The notes beneath the pieces were generated by a model that made no database searches, had not been told where the DNA came from, and worked only from the letters and a program-made list of their open reading frames with translations. This document shows positions 1 to 64,000 of a stretch of DNA of 64,000 bases, one piece after another. The stretch covers positions 40,404 through 104,403 of the forward strand of contig CATQIB010000011.1 in NCBI GenBank assembly GCA_958296185.1. The letters run 5' to 3'. Positions within the stretch are counted from its first letter, which is position 1; every line of letters begins with the position of its first letter. Source of the DNA: an uncultured Mesonia sp. GTDB taxonomy: Bacteria > Bacteroidota > Bacteroidia > Flavobacteriales > Flavobacteriaceae. Made by a program: the position numbers and the translations under genes.

Positions 1-44
1 TCTTCTTAAAGGAATTGAAATCCGTAAAGACTTAAAAAAAGGTA

Positions 45-608
45 TTAAAAACGGTAGCCAATGCTTAGACCTGCATTAAACTCAATAGAAGAGAAGCGGT
101 CTTTTACTTCGTCGCTAAAATTCCTGGCGATATTGGCATAGGGTCCAATTACAAAACGGTCATTAAAATTCCATTTATAACCAGCGCCAATACCAATCAT
201 AAAGCTATCCATATCGGTAACTTGCTTAACTCTTACATCGTTTCCTTCTACGGCTTTGGTAACTTTCTCTTCAAATTCGCCAAAACGGTATTTTAAAAAC
301 GGGTTGATATAAACACCAGATCCAGGCATTTCTAAACCAAAGTAATACACATAACCTAGTTTTAAGCTGTTGGTATTAAAATCTCTAGAGCCTTTCTCGC
401 TATGGTAATTTATTCTATCATTGATAAGCACTTCTACATCTATGGCTTGATCATAACCAAAAAAATACTCGTAACCAACTTCTACAGAAGCAATGGCGAT
501 GGTGTTTGCAATATTTAGCTTTACTTCGCTATGTTTAAAATCTTCTTCTTGTGCCCAAGCACTTAGACTAATAAATAAAGCCAAACCGGCGGTAAGAATT
601 TTTTTCAT
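45..608 (-). CDS. outer membrane beta-barrel protein
   Basis: 187-aa ORF with signal peptide (MKKILTAGLALFISLSAWA), alternating beta-strand pattern and C-terminal aromatic residue (GYRF). Confidence 0.75.
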   Translation of the reverse strand: MKKILTAGLALFISLSAWAQEEDFKHSEVKLNIANTIAIASVEVGYEYFFGYDQAIDVEVLINDRINYHSEKGSRDFNTNSLKLGYVYYFGLEMPGSGVYINPFLKYRFGEFEEKVTKAVEGNDVRVKQVTDMDSFMIGIGAGYKWNFNDRFVIGPYANIARNFSDEVKDRFSSIEFNAGLSIGYRF

Positions 609-634
609 AATTATTTATTTCTAGCAAATATACA

Positions 635-1366
635 TTAATTTCTGCCTTTTTCATTTTTATAGATTTGGTAAACGGGCTCACTTTGATACACTTCTTTAGT
701 GCTTATTTCGATCATGGAGAGTTTACCTTTAAATGCGGCACCGGTATCTACATTTATTACATTGGCGGCTTGGTGAGGTTTCTCTTTATTAATCCGGGTA
801 ACCGGTGTATGCCCAATATAAATCTCTTTAAATAGTTTTAATCTTTTAGGATAATAAATATGATCTTGAGGTAAATTAGGGTCGAGCGATAAAGCGGTTT
901 CCCAAAGGGTTCTGTCCCAATAGCACATATAAGCTTCGTACTCATTATAAGGCCCATGCATGTTGGTGAAACCAGCGTGCAAAAATAAAATCTCCTCGTT
1001 TAAGACATAGTAATTTTTCATGCGTTCATAAAAAGCAATATGTGTGTTGATTTCCTTTTCGGAAAGCTCGGCATATGATTTTATGGTAGACTCACCCCCG
1101 TGCTGCAGCCACTGATTGTTCATTTCTTGGGTGATGAGCCATTGGTGAACCAAATCGTCATGGTTACCTCGAATAAAAACACAAGGCTGCTTTTTTTCTA
1201 GTTCGATTAAATAACTAACCACATGGGCAGAATCGCTCCAGCCATCTACATAATCGCCCAAAAATATTAGTAAGTCATCTGGGGTGATAGCTGCTTTTTT
1301 TAAAATTTGTTGAAGTGCTTTTAAGCCGCCATGAATATCTCCTATGGCAAAAATTCGTTGACTCAT
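635..1366 (-). CDS. PPP-family serine/threonine protein phosphatase (metallophosphoesterase)
   Basis: GDIHGG, GDYVDGWSDS and RGNHD motifs. Confidence 0.88.
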   Translation of the reverse strand: MSQRIFAIGDIHGGLKALQQILKKAAITPDDLLIFLGDYVDGWSDSAHVVSYLIELEKKQPCVFIRGNHDDLVHQWLITQEMNNQWLQHGGESTIKSYAELSEKEINTHIAFYERMKNYYVLNEEILFLHAGFTNMHGPYNEYEAYMCYWDRTLWETALSLDPNLPQDHIYYPKRLKLFKEIYIGHTPVTRINKEKPHQAANVINVDTGAAFKGKLSMIEISTKEVYQSEPVYQIYKNEKGRN

Positions 1367-2502
1367 GTGTTGCTGTAATTTACTTTTCTTAAAATGCGCA
1401 TGCTGTCTTTGTATCGCGCATAAATATCGGGATAATTTTCTTTTAAAAGGAGTCTTATCGCTTCCAATTGGTCAATGGCTTGTGGTAATTGATTAAAATA
1501 GCACAAAAGAGCGGTGACGGGTAAACGCTTTAAGTTTTCTTTTTCGGTTAAAGTTAATTTTTCTTGGGCTTTAATTTTCTTTATTAACTCATATTGACTA
1601 TTTAAAATATGAATTAAATTAGATTGGTCGTATTGCGGTGGTTTAAAAAGCATTTTACGGTTTATGGTATAGGTCATATTGGGAGAAAAGACAATTTGCA
1701 CTTCTTCAAGAGGGTAGTAACGATAATTTTTATTAAGACCTAGATGAACAAACTCGGTTATTTTAAAGCCTTGCTCATCATGCGCTATGGTTACTTCATC
1801 TAAATCAGAATAAAACAACTTTACCTGCTCGTTGATGAGCTCGATATTCACTCTAGAGTAAAATGTCCCGCGGTTGTTTACCTTTTTCTTTCCTGCCCAG
1901 CACAACACAAAGTACTCTCTAAATACCAAATAATTAGGGTTGTATAAATTGTTGCTTTCATAAAAATCAAAAACACCATCTAGCGTGAGTTTAATGTTGT
2001 TTTGTGCTTGTTTCTCAATACTTTCTAATACGGCTTTATTGTCTACAATGTTCTTGATTTCATGTTGTGGCTTACTAATGCTGCCTTCTCGTATAAAAAC
2101 ACTTGTCTTTTTATATTTCCAAATACTGCGCTTAAAAGAGCAAACTTTATCTTTTTGAGCTTTAATGCTTATCAACCCAATAACTTTTCCACGTTTAAGG
2201 TGTGCAAAAGGAATGTTTTCATAAATCACAAAGGGCGGATGCTTGAGATAAGCGTTGATGAGGTTTTGTATTTTACTATCGTCGTAAAAATCTACCCCTA
2301 CCAAATGGTTGTTTTGGTCATCTACACCTACCACAATATAGCTTGTATTATGCGGGTTAGCATTTGCCATGGCGCAAATATGCTTTAGCAATTTGGCTTT
2401 ACCTTCACGCTGATTAAGATTTAGTTTTAATTTTTTATCATAAAAGCTATTCTCAGAGCTATGGGCCAATAAGTTCTTTATGAGTAAGCGTTTATTAATC
2501 AT
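1363..2502 (-). CDS. AlbA_2/Schlafen-type putative DNA-binding / ATP-binding domain protein
   Basis: 'LKHICAMANANPHNTSYIVVGVDDQNNHLVGVDFYDD' resembles the AlbA_2 core; 4-bp overlap with the phosphatase gene. Confidence 0.7.
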   Translation of the reverse strand: MINKRLLIKNLLAHSSENSFYDKKLKLNLNQREGKAKLLKHICAMANANPHNTSYIVVGVDDQNNHLVGVDFYDDSKIQNLINAYLKHPPFVIYENIPFAHLKRGKVIGLISIKAQKDKVCSFKRSIWKYKKTSVFIREGSISKPQHEIKNIVDNKAVLESIEKQAQNNIKLTLDGVFDFYESNNLYNPNYLVFREYFVLCWAGKKKVNNRGTFYSRVNIELINEQVKLFYSDLDEVTIAHDEQGFKITEFVHLGLNKNYRYYPLEEVQIVFSPNMTYTINRKMLFKPPQYDQSNLIHILNSQYELIKKIKAQEKLTLTEKENLKRLPVTALLCYFNQLPQAIDQLEAIRLLLKENYPDIYARYKDSMRILRKVNYSNT

Positions 2503-3250
2503 GTTTATGAATAATAGTCGAGCTCGCTTGAGCGCTTGGCATTACTACCAATTCGGTAATATTAACATGTTCGGGTTGTTGTAGCATATATAAAATAGTA
2601 CGGGCTACGTCCTCAGCTTCTAGGGCTTTGTATCCTGTATATACTTGTTTTGCCCTTTCGGTATCATTTTTAAATCGCACTTCGCTAAAGTTAGTGGCTA
2701 CCAATCCAGGGTGCACGGCTCCCACTTTAACTCCTGTACCGTTTAAATCTAAACGCATGCCGTGATTTAGCGCATCTACAGCGTGCTTACTGGCACAATA
2801 TACATTGCCTTTTGGGTAAACTTCTTTGGCTGCGGTAGATCCTACGTTGATAATATGCCCCGATTTTCTCTCAACCATTTGGGGTAATACCGCCTGAGTT
2901 ACATACAGTAAACCTTTAACATTTATATCAAGCATAGCATCCCAATCTTCAGGATCGCCATCTTGTAAAAAATCTAAACCATGTGCATTTCCAGCATTGT
3001 TTATTAATATATCTATTCTAGAAAAACTTTGCGGAAGTTGCTTTACGGATGCATTTACTGCTTCACGGTTACGTACATCAAAAATTAATAAATGCGTTTT
3101 ACAACCGGTTAATTCTTTTTGCAATTTGATCAAGGCTTCATGATTTCGTCCACATAAAATTAAACGAGCATATTCTTTGCTTAAGCAAATGGCTGTGGCT
3201 CTACCAATACCACTAGAGGCACCTGTAATGAGTACTGTTTTGTCTTGCAT
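2495..3250 (-). CDS. SDR family NAD(P)-dependent oxidoreductase
   Basis: TGASSGIG, NNAG and YCASKHA motifs. Confidence 0.92.
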   Translation of the reverse strand: MQDKTVLITGASSGIGRATAICLSKEYARLILCGRNHEALIKLQKELTGCKTHLLIFDVRNREAVNASVKQLPQSFSRIDILINNAGNAHGLDFLQDGDPEDWDAMLDINVKGLLYVTQAVLPQMVERKSGHIINVGSTAAKEVYPKGNVYCASKHAVDALNHGMRLDLNGTGVKVGAVHPGLVATNFSEVRFKNDTERAKQVYTGYKALEAEDVARTILYMLQQPEHVNITELVVMPSAQASSTIIHKHD

Positions 3251-3480
3251 ATTTTAATTTTTATTAAAGTTAGCCGAATTTTTAAAAACAAAAGTTAATT
3301 CAGCTTTAAAAATGTTCATTACTGCAACAACCGCTAAAATTTTTCGTCTAAATAAGAAAGCCCTAAACGGGATGCGAAATCATAAGGCTTTTAACCAATT
3401 CTTAACAAGGATTCATGAATAATTTTATGATTTTGCGATGTTATTTAAAAAGCTAATTTTACGATTTAAAATAATAAAAT

Positions 3481-4485
3481 ATGGAGCAAGAAAATCAAAC
3501 AATAGATATAGCGAGCATCAATGAAAAAATAGAACGCGAAAGTGCTTTTGTGAGTATTTTAATGGCCGAGATGGATAAGGTTATTGTGGGGCAAAAACAT
3601 ATGGTAGAGCGTTTGCTTATTGGATTGTTGGGTCAAGGCCATATTTTATTAGAGGGTGTACCCGGATTGGCAAAAACCTTAGCCATAAATACCTTGTCTA
3701 AGGCAATTCAAGCCAGTTTTAGTCGTATACAATTTACACCAGATTTACTACCGGCAGATGTAATAGGTACCATGATTTATAATATGAAAATCAATGATTT
3801 TAGTATAAAAAAGGGTCCCATTTTCGCCAATTTTGTTCTAGCCGATGAGATTAACCGTGCACCAGCAAAGGTGCAGTCTGCCCTGCTTGAGGCGATGCAA
3901 GAAAAACAAGTTACCATTGGCGATGAGACTTTTGTTCTTGATAAGCCTTTCTTGGTTATGGCTACTCAAAACCCAGTTGAGCAAGAAGGTACTTATCCAC
4001 TTCCCGAAGCTCAAGTTGACCGTTTTATGCTAAAAACGGTTATAGACTATCCGAGTCTTGAAGATGAGCAAAAAGTGGTACGCGCCAATTTAAAAGGTAG
4101 TTTTGCGAAGGTAAATCCGGTAATTAGCACTCAGCAAATTTTACAGGCCCAGCAGACGGTGCGCGAGGTGTATATGGATGAAAAAATTGAAAAATACATT
4201 CTAGACATTATTTTCGCCACTCGATACCCAGAAAAATATAAGTTAGATAGCCTTAAACCGCTTATTTCATTTGGTGCCTCACCAAGAGGAAGTATTAACT
4301 TGGCAACCGCAGCCAAATGTTACGCCTTTATTAAGCGCCGTGGTTATGTGATTCCCGAGGATGTTCGGGCGGTTGTACTCGACGTGTTGCGACACCGTAT
4401 AGGTATTACCTATGAAGCTGAAGCCGAAAATATCACCTCTGAAGATATTATTCATAAAATTGTAAACGTGATTGAAGTACCTTAA
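3481..4485 (+). CDS. MoxR-family AAA+ ATPase
   Basis: Walker A GVPGLAKT, ADEINRAPAKVQSALLEAMQE; first gene of the Bat operon. Confidence 0.93.
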   Translation: MEQENQTIDIASINEKIERESAFVSILMAEMDKVIVGQKHMVERLLIGLLGQGHILLEGVPGLAKTLAINTLSKAIQASFSRIQFTPDLLPADVIGTMIYNMKINDFSIKKGPIFANFVLADEINRAPAKVQSALLEAMQEKQVTIGDETFVLDKPFLVMATQNPVEQEGTYPLPEAQVDRFMLKTVIDYPSLEDEQKVVRANLKGSFAKVNPVISTQQILQAQQTVREVYMDEKIEKYILDIIFATRYPEKYKLDSLKPLISFGASPRGSINLATAAKCYAFIKRRGYVIPEDVRAVVLDVLRHRIGITYEAEAENITSEDIIHKIVNVIEVP

Positions 4486-4532
4486 ATAGGAGCGGTAGGC
4501 AGAAGAGGTATTGTGTGAGCTGAATTTATAGT

Positions 4533-5399
4533 ATGGAAACAAAGGAATTACTAAAAAAAGTTAGAAAAATTGAAATTAAAACCCGCCGGCTGAGTAATCA
4601 TCTTTTTGGCGGGGAATACCACTCTGCTTTTAAAGGTAGGGGAATGACTTTTAGCGAAGTAAGACAATATCAATTTGGAGACGATGTAAGGGCTATAGAT
4701 TGGAATGTAACAGCTCGTTATAATGAACCCTTTGTAAAGGTCTTTGAAGAGGAGCGCGAACTTACTATGATGCTAGCGGTTGATGTTTCTTCTTCGGCTA
4801 ATTTTGGTACACGAGCCGCTTTTAAACGCGATATTTTAACAGAAATTGCGGCTACCTTGGCCTTTTCGGCTACCCAAAACAATGATAAAATAGGTTTATT
4901 GCTCTTTACAGATAAGGTTGAGTTGTATATTCCGCCCAAAAAAGGCCGCTCACATGTTTTGCGCATCATTCGGGAATTAATTGAGTTTGAACCCCAGAAT
5001 AACCAAACAGATATCAATCAGGCTTTACAGTATTTACAAAATATGTTGCGTAAAAGCGCTATTCTTTTCATCTTATCGGATTTTATGAGCGGTAGCTACG
5101 AAAAACCACTAAAAATACTAAGCAAAAAGCACGATGTAACGGGAATTAGGGTGTACGACGAACGTGAATTTGAAATGCCCAATGTGGGTTTGGTGCAAAT
5201 GCAAGATGCAGAGACTAATCAAATAAAATTGGTGAATACAAGTTCTGCTAGGATACGAAAAGCCTATAAAACTAATTACCTTAAACAAGTAGATTATTTC
5301 AAAAAAGCATTTAAAGCAAGTGGGGCTGGTGTTTTACAAACACGCGTAGACGAGAGTTATGTGAGAAAATTGTTGGGTTATTTTAAACAGAGAGGCTAA
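4533..5399 (+). CDS. DUF58 domain-containing protein
   Basis: 'GRGMTFSEVRQYQFGDDVRAIDWNVTAR' DUF58 signature downstream of MoxR. Confidence 0.93.
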   Translation: METKELLKKVRKIEIKTRRLSNHLFGGEYHSAFKGRGMTFSEVRQYQFGDDVRAIDWNVTARYNEPFVKVFEEERELTMMLAVDVSSSANFGTRAAFKRDILTEIAATLAFSATQNNDKIGLLLFTDKVELYIPPKKGRSHVLRIIRELIEFEPQNNQTDINQALQYLQNMLRKSAILFILSDFMSGSYEKPLKILSKKHDVTGIRVYDEREFEMPNVGLVQMQDAETNQIKLVNTSSARIRKAYKTNYLKQVDYFKKAFKASGAGVLQTRVDESYVRKLLGYFKQRG

Positions 5400-5400
5400 T

Positions 5401-7032
5401 ATGGGTAATGATAAAACATTCAGTTTTTTTAATAGTAGGGCTTTGTTCATTCTTGCGCTTAGTCTATTTTGTGTTAACCATGACTCCGGCGCGCAAGAAA
5501 TCCGCGCAAGCTTAGATACCAATCAAATAAAAATTGGCGAGCAAATTAATTATAAAATTGAAGTGGTTGCCGATAGCTCGGCCCAAATTAAATTCACAGA
5601 AGGCCAAAGTTTTTTACCTCTAGAGGTGGTAGAAACTAGCTTAGACACTTTAACAGCAAAAGAGAAATTAAAATTTATAAAAAATTATACTATTACTTCT
5701 TTTGATGCTGGTGAATATATGTTGCCAGGCCAGACGGTGAGTGTTAATAATTATAATTTTTATACCGATTCTTTAGCTGTTGAGGTATTGGACGTTGAGG
5801 TAGATACTACCAAACAAAAACTATATCCGGTTAAAGAATCCGTTTACTATGAACCACCACTATCTTTTAACTATTGGATTCTTGTAGGTATTTTAGTACT
5901 GGTTTTGATATTGCTAGTTTTAGCTATTTATTTACGAAAGAAAAAAAGTAGTCAAAAAGCCAAATTACCGCCTTTTGATCAAGCCTTATTGAGATTAAAA
6001 GAGCTCGACCAGCAAGATTTGTTAGCTCAAGGGAAAGAGAAACGATTTTACACGGTCTTAACTGAAGCATTAAAAGGGTATGTAGACGAAGAGATCGATG
6101 CGCGAGCATTAGAAAGTACTACTTCAGAGTTTATCGCCTTATTAAAAGTCAAACAAAGCCAAGGTAAATTGCTGCTCGAAAATGAGCTAATAGATGAATT
6201 TGAGCTTTTTCTAAAGCGAGCAGATCTAGTAAAGTTTGCCGGATTTAAACAAGGTAAGCTAGCCGCTCAAGAAGATCGAAAAAGAACAGAAAAATATATA
6301 CAAGATTTAAAGACTGCTATACCAGCGCCAACCTTAGAAAAACTCCAACAAGACGAAGCCTACCTTGCCGCCCAAAGAAAGAAACAGAAAAAAAGAAAGA
6401 TAATTTATGCAGGTATAATTGTTCTGGGTGTGGCGATTGCCAGTGGAGCTGCGTTTACAGCCTTTAAAGGCACCGATTTTGTGCGCGAGCTGTTGGTTTA
6501 TGACGCTAATAAAGAGCTTCTTAACCAAGAATGGATCAGCAGTAATTACGGATACCCTGAAGTTAAGATCATCACGCCTCAGGTGCTCACCCGTAGACTC
6601 CAGGACCAAATCAACAAAACAGACGTACCTCAAGGCGGAAGCGTAGAAGAGTTTTATTATGGAACTATGAGCGCACCTTACCATATTGTAGTGCGCACCA
6701 TGGTTTATCCTAAAAAAACTCAATTCATACTGGATCAAAGTATTGCTGCTATTCAACAGGATTTAGAAAAAATAGGCGCTAAAAATATTCTTGTAAAGGA
6801 TGAAGATTTCACAACTATAGATGGCATAAAGGGCAAAAAAGTTTTTGGGAGCTTTAGCTATTCACCAGAAGAGAAGGAGCAAACGATAAGAAAAAGCTAT
6901 CAGATTTTAAATTTTGGTTATCAAGGAGCTTTCCAACAAATTATATTAATTTATCCAGATCAAGATAGCTATGCACAGGAGATTACCTCGCGCATTGTTA
7001 ATTCTGTTGAATTAAATACGGCCAAAAAATGA
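5401..7032 (+). CDS. Bat-operon membrane protein, BatD-like N-terminal region
   Basis: signal peptide, two TM segments, position between DUF58 and BatA genes. Confidence 0.6.
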   Translation: MGNDKTFSFFNSRALFILALSLFCVNHDSGAQEIRASLDTNQIKIGEQINYKIEVVADSSAQIKFTEGQSFLPLEVVETSLDTLTAKEKLKFIKNYTITSFDAGEYMLPGQTVSVNNYNFYTDSLAVEVLDVEVDTTKQKLYPVKESVYYEPPLSFNYWILVGILVLVLILLVLAIYLRKKKSSQKAKLPPFDQALLRLKELDQQDLLAQGKEKRFYTVLTEALKGYVDEEIDARALESTTSEFIALLKVKQSQGKLLLENELIDEFELFLKRADLVKFAGFKQGKLAAQEDRKRTEKYIQDLKTAIPAPTLEKLQQDEAYLAAQRKKQKKRKIIYAGIIVLGVAIASGAAFTAFKGTDFVRELLVYDANKELLNQEWISSNYGYPEVKIITPQVLTRRLQDQINKTDVPQGGSVEEFYYGTMSAPYHIVVRTMVYPKKTQFILDQSIAAIQQDLEKIGAKNILVKDEDFTTIDGIKGKKVFGSFSYSPEEKEQTIRKSYQILNFGYQGAFQQIILIYPDQDSYAQEITSRIVNSVELNTAKK

Positions 7033-8042
7033 TTACAGCATTTAACGATATTACATTTGAGCACCCACAGTGGTTTTGGCTATTTTTGATTTTCCCGTTT
7101 ATAATGGCTTGGCAATTTTACACCTATAACAAGCAAAATGCAACGGTGAAACTATCGAGCCTATCTGGATTTTCGGGAGATCAAGGTTGGCTTCCTAAGC
7201 TTAAACCTATTTTAATGATCTTTAGGCTTCTCGCCGTAGGTTTTTTAATTACGGCTATGGCTCGGCCAAGAACTGTAGATGTTTCTACCCAGACCAATAC
7301 TACCCAAGGAGTTGATATTGTCATGGCCATAGATGTTTCGGCCAGTATGTTGGCAAGAGATTTAGAACCCAATCGCTTGGAAGCTTTAAAAGAAGTGGCT
7401 TCAGATTTTGTCCAAGCGCGACCAACAGATCGAATTGGACTTGTGGTTTATGCCGGTGAGAGTTTTACCAAAACCCCTATTACCAGTGATAAACGCATTG
7501 TGCTCAATGCCCTCAATGATATTGAATACAACACGCTAATAGAAAGCGGTACCGCAATTGGTATGGGATTGGCTACCTCGGTTAACCGATTAAAAGATAG
7601 TGAAGCAAAAAGCAAAGTAATTATACTTTTAACCGATGGGGTAAATAACGCTGGCTTTATAGACCCTAAAATAGCTACCGAATTAGCCTTAGAATATGAT
7701 ATAAAAACCTATACCATAGGCTTAGGCAGTAACGGTATGGCTTTAGGCCCTGTATCTATTGATCGTCAAGGAAATTTTAATTACGGTAGGGTGCCTGTTG
7801 AAATCGACGAAGCTTTGCTAAAAGAAATAGCTAAGAAAACTGGAGGACGATACTTTAGAGCAACAGATAAAGATAAACTCGAAAAAATTTATGAAGAAAT
7901 AAATAAGCTAGAAACAACAGAGATAGAAGAGTTTAAGTTTTATAATTATGACGAAAAGTACCGTGTTTTGGTACTAATAGCAGCCTTTTTATTACTGTTA
8001 GAAGTATTGATTAAGAATACCTTATTAAGAAGCTTTGTGTAA
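7029..8042 (+). CDS. batA: VWA domain protein BatA
   Basis: MIDAS DVSASM, N- and C-terminal TM helices, operon position. Confidence 0.88.
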   Translation: MITAFNDITFEHPQWFWLFLIFPFIMAWQFYTYNKQNATVKLSSLSGFSGDQGWLPKLKPILMIFRLLAVGFLITAMARPRTVDVSTQTNTTQGVDIVMAIDVSASMLARDLEPNRLEALKEVASDFVQARPTDRIGLVVYAGESFTKTPITSDKRIVLNALNDIEYNTLIESGTAIGMGLATSVNRLKDSEAKSKVIILLTDGVNNAGFIDPKIATELALEYDIKTYTIGLGSNGMALGPVSIDRQGNFNYGRVPVEIDEALLKEIAKKTGGRYFRATDKDKLEKIYEEINKLETTEIEEFKFYNYDEKYRVLVLIAAFLLLLEVLIKNTLLRSFV

Positions 8043-9098
8043 ATGTTTGTATTAGAAGAGAAAATATATTTTTGGTTATTGGCATTAATCCCCGTTCTAA
8101 TAATGGTTTTTTTGCTCAATCTGTGGTGGCGAAAACGCAAGCAAAACCTATTTGCCGAAAAACAATTTTTGCAAGAATTAAGTCCAGATAAAAGTGTAAT
8201 AAAACCTATTATAAAATTAATATTGTGGTGTTTTATTTTTAGCGCCATTGCCTTTGCTTTAGTCAATCCTAAAATAGGATCAAAAACCGAAACCATAAAA
8301 AGGGAAGGGGTAGATATAGTTTTTGCCATGGACGTTTCAAAATCCATGTTAGCCGAAGATATAGCACCCAACCGATTGGATAAAAGCAAGCAAATTGTAA
8401 ACCAAATCGTCAACAGTTTAGCCAGTGATCGTATTGGGATTATTGCCTATGCGGGTAGCGCTTTCCCACAGTTGCCTATTACCACAGATTATAGTTCGGC
8501 TAAGTTGTTTTTACAGGCCTTAAATACCAATATGGTCTCTAGCCAAGGAACCGCTATTGGGGAAGCTATACAATTGGCTCAAAGCTACTATCCAGAAAAC
8601 AGTAAAACCAGTAAGGTATTAATTATTTTAAGCGATGGGGAAAACCACGACCATCAAATATCTGAAATTCTCGCAGATGCAAAAGAAAATGAATTAACGG
8701 TTATTACCATAGGGGTGGGAACGCTTAAGGGAAGTACTATTCCTATAAAAGAGAGCGGTAGAGTAAAGCAATATAAAAAAGACAAGAATGGAGAAACGGT
8801 TATTACCCGTTTAGATCCTAGTACTTTAGAACAAATTGCGGCAGCTACAAATGGCACATACATTGATGGTACAAATACCCAAGAAGTGATAAACCAAGTG
8901 AGTGAAGCCTTGAGTAAAATTGAAAAAACAGAATTTGAAACCAAGCAATACGCCAGTTACAAAGATCAATTTCAATGGTTTGTAGGCCTAGCGCTACTTT
9001 TGGTTATCCTTGAACTTTTGGTGTTCGATAAAAAAACAGCTTGGGTGAAACGTTTAAATTTGTTTAATGATAAAGACAAAAGGCATGATAATAAATAA
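8043..9098 (+). CDS. batB: VWA domain protein BatB
   Basis: MIDAS DVSKSM, second VWA gene of the Bat operon. Confidence 0.88.
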   Translation: MFVLEEKIYFWLLALIPVLIMVFLLNLWWRKRKQNLFAEKQFLQELSPDKSVIKPIIKLILWCFIFSAIAFALVNPKIGSKTETIKREGVDIVFAMDVSKSMLAEDIAPNRLDKSKQIVNQIVNSLASDRIGIIAYAGSAFPQLPITTDYSSAKLFLQALNTNMVSSQGTAIGEAIQLAQSYYPENSKTSKVLIILSDGENHDHQISEILADAKENELTVITIGVGTLKGSTIPIKESGRVKQYKKDKNGETVITRLDPSTLEQIAAATNGTYIDGTNTQEVINQVSEALSKIEKTEFETKQYASYKDQFQWFVGLALLLVILELLVFDKKTAWVKRLNLFNDKDKRHDNK

Positions 9099-9948
9099 GG
9101 TATATTTTAGCTTTGTGCTATTGTTCCTTTACGGATTTGTATCCGTCCAAGGACAAGAACGCTTATCTGAAAATCAAAAACAAGCCCAGTCTTATCTTTC
9201 TGAAGCGCAGCAGGCCATTGAAGAAGAAGATTTCCCTGCAGCCGAAGCCGCTTATCGCAAAGCCATTGCCAAAGATCCAGATCTGGCCGAAGCACGGTAT
9301 AATATAGGGAATCTGTACTCCAATAATTCAAAACCAAAAGAAGCCAGTACACGCTTTTTTGAAGCAGGTCAAAAAGCCAATGCAAAAGCTTTAAAGCATA
9401 AAGCATTTCATAACCAAGGCAATATGTTTATGAGTCAAAAAAACTATGCCGCTGCGGTCGAGGCCTATAAACAGGCTTTACGTAATAATCCTAACGATGA
9501 CCAAACCCGATACAACTTAGCTTTGGCCAAAAAAATGCAAGAAAAAGAACAACAGAACCAAGACAATCAAGACGATCAAGACAACCAGGATAAAAAAGAT
9601 AATCAAGAGAATAAGGATAATCAGAGTAAAGATAATCAAGATCAAAATAACCAAAACAACCAAAACAATCAAGATCAGGACGATTCTAAGAATAAAGATA
9701 AGCCCCAGGACGAGGGAGATAAAAAACAAGATAGCCAACAACCCAAAGATCAAGAGCAGAAAGATGACCCGGCAAAGCCCGAAGAAGGCGATGGGCAAAA
9801 AGAGCCACAGCCTAGCGAAGGAAAACTTTCTCCTCAGCAAATTAAAAACTTATTAGAGGCTATGGAGAATCAAGAAAAAGAAATTCAAGATAAAATAAAC
9901 GCTAAAAAAGTAAAAGGTAAAAAAGTTCAAACAGATAAAGATTGGTAG
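9085..9948 (+). CDS. batC: tetratricopeptide protein BatC with Asp/Asn/Gln/Lys-rich low-complexity tail
   Basis: TPR repeats; ATG at 9085 (MIINKVYF) starts a normal signal peptide, in frame with listed 9067. Confidence 0.85.
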   Translation: MIINKVYFSFVLLFLYGFVSVQGQERLSENQKQAQSYLSEAQQAIEEEDFPAAEAAYRKAIAKDPDLAEARYNIGNLYSNNSKPKEASTRFFEAGQKANAKALKHKAFHNQGNMFMSQKNYAAAVEAYKQALRNNPNDDQTRYNLALAKKMQEKEQQNQDNQDDQDNQDKKDNQENKDNQSKDNQDQNNQNNQNNQDQDDSKNKDKPQDEGDKKQDSQQPKDQEQKDDPAKPEEGDGQKEPQPSEGKLSPQQIKNLLEAMENQEKEIQDKINAKKVKGKKVQTDKDW

Positions 9949-11712
9949 ATGAGAGCAAAACTAGTTTTATTTATATTTCAGTTCCTTTTTATATCGGCAG
10001 CTTGGTCTCAAGTAAAGTTTGAAGCCGAAGTAAGCAGGAATTCTCTGGGCTTAAACGAGCGTTTGCGAGTAGATTTTGTCATGAATCAAGAGGGTGATAA
10101 TTTCAAACCACCAGCTTTTAAGAATTTTACCGTAGTAGGGGGGCCGTACCAATCAATCAGCAACAGCTATATCAATGGTAAGCGCAGTTTTAAAAAATCG
10201 TATGGTTATTATTTAGAACCTAATAGTCGGGGTAAATTAGAAATCGGTCAAGCCGAAATTTTAATCAATGGGCAAACCTACAAAACTTCGCCAATAACCA
10301 TAACTGTTTCTGCAGCAGTAGATCAACCTAACCAAGAAAATACCGCCAACAGACGCGCCAGTCAAGGTATACACTTGGTTACGCGCATATCTAATGAGCA
10401 ACCCTACCTTAATGAAGGTATAAGTGTAGAATATGTATTGTACATTAGTCCGTCGGTAAATATTAGCAATTGGCGTCCAATTGACAACCCTAAATTTGCC
10501 GATTTTTGGAGTCAGAATATAGATATCAAGCGATTAGAAGTAAAAGAGGGGACTTATTTAGGAGAACCTTACCGTTATGTAACACTAAGAAAAACCGTAC
10601 TTTACCCTCAAAAAACGGGAGAGTTGAGCATTGAGCCGCTCACTTTATCACTTTCTGTAGACGTTCTATCAGATCGAAGAGATTTTTTTGGTAGAAGGTT
10701 ATATGAGACCATCAACCAGCGGGTATCGGCCAAGACCAGAACGATTAAAGTTAAGCCGCTTCCTACAGAAAATAGACCGGCTAATTTTAACGGAGCCGTG
10801 GGCGATTTTAATTTTAATGTTTTAGTAAATAAGAAAAGCCTACAAGTAGGCGAATCGCTTGAGGCTAAGGTGCAAGTTTCAGGTAAGGGTAATTTAAAAT
10901 TATTTCAACTACCTAAGTTAGTTGCTCCTTCTTCCTTAGAGGTATATGAGCCAGAGCATATTGAGGAAGTGAGAACAACTCAAAACGGAATGCAGGGTAA
11001 AATTTTCGACAATTATACCTTGGTGCCGCAAACTAAAGGTAAATATCCTATTCCAACGCTTTCTTTTTCGTATTTTGATCCGCAACAGCGTGCCTATAAA
11101 ACTTTGACCGCTCAAGAAACTTTGATTGAAGTTGAAGGAGGAGTAGGAATACCCGGACAAACATCGGTTACAACCAATCAAAATATAGGGTCTCTAAAAA
11201 ACAACATTACCCAAAGCCGAGAGCCTTTTCGGTTTCTAAAACTAAATACCGATTTTCATGAGGCAAATGCTAATCGCTTCTTTAGGTCTGTAGGCTATTG
11301 GTTGCTATTTTTAACGCCATTATATATTTTACCCTTACTGGTTTTTCTTAATAAGAAAAAAGCCAAGCGAAGCGTGAATGCAGGCGAGGGAAATGCCAGT
11401 AAATTAGTTAAGAAATATTTAAATGAGGCAAACCGGTATAAACAGCGGCCAGATTCTTTTTATATTCATCTAGAACGAGCGCTTTACGGATTTATAAGAA
11501 CAAAATTAAAGATTGCCAATACCGATTTAAACAAGGAAAAAGTGATTCAAGTTTTGGAGCAGCACCAGGTAGAAGCTAAGATTATAGATCAATTTATCAC
11601 CTTGCTTAAAAATTGTGAAATGGCACGTTACACGCCATTAGCTCAAGCTAATGTTGATCACGACTTTGAAGAGGCAAAACGCATTATTACCCACTTAGAT
11701 AAAAAATTATAA
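9949..11712 (+). CDS. batD: BatD family protein
   Basis: signal peptide, 'NGKRSFKKSYGYYLEPNSRGKLEIGQAEILINGQTYKTSPITI', C-terminal TM. Confidence 0.9.
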   Translation: MRAKLVLFIFQFLFISAAWSQVKFEAEVSRNSLGLNERLRVDFVMNQEGDNFKPPAFKNFTVVGGPYQSISNSYINGKRSFKKSYGYYLEPNSRGKLEIGQAEILINGQTYKTSPITITVSAAVDQPNQENTANRRASQGIHLVTRISNEQPYLNEGISVEYVLYISPSVNISNWRPIDNPKFADFWSQNIDIKRLEVKEGTYLGEPYRYVTLRKTVLYPQKTGELSIEPLTLSLSVDVLSDRRDFFGRRLYETINQRVSAKTRTIKVKPLPTENRPANFNGAVGDFNFNVLVNKKSLQVGESLEAKVQVSGKGNLKLFQLPKLVAPSSLEVYEPEHIEEVRTTQNGMQGKIFDNYTLVPQTKGKYPIPTLSFSYFDPQQRAYKTLTAQETLIEVEGGVGIPGQTSVTTNQNIGSLKNNITQSREPFRFLKLNTDFHEANANRFFRSVGYWLLFLTPLYILPLLVFLNKKKAKRSVNAGEGNASKLVKKYLNEANRYKQRPDSFYIHLERALYGFIRTKLKIANTDLNKEKVIQVLEQHQVEAKIIDQFITLLKNCEMARYTPLAQANVDHDFEEAKRIITHLDKKL

Positions 11713-11714
11713 TT

Positions 11715-12473
11715 ATGAAGCGATTCTTAAGTATTTTGATATGGGTGATTGGCTTTAGTCATCTTGGTTTAGCCCAAGAACCTACAGAACTTTTTAAACA
11801 GGCGGCATCTGCTTATAACCAAGAAGACTACAAACAGGCTATTAACTTGTATGAGTCTATTTTAGATCAGGAAATAGAATCGGTAAGTGTTTACTACAAT
11901 TTGGCAAATGCTCACTATAAATTAGAAAATGTGGCCGAGAGTATTTATTATTATGAAAAAGCGCTGCAATTGGCTCCTAATGATCAAGATGTTTTGCATA
12001 ATTTAGCTTATGCTGAGCAAATGCGAATAGACGTTATACAAGAAGCCGATTTAACTGGATTGGAAAAAATAAAGCAAAGAACCATCAACAAGTATTCGCT
12101 TTCTTTTTGGGCTTGGCTAAGTATAATTTCGGCTTTGTTGGTAGTATTTTGTGGAGTGTTTTATTTTTTTAACGCTAGAAGTAGTGTGAAGCGCCTAAGT
12201 TTTAGTTTTGGTGTTCTCTTTGTATTGGTTAGCTTAATTCTATTTTGGTTTGCTCAATTGCGGTATGCGGAAATAAGTAAGAATGAATATGCGGTTATTT
12301 TTGCCGAAAAAACCGCCTTGCTCGCAGAACCAAACAAAAATTCGGCCTCGAGTATTCAGCTACACGCGGGGACAAAGGTTAAGGTGCTGGATTCTTTTAA
12401 TTCTTACGTGAAAATTGAGCTACCTAATGAACAACAGGGTTGGCTTTCTCAAAAAGATTTAAAAAATCTTTGA
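11715..12473 (+). CDS. batE: BatE, TPR plus SH3-like domain protein
   Basis: TPR followed by TM helices and C-terminal SH3-like 'GTKVKVLDSFNSYVKIELPNEQQGWL'. Confidence 0.85.
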   Translation: MKRFLSILIWVIGFSHLGLAQEPTELFKQAASAYNQEDYKQAINLYESILDQEIESVSVYYNLANAHYKLENVAESIYYYEKALQLAPNDQDVLHNLAYAEQMRIDVIQEADLTGLEKIKQRTINKYSLSFWAWLSIISALLVVFCGVFYFFNARSSVKRLSFSFGVLFVLVSLILFWFAQLRYAEISKNEYAVIFAEKTALLAEPNKNSASSIQLHAGTKVKVLDSFNSYVKIELPNEQQGWLSQKDLKNL

Positions 12474-12553
12474 TTTGTTTTGGAGAAAGTTAAATAGATG
12501 AAGCTAATTATTTTATACTTTCGTTAAAAACAATTAGCTAATACCAAACCTTC

Positions 12554-13192
12554 ATGGGAAAAGCCTATTACAAAAAGATATTAGAGAACAATAAGAAGTG
12601 GGTTGAACAAAAACTAACAGAAGATAAAGACTTTTTCAAAAGACTAGAAAACGGTCAACAACCACCTCTTCTTTGGATAGGCTGTGCCGATAGCCGTGTA
12701 CCCGCCAACCAAATTATCGGTGCTCAACCCGGGGAGGTTTTTGTACATAGAAATATTGCCAATGTAGTGGTGCATACCGATATGAATATGCTAAGCGTTT
12801 TAGATTACTCGGTTAATGCGTTAAAAATAGAACACATTATTGTTTGTGGGCACTACGGTTGCGGAGGGGTAAAAGCAGCGATGCAAAACAACTCAATCGG
12901 TTTAATAGATAATTGGATCAGACACATCAAAGATGTTTATAGAATGCATAAGAAACAGCTTGAAAGTATTACAGATTTTCAAGAACGCTGGGATACTTTT
13001 GTCGAATTAAACGTAAAAGAGCAAGTAACCGATTTAGCCGAAACTTCAATTGTGCAAAATGCTTGGAAAAACGGACAGCAACTAACGCTACACGGTTGGG
13101 CTTATGGGGTAGGTACAGGTATAGTTAAAGATCTTGATGTAAACCTAAGTAGTAATAACGACTTAGATGAAATCTACCGACTTAATTTTTAA
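12554..13192 (+). CDS. can: beta-carbonic anhydrase
   Basis: CADSRVPANQI and CGHYGCGGV zinc-binding motifs. Confidence 0.95.
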   Translation: MGKAYYKKILENNKKWVEQKLTEDKDFFKRLENGQQPPLLWIGCADSRVPANQIIGAQPGEVFVHRNIANVVVHTDMNMLSVLDYSVNALKIEHIIVCGHYGCGGVKAAMQNNSIGLIDNWIRHIKDVYRMHKKQLESITDFQERWDTFVELNVKEQVTDLAETSIVQNAWKNGQQLTLHGWAYGVGTGIVKDLDVNLSSNNDLDEIYRLNF

Positions 13193-13196
13193 TGCC

Positions 13197-13691
13197 CTAT
13201 TCAGCATCAATCACCCAAGTAGCTAAATCTGGTAAAATAGCAGGTGCCAACATTTTTATTTTAGGATAAAGTAGGCTATGCTTGGCATCAAATAAAAATT
13301 CCTCCTTGGGTAGCACCGCTTGATTAAAAAAATATAATAGAGCACTTAAAATAAATGCCATTTTCAAAAGGCCAAAAATTCCGCCTAATATCCGGTTGAT
13401 CAAACCGAGTGCTAATGCACTCGCAAATTTAGTGAGTAATTTACCTACCAAAAGAACACCAACAGCTATGAGTAAAAAAGTTGCTGCATAAGCCAACCAC
13501 TGGCAGTATGAAGGAGATAAATTAAACTGCTCCTCTATAAAAGAATAGGCAAAATGACTAAAATATATTGCGCCATAAAGCCCTAATATTAAAGCGGCCA
13601 GTGAAGCTAACTCTCTAATAAAGCCCTTCATCAAACCACGAATAAGACCAAAACCTAAAAATAGGATTAAAATGATGTCTATAATTTCCAT
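13197..13691 (-). CDS. CvpA family membrane protein
   Basis: 'DIILILFLGFGLIRGLMKGFIRELASL' plus multiple TM segments. Confidence 0.88.
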   Translation of the reverse strand: MEIIDIILILFLGFGLIRGLMKGFIRELASLAALILGLYGAIYFSHFAYSFIEEQFNLSPSYCQWLAYAATFLLIAVGVLLVGKLLTKFASALALGLINRILGGIFGLLKMAFILSALLYFFNQAVLPKEEFLFDAKHSLLYPKIKMLAPAILPDLATWVIDAE

Positions 13692-13748
13692 AAATCAAAT
13701 ATAAAAAAATGAATCAGATACCAGGGATTAAAAGTGTTCACATCTTAT

Positions 13749-13756
13749 TATCTTTG
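13749..13756 (+). promoter_or_regulatory. Bacteroidota -7 box TATCTTTG, 4 nt before ATG 13761
   Basis: matches TAnnTTTG consensus. Confidence 0.65.
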
Positions 13757-13760
13757 CGGC

Positions 13761-14117
13761 ATGGTAAATGACGAAATTTTAAAAGAGCGTTGGCAGCAAT
13801 TACAAAAACAATTGGCTGCCCAGTTTGGTGATGGTGAAACCCTAGAACTTGATGCTATTATTTATCTAGTAGGGGTTCAAGAATTAGGGCAACTGCATAG
13901 AAGATTTAAGAAAGATCACAAGATAGATTTAATGCATATTGCCATTTGCAGGCTTTTAGAGCCCTATGGTTATTATGCTTTTGATTATATTGATGAAGAG
14001 GGATGGCCGCATTATACGGCACTCGAAAGTTTGCCCCATTTAAAACCAGGAGAACAAAGTCTAATGATGAAAGAGGCGCTGGTTAATTATTTTTTAGAAA
14101 AAGAGTACATACGTTAA
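13761..14117 (+). CDS. conserved hypothetical protein
   Basis: ATG (MVNDEILKERW) in frame with listed 13734; a -7 box at 13749-13756 supports the later start. Confidence 0.7.
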   Translation: MVNDEILKERWQQLQKQLAAQFGDGETLELDAIIYLVGVQELGQLHRRFKKDHKIDLMHIAICRLLEPYGYYAFDYIDEEGWPHYTALESLPHLKPGEQSLMMKEALVNYFLEKEYIR

Positions 14118-14195
14118 ACCTTGGGTTTTAAACTAAACCCTGCAAATGCATAATTTAATAATTTTAAAAAATATTCTTTACGGAATCTTTTTTCT

Positions 14196-14203
14196 TAAAT
14201 TTG
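14196..14203 (+). promoter_or_regulatory. Bacteroidota -7 box TAAATTTG upstream of pheS
   Basis: matches TAnnTTTG. Confidence 0.65.
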
Positions 14204-14224
14204 CGGCTGCATTAAGCCATAGCT

Positions 14225-15247
14225 ATGATTGATAAAATTAAGGAATATATTGTTGAGGTAGAGAACTTCAAATCAGACTCGACTGAAGAGATAGAGAAGT
14301 TTCGTATTAAGTTTTTAGGTAAAAAAGGGATTTTAAATGGATTTTTCACCGAATTTAAAAATGTCCCTAACGAGCAGAAAAAAGCTTTTGGCCAAACGAT
14401 AAATGAATTAAAAAATGCCGCACAAGAAAAGGTAGCAGCCTTAAAGCAAGAATTGGAGAGTAAGCTAGAGGAGCGAGGAGTTTATGGTGATTTAACACGC
14501 CCAGGCGAAAAAATTAGCATAGGGAGTAGACATCCTATATCATTGGTTAAAAATCAAATCATTGAGATTTTTTCCAATATAGGTTTTAACGTATCCGAAG
14601 GTCCAGAAATAGAGGACGATTGGCATAACTTTTCTGCTTTGAATCTACCAGAATATCATCCTGCACGAGATATGCAGGATACCTTTTTTATTCAGACCAA
14701 TCCCGAAGAAATCCTGTTGAGAACCCATACCTCAAGCGTTCAAGTAAGGTATATGGAAGATCAAAAGCCTCCCATTAGAACTATTTCACCAGGTAGGGTT
14801 TTTAGAAATGAAGCCATTTCGGCGCGCTCGCATTGTATTTTTCATCAGGTAGAAGGCTTGTATATAGACAAAGATGTAAGTTTTGCAGATTTAAAGCAAA
14901 CCTTGCTTTACTTTACCAAACAACTTTTTGGAAAATCAAAAATTCGTCTTAGACCTTCTTATTTCCCCTTTACAGAACCCAGTGCAGAGGTAGATATTTA
15001 TTGGGGCTTAGAAACAGAGACTGATTATAGAATCACGAAAGGGACCGGGTGGCTTGAAATCATGGGATGTGGTATGGTTGACCCGAATGTATTACGCAAT
15101 TGCAATATAGATCCGCAAGAATACTCTGGCTTTGCTTTTGGTATGGGTATTGAGCGTATTGCCATGCTGCTGCATCAAATAGATGATATTCGCTTGTTTT
15201 ATGAAAACGATGTTCGCTTTTTAAAACAGTTTAAATCGGTTTTATAG
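14225..15247 (+). CDS. pheS: phenylalanine--tRNA ligase subunit alpha
   Basis: '[30 protein letters not shown]', '[35 protein letters not shown]'. Confidence 0.97.
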
Positions 15248-15402
15248 CTAGTTTAAACTAATCTAAGCTCTTTTTAATTGGCGGGTACACATTTTAAATG
15301 CTACTTCACAAGACTAGTGTAATCTTTTTTGAAAGACTTTTTTTAGCTACTTGTGCTTTTGTAAAAGCTACTTTAATTTAAGACAAGAATAAAGAATTTG
15401 AA

Positions 15403-15798
15403 ATGAAAAAAGATATAAAGATAAATCAAGTTAAAGGGGTACAAATAGCGGCCATTTATGAAAAGCATCCAGAATACCATACAGATGATTGGAATATCTA
15501 TTTAATCAATACCCTAGATCACGCCATTGAAACCATTCTCATTGTTTCTGAAGGCAAAGACGAAAAAGTTAAAACTTCGGTTTTTAGAAGAAGTTTAAAG
15601 GTGCTGCCGGCAAAATCTTATGCCAAAATAGAATTGATTCAACCAGAATTACTTCAAATAGATAACTTATTTTCAGTGTCTTTTTTTGAGGCAAATGATT
15701 TTATGCACAAAAATTTTATATTGAGAAAAAATTCGGCACAACCTTCAAAAATTAAAAAACTCCCTGTTATCAATAAGAAGGGAGTTTTAGCTGAGTAA
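15403..15798 (+). CDS. conserved hypothetical protein
   Basis: 131-aa ORF with a terminator-like hairpin overlapping its 3' end. Confidence 0.65.
   Translation: MKKDIKINQVKGVQIAAIYEKHPEYHTDDWNIYLINTLDHAIETILIVSEGKDEKVKTSVFRRSLKVLPAKSYAKIELIQPELLQIDNLFSVSFFEANDFMHKNFILRKNSAQPSKIKKLPVINKKGVLAE
15754..15788 (+). terminator. terminator-like hairpin overlapping the 3' end of CDS 15403-15798
   Basis: AAAACTCCCT...AGGGAGTTTT stem. Confidence 0.6.
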
Positions 15799-15801
15799 CG
15801 G

Positions 15802-16689
15802 CTATTTATTAAGTTTTCTTAAGTTCATTAACACAATAGCGGTTAAAATAAATACAATACCCAGCCATTGCCATGCATTTACACGCTCATCTAATAAAAA
15901 TTTCGCCATTAACACCGCTACGGGTAATTCAATACTCGTAATTATGACCCCAAGACCCACATTTAGCTTAGGCATGCCGGTAGTCAGGAATAAAGGCGGG
16001 AGAATGGTACCAAATAAGGCTAAGATAGGTCCCCAAAAATAGAATACTTCGACATTAAAATTCTTATTTACAATAAAAGAAGGCAAGGTGATTAAACTTA
16101 CTATCAACAACCCGCCAATAACCATGTATTTGCTGCGTTCTAATGCTGGTAAACCCAATGAGACCGTGTTGGAGGTATAGATGGTTACCGTATAAGAACA
16201 AGCAGCTAATAACCCATAGCCAATGCCACGTAAATCAAAAGTTATTTCCTGAAAAATTAGGTTGGTGGCTAATAAAGTTCCTGTTAAAATGACCAAAACC
16301 GCAATAATTTTCATTGGGCTGGGTTTGGTTTTGGTTAAAATACTGTCTAGAATAACACCAATCCACACACTTTGCATTAATAATACAATACCCATAGAAA
16401 CGCTGATGTATTGCACGGCTAAATAGTAAAAAATACTGGTTAAGCCTAAAGAAGTACCTGCCAGCAATAATTTGAATTTTGAGGTTCCTCCTTCTTTTTT
16501 CTGTTTTTTACCTTTATAGATACTAGAAAGTACGGTTAACCCCAAAACTCCAAGAAGTAGTTGAGCAAATGTAACCTCGTAGGTAGTAAATCCTTTTTCA
16601 TAAGCCATTTTGACAAATGTGGTAAGCACACCATAACTAGAAGCGCCTAATGCTACCAATAGGCCTCCCTTTAATACATTGTTATTCAC
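15802..16689 (-). CDS. EamA/DMT family transporter
   Basis: about 10 TM segments, EamA repeat pattern. Confidence 0.85.
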   Translation of the reverse strand: MNNNVLKGGLLVALGASSYGVLTTFVKMAYEKGFTTYEVTFAQLLLGVLGLTVLSSIYKGKKQKKEGGTSKFKLLLAGTSLGLTSIFYYLAVQYISVSMGIVLLMQSVWIGVILDSILTKTKPSPMKIIAVLVILTGTLLATNLIFQEITFDLRGIGYGLLAACSYTVTIYTSNTVSLGLPALERSKYMVIGGLLIVSLITLPSFIVNKNFNVEVFYFWGPILALFGTILPPLFLTTGMPKLNVGLGVIITSIELPVAVLMAKFLLDERVNAWQWLGIVFILTAIVLMNLRKLNK

Positions 16690-16718
16690 GGGATATTAAT
16701 TTTAAAAATTGTAGAAAA

Positions 16719-17729
16719 TTAGTCTAATTTATCGACTAATTTCAAAAATACCTTTTTAGGATTTTTATTTTCGTAAAGAATAGCATAAACCGAATTGATA
16801 ATTGGCGTTCGTGCTTTCTTCTCGCTTTGTTTGTTAATTTGGTAAGCGCTTTTTGCGGCGTAGTAGCCCTCGGCGATCATACTCATTTCCATTTGAGCGC
16901 TTTTAACGGTGTAGCCTTTCCCTATCATATTACCAAACATTCTATTTCTGCTAAATACAGAATAACCAGTAACCAATAAATCGCCTAAATAAGCTGAATC
17001 GTTAATATTGCGTTTCATTTTATACCGCTTTTTAATGAATCGTTTCATTTCGCGTATAGCGTTACTCATTAACACACTCTGAAAGTTATCTCCGTAGCCT
17101 AAACCGTGAGCTATTCCCGCAGCAATGGCATAAATATTCTTTAGTACTGCGGCATACTCTGTTCCAATTACATCTTCTGTAGTTTTACAGGTGATGTAAT
17201 GGTTGCTCAAGTGGTTGGCCATAATTTTAGCTCTATCCTCATCCGCGCAAGCGATAGTAAGATAAGATAGACGTTCTAGCGCTACTTCTTCGGCGTGACA
17301 AGGACCTGTGATTACACCTATTTGCTCAAAAGGTATATTGTGATATTGATTAAAATGTTCGCCCACAATAAGACTCGATTCGGGTACAATGCCCTTTATA
17401 GCGCTAAAAATTGTTTTATTAGCTAAGGAAACCTCGAGCGCATCTAAGCTCGACTTCAAAAATGCCGATGGAATAGCAAAAATGATATAATCGGCATCTT
17501 TTACAGCTTCATTGATATCGCTGGTCAAATTTAATTGCTGGGTGTTAAACTCTACAGAACTTAAATAATTAGGATTGTGTTGTTCTTTCTTAATGTGAGC
17601 TATGGCGTCATTATTACGCATATACCAATTTAAACGCGTTACGTTTTCGCATAGCATTTTAACTAGGGCTGTTGCCCAGCTACCACCGCCAATTACGGCA
17701 AATTGTATTTCTTCACTCATTTGCTTCAT
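16719..17729 (-). CDS. gpsA: NAD(P)H-dependent glycerol-3-phosphate dehydrogenase
   Basis: GGGSWATALVKML, 'AVLKNIYAIAAGIAHGLGYGDN', 'LGDLLVTGYS'. Confidence 0.93.
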   Translation of the reverse strand: MKQMSEEIQFAVIGGGSWATALVKMLCENVTRLNWYMRNNDAIAHIKKEQHNPNYLSSVEFNTQQLNLTSDINEAVKDADYIIFAIPSAFLKSSLDALEVSLANKTIFSAIKGIVPESSLIVGEHFNQYHNIPFEQIGVITGPCHAEEVALERLSYLTIACADEDRAKIMANHLSNHYITCKTTEDVIGTEYAAVLKNIYAIAAGIAHGLGYGDNFQSVLMSNAIREMKRFIKKRYKMKRNINDSAYLGDLLVTGYSVFSRNRMFGNMIGKGYTVKSAQMEMSMIAEGYYAAKSAYQINKQSEKKARTPIINSVYAILYENKNPKKVFLKLVDKLD

Positions 17730-17873
17730 TCTTTAGCTAAAGTACAAAATAATATTTTTTCTTCCTCTCAAGCATCAACTTGCATTTTTAACATTTTTAT
17801 AAGGCTTACAGAGCAATCTAAGACAGATGACTGCGTTATTGAAGTAGATTATTTTAGTTGGTTATTTAGTTGA

Positions 17874-17916
17874 GAAAAGTCATTCTTCCTTTTGTAAGGT
17901 TTGAATGACTTTTTTT
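17874..17916. terminator. terminator-like hairpin
   Basis: AAAAGTCATTC...GAATGACTTTTTTT. Confidence 0.7.
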
Positions 17917-17937
17917 ATGCGTTGGGTTTAGGCAGAC

Positions 17938-18522
17938 TTATTGGTATAAACCTAGCTTATCTATATAATCAAAAACTTCTGGAGTCAAAAGTGGCCTTAT
18001 CTCTTTTCCTTCTTTTAAACACTTGCGAATAAATGTTGAAGATATTTCCATAATGGGGGCTTGAATAAAAGTTACCTTGGCGTGATCTTTTAGCTTTGCC
18101 TCCTTTTTTGAATCATAAATTCGCGGATAAACCAAAATTTTAAATCGTTCTAAAATCACTTCGCTATTCTTCCATTTAGGGAAACTCTGTAAATTATCTT
18201 CGCCCATAATGAGATGAAATTCGTAATGCTCGTGTTTTTCTTCTAGGTGTACTAGGGTGTTAATAGTATAATTGGGTTGGGGTAGCCCAAATTCAATATC
18301 ACTTGGTTTAATTTTATCATAATTGGCGGTGGCCAATTCAACCATTTCTAAGCGATCATAATCGGGTAGTAATGTTTTTTTCTTTTTATGCGGATTATGT
18401 GGGGTAACTACCATCCAAACTTCATCTACAGGCCCAAACTCGGCAATATGATTTGCAATCGCCAAGTGCCCCAAATGTATTGGGTTAAACGTACCAAAAA
18501 ATAAACCTATTCTCTTTTTCAA
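17938..18522 (-). CDS. nadD: nicotinate-nucleotide adenylyltransferase
   Basis: GLFFGTFNPIHLGHL, 'ISSTFIR'. Confidence 0.94.
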   Translation of the reverse strand: MKKRIGLFFGTFNPIHLGHLAIANHIAEFGPVDEVWMVVTPHNPHKKKKTLLPDYDRLEMVELATANYDKIKPSDIEFGLPQPNYTINTLVHLEEKHEHYEFHLIMGEDNLQSFPKWKNSEVILERFKILVYPRIYDSKKEAKLKDHAKVTFIQAPIMEISSTFIRKCLKEGKEIRPLLTPEVFDYIDKLGLYQ

Positions 18523-18524
18523 AA

Positions 18525-19100
18525 TTATGTGTTTTGAATAAATGATTTAACCAATTGATAAGATTCCTCTAGCGCTTCTTTAAGGTTGTTATTTATAATG
18601 ATAAAATCAAACTGCGGAGCGGTGGCCATCTCTATTGAAGCCTTTGCAACGCGCATACTTATGCGCTCTTCGGTTTCTGTTTTACGCTTTTTTAATCTTA
18701 TTTTTAGTTCTTCAATGCTTGGAGGCTGCACAAAAACGGCTAATGTTCTTTCTGGGTAAATACGCTTGATATCTAGTCCGCCTACAACATCAATGTCAAA
18801 CACTACATGTTTACCTTTGGCCCAAATGCGTTCTACCTCGCTTTTAAGTGTGCCGTAAAAATTGTCTCGGTAAACCTCTTCCCATTCTAAAAAGTCATCG
18901 TTTTTGATATGATGCTTAAACTCCTTTAATGACATAAAATAATAATCTTTGCCATCAACCTCATTTGGTCGGGGAGCGCGAGAGGTAGCCGATATTGAAA
19001 AATCTAGATTTAAATCTTTTTGCTTTAATAAATGCTGAACAATTGTGGTTTTTCCAGAACCAGAAGGTGCAGAAAAAACTATAAGTTTTCCTTCTACCAT
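18525..19100 (-). CDS. gmk: guanylate kinase
   Basis: 'IVFSAPSGSGKTTIVQHLL', 'SATSRAPRPNEVDGKDYYF'. Confidence 0.96.
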   Translation of the reverse strand: MVEGKLIVFSAPSGSGKTTIVQHLLKQKDLNLDFSISATSRAPRPNEVDGKDYYFMSLKEFKHHIKNDDFLEWEEVYRDNFYGTLKSEVERIWAKGKHVVFDIDVVGGLDIKRIYPERTLAVFVQPPSIEELKIRLKKRKTETEERISMRVAKASIEMATAPQFDFIIINNNLKEALEESYQLVKSFIQNT

Positions 19101-19975
19101 TACAATACGTTTAAAAGTTGCTCTTTAATTTTTTCCAATTCATCTTTCATCTGCACTACCAATTTTTGCATAGGAGCATAATTAGATTTACTGCCAATGG
19201 TGTTTATCTCCCGGCCGATTTCTTGTGTGATAAAACCTAATTTTTTACCGTTTGAGTCGGGGCTATCTAAAGTTTTGGTGAAATATTCAAGATGATTTTC
19301 GAGCCTGATTTTTTCTTCGGTGATATCATATTTTTCGATATAATAAACCAGTTCTTGTTCAAAACGGTTTTCGTCTACCTGCTCTTTTAATTCGGATATG
19401 CTTTTTTGTAAGCGATCTTTTACCGCTTGAACCCTTTCGGGATCTATACGCAACACCTCATCTAATAGTTGATGAAGGGTTTTAATGCGTTGCTTAAAAT
19501 CTTTTTCTAGTACTATACCCTCATCTTTTCTATACTGTAATAATTCGGCTATAGCCTGATTTACAGCCTGCTCTATAGCTTGGTATTCTTGCTCGTCAAT
19601 TTCTTCTTTTTCGGTTTTTAAAGCATCGGGAAGACGCATAGCCATCTGCAAATAGGCAAGTTCTTCTTGGGGGTTCGATTCACCTGTGCTAATGATTGAC
19701 TTAAGTGAATTCATATAGTTTTTTACCACAGCCGGGTTAATGCTAGAAGTGGTTTCATTTCCTGTATTTTCTACATAAACAGAAAAATCAACCTTTCCGC
19801 GCGTAAGGGCCTTTCCTATTAATCCGCGTAAGCTTAATTCTTTCTCACGGTATTGTGAAGGCATACGAGCGTTGATATCAAGATTTTTACTATTAAGGGA
19901 TTTAATCTCGATGTTTATTTTCTTGTTTGGCAGGTTAACAACATGTTTTCCAAACCCGGTCATAGATTGTATCAT
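19100..19975 (-). CDS. yicC: YicC family endoribonuclease
   Basis: 'IQSMTGFG' N-terminus and 'KKLGFITQEIGREINTIGSKSN' C-terminal motif. Confidence 0.92.
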   Translation of the reverse strand: MIQSMTGFGKHVVNLPNKKINIEIKSLNSKNLDINARMPSQYREKELSLRGLIGKALTRGKVDFSVYVENTGNETTSSINPAVVKNYMNSLKSIISTGESNPQEELAYLQMAMRLPDALKTEKEEIDEQEYQAIEQAVNQAIAELLQYRKDEGIVLEKDFKQRIKTLHQLLDEVLRIDPERVQAVKDRLQKSISELKEQVDENRFEQELVYYIEKYDITEEKIRLENHLEYFTKTLDSPDSNGKKLGFITQEIGREINTIGSKSNYAPMQKLVVQMKDELEKIKEQLLNVL

Positions 19976-20089
19976 CTAGGCTTTTTTTATAAAGTTGCGC
20001 AAAGTTAAGAAAAACATAGCGTATACTAGCCATCTTTCAAAAAGGCTTAAAAAAAACACAAATTAGTATGCTTGCATAATAACAAGCTT

Positions 20090-20097
20090 TATTTTTG
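20090..20097 (+). promoter_or_regulatory. Bacteroidota -7 box TATTTTTG upstream of the thioesterase gene
   Basis: matches TAnnTTTG. Confidence 0.6.
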
Positions 20098-20110
20098 AAA
20101 CAAAAAAAGA

Positions 20111-20599
20111 ATGTATACCAAGCAATTTGAAATTAGATGGAGCGATATTGATGCGAATAGGCATTTGGCTAACTCAGCCTACTTAAACTTTATGAGTCAT
20201 ACCCGAATGAGTTTTATGTTAGAGCATGGCTTAGGTCAAAACGATTTGGCGCGTTATAATGTAGGCCCGGTGGTTTTTTATGAGCATATTTACTATTTTA
20301 AAGAAGTATTTTCTAATGAACCCGTAACGGTAACAATGGCTTTAAAAGGCTTGTCTGATGATGGCAAGTACTTTGAGTTTACTCACAATATCTACAATGC
20401 CAAAGGAGAACATGCAGCACATTGCGAAATTTTGGGTTCTTGGATAGACTTAAAATCGCGTAAAATTACCGCTTTACCAGATGATTTAATCAAAGGCATT
20501 CATCAATTAGAAAAAACCGAAGATTTTAAAGTCTTAACACAAGAAGATACTCGAAAATTTGGTAAGCGACCCGTGAGCAATCCAGCCATGGCGATATAA
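20111..20599 (+). CDS. hotdog-fold acyl-CoA thioesterase
   Basis: 'EIRWSDIDANRHLANSAYLNFMSHTRM' 4HBT signature. Confidence 0.85.
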   Translation: MYTKQFEIRWSDIDANRHLANSAYLNFMSHTRMSFMLEHGLGQNDLARYNVGPVVFYEHIYYFKEVFSNEPVTVTMALKGLSDDGKYFEFTHNIYNAKGEHAAHCEILGSWIDLKSRKITALPDDLIKGIHQLEKTEDFKVLTQEDTRKFGKRPVSNPAMAI

Positions 20600-20613
20600 G
20601 TGTATAATCATGT

Positions 20614-20646
20614 AAAAAAGCGCTTGCCTATAGCGGCGCTTTTTTA
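20614..20646. terminator. bidirectional terminator between the convergent thioesterase and ArsC-like genes
   Basis: AAAAAAGCGC...GCGCTTTTTT. Confidence 0.8.
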
Positions 20647-20991
20647 TAATGCAGCCTTAACTTGGGCAATTGTATTTTTATGATTACCAACGTAAACCTC
20701 ATCATTAATTATAAAAACGGGACGTTTTAAAAATGTGTAATGTTCGAGCAAAAGTTCGGCGTAATCAGTTTCGGTTAGTTGCTTGTTCTTAAGCTCTCGC
20801 GATTTATATAATTGAGCTCGTTTATTAAACAACTTCTCATAGCTTTTGGTGCTTTGATAAAGCACATCTAAATCTTCTTTATCTAGCGGCTGTTTTTTTA
20901 TGTCTTGAAGTACAAATTCTGAGGGTAAATCTAATTCTTTTAAAATACGCTTACACGTACTACAACTCGATAAATAAAAAACTTTTTTCAT
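20644..20991 (-). CDS. ArsC/Spx-family thioredoxin-fold protein
   Basis: 'SSCSTCKRILKELD' CxxC motif, 'LLEHYTFLKRPVFIIND'. Confidence 0.85.
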   Translation of the reverse strand: MKKVFYLSSCSTCKRILKELDLPSEFVLQDIKKQPLDKEDLDVLYQSTKSYEKLFNKRAQLYKSRELKNKQLTETDYAELLLEHYTFLKRPVFIINDEVYVGNHKNTIAQVKAAL

Positions 20992-21151
20992 AGTAAATTT
21001 TTCACGCTAAGATAGCAAATTAGGCTGGCAACGAGAAAGCCTCTGCTCAATTTTGGTACGTTTTATAATTTAATTACTGTTCTTTTATCGCTTATCCTTC
21101 TTGGTTCTTTATGTTGCTCAGCTTAACTTTGATGAAACTAAATCAATACCA

Positions 21152-22306
21152 ATGAAATTTAATACCAAAGTTGTGCACGGCGGGCAGAAAAATGTTGATC
21201 CTGCATATAATGCAGTGATGCCTCCCATTTACCAAACTTCAACCTTTGTTCAATCGAGTCCGGGTGAACATAAGGGTTTTGCCTATGCAAGAAGCGCTAA
21301 CCCTACAAGAACAGCATTAGAAAAAGCCATAGCAAGCCTAGAAAATGGTAAATATGGAATGGGGTTTGGCTCTGGAATCGCCGCCATTGATGCCGTAATG
21401 AAGTTGCTTAAACCTGGTGATGAGGTGCTCACTTCTACAGATATTTACGGTGGCACGCATCGGTTATTTACTCAAATTTATGCAGAGCTAGGTATAAAGT
21501 TTAGATTTATATCTATGCAAGAGGCTTCGAATGTGAAAGCTTTCATCAACCAAAAAACAAAATTGATTTGGATAGAAACACCTACAAATCCGTTATTACA
21601 TCTTATCGATTTACAGGCTGTGGCTCAAATAGCTAAAAAGCATAGTATACTACTGGCGGTAGACAATACATTCGCTACCCCCTATTTACAACAGCCTTTG
21701 GCTTTGGGTGCAGATATTGTTATGCACAGTGCAACTAAATATTTAGGGGGTCATAGCGATGTGATTTTAGGAGCCTTGGTGGTAAACGACTCAGATTTAG
21801 CCGAAAAACTATATTTTATTCAAAAAGCCAGTGGAGCTATACCGGGTCCGCAGGATTGTTTTTTGGTATTAAGAGGCATAAAAACGCTGCATTTGCGTAT
21901 GCAAAGGCATTGCGAGAATGCAAAAGCCATAGCATTGTTTTTAAAACAGCATCCAGCAGTAGGCCAAGTTTACTGGCCTGGATTTAAGTCGCACCCCAAC
22001 CACCATATCGCAGAAGAACAAATGACAGATTTTGGGGGTATGCTTGCTTTTACCGTAGCGGGTAATCAAAAACAACAAGCTATGCAGGTGCTTAGGAGTT
22101 TAAAAATATTTTCCTTGGCGGAATCTTTAGGCGGGGTAGAATCTTTAGTGGGTCATCCTGCAAGTATGACTCATGCTTCAATCCCAAAAGAAGAGCGAGA
22201 AAAAATGGGGATAGTTGAAACTTTAATTCGATTAAGCTTAGGCATAGAAGATCAAGAAGACCTTATACTCGATTTGAAACAAGCCTTAGATAATGTTGGT
22301 AGTTAA
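21152..22306 (+). CDS. metB: cystathionine gamma-synthase/lyase family PLP enzyme
   Basis: 'MKFNTKVVHGGQ', 'YARSANPTRTALE', 'MHSATKYLGGHSDV'; ATG at 21152 in frame with listed 21101. Confidence 0.88.
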   Translation: MKFNTKVVHGGQKNVDPAYNAVMPPIYQTSTFVQSSPGEHKGFAYARSANPTRTALEKAIASLENGKYGMGFGSGIAAIDAVMKLLKPGDEVLTSTDIYGGTHRLFTQIYAELGIKFRFISMQEASNVKAFINQKTKLIWIETPTNPLLHLIDLQAVAQIAKKHSILLAVDNTFATPYLQQPLALGADIVMHSATKYLGGHSDVILGALVVNDSDLAEKLYFIQKASGAIPGPQDCFLVLRGIKTLHLRMQRHCENAKAIALFLKQHPAVGQVYWPGFKSHPNHHIAEEQMTDFGGMLAFTVAGNQKQQAMQVLRSLKIFSLAESLGGVESLVGHPASMTHASIPKEEREKMGIVETLIRLSLGIEDQEDLILDLKQALDNVGS

Positions 22307-22329
22307 AAGAATGATTTAAAGTATTGGCA

Positions 22330-23124
22330 CTACATATTAAGATAGAAAACGTAACCAACATTTACCCAAAATGCCCAGTCATTGTATTTATTTTGCGGAT
22401 TATCGTGGTCTAGACCATCAATAAAATCATTACCATAGTAGGTCCAGCGTAAATCGATTAACACACTACTTCTTTTAGTGATATTATAGCGGGCACCGGC
22501 TCCTCCTTTTAAAGCATAAGTGGTTCCAGAACTCGGATCTATATATGACTCCTCTCCAAAGGGAGCTAAAAATTCATTAAAGGTATTGTTGATGGCCCCT
22601 ATACGGCCAGGCAAATCGGTTGCTACTTCGGGATTATATAGCACTAAGTTAATCCCTAGATTTAGATAAGGCGCAATTTTTCGGTCTCTGGCACGTTCAG
22701 AAATTCTAATAAGAAAGGGGTACCACTCTAAGCTAGGACCTATTTCTAATGTAGTTGCTTTACCATGCATAGATCGCAATTGCAATCCGCCAAGGGTATT
22801 TTTATCGGCTTCTTTACCAAAGTGATTTAGATTGGTTTCTGTATATGTTATTTCGGTTCTTACTTTAAAATGATTATTAAAATACCTAACACTATGGTAA
22901 CATTGACAATCGGCGCTATAAGCAAAATTAATATAGTGTACGAGACCTACGCCTAATCCTACATTTCCAAAATTGGTCTCTCTGTTTTTTCGTAAACCAT
23001 AATCTGATTTAAAGAAAACAGGACCTGTGGTAATACCTATTTCTTGAGAAAAAGATTGTGCCTCTAGGGTTTGAGGCGCCCAAAAGAAACCTAAAAGCAG
23101 AAGTAAGATATAGTGTAATTTCAT
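22330..23124 (-). CDS. outer membrane beta-barrel protein (THC0290_0291-like)
   Basis: signal peptide, 'QEIGITTGPVFFKSDYG', beta-barrel pattern. Confidence 0.7.
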   Translation of the reverse strand: MKLHYILLLLLGFFWAPQTLEAQSFSQEIGITTGPVFFKSDYGLRKNRETNFGNVGLGVGLVHYINFAYSADCQCYHSVRYFNNHFKVRTEITYTETNLNHFGKEADKNTLGGLQLRSMHGKATTLEIGPSLEWYPFLIRISERARDRKIAPYLNLGINLVLYNPEVATDLPGRIGAINNTFNEFLAPFGEESYIDPSSGTTYALKGGAGARYNITKRSSVLIDLRWTYYGNDFIDGLDHDNPQNKYNDWAFWVNVGYVFYLNM

Positions 23125-23147
23125 TAGGTATTATCTTGTTAGATAAA

Positions 23148-23155
23148 CAAATATA
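23148..23155 (-). promoter_or_regulatory. Bacteroidota -7 box TATATTTG (minus strand) for the outer membrane protein gene
   Basis: CAAATATA on the + strand, upstream of start 23124. Confidence 0.6.
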
Positions 23156-23220
23156 TAAAAACCTTGTAAATACAAACCCCGAAAATATACAATTCATTTA
23201 AGAAGATAGTAATAAACAAA

Positions 23221-23228
23221 TATATTTG
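23221..23228 (+). promoter_or_regulatory. Bacteroidota -7 box TATATTTG upstream of porZ, inside a palindrome
   Basis: matches TAnnTTTG. Confidence 0.55.
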
Positions 23229-23369
23229 TACAAGTAATGCTAAACTGGTAAGTGGTAAAACAGGCCATAAACGTATTGTATAAAGCTTGCGTAGGGTATA
23301 AGGTAATTTATTTTTATCCTTTTATACTAACATCAGAAAAATAAAGTTAACAACCTTAAAATTACTAAC

Positions 23370-25664
23370 GTGTATAGATTATTAACAATTATACTTAGTC
23401 TTTTCATCTTTACCCTAAGTAATGCGCAAAGCGATTTAGATTGGGAAGATCATTTTTCTTATTATCAAATTCAAGATATAGCCAGATCGGGGAGTACATT
23501 TTTTGTAGGCGCCCAGAATACTGTTTTTATCTACAATCAAGCTACTGGTAATATCGAGAAAATATCTTCTATCCAGGGATTATCGAGTCAAAACATTAGT
23601 AAAATTCATTTTAGTGCCTCTTATAACTTATTGTTTATAGGCTATGAAACCGGATTGATTGATGTTTATAATTTACAAACTAAAAATGTTTTCAAGCTGG
23701 TTGATATTCCTAATAAAACTGGTATACCGCCTTCTGAACGTAGAATTAATGATATGCTAGAAGATGGAGATAAATTATACCTCGCCACCAACTACGGTAT
23801 AACCGTTTTTAGATTAAATGAACTTAAATTTGGTGACACCTATTTTATCGGTGATTCAGGCGAAAACTTAGAAGTTAATCAGCTAGCATTACAAAACAAT
23901 AACCTATATGCAGCCACCCAGTCTGGATTGCGCTATGCCGATAAGAACAATCCTAATCTTATAGATTTTAATGAGTGGAATGCCATAAATAGTATAGAAT
24001 ACAAAGGCGTAGCCTTGGTTGATAATCAATTGCTAGCACTTACTGCAAATAATGTTTTACAAAAAGTGCAAAACAATAATATTACCCAGCAGGTGAATGT
24101 AAATTTTGATGTGGTTGATTTTCGTGTAAGTAATGAACAAATTTTATTAACCGGTAGCCAAACCATTAAAATCTATGATCAAAATTTAAGTGAAATTCAG
24201 AACTTAAATAATTTCTCTACTTTTTCTCCACAATTCACTTGTGCCATTTATTATAACGCACGATTCTATACTGGTGATTTTAATTTAGGTCTGCTTTCGT
24301 TTATAAATGCCTTTGACGAACCAAAATATTTAAGTCCGTTGGGACCAATAAGAAATGATGTGTTTGGATTGGATGCCATAGCCAACGAATTATGGGTGGT
24401 TTATGGCGAATATACTGGCGCCTTAGACCCCTACCCACTAAACCAGCGCGGGGTAAGCCATTTAAAAAATAAGCAATGGATTAACATAGCTTATGATGAT
24501 TTACAAGATACTCGCGTATTGGTAAGACCCATCATAAACCCCAAACAAACCAACCAAGTTTTTATTAGCAGTTACGTAGACGGATTTTTAGAATTGGTGA
24601 ACGATGAAATTGTATTTAAATATGACGAGAATACTGCCAATCTCCCCGAAACCTTAGATCCTAATGGCAATACTGTGATGGGCGATGTACGGGTAAACGG
24701 TTTAGATTTTGACTCATCGGGTAACCTCTGGGGTACCGTAAGCTTGGTGAAAAACGGACTTTTTAAACTAACACCAAGTTCGGGTAGGCTTGATTTTTTT
24801 GATATATCAGAAATTATACCTAATTACTTCTCTGGTGAACTAGGTTTGAGCGATTTAGTTGTAGGTCCGTCTAACCTCATTTACTTTGGTAGTTATGCCA
24901 ATGGGCTTATCGGTTTTAATCCATCTACGGGACAATTTACTAAAGTAACGGGTCAAGAAAACGCAGGAAATTTACCCGAAGGTAACTCGGTTAAAACTTT
25001 AGCTTTAGACAACAATAACCAACTCTGGATAGGGACTACTTTGGGCCTTCGGGTTCTTTTTAATCCTTCAAGTATGTTTACTAATCCAGACACGAGCACC
25101 AGTCAAATTATTATATTAGATGAAGATGGCGTGGCTCAAGAGCTCTTAGCAGAAAACAGTATACAAGACATTGCGGTAGACGGTAACAATAATAAATGGA
25201 TTGCCACCGAGGCGGGTGTATTTTACGTTTCGGCAAACGGGCAGGAAACCATTTATCATTTTACCACAGACAATTCGCCACTACCTTCAAATTCGGTAAC
25301 TAGCATCGCTATAGATCCAGAAACAGCTAAAGTTTATATAGGCACCCGCAGCGGTCTCATCGCTTTTAGAGGAACAGCCACAAAAAGTCAAGAAAATTTT
25401 GAGCAAGTACGGGCTTATCCCAATCCTGTAAGGCCTAATTATAAAGGCCCTGTTACCATAGACGGACTCATGGCTGGGGCAAATGTAAAAATAACCGATA
25501 TAACTGGCAATTTGGTTTTTGAAACTACCGCTCAAGGCGGAAGTGTGCAATGGGATACGCGGGCCTTTGGCAAGCACTCGGTAGCCAGTGGTGTTTATAT
25601 TGTGATGCTCACCTCGGCAGATCAACTAGAAACCAAATTGGCCAAAATTATGATTATTCGCTAA
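23370..25664 (+). CDS. porZ: PorZ-like type IX secretion / two-component-sensor-like beta-propeller protein
   Basis: GTG start; propeller repeats 'LWIGTTLGLRVLFNP', 'KVYIGTRSGLIAFRGTA' and C-terminal 'VRAYPNPVRPNYKGPVTIDGL'; adjacent to recO. Confidence 0.82.
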   Translation: MYRLLTIILSLFIFTLSNAQSDLDWEDHFSYYQIQDIARSGSTFFVGAQNTVFIYNQATGNIEKISSIQGLSSQNISKIHFSASYNLLFIGYETGLIDVYNLQTKNVFKLVDIPNKTGIPPSERRINDMLEDGDKLYLATNYGITVFRLNELKFGDTYFIGDSGENLEVNQLALQNNNLYAATQSGLRYADKNNPNLIDFNEWNAINSIEYKGVALVDNQLLALTANNVLQKVQNNNITQQVNVNFDVVDFRVSNEQILLTGSQTIKIYDQNLSEIQNLNNFSTFSPQFTCAIYYNARFYTGDFNLGLLSFINAFDEPKYLSPLGPIRNDVFGLDAIANELWVVYGEYTGALDPYPLNQRGVSHLKNKQWINIAYDDLQDTRVLVRPIINPKQTNQVFISSYVDGFLELVNDEIVFKYDENTANLPETLDPNGNTVMGDVRVNGLDFDSSGNLWGTVSLVKNGLFKLTPSSGRLDFFDISEIIPNYFSGELGLSDLVVGPSNLIYFGSYANGLIGFNPSTGQFTKVTGQENAGNLPEGNSVKTLALDNNNQLWIGTTLGLRVLFNPSSMFTNPDTSTSQIIILDEDGVAQELLAENSIQDIAVDGNNNKWIATEAGVFYVSANGQETIYHFTTDNSPLPSNSVTSIAIDPETAKVYIGTRSGLIAFRGTATKSQENFEQVRAYPNPVRPNYKGPVTIDGLMAGANVKITDITGNLVFETTAQGGSVQWDTRAFGKHSVASGVYIVMLTSADQLETKLAKIMIIR

Positions 25665-26380
25665 TGCTTATCAAAACAAAACTTATTGTTTTACATAGCC
25701 TACGCTTTGGTGAAGCCGATCTTATTGTGCGTTGTTTCACAGAAGAAAAAGGAAGTCTTTCTTTTTTGCTAAAGGGCGTGCTAAAAAGTAAAAAAGGAAA
25801 ATTAAAAAGCAGTCTATTTCAACCTCTCCACATTATCGATGCCGTTATACAGCACAAAGAAGGCAGAAAACTCTCTTACTTTAGAGAAGCTAAAATAGAT
25901 TTCCCATACAAAAGTATTCCTACCAATATATTTAAATCTTCTATAGCCTTATTCCTAGCCGAGTTAATTGGTATTTGTATTCAAGAAGAAGAGCAAAACC
26001 CATCGCTTTATCGCTTTTTAAAAGAACAGTTCATGGCCTTAGACCAAAGCGAACAATTTGCCAATTTTCATCTCAAATTTATGGTCGATTTTACCAAATA
26101 CTTAGGCTTTTTACCCCATAAAGACAATGATCAACAAACCTATTTTAATCTAGAAGAGGGGCAATTTCAAGCTACAGAGACCAACAATTATTGTCTGCAA
26201 AATGAAAATACAAAGTTGTTGCAACAACTATTGCAACAAAACAGTGTAGCAGTTCAGCAGCTTAACCTCAACCAAAACCGTAGGCAAGAATTTATACAAA
26301 TGATGCTTTTATATTACCAATTGCATTTGGCAAGCTTTAGAAAACCAAAATCGCTAGAAGTACTCAATCAGCTGTTTTAG
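25664..26380 (+). CDS. recO: DNA repair protein RecO
   Basis: 'MLIKTKLIVLHSLRFGEADLIVRCFTEEKG'; the ATG overlaps the porZ stop (TAATG) and is in frame with listed 25550. Confidence 0.92.
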   Translation: MLIKTKLIVLHSLRFGEADLIVRCFTEEKGSLSFLLKGVLKSKKGKLKSSLFQPLHIIDAVIQHKEGRKLSYFREAKIDFPYKSIPTNIFKSSIALFLAELIGICIQEEEQNPSLYRFLKEQFMALDQSEQFANFHLKFMVDFTKYLGFLPHKDNDQQTYFNLEEGQFQATETNNYCLQNENTKLLQQLLQQNSVAVQQLNLNQNRRQEFIQMMLLYYQLHLASFRKPKSLEVLNQLF

Positions 26381-26490
26381 GCGGGCGTGCCCCGTTTACC
26401 AAAACGGGTCGGGCTTTCATTACTCGCTTTGCCTAAACTAAAGTTTGGCAAGAGCTCAAACATGCCATTCAATCCCTCACGCGAAGTTCG
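26381..26490. repeat. structured intergenic element (multi-hairpin, candidate dispersed repeat or ncRNA)
   Basis: GC-rich island in an AT-rich gap; stem CCCGTTT(26391-26397)/AAACGGG(26402-26408); stem TGCC-t-AAAC(26430-26438)/GTTTGGCA(26443-26450); closing pair GCGTG(26385-26389)/CACGC(26478-26482). Confidence 0.6.
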
Positions 26491-26594
26491 ATTAGCTATA
26501 GCTTATTTATGAGAATCTTTTAAATCTCTTAAAATTCCGCTAAGATTTCCATAAAGAAAAATACCGGCACGTTATTTTAAGTATCTTCAAGCTT

Positions 26595-27623
26595 ATGAAA
26601 AAGCCTTTACTTCATTTTAACGCCAAAGGGATCTACTGCCAACAAGCCGATGTGTATTTAGATCCGTGGAAACCAGTAAAAAAGGCTATCATTACTCACG
26701 GTCACGCAGACCATTCGCGTTGGGGGCATCAGCAGTACATTACCCATCATACCAATGTACCTATCATCAAACACCGTTTGGGAGATATACAAGTGGCAGG
26801 AGTAAATTGGGGAGAAACGTTTATGGTAAACGGAGTAAAATTTTCTTTGCACCCCGCAGGCCATATAATAGGTTCTTCGCAAGTGCGGGTAGAGTACAAA
26901 GGTGAGGTGTGGGTATTTACTGGCGACTATAAACTAGAAGATGATGGTCTCGCAACTCCTTATGAACCAGTTAAGTGCCATAGTTTTATTACCGAGTGCA
27001 CTTTTGGCTTACCCGCGTTTAAATGGCAACCACAAAGAGAGGTTTTTAAAGAAATTAATCAGTGGTGGCAAGAAAACAGAGAAGAAGGCAATACATCTGT
27101 ATTATTTGCTTACTCATTGGGTAAGGCGCAGCGATTACTTAAAAATCTAGATTCAAGCATTGGAGAAATTTATACCCACGCTGCGATTGAAAATATGAAT
27201 GATGTGGTACGCGGCATTGCAAGCTTACCACAAACCAATCGCATAACAAAAGACACCAAAAAAGAAGAAATAAAAGGTAATTTAGTGCTGGCACCACCTA
27301 GTGCTCACGGTTCACCTTGGATTAGGAAAATGGTACCATATGTAACGGCGTCGGCAAGCGGTTGGATGACCTTTAGAGGCGCAAGAAGAAGACGAGCAAT
27401 AGATAAAGGCTTTGTACTTTCAGACCATTGCGATTGGTCAAGCTTGTTAAGTGCAATAAAAGCTACCGGAGCAGAAAAAATAATATGTACCCACGGTTAT
27501 ACCGATATTTTCTCAAGGTTCTTAAACGAGCAAGGTTTTGATGCCCGCACAGAACAAACCCAATTTGAAGAAGAAACGGCAGAAGAATTAAAATCGGGCG
27601 CGAGCAAACAAGAAAGACTATGA
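26595..27623 (+). CDS. ligase-associated DNA damage response exonuclease (metallo-beta-lactamase fold)
   Basis: 'ITHGHADHSRWG', 'HPAGHIIGSSQVRVEYKGEVWVFTGDYK', 'LSDHCDW'; first gene of the ligase-associated cluster. Confidence 0.92.
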   Translation: MKKPLLHFNAKGIYCQQADVYLDPWKPVKKAIITHGHADHSRWGHQQYITHHTNVPIIKHRLGDIQVAGVNWGETFMVNGVKFSLHPAGHIIGSSQVRVEYKGEVWVFTGDYKLEDDGLATPYEPVKCHSFITECTFGLPAFKWQPQREVFKEINQWWQENREEGNTSVLFAYSLGKAQRLLKNLDSSIGEIYTHAAIENMNDVVRGIASLPQTNRITKDTKKEEIKGNLVLAPPSAHGSPWIRKMVPYVTASASGWMTFRGARRRRAIDKGFVLSDHCDWSSLLSAIKATGAEKIICTHGYTDIFSRFLNEQGFDARTEQTQFEEETAEELKSGASKQERL

Positions 27624-29212
27624 AAGCATTTGCTCAACTCATAAAAACTTTAGATAGTACCAATAAAACAACGGTAAAGGTCAAAGCTCTAGCCAATTAC
27701 TTTAAAGAGGCTGAAGATAAAGATAACGTATGGACAATTGCTATCTTATCTCACCGTAGACCACCGCGCCCTGTGAATACCAAACTAATGCGGCAATGGG
27801 CGGCAGAACTTGCCCAAATACCGCTCTGGCTATTTGAAGAATCGTATCACATTGTTGGCGATCTTGCCGAAACCATTGCACTGGTAATACCTGCAGCACA
27901 GGAAAAATCAGAAAAGGGCTTACATCAATTTTTAAATGAAATGATTGCTCTTAAAAAGCAAAGCGAACAAGATAAAGAAGCTTATTTAAAAGAAAATTGG
28001 TTATGCTTAGATTACTACGAGCGCTTTGTTTTTACAAAACTATTTACGGGGAGTTTTCGTATAGGCGTAAGTCAAAAATTGATGACCCGAGCATTGGCAA
28101 TGGCCACTGATATTGATGAAGACATCTTGGCTTATAAATTAATGGGAAATTGGGATCCTAATAAAACCAGCTTTAAACGGTTAATTTTAGAAGAAAACAA
28201 ATCAGATTTCCTATCTAAACCTTATCCGTTTTATTTGGCCTATGCTATAGAAGGCGAATCCCAAGACTTAGGCGATATAACTAATTGGGCCGCCGAACAT
28301 AAATGGGATGGCATTCGTGCTCAAATGATTGTTAGAGAGGGGGAGTTGTTTGTTTGGAGTAGAGGAGAAGAGCTAGTAACCGAAAAATTTCCCGAGTTTG
28401 AGGTATTTACATCTGTAATTCCAGACGGTACGGTCATCGATGGCGAAATACTAGCATTTAATAATAATGAAATAGCTAGTTTTAAGGATTTACAAACCCG
28501 TATTGGTCGCAAAACGATAAGCAAAAAATTATTAGAGAAAACACCTGTTATTCTTAAGGCCTACGATTTGTTAGAATGGGAAGAAACAGACATAAGAGAG
28601 CAGTCTTATCAAAAGAGGCGTGAACTGCTTGAACGTTTAATAGATCAAACGGACCTCACAAATATTCCTTTGCAACTTTCGAACAATATGCGGTTTGAGA
28701 GTTGGCAAGAAGCAGCAAAAGAACGAGAACGCAGTAGAGCAGTGAAGTCTGAAGGGTTAATGCTTAAACGATGGGATTCTCCCTACTTAGTTGGTCGAAA
28801 GAAAGGCGATTGGTGGAAATGGAAGGTCGACCCATTTACCATAGATGCAGTTTTAACCTACGCTATGCGAGGCCACGGAAGAAGAAGTAACTTATTTACC
28901 GATTATACTTTTGGATTATGGGATAAAGAAAAAAAAGAACTTGTCACCTTCGCAAAAGCCTATTCAGGCCTTACCGATGCTGAATTTAGAAAGGTTGACG
29001 CTTGGATCAAAAAAAATACGCGAGAGCGTTTTGGACCCGTACGAAGTGTAAAGCCATTTCACGTTTTCGAAATTGCTTTTGAAGGTATCGCTCAATCAAA
29101 TCGGCATAAAAGCGGTGTGGCAACAAGATTTCCGCGCATTTTACGCTGGAGACAGGACAAAAAAATAGAAGAGGCCAACACCCTAGAGGATCTCAAAAAT
29201 TTAATAATCTAA
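27620..29212 (+). CDS. ATP-dependent DNA ligase (ligase-associated DNA damage response family)
   Basis: 'EHKWDGIRAQ' nucleotidyltransferase motif I, 'SEGLMLKRWDSPYLVGRKKGDWWKWK'; ATGA overlap with the upstream gene. Confidence 0.94.
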   Translation: MKAFAQLIKTLDSTNKTTVKVKALANYFKEAEDKDNVWTIAILSHRRPPRPVNTKLMRQWAAELAQIPLWLFEESYHIVGDLAETIALVIPAAQEKSEKGLHQFLNEMIALKKQSEQDKEAYLKENWLCLDYYERFVFTKLFTGSFRIGVSQKLMTRALAMATDIDEDILAYKLMGNWDPNKTSFKRLILEENKSDFLSKPYPFYLAYAIEGESQDLGDITNWAAEHKWDGIRAQMIVREGELFVWSRGEELVTEKFPEFEVFTSVIPDGTVIDGEILAFNNNEIASFKDLQTRIGRKTISKKLLEKTPVILKAYDLLEWEETDIREQSYQKRRELLERLIDQTDLTNIPLQLSNNMRFESWQEAAKERERSRAVKSEGLMLKRWDSPYLVGRKKGDWWKWKVDPFTIDAVLTYAMRGHGRRSNLFTDYTFGLWDKEKKELVTFAKAYSGLTDAEFRKVDAWIKKNTRERFGPVRSVKPFHVFEIAFEGIAQSNRHKSGVATRFPRILRWRQDKKIEEANTLEDLKNLII

Positions 29213-29230
29213 TCTGGAAAGGTAAGCTTA

Positions 29231-31708
29231 ATGAATAAAAAGGAATCTTTAGCTATAGCCCAAGATTGGTTTACAAAGCAAAACTGGAAACCGTTTAAAT
29301 TTCAAAAAGATACTTGGAAAGCTTACGAGCAAGGCAAAAACGGACTCTTAAATGCGCCGACAGGAAGTGGGAAAACCTATGCTTTATGGGTGCCTATTGT
29401 ACTCGAATTACTGCGCATTAAAGCTAAAGAAGGTAAACTTAAAAAAGGGATAAAAGCGCTATGGATAACCCCGTTAAGGGCGCTTTCGAGCGAGATAGAA
29501 CAAGCCACTTTGCGATTTAGTCAAGAAGTCTTTCCAGAAATTACGATTGGAATTCGCACGGGTGACACTTCTCAAAAAGTAAGAGCAGCACAAAAGAGAA
29601 AGATGCCAGATTTGCTCATTACTACGCCCGAGAGTTTACAACTACTTTTGGCCTCAAAAAAATACAATCAAATTTTTGCGAGTCTTAATGCCGTGGTGGT
29701 AGATGAATGGCACGAGTTATTAGGTAGTAAACGAGGCGTGCAAATGGAGCTGGCTTTAAGCCGATTGAAAGCAATAAGCTCTTCTTTAAAAATTTGGGGT
29801 ATATCTGCCACTATTGGTAATTTAGAACAAGCACGTGAGGTTTTATTGGGACCTCAATCAAATCATTTAAAAAATTCTGTACTTATTAAGGCCAGACTTA
29901 AAAAGAAGATTAAGGTTCAATCTATTATTCCTAATAGCATGGAAAAATTTCCATGGCGGGGACATTTAGGCTTACAATTGCTCGATGAGGTCGTGGGCAT
30001 AATTCGTCATTCAAAAACCACTTTAATTTTTACCAATACCCGCTCGCAATGCGAATTGTGGTTTCAGCAACTATTGGAGCGATACCCTGAGTTTGCGGGA
30101 GAATTAGCGATGCACCACGGTAGCATAAGTAAAGCAACCCGTTTGTGGGTAGAGCAAGCCATTCGGCAAGAAACACTTAAGGCGGTAGTTTGCACCTCAA
30201 GTTTAGACTTAGGGGTAGACTTTGCCCCTGTAGAGACAATCGTACAAATTGGAGGACCAAAAGGGGTCGCAAGATTTTTACAACGCGCAGGTAGAAGTGG
30301 TCATCAGCCGCGTGAAACCAGTGTTATTCATTTTCTGCCTACGCACGGGATAGAGCTAATAGAAGCTTCAGCCTTAAAAAAGGCAGTGAAGAATCAAGCG
30401 GTAGAAAATCGCATTCCTTATTTCTTAAGCTATGATGTTTTAATTCAATACCTTATTACCTTGGCGGTTTCAGATGGTTTTTATCCTGAAAGCATTTTTA
30501 ACGAAATAAAACAAACCTTCTGTTATCAAATTATTGGTGAAAAAGAATGGCAATGGTGCTTAAACTTTATAACCTACGGTGGCGAAAGCCTAAAAACCTA
30601 TGACGAATACCGTAAAGTTGAAATCCTAGAAGACGGCTTGTTTAAAATAAACAATCGTGGCGTAGCTATGCGTCATCGATTGCAAATTGGTACAATTGTA
30701 AGCGATGCAGTGTTGGCGGTGAAGTATGTAAAAGGTGGATTTATTGGCAGTATTGAAGAGTTTTTTGTTTCTAAACTTACACCTGGCGATGTATTTACTT
30801 TTGCGGGTAGAAATCTTGAATTTGTGCGAATAAAAGGTATGCAGGTACACGTAAGAAAATCTAAAAAGAAGACAGCAAAAGTGCCCAGTTGGGCAGGAGG
30901 CAGAATGAGTTTCTCCTCGCAAATGAGTGAGTTGTTAAGGGAGGAAATGTATGCGGCAAGTTCAGCGTTTCCAGATAGTGATGGGCCAAATCAGAAATTA
31001 ACACCTGAGTTAAAAGCCTTAAAACCTATATTTAAAAGGCAAGTACAAGAATCGATTATACCAAGACCCAATCAATTTTTAATAGAAACTTTTAAAACCC
31101 GAGAAGGCTACCATGCGGTTTTTTATCCCTTTGAAGGGCGTTTTGTACACGAGGCACTGGCAAGCTTAATCGCTTATAGGTTGAGTTTGCTTACGCCGAT
31201 ATCATTAAGTATAGCTTTTAATGATTATGGTTTTGAATTATTATCTGATCAAGAAATAGACGTACAGCAAATCTTAGATAATGAGTTGTTTACAAGCGAA
31301 TTTTTAATGGATGACTTGTACAAAAGTCTAAATGCTACCGAGATGGCTCGTAGAAAATTTAGAGATATTGCTGTTATTGCTGGTTTGGTTTTTACCGGCT
31401 ACCCCAGCCAGTTAATTAAAGCCAAACATTTGCAGTCAAGTGCGCAACTATTATTTGATGTTTTTAGAGATTACGAACCAGAGAACCTATTGTTTTTACA
31501 AGCCTTTACAGAAACCTTTGAACATCAATTACAAGAAGAAAGATTACGAATAGCCTTAGACAGAATAGAGCAACAACAAATAGTTTGGAAAAAATGTAAA
31601 AAACCAACTCCGTTTTCATTTCCTATCATTACCGATAGGCTTCGTGAGAAACTATCTTCAGAGAAATTAGAAGATCGTATCAAAAGAATGATAAAAGCTT
31701 TTTCTTAA
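29231..31708 (+). CDS. ligase-associated DNA damage response DEXH-box helicase (Lhr-core type)
   Basis: 'NAPTGSGKTYALWVP', 'VVDEWHELLGSKRGVQMELALSRL', 'CTSSLDLGVDFAPVETIVQIGGPKGVARFLQRAGRSGH'. Confidence 0.95.
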   Translation: MNKKESLAIAQDWFTKQNWKPFKFQKDTWKAYEQGKNGLLNAPTGSGKTYALWVPIVLELLRIKAKEGKLKKGIKALWITPLRALSSEIEQATLRFSQEVFPEITIGIRTGDTSQKVRAAQKRKMPDLLITTPESLQLLLASKKYNQIFASLNAVVVDEWHELLGSKRGVQMELALSRLKAISSSLKIWGISATIGNLEQAREVLLGPQSNHLKNSVLIKARLKKKIKVQSIIPNSMEKFPWRGHLGLQLLDEVVGIIRHSKTTLIFTNTRSQCELWFQQLLERYPEFAGELAMHHGSISKATRLWVEQAIRQETLKAVVCTSSLDLGVDFAPVETIVQIGGPKGVARFLQRAGRSGHQPRETSVIHFLPTHGIELIEASALKKAVKNQAVENRIPYFLSYDVLIQYLITLAVSDGFYPESIFNEIKQTFCYQIIGEKEWQWCLNFITYGGESLKTYDEYRKVEILEDGLFKINNRGVAMRHRLQIGTIVSDAVLAVKYVKGGFIGSIEEFFVSKLTPGDVFTFAGRNLEFVRIKGMQVHVRKSKKKTAKVPSWAGGRMSFSSQMSELLREEMYAASSAFPDSDGPNQKLTPELKALKPIFKRQVQESIIPRPNQFLIETFKTREGYHAVFYPFEGRFVHEALASLIAYRLSLLTPISLSIAFNDYGFELLSDQEIDVQQILDNELFTSEFLMDDLYKSLNATEMARRKFRDIAVIAGLVFTGYPSQLIKAKHLQSSAQLLFDVFRDYEPENLLFLQAFTETFEHQLQEERLRIALDRIEQQQIVWKKCKKPTPFSFPIITDRLREKLSSEKLEDRIKRMIKAFS

Positions 31709-31784
31709 GTATTCAGGTTATTCAAAATTCTGTTAATAAATTTAGATTCAGTTTCAAAGTCCTTATATTGCATCAAAAAATAAC

Positions 31785-32249
31785 ATGAAAGCAGCTTTAG
31801 GTATCTTTATTTTGGTATTTTCTTTAATCAGTTGTAACACCATGCAGCGCACACACATCACTCAAGATTCATTAGCCTTAGTAGGAACAGGAAACTTATA
31901 TGGTAATGGAGAAGAAAATTTAGAACCTAACACTACAGTGATTCGGCAAAGTGCCGAGTGGGAACAAGTTAAACGTAAGATGGATGCCATAAATGCCACA
32001 ACGAGTTCTTTTAAAGGCCTTCCGGTAAACTTTGAAAATGAGATGGTTCTGGCAATTATTAGCGATATAAAAACTACTGGAGGCTATGCTATAGATGTTT
32101 TAGGAGTTGAAGAAAAGGATGAAGAAATAATTATAAATTATACCATGCATCGTCCAGATGGCGTGGCGAGTACTGTAATGACTCAGCCATACTATGTGGC
32201 TAAACTTCCAAAAAGAGACAAGCCCGTTCGGTTTGTAAAACAAAAATAA
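31785..32249 (+). CDS. lipoprotein, PrcB C-terminal-domain-like
   Basis: lipobox-like 'VFSLISC'; 'TGGYAIDVLGVEE...RPDGVASTVMTQPYYVAKLPK' resembles the PrcB_C pattern. Confidence 0.6.
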   Translation: MKAALGIFILVFSLISCNTMQRTHITQDSLALVGTGNLYGNGEENLEPNTTVIRQSAEWEQVKRKMDAINATTSSFKGLPVNFENEMVLAIISDIKTTGGYAIDVLGVEEKDEEIIINYTMHRPDGVASTVMTQPYYVAKLPKRDKPVRFVKQK

Positions 32250-32251
32250 GC

Positions 32252-32878
32252 TTGATTACAATAAAAAACCAACACTTTACACCCGATGCTTCGGGTGTTT
32301 TATTTTGGGAAAATAAGGAGATTTTACTTGTAGCCGATGTGCACTTTGGTAAAATTGCACACTTTAGAAAATTCGGTAGTGCCGTGCCGTCTGCAGCTAT
32401 AACAGCCAATTTTCAAAAGTTAGATGAGGCAATCAAAAAATACAATCCGCGAAAGCTTATTTTTCTAGGAGATTTATTTCATAGTGATTATAATCAAGAG
32501 TTTGAATTGTTTGAGCACTGGGTCAAACAACAAAATTGTAGCATTTTTTTAATTAAGGGAAATCACGATGTTGTGCACCCGTCCTTTTTTAAAAAAGCCA
32601 ACTTAGAGGTACTGCCTTATTTAATAATTGGTGATTTTTATCTTACACATAAGCCCGAGCATAAACCTGGTTATTTTACATTATGCGGTCATCTTCACCC
32701 TGGTTACGCTTTACGCGGATTGGGTAAGCAGAAACTAAAACTACCTTGTTTTTATCAAGCAAAGAACCAATTGATTTTACCTGCTTTTGGAACTTTTACC
32801 GGTTTGTATTTGGTAGAACCTAAGGTAAATGAATCGGTTTATGTATGCGGGCAACAAGAGGTAATTAGAGTGCAGTAG
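32252..32878 (+). CDS. pdeM: ligase-associated DNA damage response endonuclease PdeM (metallophosphoesterase)
   Basis: TTG start; 'LLVADVHFGK', 'FLGDLFHSDYN', 'IKGNHD', 'LCGHLHPGY'. Confidence 0.9.
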   Translation: MITIKNQHFTPDASGVLFWENKEILLVADVHFGKIAHFRKFGSAVPSAAITANFQKLDEAIKKYNPRKLIFLGDLFHSDYNQEFELFEHWVKQQNCSIFLIKGNHDVVHPSFFKKANLEVLPYLIIGDFYLTHKPEHKPGYFTLCGHLHPGYALRGLGKQKLKLPCFYQAKNQLILPAFGTFTGLYLVEPKVNESVYVCGQQEVIRVQ

Positions 32879-32943
32879 ATTTTAACGCTTTGCTATCGCG
32901 CTTATTAGCGCATTGTTTTTATCTTTAATATAAAATCATACCT

Positions 32944-33741
32944 ATGAAAACTAAATTACTGGCTGTTTTTAACTTTATTTCGGTATTAATTGCTATTGCA
33001 ACAAGCTATTTTACCCAAGCATTTAAATTAAATGGAAACACGATTGGCAGCCTTAGTAAACAACCTGAATATGCTAACTTATTTACACCAGCGGGTTACG
33101 CTTTTGCCATTTGGGGTCTCATCTATTTAAGTCTGTTGGCTTTTAGCGTTTTTCATTTGATACGCATTTTTAAACAAGGAAAAACAGAAGAATTTTTATT
33201 ACAAACGGGAAGTAAGTTGATTCTAGCTAATTTAGCGACTTCAGCATGGGTGGTTGCGTGGTTGTATGAATATACAGCTATTTCTGTAGTTTTAATGTTT
33301 ATTGCTTTAGTTGCACTTTTGCGCATAGTGGTTGCTACACGTATGGAGGTTTGGGATGCGCCCCTGTCTATTATTGCTTTTAATTGGTGGCCAATATGCT
33401 TGTATGCCGGTTGGCTAAGTGTTGCTTCCATTGCCAATACCGCTGCTTTTCTAGTGAAGATAGATTGGCAACCTTTTATATTTAATGAGGAGCAGTATAC
33501 TTTGATTATGATAATCGTAGCCACTATTATCAATTTAGCAATGATTTTTTATAGAAACATGCGAGAATTTGCAGCAGTGGGAATTTGGGCACTGGTGGCG
33601 ATTTATTTCAAACAAATCGATAATCAAGACAGTATAGCTTATACCGCTCTCATAGGAGCAATTGTAATTGCTTTATATGCGGGGTACCATGGTTTTAAAA
33701 ATAGAAAAACTAATCCCTTATACCGTATTCTGAATAGCTAA
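32944..33741 (+). CDS. TspO/MBR-like tryptophan-rich membrane protein
   Basis: multi-TM protein with 'TPAGYAFAIWGLIY' and many membrane Trp residues. Confidence 0.75.
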   Translation: MKTKLLAVFNFISVLIAIATSYFTQAFKLNGNTIGSLSKQPEYANLFTPAGYAFAIWGLIYLSLLAFSVFHLIRIFKQGKTEEFLLQTGSKLILANLATSAWVVAWLYEYTAISVVLMFIALVALLRIVVATRMEVWDAPLSIIAFNWWPICLYAGWLSVASIANTAAFLVKIDWQPFIFNEEQYTLIMIIVATIINLAMIFYRNMREFAAVGIWALVAIYFKQIDNQDSIAYTALIGAIVIALYAGYHGFKNRKTNPLYRILNS

Positions 33742-35093
33742 ATCATACTTTTTATATCATTCCCCCAACTGGGATAACTAAATACCATTTTTTTTAGGGC
33801 TTGGGTGTCTAGCTTGAGATTCATAGCTAAAGTAAAAAGATTAATCATTTCGGCGGCCTGCGGACCAATAATATGCGCTCCCAAAATTTGATTTGTTTTT
33901 TTATCTACCAGTGTTTTAAAGCCATAAAAGGCTTGGTTTTCACGTTTGGCATTGTACCAATCCAATTGCGTTTTGCATTTAACGCTAAAAGATAGGTTTT
34001 TCTCCTTGGCCTCCTCCTCTGTAAGTCCGACCATAGCAATTTGCGGATGGGTAAAAACCACAGATGGTTGATTTGGGTAATCTATTTGGCTAGATTTTTT
34101 ATTTTTCAGAAGTTGATCAATCACCAGCTCAGCTTCAAAAGAAGAAAGTGGAGTAAGCGGCAGACCACTAGAATCCGCCACATCGCCGCAAGCATAAACA
34201 TTTTTATTCCCTGTATTTTGCAGGTGGGTATTCACTGCAACACCCTTTTTAGAGTATGCCACGTTTCCTTGATCTAAATTTAGTTCGTCAATAGAGGGAA
34301 TTCTTCCTGCTGTATTGATCACCATTTCAGTTTTCTCCTCTATTTCTTTATCGTGTTGCTTTGCGCTTACGCGGAAATATTTTCGTAATTTTTCAATTTT
34401 ATACACATTAGCATTAAAAATAAAGCGTACCCCATTTGCTTCCATAGCTTTAACAAGAGAGGTTACAAGATCTTTATCAAAACGACTTAAAGGCCTTTCA
34501 GTTCCCTCTATTACAGTCACCTTTACACCAAGGCTAGCAGCTAAATGGGCAAACTCCATCCCAATATAACCTGCGCCTACAAATAGCATACTTTCGGGTA
34601 GTTTATCTAAATTTAAGAATTCATCACTATTTAAAGTTAAATCCCACCCTGTAATATCAAGTTGAATAGGCTTGTTTCCTGTGGCAATTATAATTTTTTT
34701 GGCTTTTACCGTTTTCCCTTCTACCGATAGGCTTTTTTCGTCTAAAAAATAGGGAGATTGATGATACATGCTAATCCCAAGCGCACGAAGGTCTTTTTCT
34801 GTCGCCATAGGTACAGCATCGACAAAAGTTTCTTTAAAAGACTGCAAATTTTCCCAGTTAATGGCAGGTAAACTTTTAACTCCTTTTCCTTGCATTTGTT
34901 TACAGCGATCAAGTATTTCACTCAATCCTAACAAAACCTTTTTAGGGTCACAACCTCGAAGGGCACAAGTACCTCCAAAGGCTTTGTTGTCAGCTATAGC
35001 AACGTTTTTTCCTGCTTGAGCACAAGCCTTTGCAACCATTTTTCCTGCTGTGCCTGTACCTATGACAAATACGTCATACTCTTTTATACCCAT
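33738..35093 (-). CDS. FAD/NAD(P)-dependent pyridine nucleotide-disulfide oxidoreductase
   Basis: 'DVFVIGTGTAGKMVAKACAQAGK', 'GGTCALRGCDPKKVL', 'YACGDVADS'; start MGIKEYDV in frame with listed 35114. Confidence 0.88.
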   Translation of the reverse strand: MGIKEYDVFVIGTGTAGKMVAKACAQAGKNVAIADNKAFGGTCALRGCDPKKVLLGLSEILDRCKQMQGKGVKSLPAINWENLQSFKETFVDAVPMATEKDLRALGISMYHQSPYFLDEKSLSVEGKTVKAKKIIIATGNKPIQLDITGWDLTLNSDEFLNLDKLPESMLFVGAGYIGMEFAHLAASLGVKVTVIEGTERPLSRFDKDLVTSLVKAMEANGVRFIFNANVYKIEKLRKYFRVSAKQHDKEIEEKTEMVINTAGRIPSIDELNLDQGNVAYSKKGVAVNTHLQNTGNKNVYACGDVADSSGLPLTPLSSFEAELVIDQLLKNKKSSQIDYPNQPSVVFTHPQIAMVGLTEEEAKEKNLSFSVKCKTQLDWYNAKRENQAFYGFKTLVDKKTNQILGAHIIGPQAAEMINLFTLAMNLKLDTQALKKMVFSYPSWGNDIKSMI

Positions 35094-35212
35094 CTTTTTC
35101 GACAAAAGATACAAGGTTTTAGTATAGTGAGCTGTTAGAAAAATGATAAATTGTTTTAGTTTAAAAGCACGTTAAATAAAAATCAGCTATTGCCTACTTT
35201 GGCCCAAGCATT

Positions 35213-35220
35213 TATCTTTG
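35213..35220 (+). promoter_or_regulatory. Bacteroidota -7 box TATCTTTG, 5 nt before mfd ATG 35226
   Basis: matches TAnnTTTG; TTG at 35190-35192 at roughly -33 spacing. Confidence 0.65.
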
Positions 35221-35225
35221 TGGGC

Positions 35226-38200
35226 ATGAGTGTACCTGTAATTACCCAAAAATTCAATGGGCTTTCGCAGATGAGCGATCTGCAAAATGCTTTAGAACAG
35301 CCAGAGGAATTATTTGCTAAAATACATGCGAAAGGATTGGTAGGATCAGCCTTATCTTTTGTTATTGCGAATACATTTAAGCAATTGGATAGGCCATTTT
35401 TACTGATATTTAATGATAAAGAAGAAGCGGCTTATTACTTAAATGATCTAGAGCAGCTCATAGGTGATAAAAATGTTTTATTTTATCCTGGCAGCTACCG
35501 TAGACCTTACCAGTTAGAAGAAACAGATAATGCCAATGTGTTGTTACGAGCCGAGGTGCTTAACAGGATCAACTCTCGCAAAAAACCGGCAGTTATAGTT
35601 ACCTATCCAGATGCGCTTTTTGAAAAAGTAGTTACACGTAAAGAATTAGACCGCAGTACTTTAAAAATTAGTTTGGGAGATCAACTTTCAATAGATTTTG
35701 TAAATGAGGTGCTTTTTGAATATAAATTTAAACGAGTAGATTTTGTTACCGAGCCAGGAGATTTCTCTGTACGAGGAGGTATAATTGATGTGTTTTCTTT
35801 TAGCAATGATGAACCTTATCGCATTGAGTTTTTTGGCGATGAGGTGGATAGCATCCGAAGCTTTGACGTAGAAACTCAATTATCTACAGACCGAGTAAAG
35901 AAAATAGCCATAATGCCCAATGTAGAAAATAAAAAACTACAAGAAGTACGGGCTAGCTTTCTAGATTATATCGCACAAAAAACCCTTGTCTTTGTTAAGA
36001 ATATAGACTTGTTATCTGCCCAATTAGACAAGCTTTTTGATAAGGCAGAAGAGGCTTTTAAAAAGCTATCTGAAGAAATAAAACACCAAACTCCGCAAGA
36101 ATTGTTTTGCGATGCGAAGACCTTTAAAAAACAACTCTTAGGATTTTCTGTTGTAGAAGTGGGAACACAAGCTTTTTTAAATCCGCAACAGCTTATTCAA
36201 TTTAATACAAGTCCGCAACCAGCATTTAATAAGAACTTCGATTTATTGGTAGAGAATCTCAATAAGAATCATGAAGCGGGTTTTACAAATTACATTTTTT
36301 GCGGCAGTGAGCAGCAGGCCAAACGTTTTCACGATATATTTGAGTCAGATGATATCAACCAAGATCAACAGGTGCATTATCAAACCGTTGTTTTGCCGTT
36401 ATTTCAGGGGTTTATCAATCAAGATACAAAACAAGTCTGCTATACCGACCATCAAATATTTGAGCGCTATCATAAATTCCATTTAAAAAACGGATATGCT
36501 AAAAAACAGGCCATAACGCTTAAAGAACTCACCAATTTAGAAGTGGGAGACTATGTTACTCATATCGATCACGGAATTGGAAAGTTTGGAGGCTTACAAA
36601 AAATAGATGTTGAAGGTAAAAAACAAGAGGCCATTAAATTGATTTACGGCGAACGCGATATTTTGTACGTAAGCATTCACTCGCTGCATAAAATTTCTAA
36701 GTATAATGGTAAAGACGGCAAAGCTCCCAAAATCTATAAACTAGGAAGTAAAGCATGGAAAAACCTAAAGAAAAAAACCAAGGCTCGCGTAAAGCATATT
36801 GCCTATAATTTAATCGAATTATACGCTAAACGCCGTCTTGAAAAAGGACATGCCTATGCGCCAGACTCTTACTTACAGCATGAGTTAGAGGCTTCTTTTA
36901 TTTATGAAGACACCCCAGATCAAAGTACCGCAACACAAGCTGTTAAAGAAGATATGGAGAGTGAGCAACCAATGGACCGTTTGGTATGTGGTGATGTAGG
37001 CTTTGGTAAAACAGAGGTAGCTATTCGGGCGGCATTTAAAGCAGTAGATAACGGTAAGCAAGTAGCCGTTCTCGTACCCACCACAATTTTGGCCTTTCAG
37101 CACCACCAAACTTTTAGCGAAAGACTCAAAGATTTCCCCGTTAGTGTAGATTACTTGAATAGGTTTAGAACTGCTAAAGAAAAAAAGCAAGTTTTAGAAG
37201 ACTTAGAAAACGGGAAAATAGATATTGTTATTGGTACGCATCAATTGGTGAATAAAAATGTTAAGTTTAAAGATCTTGGTTTGTTAATCGTTGATGAAGA
37301 ACAGAAGTTTGGAGTAGCAGTAAAAGATAAACTTAAAACCATTAAAGAAAACGTAGACACCCTGACGCTAACCGCTACGCCTATACCGCGTACGCTTCAA
37401 TTTAGTTTGATGGCCGCTCGAGATTTGAGCACTATTACCACGCCACCTCCCAATAGATACCCCATAGAAAGCCATGTGATTCGTTTCTCTGAAGAGGTTA
37501 TTAGGGATGCGGTAGCCTATGAAATACAGCGTGGCGGACAAGTGTTTTTTATTCACAATAGAATAGAAAATATTAAAGAAGTAGCCGGTATGTTGCAACG
37601 CCTAGTTCCCGATGCTAAAATAGGGGTGGGCCACGGCCAAATGGAGGGTAAAAAGCTAGAAAAGCTTATGCTAAGTTTTATGAATGGAGAATTTGATGTG
37701 CTCGTTTCGACTACCATTATAGAAAGCGGCTTAGACGTAAGTAATGCCAATACTATTTTTATAAATAATGCTAATAATTTTGGTTTATCAGATTTACACC
37801 AAATGCGTGGCAGGGTGGGACGTAGTAACAAAAAAGCCTTTTGTTATTTTATTACACCGCCCTATTCGGCTATGACCGATGATGCGCGAAAACGTATTAG
37901 TGCACTCGAACAGTTTTCTGAACTGGGTAGCGGCTTTAATATTGCCATGAAAGATTTAGAAATACGCGGTGCAGGTGATTTGTTGGGAGGCGAACAAAGT
38001 GGTTTTATTAATGAAATAGGTTTTGATACCTATCAAAAGATTTTAAATGAGGCTATTGAAGAATTAAAAGAAAACGAGTTTAAAGACTTATATGCGCACG
38101 AGAATGAAACCGAGGATAAAGTATTTGTAAAAGACACCCAAATAGATACCGATTTTGAAATCTTATTCCCCGATGATTATATCAATAATATTACAGAACG

Positions 38201-38591
38201 TTTAAATTTATATACCAAATTAAATGAGCTAACTACCGAAGAACAACTTCTAAATTTTGAAAAGGAACTTACAGATCGTTTTGGTCCTTTACCCGAGGAA
38301 GCTCAAGATTTATTAGATAGTGTGCGTATTAAATGGATTGCTTCTAAAATAGGGCTCGAAAAAATAATACTAAAGAAAGGTAAAATGGTAGGTTATTTTA
38401 TTGCCGATCAACAGTCTTCATTCTACCAGACGAAAACCTTCTCAAAGGTATTGCAGTACGTGCAAACCCATGCTCATTTGTGTAAGATGAAAGAAAAACA
38501 AACCCGTAACGGCTTGCGTTTACTTTTGAGTTTTGATAAAATTAAATCGGTTAAAGCAGCTTACGAAGTATTAAAACCCCTGGGGAGCTAA
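35226..38591 (+). CDS. mfd: transcription-repair coupling factor
   Basis: 'MDRLVCGDVGFGKTEVAIRAAFKA', 'LTLTATPIPRTLQ', 'QMRGRVGRSNKKAFCY'; ATG at 35226 in frame with listed 35190. Confidence 0.96.
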   Translation: MSVPVITQKFNGLSQMSDLQNALEQPEELFAKIHAKGLVGSALSFVIANTFKQLDRPFLLIFNDKEEAAYYLNDLEQLIGDKNVLFYPGSYRRPYQLEETDNANVLLRAEVLNRINSRKKPAVIVTYPDALFEKVVTRKELDRSTLKISLGDQLSIDFVNEVLFEYKFKRVDFVTEPGDFSVRGGIIDVFSFSNDEPYRIEFFGDEVDSIRSFDVETQLSTDRVKKIAIMPNVENKKLQEVRASFLDYIAQKTLVFVKNIDLLSAQLDKLFDKAEEAFKKLSEEIKHQTPQELFCDAKTFKKQLLGFSVVEVGTQAFLNPQQLIQFNTSPQPAFNKNFDLLVENLNKNHEAGFTNYIFCGSEQQAKRFHDIFESDDINQDQQVHYQTVVLPLFQGFINQDTKQVCYTDHQIFERYHKFHLKNGYAKKQAITLKELTNLEVGDYVTHIDHGIGKFGGLQKIDVEGKKQEAIKLIYGERDILYVSIHSLHKISKYNGKDGKAPKIYKLGSKAWKNLKKKTKARVKHIAYNLIELYAKRRLEKGHAYAPDSYLQHELEASFIYEDTPDQSTATQAVKEDMESEQPMDRLVCGDVGFGKTEVAIRAAFKAVDNGKQVAVLVPTTILAFQHHQTFSERLKDFPVSVDYLNRFRTAKEKKQVLEDLENGKIDIVIGTHQLVNKNVKFKDLGLLIVDEEQKFGVAVKDKLKTIKENVDTLTLTATPIPRTLQFSLMAARDLSTITTPPPNRYPIESHVIRFSEEVIRDAVAYEIQRGGQVFFIHNRIENIKEVAGMLQRLVPDAKIGVGHGQMEGKKLEKLMLSFMNGEFDVLVSTTIIESGLDVSNANTIFINNANNFGLSDLHQMRGRVGRSNKKAFCYFITPPYSAMTDDARKRISALEQFSELGSGFNIAMKDLEIRGAGDLLGGEQSGFINEIGFDTYQKILNEAIEELKENEFKDLYAHENETEDKVFVKDTQIDTDFEILFPDDYINNITERLNLYTKLNELTTEEQLLNFEKELTDRFGPLPEEAQDLLDSVRIKWIASKIGLEKIILKKGKMVGYFIADQQSSFYQTKTFSKVLQYVQTHAHLCKMKEKQTRNGLRLLLSFDKIKSVKAAYEVLKPLGS

Positions 38592-38947
38592 AAAATATAA
38601 AAAGCATCTTTTAAATGCTCTAAACGCGTACCTTGTTTATTCATAATAATCGCAATAATGTCAAAGCGTACTTCTAAATCTAATTGATTGGTAGTTATAA
38701 AATGATCTACAGCGGTAACTAAAAGCTGAATTTGCTTGGGTTTTACAAAATCCTGTGGATTTCCAAAATCAGGTGTGCTACGAGTTTTTACCTCAATAAC
38801 ACATAGGCACTGCTCTTTTTGTGCAATAATATCTACCTCTGCTTTTAAGTACCGGTAATTTTTTTCTAAAATGGAATAGCCTTCATTAACCAAGTGCTCT
38901 AAGGCAAGTGCTTCCCCTTTTTTACCTAAATCATTATGTGTAGCCAT
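38588..38947 (-). CDS. YraN family endonuclease-like protein (UPF0102)
   Basis: 'LGKKGEALALEHLVNEGYSILEKNYRYLKAEVDIIAQ...VEVKTRS'. Confidence 0.92.
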   Translation of the reverse strand: MATHNDLGKKGEALALEHLVNEGYSILEKNYRYLKAEVDIIAQKEQCLCVIEVKTRSTPDFGNPQDFVKPKQIQLLVTAVDHFITTNQLDLEVRFDIIAIIMNKQGTRLEHLKDAFYIF

Positions 38948-39057
38948 AGCAATTTTTCTTTACGGATTTGTAAACCACTAATAAGTAGCCGATTATTGAA
39001 CTAACAAGATACACATTTTAACATAATCTAGCTTGGTTTTTCCGCTGCTAAAATGAT

Positions 39058-39065
39058 TATCTTTG
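39058..39065 (+). promoter_or_regulatory. Bacteroidota -7 box TATCTTTG upstream of the S9 peptidase gene
   Basis: matches TAnnTTTG. Confidence 0.65.
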
Positions 39066-39087
39066 AAATCCTTTTTAAACATTAAGA

Positions 39088-41004
39088 GTGATGATTATGA
39101 AGAAAATTTTAATTTTTTTAAGCCTAATGATTAGTGGAAACCTTGTTATGAGTCAGGAAAAAATGACTCCAGAAACTTTATGGAGTTTAAAGCGTTTGAG
39201 TGTAATAGGGGTAGATCAAGCCCAAAATTACATTTATTACAAGTTGAGCATACCTAATATTGAAAATGACAATTTTGATTCGGAGTATTACAAAATTCCG
39301 CTTGACGGGAAAAACCCTATACGCATCAGTAAAAATAGAGCAGAGTTAATCGGAAAAAAAATCTCACCTGATGGTAAGTACGAGCTTTTTCATCAACCCG
39401 TAGCGATTGAAAAAATAAAGGCAAAAGACAAATATGAGGAGCTACCCAAAGCTAACGCTTACGTTTACACGGATTTAGATATTAGGCACTGGGACACTTG
39501 GTCAGACGGTAGCTTTAATCACGTGTTTTATAAAGTTAAGGGCTATAGCGATGCTAATGGCATAGATATAATGGCAGAAGAACCTTACCACTCACCTCAA
39601 AAGCCTTTTGGTGGCGCCGAAGATTATATCTGGGGTCCAGAGGGGAAGTATATTTACTATGTAAGCAAAAAACTAAAGGGTAAAAGTTATGCGCAAAGTA
39701 CCAATACAGCTATTTATAGGTATTCTATTGAGACCAAAGAAACGGTAAATATCACTCAAGATAATAAAGGATACGATACCCAGCCTCAGTTTTCAAAAAA
39801 TGGAGATTTGGCTTATTTGCAAATGAAAAAAGACGGCTATGAAGCCGATAAAAATGACTTGATTGTACTGTCAAATGGCGTGAAGCAAAACTTAACCGCC
39901 CAGTGGGATGGTACTGTGGCAAGCTATAAATGGGCAAACGATGGAAAAAGAATTTATTTTACTGCACCCATTGGTGGAACCATACAATTATTTGAGGTTG
40001 ATTTTCCTGGTAAAAAGAGAAAGATGCCGGTGGTAACGCAATTAACTTCAGGAATTTTTGATATAAAAAGTATTATTTTAGAAAAAGATAATAAGCTTTA
40101 CGTGACGAGGACAGATATGAATCACGCCGCTGAGATTTTTGCTTTTGATTTGAAAAAGGAATCTTTTGAGCAGTTGACTCATATCAACGATGAGGTGTAT
40201 GCTCAAATTGCTATGCCCGAAATTCAAAAACGCTATGTGACCGCTTCTGATGGTAAAAAAATGTTGGTGTGGGTAATTTTACCGCCTAGTTTTGATGAAA
40301 ACAAGAAATATCCTGCGTTGCTTTATGCTCAAGGCGGACCCCAATCTCCGCTCTCACAATTCTATTCGTTTCGATGGAATTTTCAATTAATGGCATCACA
40401 AGGTTATGTCGTAATTGCGCCTAACCGTAGAGGAATGCCTGGCCATGGTGTTAAATGGAATGAAGACATCAGTAAAGATTGGGGCGGACAAGTTATCAAT
40501 GATTATATAAGTGCTACAGATGCTTTGGCAAAAGAATCCTACATAGATGAAGAGCGAATAGCGGCAGTAGGAGCTAGTTTTGGGGGTTACTCTGTCTTTT
40601 ATTTGGCTGGAATGCACGAGAATAAGTATAAGACTTTTATTGCTCACGATGGTGTTTTTGATACCCGAAGTATGTACGGTACTACAGAAGAGCTATTTTT
40701 TGTAAATCACGATTTTGGTGGCGCTTACTGGGAAACTGAAAATAAGGATGCGCAGCGCGCTTACCACGATTTTAACCCAATTACTCACGTTAAAAATTGG
40801 AATACCCCCATTTTTATTATTCAAGGAGGAAAAGATTACCGTGTGCCCATTGAACAAGGATTAAGCGCCTACCAAGCGGCGCAATTGTTGGGCATAAAAA
40901 GTAAATTATTGTATCTACCAGAAGAAAATCATTGGGTATTAAATCCGCAAAACGCATTGGTTTGGCAACACGAATTTTTCAATTGGTTAAAGGAGACCTT
41001 ATAA
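39088..41004 (+). CDS. S9 family peptidase (DPP4/acylaminoacyl peptidase-like)
   Basis: signal peptide, WD40-like region, 'GASFGGYSVFYLAGMH' serine motif, 'GGKDYRVPIEQG'. Confidence 0.92.
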   Translation: MMIMKKILIFLSLMISGNLVMSQEKMTPETLWSLKRLSVIGVDQAQNYIYYKLSIPNIENDNFDSEYYKIPLDGKNPIRISKNRAELIGKKISPDGKYELFHQPVAIEKIKAKDKYEELPKANAYVYTDLDIRHWDTWSDGSFNHVFYKVKGYSDANGIDIMAEEPYHSPQKPFGGAEDYIWGPEGKYIYYVSKKLKGKSYAQSTNTAIYRYSIETKETVNITQDNKGYDTQPQFSKNGDLAYLQMKKDGYEADKNDLIVLSNGVKQNLTAQWDGTVASYKWANDGKRIYFTAPIGGTIQLFEVDFPGKKRKMPVVTQLTSGIFDIKSIILEKDNKLYVTRTDMNHAAEIFAFDLKKESFEQLTHINDEVYAQIAMPEIQKRYVTASDGKKMLVWVILPPSFDENKKYPALLYAQGGPQSPLSQFYSFRWNFQLMASQGYVVIAPNRRGMPGHGVKWNEDISKDWGGQVINDYISATDALAKESYIDEERIAAVGASFGGYSVFYLAGMHENKYKTFIAHDGVFDTRSMYGTTEELFFVNHDFGGAYWETENKDAQRAYHDFNPITHVKNWNTPIFIIQGGKDYRVPIEQGLSAYQAAQLLGIKSKLLYLPEENHWVLNPQNALVWQHEFFNWLKETL

Positions 41005-41008
41005 AATT

Positions 41009-41039
41009 CAAAAGCTGCTCGGAAGAGCAGCTTTTTTTA
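41009..41039. terminator. bidirectional terminator between the S9 peptidase gene and sdhB
   Basis: AAAAGCTGCTC-GGAA-GAGCAGCTTTTTTT. Confidence 0.88.
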
Positions 41040-41041
41040 AT

Positions 41042-41791
41042 TTACTTTTTAAATTTGGCTCTTAGGTATTCGTAATTGAGCTTCGCTATGTGCAGTACGC
41101 TGATATCTTGAGGGCATTCTACTTGACAAGCTTCTGTATTGGTGCAATGACCAAATTTAAGTTCATCCATTCGGTTCACCATATTTAACACTCTTTTTTC
41201 TCGCTCTGCTTTTCCTTGGGGCAAAGAAGCCAAGTGGCTAATTTTGGCGCCAACAAATAGTGCTGCACTTTCATTTTTACAAGTGGCCACGCAAGCGCCA
41301 CAGCCAATACAAGCGGCTGCATCAAAAGCCTGCTCTGCTATTTCTTGAGGTATTGGAGTGGTATTCGCTTCGGGAGCTTGTCCTGTTTCAACGCCAATAT
41401 ATCCGCCAGACGCAATAAGGGTGTCAAAAGCACTACGATCAACTTTAAGGTCTTTTAAAACAGGGAAGGCCTTAGCCCTAAAAGGTTCAATAACGATAGT
41501 ATCACCGTCTTTAAATTCTCGCAAATGTAACTGGCAAGTAGTAATATTCTTTGGTTCACCGTGGGCTATACCATTAATCATTACACCACATTGACCGCAA
41601 ATACCTTCGCGGCAATCGTGATCAAATTCTACGGGTTCTTCTTTGTTTTTTATTAATTGTAAGTTTAGCGTGTCTAACATTTCTAAAAAAGACATCGCAG
41701 GATTTAAATCTTTAAGCTCATAAGTGTTGAACTTTCCGAGATCATCAGAATTTTTTTGTCGCCATATTTTCAATTGAAGTTTCATAGGCAT
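41042..41791 (-). CDS. sdhB: succinate dehydrogenase/fumarate reductase iron-sulfur subunit
   Basis: 'CREGICGQCGVMING', 'AACIGCGACVATCKN', 'CTNTEACQVECPQDI'. Confidence 0.96.
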   Translation of the reverse strand: MPMKLQLKIWRQKNSDDLGKFNTYELKDLNPAMSFLEMLDTLNLQLIKNKEEPVEFDHDCREGICGQCGVMINGIAHGEPKNITTCQLHLREFKDGDTIVIEPFRAKAFPVLKDLKVDRSAFDTLIASGGYIGVETGQAPEANTTPIPQEIAEQAFDAAACIGCGACVATCKNESAALFVGAKISHLASLPQGKAEREKRVLNMVNRMDELKFGHCTNTEACQVECPQDISVLHIAKLNYEYLRAKFKK

Positions 41792-43713
41792 TATATGTAG
41801 GATCGTGTACTTAAAGACACGTTTTTGAACACTAATTTTTCTTTATGCAATTCGGGTTGGCTAGGATTTCCTGTCCATTCCCAAGCAGCAGTATAGGCAT
41901 AATCATTATCATTTCTTACCGCCTCTCCTTCGTCGCTCTGGTATTCTTCTCTAAAATGAGTCCCGCAAGACTCTTCTCTATTAAGCGCGTCTAAGCACAT
42001 TAATTCGGCGAGCTCAAAATAGTCTGCTATACGGCCCGCTTTTTCCAACTCACTGTTTATTTGATTGGTATCACCAAGAACAAGAAGATTGGTTTTAAAT
42101 TCTTCTCGAAGCCTCTGTATTTCTTTTATAACAAAAGTTAAGCCCTTGCGAGATCGAGACAATCCGCAATAATCATACAGCAATTTACCAAGTTCTTTGT
42201 GGTACTCATCTGGTGTTTTAGTGCCGTTGGTATTGAGGTAAGTTTGAAGCTGCGTTTTTACCCGCTCCTCGGCATCGATAAACGTTTGGCTATGCGTAGC
42301 GGGTTTAGGCTTATCAATTTGTGTGGCGAGATAATTTTGTAGGGTATAGGGTAAAATATAGTAGCCATCTACACAAGCCTGTAATAATGAATTGGCTCCT
42401 AAACGATTGGCGCCGTGGTCTGAAAAATTGGCTTCTCCTATGGCAAATAACCCAGCAATGCTGGTTTGTAAATCATAATCTACCCAAAGACCGCCCATAG
42501 AAAAATGAGCAGAAGGAGATATTTTCATAGGTTCTTTAAAAGCATTTATTCCTGTAATTTTCTCATACATATCAAATAAATTACCGTAGCGTTTTTGAAT
42601 GGTGGTTTTACCTAAATCTTTAATCGCTTTGGCGAAATCTAAGTAAACGGCATTTTTTAATTCACCAACCCCAAACCCATTATCTATTTGTTCTTTAGCG
42701 GCTCTTGAGGCAATATCACGCGGAGCTAAGTTACCGTAAGAAGGATACTTGCGTTCTAGGTAATAATCTCTATCCGATTCAGGAATTTCATTAGGATTTC
42801 GGGCGTCTTTTTTATTTTTAGGAACCCAAATTCGGCCATCATTGCGCAAGGACTCCGACATCAAGGTAAGTTTAGACTGGTAGCTTCCGCTTTGAGGTAA
42901 ACTGGTGGGGTGAAATTGAGTCCAACTAGGATTTGCCATTAGCGCACCTTTCTTATGGGCACGCCAAATAGCCGATGCATTGCAACCCATAGCCAAAGTG
43001 GATAAATAATATATTTTCCCAAAACCGCCACTGGCAATAATCACAGCGTGAGCTGCATGTCTTTCGATCTTACCTGAAACTAAATTTCTGGTGATTATAC
43101 CTTTTGCGGTATTGTTTTCACAAACCAGCTCTAACATTTCGTGCCGATTAAAGATTTTCACTTTTCCTTTTGCTTGTTGTCTAAGCAAAGCTTGGTAGGC
43201 GCCTAAAAGCAGTTGCTGACCTGTTTGTCCTCGAGCATAGAAGGTACGCGATACTTGCACACCACCAAAAGACCGGTTACTTAGATAACCGCTATACTCC
43301 CGAGCAAAAGGAACTCCCTGTGCTACCGCTTGATCGATAAGCGCTGCAGAGCATTGTGCCAATCTATAAGTGTTGGCCTCTCGTGCTCTAAAGTCCCCTC
43401 CTTTTAGGGTGTCAAAAAACATACGTTGTACGCTATCGCCATCATTTTTATAATTTTTCATGGCATTTACTCCGCCTTGAGCGGCAACAGAGTGTGCCCT
43501 ACGAGGAGAATCTTGAAAACAAAAGCTTTTAACTTGATAACCCATTTCGGCTAAAGAAGCTGCAGCTGAAGCGCCTGAAAGCCCTGTGCCTATTACAATA
43601 ACTTCTAATTTCTTTCGGTTGTTTGGACTCACCAGCTTGGCTTGATCTTTATAGTTTTGCCATTTTTTTTCCAATGGTCCTTCTGGTATTTTTGCTGCTA
43701 TAAAATTTGCCAT
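41791..43713 (-). CDS. sdhA: succinate dehydrogenase/fumarate reductase flavoprotein subunit
   Basis: '[45 protein letters not shown]', '[21 protein letters not shown]'. Confidence 0.97.
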
Positions 43714-43714
43714 A

Positions 43715-44380
43715 TCAACTAGAGATAAAAATATAAATCGGTATGCCTAGATACCCTATACACATCAGTAAAGAAAAAATTACTCCAATTAGCTTTATTA
43801 TTTGCGCATAATAAGGATGGTAAAGCCCTAGGCTGCGAAATGCGCTAAAGAAACCATGCAAAAGGTGAAAAAATAAGGCTAGAATAGCTACGCTATACCA
43901 ACCTACATAGCCTATGTTCTGAAAGGATGCTATAACCAATTGGTACAAATCTTTGTTACCCTGTTGATCAAGTGGCAGTTCACCAAATTTAAACGGATAC
44001 CAAAAGTCATAAAAATGAATGACTAAAAAAGCAAATAATATTACTCCTAAAAGCATCATTTGCCTTGAATACCACTTACTGGCTCTTTTACGAGCATCAT
44101 AACGGTACCTAGTCTTTTTACTTTTTCGGGATTTAAAACTAAGATAAATAGCGTCAATGCTATGCAGTATGATACTGATGTAAAGTACGTAAGCGATTAT
44201 TTTAACCAGTATATTTCCCGATAAAAAGGCACTGTATGCATTATATTGTAATTGAGCTTCATCTTCAGGAAGCAAAAGCTGAAAATTTCCTAGTAAATGA
44301 ATTACCAGAAATAGACAAAGAAAAAGACCAGTAATGGCCATTAAGTATTTTCTAGAAATAGTAGAGGAAAACCCAAGCAT
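43715..44380 (-). CDS. sdhC: succinate dehydrogenase cytochrome b subunit
   Basis: five TM segments, '[28 protein letters not shown]'. Confidence 0.93.
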
Positions 44381-44487
44381 ACTGAGACAATTAGAAGTTC
44401 CTAAAATACAGTTTTCAATTGATTATTCCCCAGCTTTTCTATATACAATGGCTAAAGTTTGATAATTATCAGTTTTTCCCTATTGTT

Positions 44488-45384
44488 TTAAATGTATTTT
44501 AGTTCACTTTGGTGACGTGAAACATCGAGTTGCACTTTTTTACCTAAGGCTATAGCTTGATTTTCTTCAAGGTGCCCTGCAGGAAAATTATAAGCCACAG
44601 GAAAATCGTAAGGGGCTACGGCTTCTTGAATAATTTCTAAAGCATTTTGACCAAAAGGAACTGTATTGTCATTCATATCGCTCATACCTCCTACAATGAG
44701 GCCGCTAATTTTGTTGAACCACCCGTTGCGTTTTAAATTTTGTAGCATCCTGTCAATATGGTACAAATACTCATCTAAGTCCTCGATAAACAAAATCTTA
44801 TGCTGTAAATCTAAGTCGCTGCGACTGCCTATTAGCGAAAACAAAACCGAAAGATTACCGCCTACCAAAATGCCCTTTGCCTTACCCGGTTTATTCTGGC
44901 TATGACCTTTAAATGTGTAGCACCAATTTTTTGCGAAAAGCAATTGCTTTAAAGAGGCTTGTGTATTAGGTGTTTTTGTTTCTATGCCAAGACAAATTTG
45001 AGCGTGAAGGCTCGCAACCTTAAGTTTATTTAAATGGCTATGTAATACAGTTATATCGCTATAACCTATCAGCCATTTAGGATCTTGTTGAAAAGCTGTA
45101 AAATCTACTAAATCTAAAATACGTACAGTACCATAACCGCCTTTGGCACACCAGATAGCTCGTACTTTTGGATCGTTAAGTTGTTTTTGAAGATCTTGAG
45201 CACGTTGCTCATCTGTACCAGCAAATTGGTGACTTGATAACCCGATACTGCTGCCTAAAACCGGAACGAGCTCCCAAGATTCTAATAAACGTAAAGCGGG
45301 ATTTAAGTCTTCTGGATTAACTTTTCTAGCAGTAGCAATTATGGCAACGCGGTCTCCTTTTTTTAAAGCCTTAGGAATCTTCAT
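44488..45384 (-). CDS. LD-carboxypeptidase (S66 family)
   Basis: 'AIWCAKGGYGTVRILDLVDF', 'WLIGYSDITVLHSHLN', 'ILVGGNLSVLFSLIGS'. Confidence 0.93.
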   Translation of the reverse strand: MKIPKALKKGDRVAIIATARKVNPEDLNPALRLLESWELVPVLGSSIGLSSHQFAGTDEQRAQDLQKQLNDPKVRAIWCAKGGYGTVRILDLVDFTAFQQDPKWLIGYSDITVLHSHLNKLKVASLHAQICLGIETKTPNTQASLKQLLFAKNWCYTFKGHSQNKPGKAKGILVGGNLSVLFSLIGSRSDLDLQHKILFIEDLDEYLYHIDRMLQNLKRNGWFNKISGLIVGGMSDMNDNTVPFGQNALEIIQEAVAPYDFPVAYNFPAGHLEENQAIALGKKVQLDVSRHQSELKYI

Positions 45385-45417
45385 AATATAAAATTAATTG
45401 GAGTTGTAAGATAAAAA

Positions 45418-45446
45418 AATCCCTCAACTTTACAAGCTAAGGGATT
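45418..45446 (-). terminator. rho-independent-like terminator downstream of the 45472-46059 gene
   Basis: AATCCCT...AGGGATT stem; U-tract (ATTTTTTTAT) on the minus strand. Confidence 0.75.
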
Positions 45447-45471
45447 GTGTATAGCAACGTAATAATGACAT

Positions 45472-46059
45472 CTAGTTGAAAAATCCTTTTTGTTTTTCTG
45501 CCGAAGGTCTATCCCAAGAATCATCCTCTAGGTAAACATCATTATCTTTAAAATACCCGGTAACTTTTTTACCATCTGTAGTGGTCACGTCAAAAGTGAA
45601 CTCATATTCAGTTGGTCCGTTTTTTAAAACTTCAATAGTTCCTGAGGCTAAAGAACCTATATATTCAGCATCATCTTCATTGGCCCAATAAGTATTGATT
45701 AATAACCTTGAATTAGCAGAGAAAGTACCCGCCGTTTCGTTATCATTGTAGGTGTAGGTACCCAAGGGCAGCTGGTCTGCAACTTCGGTGTATAGCTCAA
45801 AATAAAGCCCAGATACTTTTTCTTGTTCAGGAAGATAAAAACCGCCAGCTTTTATAACATCTGAAGACACGAGTGAGAGGTCAAAATTATTAACTCCACC
45901 AAAGCTACCATAATTTGAAATAATGGCACTTTCTAATTCGTAAGAGGTGCCGTCAACAATCATACGGTCGCTTGTAGAAGCCCCGTCATCATCACTACTA
46001 CACGAAATTAGACCAAAGCTAACACAGAAAATTAACAGTAAAAAATTAATTTTTTTCAT
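45472..46059 (-). CDS. hypothetical lipoprotein
   Basis: lipobox 'FGLISCSSDDDG'. Confidence 0.7.
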   Translation of the reverse strand: MKKINFLLLIFCVSFGLISCSSDDDGASTSDRMIVDGTSYELESAIISNYGSFGGVNNFDLSLVSSDVIKAGGFYLPEQEKVSGLYFELYTEVADQLPLGTYTYNDNETAGTFSANSRLLINTYWANEDDAEYIGSLASGTIEVLKNGPTEYEFTFDVTTTDGKKVTGYFKDNDVYLEDDSWDRPSAEKQKGFFN

Positions 46060-46188
46060 AATTCTATTAAGTTATTATTAATGCCGTAAATATATAATTT
46101 ATTCGCATAAACATATACTTTTTAAAATATTCCTCATAGTTTTTTTTATTTTATAAACAATGTAATTTAGAATACAATTCGCTTTATG

Positions 46189-46196
46189 TACCTTTG
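46189..46196 (+). promoter_or_regulatory. Bacteroidota -7 box TACCTTTG upstream of metG
   Basis: matches TAnnTTTG. Confidence 0.65.
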
Positions 46197-46216
46197 CAGC
46201 TAAATTTAAGTAGACT

Positions 46217-48274
46217 ATGAGCACACCTAAAAGATATACCATTACCGCAGCTTTGCCCTACACCAACGGTCCTATTCATATAGGTCATTTGGCTGGCGTT
46301 TATGTTCCCGCAGATATTTATGCGCGTTACCTTAAAATGCAGGGTGAAGTCGTGGTGTTTGTTTGTGGTAGCGATGAACACGGAGTGCCCATTACCATAA
46401 AAGCCAAAAAAGAAGGCGTAAGTCCGCAAGACGTGGTCGATAAATACGATGGCATCATAAGAAAATCTTTTCAAGATTTTGGAATTGCATTTGATAATTA
46501 TTCCCGTACCTCGGCCAAAATACATCACGAAACCGCCGCTGCTTTTTTTGAAAAACTTTATAAAGAAGGAAAGTTTATCGAGGAAGTTACCCAACAGTTG
46601 TATGATGATGAAGCGCAACAATTTTTAGCCGATCGTTTTGTCATAGGAACCTGCCCTAAATGTGGAAACGAAGAAAGTTATGGCGACCAGTGTGAGAAAT
46701 GCGGAACTTCGCACAACGCAACCGATTTAATCAACCCTAAATCGGCCATTACCGGTAACGTTCCTGTGCTTAAAGAAACCAAACATTGGTTTTTACCACT
46801 AGATCAATACGAGCCTTGGCTAAAAGAATGGATTCTAGATAGTCATAAAAAAGACTGGAAACCCAATGTTTATGGGCAGTGTAAGTCTTGGATAGACGAT
46901 GGTCTTCGACCAAGAGCGGTTACCCGAGATTTAGATTGGGGAATTCCTGTTCCCGTTGCCGGAGGAGAAGGAAAAGTGCTGTATGTATGGTTTGATGCTC
47001 CTATTGGTTACATTTCGGCTACAAAAGAATGGGCCGCCAGAGAAAACAAAGACTGGGAGCCTTACTGGAAAGATCAAGATACCAAGCTGGTTCATTTTAT
47101 AGGAAAAGACAATATTGTTTTTCACTGTATCATTTTTCCAAGCATGCTTAAAGCCGAAGGAAGTTATATACTTCCCGATAACGTTCCTGCCAATGAATTT
47201 TTAAACCTAGAAGGCAACAAGCTTTCTACCTCTAAAAATTGGGCAGTGTGGTTGCATGAATACTTAGAAGATTTTCCAGGTAAAGAAGATGTTTTGCGCT
47301 ATGTGCTCACAGCTAATGCGCCAGAAACCAAGGATAACGATTTTACTTGGAAAGATTTTCAGCAGCGCAATAACAGTGAATTGGTAGCTATTCTAGGCAA
47401 TTTCATCAATCGGGTAGTGGTGTTAACTCATAAGTACTATGATGCAGAGGTGCCTGAGCCTGGGCAGCTAAATGAAACCGATGAAAATATACTGGCCGAG
47501 TTACGTGCTTATCCTGCCGTTATTGCGAGCTCTATAGAAAAATATAGATTTAGAGAAGCTCAAGCCGAAATGATGAATGTGGCTCGTTTAGGAAATAAAT
47601 ACCTGGCAGATGAAGAACCTTGGAAAACCATTAAAACCGATGAGGCTAGAACAAAAACGGTAATGTATGTAGCATTGCAGGTCGCTGCAGCCCTTTCTAG
47701 TATTTGTCAGCCATTTTTACCATTTACCGCCAAAAAGCTATCGACCATTTTAAATTTAAAAAAGAATATTTCTTGGCCGCAAATCGCTTCCGCGGAAGCG
47801 TTACTAGCGCCCCAACATGTTATTGGTAAAGCTAGTCTTTTATTTGAGAAAATTGAAGACGACGCCATAGCTAAGCAGCTAGAGAAATTAGAGAATACTA
47901 AAAAAATGAACCAAGCCGAGCAAAAAAGTGTAGAGGGGCAAAAAGAAACGGCTACCTTTGAAGATTTCACAAAAATAGATCTACGAGTGGGAACCATTGT
48001 GAGCGCAGAAAAAATGCCAAAAACTAAAAAGCTATTGGTTTTAAAGGTAGACACTGGTCTTGATACCCGCACCATTGTTTCTGGTATTGCAGAACATTTC
48101 TCGCCAGAAGAGGTAGTAGGAAAACAAGTAACGGTTTTGGTAAATCTAGCGCCTAGAAAATTACGCGGTACGCTGAGCGAGGGAATGATTTTAATGACCG
48201 AAAATGCACAGGGAGAACTGGTTTTTGTAAATCCAGATGAGGCTCAAGTTAACAACGGTAGCACTATTGCGTAG
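46217..48274 (+). CDS. metG: methionine--tRNA ligase
   Basis: '[16 protein letters not shown]', '[20 protein letters not shown]', C-terminal tRNA-binding domain '[31 protein letters not shown]'. Confidence 0.97.
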
Positions 48275-48291
48275 AATAACCTAAAATTTTA

Positions 48292-48327
48292 AACAAGCCC
48301 CGTTTGTTGTAATCTTGGGGCTTGTTA
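48292..48327 (+). terminator. hairpin downstream of metG
   Basis: AACAAGCCCC...GGGGCTTGTT. Confidence 0.7.
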
Positions 48328-48390
48328 TAATTCGCTACAAAAACTGCTAAATATACAACGTAGTTGCAGGCAATTTTCTATTTTAGCAGT

Positions 48391-50172
48391 ATGCGCCTAT
48401 TTTCAAGTATAATAGCATTCTTATTTGGTTTTACCCTTTGGTCTCAATCTTACCAATTGGGCGAAAACTATTTTGATCAAGGTGAATTTGAAAAAGCCCA
48501 AACGATTTTTGAAAAACTTGTAGCCCAAAACAGCCGAGACTTGCGCAGCGTTCAAAAATTAGTAGCTACTTATCAAGAACTAGAAAAGTATAAGCTGGCA
48601 GAAGACTTGTTGTTGCAGCAAAACAAACCAAAGGTAATTTATCCTAATTTATTGGTTAGTCTAGGGTACAATTATCAATTGCAAGGTAATATTGAAGCGG
48701 CGCAAGAAGCCTTTCAATCGGCAATTGAAAGCGTTTCAAAAAATCAAGGTTATGCTTATAGCGTTGGCAGAATGTTTCAACAATATGCTTTACTAGATTG
48801 GGCTATAAAGACCTATGAAGAGGCTCTAAAACAACGTGCAAACAGCTCGTTTACTATAGAGTTGGCAAGAATTTATGGAGAAAAGGGAAATCTAAATAAA
48901 ATGTTTAGCAGCTACTTAGATTTGCTCGTAGATCAACCCAACTATTTGTTTGCTGTAAAGCGCAACTTTTCAGATTTTATTAGTGAAGACGCCAATAACC
49001 CTGCCAACAAAAAACTACAACAGGCTATACTGGCAAAAAACCAAGAAAAACCTATGCTGGTTTTTAACGAGCTGTTAAGCTGGCTTTATGTGCAACAAAA
49101 TGATTTTCAAAAAGCCTTTGCGCAAGAAAAAGCGCTCTATTTGCGCAGTCAAAAAGATAATATTCAAGGCTTTTTAAACCTGGCGCAGCAAGCCAAAGAT
49201 TCAGCCTACGCCACCTCGCAAGAAATATTAAACTATGTTATAGCGCAAGAAGATCAGATTTACCGCATCTTACAAGCTGAATATTTAAAACTAGCTCTTA
49301 GTGTGAATCGCGCACAACCTGAGGTCACAGCGCAGCTCTTTAATCAAGTGTTTGAAAAGTATAATAGCCTTCCGCTACAAGATTGGTTGGATATTCATTT
49401 GCTTTACGCGGACTATTTATTGAAAACAAAAGCTTATGCAGAAGCTAAAGCGAAATTAGATAACTTGAACCAATTAAATTTAGACAAATTTGCAGCGGGA
49501 CAAGTAAAAATGCGTTTAGGTGATGTAGCGGTTAAAACCGATAAATTTAACCAAGCTTTGATTTATTATTCACAAGTACAGCTTGACTTACCCAATAGTG
49601 CTTTGGCAGAAGAGGCTACATTTAAAATTGCAAAAACCAGTTTTTATCAAGGTGATTTTGAATGGGCAAGTAGGCAACTAAACGTTTTAAAAACAGCTAC
49701 TTCAAAATTTATTGCTAACGATGCATTACAGTTGAGTGTTTTGATTAACACCAATAGCAATGCAGTATTAGACACCACTTTTACAGCTTTAAAGCGTTTC
49801 GCTAAAGCCGATTTATTAGCTTTTCAAGAAAAACCAAATGAAGCCTTAGCGCTTTTAGCAAAGATTTTGCAAGAACACGTGGGTGAAGAAATAGAAGATG
49901 ATGCGTTATTTAAAAAAGCCAGCTTGCTAGAGGATTTGTCAAAATATGAAAAGGCCATAGCAACGTATAAAAGTATCCTAAACCTAACGGAGAAGAGTAT
50001 TTATATAGATGAAAGTCTTTATGCGCTAGCAAGAATTTATGAGCTGAAGTTAAAAGATAAAAATAAGGCCAAAGCTTATTACGAAAAACTGTTGTTTGAG
50101 CATGAAAATAGTATATATTTTAACGAGGCCAGACAAAAATATAGAAAACTAAGAGGCGATTTGATTAAATAA
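48391..50172 (+). CDS. tetratricopeptide repeat protein
   Basis: signal peptide from MRLFSSIIAFLFGF (in frame with listed 48364), many TPR units. Confidence 0.85.
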   Translation: MRLFSSIIAFLFGFTLWSQSYQLGENYFDQGEFEKAQTIFEKLVAQNSRDLRSVQKLVATYQELEKYKLAEDLLLQQNKPKVIYPNLLVSLGYNYQLQGNIEAAQEAFQSAIESVSKNQGYAYSVGRMFQQYALLDWAIKTYEEALKQRANSSFTIELARIYGEKGNLNKMFSSYLDLLVDQPNYLFAVKRNFSDFISEDANNPANKKLQQAILAKNQEKPMLVFNELLSWLYVQQNDFQKAFAQEKALYLRSQKDNIQGFLNLAQQAKDSAYATSQEILNYVIAQEDQIYRILQAEYLKLALSVNRAQPEVTAQLFNQVFEKYNSLPLQDWLDIHLLYADYLLKTKAYAEAKAKLDNLNQLNLDKFAAGQVKMRLGDVAVKTDKFNQALIYYSQVQLDLPNSALAEEATFKIAKTSFYQGDFEWASRQLNVLKTATSKFIANDALQLSVLINTNSNAVLDTTFTALKRFAKADLLAFQEKPNEALALLAKILQEHVGEEIEDDALFKKASLLEDLSKYEKAIATYKSILNLTEKSIYIDESLYALARIYELKLKDKNKAKAYYEKLLFEHENSIYFNEARQKYRKLRGDLIK

Positions 50173-50182
50173 TTTTAATACT

Positions 50183-50491
50183 ATGTTTATATTCAATATT
50201 ACCGTTAATATACAAGAAGATATTCAAGAAGCCTGGGTAGACTGGGTTAAGCATACTTATATGCCGCGAATGCTGAGCTTAGACACGTTCTCTAAAGCGG
50301 TAATGACGCGAGTTTTAGTAGAAGAAGAGATGGGAGGTTATACCTACTCAATTCAGTATACCGCACCAAACAAAACAAAACTAGAATCATTTCGTGTTAA
50401 AAACAGAAATCCGTTTGGCGAAACCCCAATGCTATTTAAAGATAAATTTGTGTACTTTACCACCGAGCTCCACATAATCGATGAACAATGA
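50183..50491 (+). CDS. DUF4286 family protein
   Basis: '[32 protein letters not shown]'. Confidence 0.85.
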
Positions 50492-51345
50492 AAAAAAAGC
50501 AGCCAAATAGAAAAAAAGGGCAATCACGTGCGCAACATGCGGGGGTAAAAGCCAAAAAACATTTGGGACAACACTTTCTCAAAAGTGAAGAAACAGCCCT
50601 AAAGATTGCTCAAACGCTTGAAGCTGCAAATTATGACTTGGTTGTAGAGATTGGCCCAGGAACAGGGGTCTTAACCAAACATTTGTTAGCGCGCAATTTG
50701 AAGGTATTGGCATTAGAAATTGACAGAGAGTCTATTGCTTATTTAGAAGCAGGCTTTGGCTTAAATCACCCCAATTTACCTCTTCAAAATTTTAGCGTTA
50801 GCGAGCAAGACTTTTTAAAAGCCGATTTAGCCACCTTGAACCAAGGTAAGGAAATGGGTATAACAGGCAATTTTCCTTATAACATATCTACTCAAATTGT
50901 TTTTAAGGTATTAGAGCAACGCCAATTTGTACCCGAATTTTCAGGTATGTTTCAGAAAGAAGTTGCACAACGCATTTGTGCAAAACCCGGTAGCAAGGTG
51001 TATGGTATTTTATCGGTTTTAACACAAGTGTTTTATGAGACGCAATACCTGTTTACCGTGCCTCCAGGGGTATTTAATCCGCCACCCAAAGTAGATAGCG
51101 GCGTCATGCATATGAGTCGAAAAGAAAATCAAGAATTACCCGTTAGTGAAAGCTTATTGTTTAAAGTGGTAAAGCAAGCCTTTCAGCAGAGAAGAAAAAC
51201 CTTGCGTAACAGCCTAAAAAACTTTCAGTTATCAGATACTTTACGTGAAGAAGCTATCTTTAATAAAAGACCAGAGCAATTACATTATACAGAGTTTATA
51301 GAATTAACGCAAAAAATAGCTATAGATGCAGTTTCAAATCAGTAA
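50488..51345 (+). CDS. rsmA: 16S rRNA (adenine1518/1519-N6)-dimethyltransferase
   Basis: '[20 protein letters not shown]', '[15 protein letters not shown]', '[15 protein letters not shown]'. Confidence 0.96.
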
Positions 51346-52678
51346 AGAATTAATCGCAAGGATAGAAGAGTGGGTGCAGGCGCAAAACAGCGCCGAGCTA
51401 CGCTTGTATCTAGAAGAGCTTCATCACGCAGATATCGCAGAGATATTAGAAGAGTTAGATCTAGATGATGCTACTTATGTGATTAAAATTCTTAATACTG
51501 ATAAAACAGCCGAAGTTTTAATGGAACTCGATGAAGACGATCGAGAAAAAATCCTAAATAACCTTACGGCAGAAGAAATTGCTGGCGAGCTCGAAGAAAT
51601 GGATACCGATGACGCTGCAGATATTGTAGCTGAGCTAGACCAGAATCTAAAAGAAGAGGTTATTGGTCACATCCAAGACGAAGAACACGCCGATAATATT
51701 GTAGAACTTTTACGCTATGATGAAGATTCTGCCGGAGGACTCATGGCTAAAGAGTTAGTAAAAGTCAACGAAAACTGGAGTGTTACAGGCTGTATGAGCG
51801 AAATGCGAGAACAGGCCGAGTATGTAACCCGAGTACACTCCATCTATGTGGTTGATAACAAAGATCGTCTAAAAGGTAGACTTTCTTTAAAAGATCTTTT
51901 AACCGCACCTAGTGACGCCCAGATAAGTGATGTTTATATTGATAAGGTAGATTTTGTTAGTGTGCATACCCCTGGTGATGAAGTGGCTAGAATTATGCAA
52001 AAATATGACCTAGAAGCTATACCTGTGGTAAATGAAATGGGCAAACTAGTAGGTCGTATCACCATTGATGATATGGTTGATTTTATTAAAGAAGAAGCCG
52101 AACGAGATTACCAAATGGCGGCTGGTATCTCCGAAGATGTAGAGTCTAGCAGTAGCATCTGGCAACTCACCCGCGCACGATTGCCCTGGCTTATTTTAGC
52201 CTTGGCAGGCGGATTTATAAGTGTAGAAGTTTTAGGTACTTTTGATAGCGCCATGGAAAAGCATGGCGAGTTATTCTTTTTTGTGCCCTTAATTGCCGCT
52301 ATGGCAGGTAACGTGGGAGTACAATCATCTGCAATTGTTTTGCAAGGCTTGGCCAATAATAGTTTAAGAGGTTCATTGTTGAACAGGCTTTTAAAAGAAA
52401 TTGGTTTAAGTTTATTAAACGGCGCCGTATTAGCCATTTTACTAATTGGTGGCGGAATGCTACTACTTGGTTTAAATTTCGAGTTCGGTCTCACGGTGGG
52501 TATTTCTCTGGTTTCGGTGATTATTACAGCTTCATTAATAGGAACCTTTGTGCCCATTATTTTAGAAAAACAAGGTATAGATCCAGCTATGGCAACCGGT
52601 CCTTTTATAACCACAAGCAATGACATCTGTGGTATTTTAATTTACTTTAGTATTGCTAAACTTATATTAGGCTTTTAA
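51326..52678 (+). CDS. mgtE: magnesium transporter MgtE
   Basis: MgtE N domain, CBS pair, '[23 protein letters not shown]', '[15 protein letters not shown]'; overlaps rsmA by 20 bp. Confidence 0.95.
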
Positions 52679-52725
52679 ATATTTCCTTTACGGATTTAAA
52701 ACTGCTCTAAAAACTAATTGAGACT

Positions 52726-53124
52726 ATGAAACCCATACCATTTTATGATACCCTTCTGGTAAAAAGCGATGTGATAGACAGTTTGAACCATGTAAATAAT
52801 GTGGCTTACCTTCAATGGGTGCAAGATGTTGGCGAGAAACATTGGAAGGCCACGGCGCCCAAGACTATTCAAGAGCATTATGGTTGGGTTGTGCTTAATC
52901 ATTATATAGAGTATAAAAAACCCGCCTTCTTGGGAGAGGAGATCTACCTAAAAACTTGGATAGCTAATTATGAGGGGGTAAAAAGTGAAAGGCGAACAGA
53001 AATTTATGCTAAAAAAGATATGGTTTTATTGGCCCAAGCCAAAACCCTCTGGTGCCTTATAGATTTAAAGAAACAAAAGCCACAACGCATAATAGACAGT
53101 ATAACGCAACCTTTTTTTGATTAA
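52726..53124 (+). CDS. acyl-CoA thioesterase (4HBT)
   Basis: 'VIDSLNHVNNVAYLQWVQDVGEKHW'. Confidence 0.87.
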   Translation: MKPIPFYDTLLVKSDVIDSLNHVNNVAYLQWVQDVGEKHWKATAPKTIQEHYGWVVLNHYIEYKKPAFLGEEIYLKTWIANYEGVKSERRTEIYAKKDMVLLAQAKTLWCLIDLKKQKPQRIIDSITQPFFD

Positions 53125-53126
53125 TT

Positions 53127-54068
53127 ATGTATAAAGTTTTACACATAGACCGCAACCACCCTATTTTGATTGCCGAATTAAATGCCCATGGTTTTACAAA
53201 TCACGAAGACTATGATTCACCAAAGCATAGTATTCAAGAAAATATTGCGCAATATGATGGTATTATTATTCGAAGCAGATTTAGTCTTGATGAAGCATTT
53301 TTAGAGCAAGCTAAAAATTTAAAATTTATTGGCAGATTAGGAGCTGGCTTAGAAAATATAGATGTAGCTTATGCTGAAAAAAAAGGAATTAGGTTGTTTT
53401 CGGCCCCTGAAGGAAATCGAAACGCGGTGGGAGAGCACGCTTTGGGTATGTTGTTGAGTTTATTCAACCATTTAAATAGAGTAGACGTTCAAGTGCGTCA
53501 AGGAATATGGAAACGAGAAGCCAATAGAGGAATCGAGCTAGAAGGGAAAACAGTGGGTATAATTGGTTACGGAAACATGGGAAAGGCTTTCGCTAAAAAG
53601 CTAAGCGGTTTTGATTGTGAGGTGATTTTCTACGATATCCAATCTGGTTTATCAGACGAGTTTGCTGCTGAGGTTAGTTTAGAGGAATTGCAAAGTAAAG
53701 CTCAGGTTCTAAGTTTGCACACCCCGTTAACCGCTAGTACAAAAAATATGGTTGATGCTGCATTTATTCAGAAATTTCAGAATCCGTTTTGGTTGATAAA
53801 TACCGCAAGGGGTAAATCTGTAGTTACAGAAGATTTAGTCGAGGCCTTAAAATCGGGAAAAATTCTAGGAGCAGGTTTAGATGTATTAGAATATGAAAAA
53901 TCTTCTTTCGAAAATTTTTTCAATGAAGAGGAACAGCTGCCCGAAGCTTTTCAATACCTTATCCAAGCAGATCAAGTTTTATTGAGTCCGCATATCGCAG
54001 GCTGGACACTTGAAAGCAAGCTTAAACTGGCACAAGTTATAGCGAATAAAATAATAGCCAATTTTTAA
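53127..54068 (+). CDS. D-2-hydroxyacid dehydrogenase
   Basis: 'GRLGAGLENIDVAYAEKKGIRLFSAPEGNRNAVGEHALGMLL', 'VGIIGYGNMGKAFAKKL'. Confidence 0.93.
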   Translation: MYKVLHIDRNHPILIAELNAHGFTNHEDYDSPKHSIQENIAQYDGIIIRSRFSLDEAFLEQAKNLKFIGRLGAGLENIDVAYAEKKGIRLFSAPEGNRNAVGEHALGMLLSLFNHLNRVDVQVRQGIWKREANRGIELEGKTVGIIGYGNMGKAFAKKLSGFDCEVIFYDIQSGLSDEFAAEVSLEELQSKAQVLSLHTPLTASTKNMVDAAFIQKFQNPFWLINTARGKSVVTEDLVEALKSGKILGAGLDVLEYEKSSFENFFNEEEQLPEAFQYLIQADQVLLSPHIAGWTLESKLKLAQVIANKIIANF

Positions 54069-54104
54069 CAAAAGAATTAGGATAAAAATTTATAATAGAT
54101 AATT

Positions 54105-54560
54105 ATGGGCACTAAGGCAGAAACACCAGAGGCTTATATAAAAAAAGCCCCTGAAGAGAGGCATGAAGCCTTAAAAAAACTTCGGCAGGTAATTAATGAT
54201 AATTTACCAAAGGGCTTTGAGGAAGGTATGCAATATGGTATGATAGGATATTATGTGCCGCACAGCATTTATCCAGATGGGTAACATTGTAATCCAAAAG
54301 AACCGCTTCCTTTTCTAAGTTTCGCTTCACAAAAAAACTCCATCAACCTCTATCATTCTGGGATTTATGCAAAAGAATCTTTAAAAGACTGGTTTGTTGG
54401 TGAGTATGGCAAGTATGTAAAAACTAAACTAGATATGGGTAAAAGTTGCATACGATTTAAAAAGCTAAAGCAGATTCCATTTGGTTTAATCGCAGAGTTG
54501 ACACAAAAAATTACAGTGAATGAATGGATAGCTCTATACGAAGAAAATATAAAAAAGTAA
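54105..54560 (+). pseudogene. DUF1801 (YdhG-like) family gene interrupted by an in-frame TAA at 54282-54284
   Basis: the same frame reads MGTKAETPEAYIKKAPEERHEALKKLRQVINDNLPKGFEEGMQYGMIGYYVPHSIYPDG*HCNPKEPLPFLSFASQKNSINLYHSGIYAKESLKDWF...; stop sits where the family normally has Tyr (YPxGYHC). Confidence 0.85.
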
Positions 54561-54586
54561 AAGCAGTCTGGTTTAAGACTGCTTTT
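54559..54586. terminator. bidirectional hairpin terminator between convergent genes
   Basis: AAAAGCAGTCT-GGTTTA-AGACTGCTTTT, perfect 11-bp stem. Confidence 0.88.
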
Positions 54587-54613
54587 ACAATAATATTAAA
54601 CTTAATGCTTTTT

Positions 54614-55267
54614 TTAAGCGTAATCAACTTGTTCTAAGGCTAATGGAGTCGCTAATTCTCCGTTTAGAATTTCAAAGGTTTTATTTTTTAGCATATTAGG
54701 AGGCAAGCTGTCCACTAAAACTTGCGCCACGTCTTTTCGTGAAATTTCGCCGTATTGGTTTAATTTCTTTTCCGCCTTAATTTTATTGGTTTTCTCAGCA
54801 TCGGTAAGTGCTCCTGGTCTTACAATGGTATATTCTAAGAAGCTAGCTTGTAGATGCTCATCAGCCTTTTGCTTTGCATTAAGATAATGTTCTAGCTCTT
54901 TATTTTGTTCTGGATTATCGGCACCCATAGAGCTTAACATCACGAATTTTCTTACTCCCGCGGCTTTAGCTCTATCGATAAGATTTATGGCGCCATTTTG
55001 ATCTACTGCTGTTGTCTTATCTTTTCCTGTATTGCTTCCAGAACCGGCTGCAAAAATAACCCGATCTATTTCTTGTACGGCTGGTTCTAGATCGCCTTCT
55101 AAATCTCCTAAACGGGTTTCCACCTGCATACCATCAAAAAATGCTTGTTGTTCTTGCTTTCTTATTAATGCAATGGGCGAATAATCTTGATGATTTTTTA
55201 ATAAAGCAACAATCTCTCTTCCTGTTTTTCCGTTAGCTCCTGCTACTAAAACTTTTTCTTGTTTCAT
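54614..55267 (-). CDS. NAD(P)H-binding protein (atypical SDR)
   Basis: 'VLVAGANGKTGREIVALL', 'FVMLSSMGADNPEQ'. Confidence 0.88.
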   Translation of the reverse strand: MKQEKVLVAGANGKTGREIVALLKNHQDYSPIALIRKQEQQAFFDGMQVETRLGDLEGDLEPAVQEIDRVIFAAGSGSNTGKDKTTAVDQNGAINLIDRAKAAGVRKFVMLSSMGADNPEQNKELEHYLNAKQKADEHLQASFLEYTIVRPGALTDAEKTNKIKAEKKLNQYGEISRKDVAQVLVDSLPPNMLKNKTFEILNGELATPLALEQVDYA

Positions 55268-55359
55268 TTCTTTTTTTTATTTAAATGTAGCAAGAAACGC
55301 ACGTAATTGTATTAATATTTATTTAAATAACAAGGCTTTAACAAATAAGTTAAAGCATG

Positions 55360-55737
55360 TTAAAAAAATTTGCTTGCCAAAAACTGCTGTACCTTATAAA
55401 TATCTATTTTCTTGTTGAATTGTTTACTTATAGAAGCTTGTTGTTCGCTAGAAATCCAGATTTTGAGTTCTGCATCCAAATCGAAAGTACCCGCAGTTTC
55501 AATCGAAAACCGAGAGATGCTTTTGTAGGGGATACTTAAATATTCTCTTTTGCTACCGGTTAAACCTTGAATATCTATTAAAATCAAGCGCTTATCTGTA
55601 AATATAAAAGTGTCACGCACAAGTTTGAAGCCTAGTTCAACCACTTCATTGCCAACTAGTAATTGTTGGTGTTTTGCTGTTAGAGTATTGGTATCTATCT
55701 AACTGGCATTGCCAAGCAATTTATTAAATAGGCTCAT
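55360..55737 (-). pseudogene. PH-domain (bacterial PH) protein gene with an in-frame TAG at codon 13 (55699-55701)
   Basis: minus strand from ATG 55737: MSLFNKLLGNAS*IDTNTLTAKHQQLLVGNEVVELGFKLVRDTFIFTDKRLILIDIQGLTGSKREYLSIPYKSISRFSIETAGTFDLDAELKIWIS; 126 codons in a single frame. Confidence 0.82.
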
Positions 55738-57544
55738 TTTGATCTTTATTTATTTTTTGTTCAAGTTCTAGTTGCAATTCTTCCATTACTGGTTTTACGG
55801 TGCTCTCTGGTAAATCGGCAATACGAATGTACATCAGCCCATCTACCGAATTATTGAATAAAGGATCAACGTTAAAAGCGGCAACACGTGCATTCTGTTT
55901 GATGTATTTTTTTATGAGTACCGGCATACGTAAACTATCGGGTTCGAGTTCATCAATTAGCTTGTCAAACTTGTTTAAATCAGCTTGACTGGCATCAAAA
56001 ACAAAGTCCTTATCGGCGTCTTTTAATTTCACTTTATACTCCTTCTTAGGCCGAATATATTGAGCCACATAGGGATCATAATAGTGTGATTTCATAAACT
56101 CAATCATCATCGATTTTGAGAAGTCCGAAAATTTATTACTGATACTTACTCCGCCAATAAGGTATTTGTGTTCGGGAAATCGTAATGTACAGTGCACTAT
56201 CCCTTTCCAAAGTAAGAAAAGCGGCATAGGTTTTTGTTGGTACTCTTTGACGATAAAAGCGCGGCCCATCTCTATAGATTCGCTCATCATTTTATGTAGT
56301 TCTGGCTCAAAGCGAAAAAGTTGCTGCAGATAAAAGCCATTTATTCCATGCTTAGGGAAAATTTGAGCACCAAAACCCATTCTATAAGCACCTACAATTT
56401 TATGGGTTTCGTTGTCATACAAGAAAAGATGATGGTAGTAGTCGTCAAACTCATCTAAATCTGTCGATTTATTTGTGCCCTCGCCAATGGCTCTAAATGT
56501 GATTTCGCGTAAGCGGCCAATTTCTTTTACGATATTGGGAATGTCTTTTCTTTCGGCAAGAAATACTTCATAATTTTTACTAATTAGCAAACGCTTTTCG
56601 TTTTCTTGGCAAAAGTTAATTTCTTTTTGCATTAACACCTCTGAGGTTTCTTTAGCGATTGCTTTGGGAGCTCGGGCAGGAAATTTTATTTGTTTGGGGA
56701 TGTTTTTTAATAAACTCCTTTTGTCATCAAACGCACTGGAAAGCATATAGGTTTTCTTGCGCAGAAAGATGGTGAAATCTTCTAAGTTAGAGTAGGCTTG
56801 TTGTTGTTCTACACTAATAGGATTACCAATGCGAACTTTTATTTTTCGGTGTTTTTGACTCAGCATTTCACTTGGTAATTTTGCTGTTCTAAGGCTATCG
56901 TTTAATTTAGATAGGCGGTAAAAACTTGCACTGTTTTTGGCGTGAAAATAAACAGGAACTACAGGTACGCCAGATTTCTGAATTAATTTCATTGCCTCTG
57001 GTAGCCATTCTCTGTCTACTATAGAGTTTTCTTCTTTTTGAGTGCTTACCTCACCAGCGGGAAAAATACCTAGACAGTTACCGTCTTTTAAATGCTGTAT
57101 GGCTTCTTTTAAACCGCTAAGACTTGATTTGATGTCTTTGCGTGTTTCAAAAGGATTTACAGGCATAATGTATGGCTTCAAAGGCTTTAACCGATGCAAT
57201 AAAAAATTAGCAATAACCTTATAATCGTCTCGTTTTTGTATAAAGGTGTGTAGCAAAATCATACCATCTATACCGCCAAGCGGGTGATTTGAAATGCTTA
57301 TAAACGGACCTGTTTTTGGGATTCTTTTTAAATCTTTTTCAGGAATTTCAAAATCGATTTCTAGATGCTTTAGGCTAGAATCTAAAAAGTCGAACCCGTC
57401 GAGATGCGAACGATCGTCGTAAATTTTATTTAGCTTATTAATTTTGGTAATTTTCATTACCCCAGCCCCTATAGCTGTACCTAAAACGCCAAATCTTTTT
57501 AGATTAAGGCCATTGGCAACTTCTTTTGCGGTAACAAATCCCAT
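55724..57544 (-). CDS. olsF: bifunctional acyltransferase: PlsC-like lysophospholipid acyltransferase fused to an OlsB-like GNAT N-acyltransferase (OlsF-like)
   Basis: N-terminal 'ISNHPLGGIDGMILLH...GIFPAGEVST' (HxxxxD-type), C-terminal 'FRAIGEGTNKSTDLDEFDDYYHHLFLYDNETHKIVGAYRMG'. Confidence 0.82.
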   Translation of the reverse strand: MGFVTAKEVANGLNLKRFGVLGTAIGAGVMKITKINKLNKIYDDRSHLDGFDFLDSSLKHLEIDFEIPEKDLKRIPKTGPFISISNHPLGGIDGMILLHTFIQKRDDYKVIANFLLHRLKPLKPYIMPVNPFETRKDIKSSLSGLKEAIQHLKDGNCLGIFPAGEVSTQKEENSIVDREWLPEAMKLIQKSGVPVVPVYFHAKNSASFYRLSKLNDSLRTAKLPSEMLSQKHRKIKVRIGNPISVEQQQAYSNLEDFTIFLRKKTYMLSSAFDDKRSLLKNIPKQIKFPARAPKAIAKETSEVLMQKEINFCQENEKRLLISKNYEVFLAERKDIPNIVKEIGRLREITFRAIGEGTNKSTDLDEFDDYYHHLFLYDNETHKIVGAYRMGFGAQIFPKHGINGFYLQQLFRFEPELHKMMSESIEMGRAFIVKEYQQKPMPLFLLWKGIVHCTLRFPEHKYLIGGVSISNKFSDFSKSMMIEFMKSHYYDPYVAQYIRPKKEYKVKLKDADKDFVFDASQADLNKFDKLIDELEPDSLRMPVLIKKYIKQNARVAAFNVDPLFNNSVDGLMYIRIADLPESTVKPVMEELQLELEQKINKDQNEPI

Positions 57545-57590
57545 GTGCTATAAGTTTAAAGCAAATATAAATGAATAATCACTTGCTAAG

Positions 57591-58841
57591 TTATAAATTT
57601 TCGTGAACAACCAATTGAGCCGTTTCTCTTGTCACTTGTTTTAGAAGAACCACCTTATCTTTTTCGGTTGCTTTTATTGCCTCTGACGTAGCGTGGCGCA
57701 AGGTATATAATTTAACACCTTTATTAAAACTTACCCTGAATCGTTTTTGCAGATTTTCGATTAACAAATCAAACTTTTTAAATTTGTTATCTACCACTAC
57801 CGAAAAGCTAATGGCTGAGTTTTGAATAAGATCTACTTTGGTTTGAAAAGCGTGAAATAAAGCAAAGACCTCACTCATATTTTGCTCTACAAAGAATGAA
57901 AAGTCTTTGGTGGCAATGGATAGTAAAATGAGGTCATCTTTTACAATAAAACAGGGTACTTGAGGTACAATTTTAGGACCGTTACTAACCTTTGTTCCTG
58001 GTAAGCTTACATCATAAAATGAGCGCACCATTAAAGGAATCTCTTTTTTTTGAAGCGGCTGGATAGTTTTAGGGTGTATCACAGAAGCCCCGTAAAAAGC
58101 TAACTCTATAGCTTCGTTGTAATTGATTTGGTTCAATTGTATGGTGTCTTTAAAAATACGAGGATCTGCATTGTAAACACCGCTAACATCTTTCCAAATA
58201 CTTACCTCTTTAGCATTTAGACAATAAGCAAAAATGGCAGCAGAATAATCACTTCCTTCTCGGCCCAAGGTGGTAGTACAATTATTGGTAGTCGATGCGA
58301 TAAACCCCTGAGTTATAAATAACTCGTTGGGTTTGATGTGATGGTTGATATTTTTTTGTGTGATTTCCCAATTCACTTGAGCGTCGCGGTAAGTTGTATC
58401 GGTTTTAATAAGTTTACGAGCGTCTATCCAAGTATTTTTTATTTCTTCTGAATTAAGGTAAGCGCTTATTATGGCGGTACTAGTTAGCTCACCAAAACCG
58501 ATAACTTGATCATAAACAAAATCGTAATCTTGAGATTGATTTTGCTCAAGAAAATTCGTCAACTCCTGCCAGTATTGGTTTAAGGCGGCAAAAATTGGGT
58601 GGCTTGTGTCGGTAAACAAATTCTGAGCAATCTGAGCGTGAAAATTTTTAACCTCAGTTAAATCGATTTTATTCAACTCAAAATAATTGTGAATTACCAA
58701 TTCTAAGGCATTGGTAGTTTTACCCATAGCCGAAACCACAATCAGTTTATCCTTAGTGCCGGTTTTTTTGAGTATTTCAACCATATTTTTGACGCCAGCC
58801 GCCTCCTTTACAGAGGCGCCGCCAAACTTAAATATGATCAT
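57591..58841 (-). CDS. lysC: aspartate kinase (monofunctional)
   Basis: 'IFKFGGASVKEAAGVKNM', 'TLGREGSDYSAAIFAYCLNA'. Confidence 0.92.
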   Translation of the reverse strand: MIIFKFGGASVKEAAGVKNMVEILKKTGTKDKLIVVSAMGKTTNALELVIHNYFELNKIDLTEVKNFHAQIAQNLFTDTSHPIFAALNQYWQELTNFLEQNQSQDYDFVYDQVIGFGELTSTAIISAYLNSEEIKNTWIDARKLIKTDTTYRDAQVNWEITQKNINHHIKPNELFITQGFIASTTNNCTTTLGREGSDYSAAIFAYCLNAKEVSIWKDVSGVYNADPRIFKDTIQLNQINYNEAIELAFYGASVIHPKTIQPLQKKEIPLMVRSFYDVSLPGTKVSNGPKIVPQVPCFIVKDDLILLSIATKDFSFFVEQNMSEVFALFHAFQTKVDLIQNSAISFSVVVDNKFKKFDLLIENLQKRFRVSFNKGVKLYTLRHATSEAIKATEKDKVVLLKQVTRETAQLVVHENL

Positions 58842-59314
58842 TTTGCTAAGAAGTTTTTGATAGATTTTTCGTCAAATTGTACGGTATTCCATTCTGTCAT
58901 TATGCTAGCTCCTGTACTTTTGTAAAATTCAAGCGCATTGGTATTGTAATCGCCCACTACCCATTCTACTCGTTTTACGCCTTGGTCTAGTGCAAAACGC
59001 ATCACTTGTTTATACAATAGCATACCAATACCTTTACCACGATAATTTTCATTTACAATAAGGTCTTCTAGGTGTACGGTTTTTCCTTTCCAGGTAGAGT
59101 ATCTATAGTACACTAAAGCCATACCAACCACTTGGTCATCGGCCTCAGCTAAAAAACAGGTAAACATTTTTTGATCGCCAAAACCATCATTCTTTAATTG
59201 CTCTTCGGTTAAAATTACTGCATTCGGTTTCTTTTCGTGAGCCGCTAATTCATTGATTAATCGGAGTACACTTCCCATATCTTCTTTGGTTGCTCTTCTT
59301 ATGCTTGTTTCCAT
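58838..59314 (-). CDS. GNAT family N-acetyltransferase
   Basis: '[25 protein letters not shown]', '[11 protein letters not shown]'. Confidence 0.92.
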
Positions 59315-59363
59315 AGTTTTTATTTTGATTTACACAAAAATAGCGATTACAAAGTCTTTTTTC

Positions 59364-59371
59364 TATTTTTG
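59364..59371 (+). promoter_or_regulatory. Bacteroidota -7 box TATTTTTG upstream of fbp
   Basis: matches TAnnTTTG. Confidence 0.6.
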
Positions 59372-59389
59372 CGACATAAAGTCAACAAA

Positions 59390-60397
59390 ATGGTAAGAAA
59401 AAACCAAACCCTGGGGGAGTTCATAATTGAAAACCAGGCTGAGTTCAAGTACTCATCGGGAGAATTATCTCGATTAATAAATGCAATTCGCCTAGCGGCA
59501 AAGGTGGTTAATCACGAGGTGAATAAAGCGGGTCTGGTAGACATTACTGGGGCAGCTGGAGAAACCAATATTCAGGGTGAGCAACAGCAAAAACTAGATG
59601 TTTATGCCAATGAGAAATTTATACAAACCATTACCAATAGGGAGATAGTTTGTGGTATTGCTTCTGAAGAAAACGATGATTTTATTACCATTCAAGGTCA
59701 GAATAAAGACAACAATAATAAATATGTATTGTTAATGGATCCGCTTGACGGAAGTTCAAATATTGATGTAAACGTATCTGTAGGTACCATATTTTCTGTG
59801 TATCGCAGGGTTACCCCAATGGGACAACCGGTAACGAAAGAAGATTTTTTACAACCAGGTAATCAACAAGTAGCTGCAGGATATATTGTTTATGGTACTT
59901 CTACAATGCTTGTGTACACCACAGGGCACGGGGTGAACGGCTTTACTTTGAATCCGGCTATAGGTACTTATTATTTGTCGCATCCTAATATGCGCTTTCC
60001 TAAAACAGGAAATATTTACTCGGTGAATGAGGGGAATTACGCACAATTTCCTCAAGGGGTAAAAGATTATATAAAATACTGTCAAGCAGAAGAAGGAGAT
60101 AGGCCTTATACTGCTCGTTACATAGGCTCTTTGGTTTCAGATTTTCATCGGAATATGATTAAAGGTGGTATTTATATTTATCCTAAGAGTAAAAAGGCAA
60201 CAAAGGGTAAATTAAGATTGCTATATGAGTGTAATCCTATGGCTTTTATAGCCGAACAAGCAGGAGGTAAAGCAAGTGATGGTTTTACGCGAATCTTAGA
60301 TATACAACCAGAGAGTTTGCACGAAAGAGTACCTTTCTTTTGTGGAAGCGAAGAAATGGTGAATAAAGCAGAAGAATTTATGCAAAAAGCAGAATAA
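59390..60397 (+). CDS. fbp: class 1 fructose-1,6-bisphosphatase
   Basis: '[10 protein letters not shown]', '[27 protein letters not shown]'; ATG at 59390 in frame with listed 59369. Confidence 0.95.
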
Positions 60398-60419
60398 AGT
60401 AGGAGTCCTACTTTATTCT
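60391..60419. terminator. perfect inverted repeat between convergent fbp and the TerB-like gene, candidate bidirectional terminator
   Basis: AGAATAAAGTAGGA-G-TCCTACTTTATTCT, 14-bp arms, contains both stop codons. Confidence 0.6.
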
Positions 60420-60839
60420 CTTTCTAATAGATAAAGGTAGTCATCAAAAGATAACTTGCCGCCTAAAATAGCGATAGATCGCTTGATGATGGCTTTGGAG
60501 TCTTCTGAAGAAAAACCTAAGGCGATACCATAGCGTTTCATCATAAAAGCTTCTTGTTCATCCATTTCGTGATCAGCAAAAACCAAGGTGAGTAAATCGT
60601 ACAAACGTTCTAAACGTTTAATCTTGGTATTAGGAGCTGTAAAAGGGATGTTTTCAGGGTTTTTTAAGATAAGCTTATATTCTTCTTCGTTTACATCAAG
60701 TTTTCTAGCCAAACGCTTTAAAACCGCTTTTTCTTCATCGTTTATTTCACCGTTCTACAGCGGCTAAACGTACAATAGAAGCAAAATGGCTAATGTTTCT
60801 GCTATGTGAACCTGAATCGAATAAATCTGAAAATGACAT
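60413..60839 (-). pseudogene. TerB-like tellurite-resistance-domain protein gene with a 1-bp frameshift
   Basis: minus strand from ATG 60839: MSFSDLFDSGSHSRNISHFASIVRLAAVER*; removing one base near 60753-60754 gives ...LAAVDGEINDEEKAVLKRLARKLDVNEEEYKLILK... joined to listed ORF 60413-60712. Confidence 0.85.
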
Positions 60840-60861
60840 AGTTTGTTACAATTTTAGACTA

Positions 60862-60869
60862 CAAATATA
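60862..60869 (-). promoter_or_regulatory. Bacteroidota -7 box TATATTTG (minus strand) upstream of the TerB-like gene
   Basis: CAAATATA on the + strand, 22 nt from start 60839. Confidence 0.6.
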
Positions 60870-61069
60870 GTATAATATCGCCATAACTTTAATGCTCAAT
60901 TCAAGCTTATTTTTGTTGGTTTGGGCATTTTTTCCTTGACGGAATTAGTTACCCCAATAAAGTCAAAGCCGTACAATCTTATAGTCAAGCCACTTCATAT
61001 TTTTAGCTTGTTCATTATCAGGTTAAACAAAAATCCTTAATTTCGCAATTTATTTTGAAAGACAGCGCC

Positions 61070-63991
61070 ATGAGTAAAAATTTTACCGAATACAAGCAAC
61101 TGGATTTACCAGTAGTAGCACAAGAGATACTGAGCTATTGGAAAGAAAATCAAATTTTTGAAAAAAGTGTAAGTACCAGAGAAGGTAATCGGCCTTTTGT
61201 TTTTTTTGAAGGTCCGCCCTCTGCCAATGGTTTACCAGGGATTCATCACGTTATGGCGCGAAGTATTAAAGATATATTTTGCCGATATAAAACTCAAAAA
61301 GGTTTTCAAGTAAATCGCAAAGCCGGTTGGGATACTCATGGTTTGCCCGTAGAGTTAGGGGTAGAAAAAGAATTGGGTATCACCAAAGAAGATATAGGTT
61401 CTAAAATTTCTGTAGAAGAATATAACCAAGCCTGTAAAAATGCCGTGATGCGCTATACCGATGTTTGGTCAAAACTTACCGAAGAGATGGGCTATTGGGT
61501 AAATATGGATGATCCTTATATTACTTATAAGCCTAAATACATGGAAACCGTTTGGTGGTTACTGTCTGAAATTTACAAAAAAGGACTTATATACAAAGGC
61601 TACACCATTCAACCTTACTCACCAAAAGCAGGAACAGGCTTAAGCTCACACGAGCTAAATCAACCTGGCACCTATCAGGATGTTACCGACACCACGGTAA
61701 CGGCACAGTTTAAAGCTATAGCAAGCAGTCTTCCTGCCGATTTAGCCAACTATGAAAACCTGTACTTTATAGCTTGGACTACCACTCCTTGGACACTCCC
61801 AAGTAACACCGCACTTACAGTAGGTCCAAAAATTGAGTATGTAGTGGTTAAAACCTATAATCAATATACATTTGAGCCAATTAGTTTAGTAGTTGCCAAG
61901 AATTTGGTGAATAAGCAATTTGATAAAAAATATGTTGGCGTTGAAGATGAGGAAGCTTTGGCTAATTTTCAACAAGGAGATAAGAAAATACCTTATTTAA
62001 TAACCAATACTTACCTGGGTAAAGATTTAGTAGGTATTCGTTATGAGCAATTGCTGCCCTATGCACAACCCTATGAAACTCCAGAAAATGCATTTAGAAT
62101 TATTGCAGGTGATTTTGTAACCACAGAAGACGGTACAGGTATTGTACATACCGCACCCACTTTTGGAGCAGATGATGCGCTGGTGGCCAAACAAGCTAAT
62201 CCGCCTGTGCCTCCTATGTTGGTGTTAGATGAGCAAGAGAATTTGGTGCCGTTGGTAGATTTGCAGGGTAAATTTAGACCCGAGATGGGAGAATTGGCAG
62301 GGAAGTATGTAAAAAATGAATACTACATCCCCGAAGAAGCCCCCGACAAGTCAGTTGATGTTGAAATAGCCATTAAGTTAAAAGAAGAAAATAAAGCCTT
62401 TAAGGTAGAAAAGTATGTACACAGTTATCCAAATTGCTGGCGTACAGATAAACCTATATTATATTACCCTCTAGATTCTTGGTTTATAAAGGTAACCGAG
62501 GTAAAAGATCGTATGCACCAATTGAATACTACCATAAATTGGAAGCCCGCCTCGACCGGTGAGGGTAGGTTTGGTAACTGGTTAGCCAATGCCAATGATT
62601 GGAATTTATCGCGATCGAGATATTGGGGTATCCCACTACCTATTTGGCGTACAGAAGATAAGAGAGAGGAGATTATTATTGGTTCTATAGAAGAGTTGAA
62701 AGCCGAAATGAAACGCTCGGTAGAAGCTGGTTTTATGGAAAAAGATGTCTTTGAAGATTTTGTGGTAGGCGATATGAGCGATGCTAATTACGATCAAGTC
62801 GATTTACATAAAAATGTGGTCGATAAAATTGTACTGGTTTCGGCTAGTGGTAAGCCAATGAAACGCGAAGCCGACCTGATAGATGTTTGGTTTGATTCTG
62901 GAGCTATGCCGTATGCCCAATGGCATTACCCGTTCGAAAATAAGCAAGCCACCGAAGCAACACTAAGAAAAGCCGATTTTATTGCCGAAGGGGTAGATCA
63001 AACCCGAGGTTGGTTTTATACCTTGCACGCCATCGCTACCATGGTTTTTGATGATGTAGCCTATAAAAATGTGGTGTCAAATGGTTTGGTATTAGATAAA
63101 CACGGACAAAAAATGTCTAAGCGATTAGGCAATGCTGCCGACCCCTTTGAGACTTTATCTACCTATGGTCCAGATGCCACGCGATGGTATATGATAAGCA
63201 ATGCCAACCCTTGGGATAATTTAAAATTTGACCTCGAAGGTATTGCAGAGGTGCGTCGTAAGTTTTTTGGAACCTTGTACAACACCTATTCTTTTTTCGC
63301 GCTTTATGCTAATATAGACGGGTTTACCTATAAAGAAGAGGAGGTTCCTCTAGCCAAAAGACCCGAAATTGATCGTTGGATATTGTCTGAGCTTAATAGC
63401 TTAATCAAAAATGTAGATACTTATTATGCTAGTTATGAGCCTACCAAGGCTGCTCGCGCAATTTCAGATTTTGTACAAGAAAATTTAAGTAACTGGTACG
63501 TGCGTCTGTGCCGAAGAAGATTCTGGAAAGGTCAATACCAAGAAGATAAAATATCGGCTTACCAAACTTTATATACTTGTTTGTTAAAAGTGGCCCAAAT
63601 AGCGGCACCGATAGCGCCATTTTATATGGACAGACTTTACAAAGATTTAACAGCGGTTTCACTAGCAGATACGCCAGAAAGTGTACATTTAAGCACATTT
63701 CCAGCGTCTGATGCGAGTATGATTAATCAGGCACTTGAAAATAGAATGAAAAAAGCACAAGTAATTTCTAGTTTGGTGTTATCATTAAGAAAGAAAGAAA
63801 TGATAAAGGTAAGGCAGCCACTTCAACGCGTGATGATTCCTGTATTAGACGAGAGCGTTAGAGAAGAAATATTGGCGGTAGAAGACCTGATCAAATCTGA
63901 GGTAAATGTAAAAGAGATTGAATTGATTGATGACACTTCGGGAATATTGGTTAAAAAAATTAAACCTAATTTTAAAAACCCTTGGACCTAA
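61070..63991 (+). CDS. ileS: isoleucine--tRNA ligase; reading frame ends early because of an apparent +1 frameshift at 63974-63978, and the rest lies beyond the window
   Basis: 'PPSANGLPGIHHVMARSIKDIF', 'KHGQKMSKRLGNAADPFETL'; ATG 61070 (MSKNFTEY) in frame with listed 61055; after '...KKIKPNFK' the alternate frame reads TLGPKFGK. Confidence 0.93.
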   Translation: MSKNFTEYKQLDLPVVAQEILSYWKENQIFEKSVSTREGNRPFVFFEGPPSANGLPGIHHVMARSIKDIFCRYKTQKGFQVNRKAGWDTHGLPVELGVEKELGITKEDIGSKISVEEYNQACKNAVMRYTDVWSKLTEEMGYWVNMDDPYITYKPKYMETVWWLLSEIYKKGLIYKGYTIQPYSPKAGTGLSSHELNQPGTYQDVTDTTVTAQFKAIASSLPADLANYENLYFIAWTTTPWTLPSNTALTVGPKIEYVVVKTYNQYTFEPISLVVAKNLVNKQFDKKYVGVEDEEALANFQQGDKKIPYLITNTYLGKDLVGIRYEQLLPYAQPYETPENAFRIIAGDFVTTEDGTGIVHTAPTFGADDALVAKQANPPVPPMLVLDEQENLVPLVDLQGKFRPEMGELAGKYVKNEYYIPEEAPDKSVDVEIAIKLKEENKAFKVEKYVHSYPNCWRTDKPILYYPLDSWFIKVTEVKDRMHQLNTTINWKPASTGEGRFGNWLANANDWNLSRSRYWGIPLPIWRTEDKREEIIIGSIEELKAEMKRSVEAGFMEKDVFEDFVVGDMSDANYDQVDLHKNVVDKIVLVSASGKPMKREADLIDVWFDSGAMPYAQWHYPFENKQATEATLRKADFIAEGVDQTRGWFYTLHAIATMVFDDVAYKNVVSNGLVLDKHGQKMSKRLGNAADPFETLSTYGPDATRWYMISNANPWDNLKFDLEGIAEVRRKFFGTLYNTYSFFALYANIDGFTYKEEEVPLAKRPEIDRWILSELNSLIKNVDTYYASYEPTKAARAISDFVQENLSNWYVRLCRRRFWKGQYQEDKISAYQTLYTCLLKVAQIAAPIAPFYMDRLYKDLTAVSLADTPESVHLSTFPASDASMINQALENRMKKAQVISSLVLSLRKKEMIKVRQPLQRVMIPVLDESVREEILAVEDLIKSEVNVKEIELIDDTSGILVKKIKPNFKNPWT

Positions 63992-64000
63992 ATTTGGAAA

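Follow-up and report, generated by a model that had tools for sequence, protein, structure and literature searches.

Does the isoleucyl-tRNA synthetase gene (ileS) at the 3' end of this DNA really lose its reading frame in the organism, or does the break arise from the assembly? The window, that is, the whole stretch of 64,000 nucleotides that was analysed, corresponds to bases 40404-104403 of contig C11. The assembly to which it belongs (G000) has a size of 2.73 Mb in 29 contigs and is estimated to be 90.44% complete. The coordinates of the features are collected in Table 1.

Table 1. Positions in the window of ileS, the A-run, the early stop and the contig end, together with the other contig ends showing frameshifts.
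Feature	Position	Strand	Basis
5' portion of ileS (class I isoleucyl-tRNA synthetase), 973 aa before the early stop	61070..63991	+	TIGR00392, Pfam, relatives' identity
A5 run with one A more than all in-frame relatives	63974..63978	+	alignment with L008, L009, L037 and others; 109 loci surveyed
TAA stop, due to extra A	63989..63991	+	window sequence; relatives' frame goes on to ~1132 aa
Final base of contig C11 (104403 of 104403); rest of ileS absent from assembly	64000	.	contig coordinates; assembly resumes at C24 end
Contig ends with net frameshift versus G001: C2 5', C8 3', C11 3', C12 5', C12 3', C14 3', C17 3', C25 3'			

We observed that the window ends in ...ATT AAA CCT AAT TTT AAA AAC CCT TGG ACC TAA ATTTGGAAA, where the TAA closes the ileS frame early (...KPNFKNPWT*). 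The A5 run and the stop are thus both present in the sequence, in agreement with the original prediction of a frame break near the 3' end of the gene. Close relatives have A4 at this place, and the stop is reached only via the extra A. Deletion of one A from the run gave KPNFKTLGPKFGK; this is the sequence of the nearest relatives, and the expectation that dropping one A would recover IleS was borne out. When the final 60 bases of the window were aligned with the related genome G001 and with Mesonia sp. HuA40, the additional A was the sole difference, and the homopolymer length of these two relatives (A4 in both) restored the frame, as is expected of a homopolymer error.

The identity of the gene product was clear from profile searches. 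The ORF scored 989.9 bits against TIGR00392 (the ileS equivalog; cut-off 621.4), which places the whole protein in this family, and the Pfam domains tRNA-synt_1 and Anticodon_1 (the catalytic and anticodon-binding domains) were complete. Only profile positions 1-32 of 195 were found for DUF5915 (PF19302), since the contig stops there; in HuA40 this domain is complete (192 of 195 positions). The likely start is the ATG from which the table counts, giving 973 aa, and the 978 aa listed earlier is the count from an upstream TTG at 61055. The original prediction had considered 978 aa short for a Bacteroidota IleS, and the length of the related proteins agrees with this. Both the indel and the contig end account for the shortness, the latter because the remainder of ileS falls into a gap of the assembly.

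We then turned to the corresponding loci of relatives. An IleS match was present in all related genomes (60/60), and 109 IleS loci were surveyed, including a few genomes that were counted twice via two collections (e.g. L009 and L037). The frame was unbroken through the site of the A-run in every one of the 109, and none ended at ...KPNFKNPWT. Their ORFs were of about 1132-1162 aa, except for two that were cut by contig ends. A motif like KPNF(K/R)xLGP(K/R)(F/Y)G was located automatically in 107 of the 109 loci, while the codons at the run varied (AAA, AAG, AGA, AGG, CGG). Among the 80 named loci that were fetched, the best was that of HuA40 (NZ_VRLT01000029.1; L037 = G006), at 98%. Its IleS resembles that of the window, with 98% identity over residues 1-974, but it has A4 rather than A5, and so runs to ~1132 aa with DUF5915 entire. 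The IleS of G001 was also 98% identical to that of the window.

Two of the related loci had peculiarities of their own. The same-genus genome G014 has an ileS (L231:251-4096; G014:C68:70750-74595) with an ORF of 1281 aa and an in-frame insertion bearing a DUF559 domain (residues 662-770, 1.1e-31) inside the catalytic domain. This insertion is flanked by SNSPQGGE and TSPLGGDREG, and it has the look of a mobile coding element inserted in frame into an essential gene; near residue 235 there is also a short stretch with TSPPLEGSG. In G010, ileS is likewise split over two contigs (L232, at the end of G010:C67, and G010:C26:184686-184967), with residues 4-660 on one and 882-975 on the other, another assembly break.

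The extra A lies 22 bases from the end of C11, and what is missing from IleS is a C-terminus of ~155-165 aa (the DUF5915 domain). When the 169-aa C-terminal piece of HuA40 IleS was searched in the window's assembly, no match was found elsewhere, and the DNA for this piece matched only the final 42 bases of C11. The assembly picks up downstream on C24 after 2568 bp (in G001 coordinates), and the matching end of C24 is again a contig end. In G001 this gap is occupied by the ileS remainder and by three further reading frames that were named from sequence alone: one DksA/TraR-like, one lspA-like and one lipoprotein-like. The smallest contig of the assembly is about 18.7-18.8 kb. Since no contig is shorter than ~18.7 kb, the shorter contigs were probably dropped, and with them one carrying the missing ileS piece. 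A contig break at a repeat was not evident, as the 58 contig ends share no 25-mers and have no suffix-prefix overlaps. In G001 (C3:175296 and 175364), only ~70 bp separate the 3' ends of C7 and C16, which indicates that some gaps in the assembly are very short.

We further compared the 300-bp ends of the contigs with G001. Of the 58 ends, 34 could be compared in coding sequence, one was noncoding and 23 had no usable match (some not queried or too divergent). A net frameshift was seen in 8 of the 34 alignable coding ends, chiefly as 1-base homopolymer indels; G001 is only ~95% identical over C11, and a few of these frameshifts could be real pseudogenes. Interior coding tiles of C11 served for comparison: 4 in 304 were flagged, and three or more of the 4 sat at a tile edge or in an intergenic stretch (Fisher's exact p = 1.7e-6; 1.2e-5 with the ileS end left out). 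Across the ~97 kb of C11 that could be aligned to G001, no net frameshift lay inside any ORF other than ileS, and the few flagged frame changes were all at ORF ends; an assembly that is indel-rich throughout was ruled out on this ground. The contig ends are thus enriched for frameshifting homopolymer errors, and the same class of error recurs there, as expected if ileS carries one. Against an error of this kind speaks that, in a set of 18 alignable 3' ends, most had no indel in their final 60 bp.

Other explanations were weighed against these observations. Some bacteria carry two ileS genes, and a second, intact copy elsewhere would make that of the window dispensable; with the assembly at 90.44% completeness, such a copy could sit in a gap. 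However, a search of the genome itself gave only paralogues at 21-30% identity, namely ValRS (NF004349, 1132 bits) and LeuRS (TIGR00396, 907 bits). No second ileS was found in the assembly, so that this alternative of the original prediction, for which the search had been proposed, is now exceedingly improbable. Recoding, its other alternative, fared no better. The frame would be restored if ribosomes shifted by +1 (or -2) in a programmed manner at AAT TTT AAA AAC, and a T and A run before a stop is the sort of composition that some slippery sites have. A gene of this kind is expected to show a frame change conserved in relatives, but this was seen in 0 of the 109 loci: all read straight through, the codons at the site differ between them, and neither a conserved slippery motif nor a shift site was found among them. 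A literature search for ileS with programmed frameshift also found no paper, and we consider recoding scarcely credible.

A real +1-base mutation, either fixed or carried by only some of the sampled population, would truncate IleS after residue 973 and leave almost nothing of the C-terminal DUF5915 domain. The assembly sequence itself does read A5, and A/T homopolymers such as this run are natural slippage sites. However, the assembly is without a second ileS, the relatives keep the C-terminal domain, and the site lies where the assembly has an excess of frameshifts; the mutation would need to coincide with the final 22 bases of a 104-kb contig. We therefore regard a real mutation as very unlikely. 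It is just as unlikely that the strain truly has A5 and either tolerates an IleS without its C-terminal domain or recodes by +1 frameshifting.

A homopolymer error, the explanation favoured in the original prediction, is the best one because the relatives are in frame at all 109 loci, the assembly has no second ileS, and 1-base frameshifts are in excess at contig ends. The extra A is almost certainly an artefact of assembly at the contig end, and not biology. C11 ends within ileS, and the A-run in its final bases would be one letter too long (A5 instead of A4), with errors of this kind at several other ends as well. The wrong call may have arisen because few reads supported the end of the contig, and the extra A would be absent from the DNA of the living cell. 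The ileS of the organism most likely continues in one frame for ~155 further codons beyond the contig end, and would be followed by the DksA/TraR-like gene and then lspA, as in the relatives. The frame break has no biological importance. What it does show is that frame calls at the contig ends of this assembly are not trustworthy, about a quarter of the checkable coding ends having a frameshifting indel in the last 300 bp.

Frameshift errors from homopolymer indels in draft assemblies are addressed, for long reads, in an earlier report (PMC12007338). The ileS case resembles such errors in that a single-base error in length splits a conserved gene. It differs from the general case in that the errors are concentrated at the ends of contigs.
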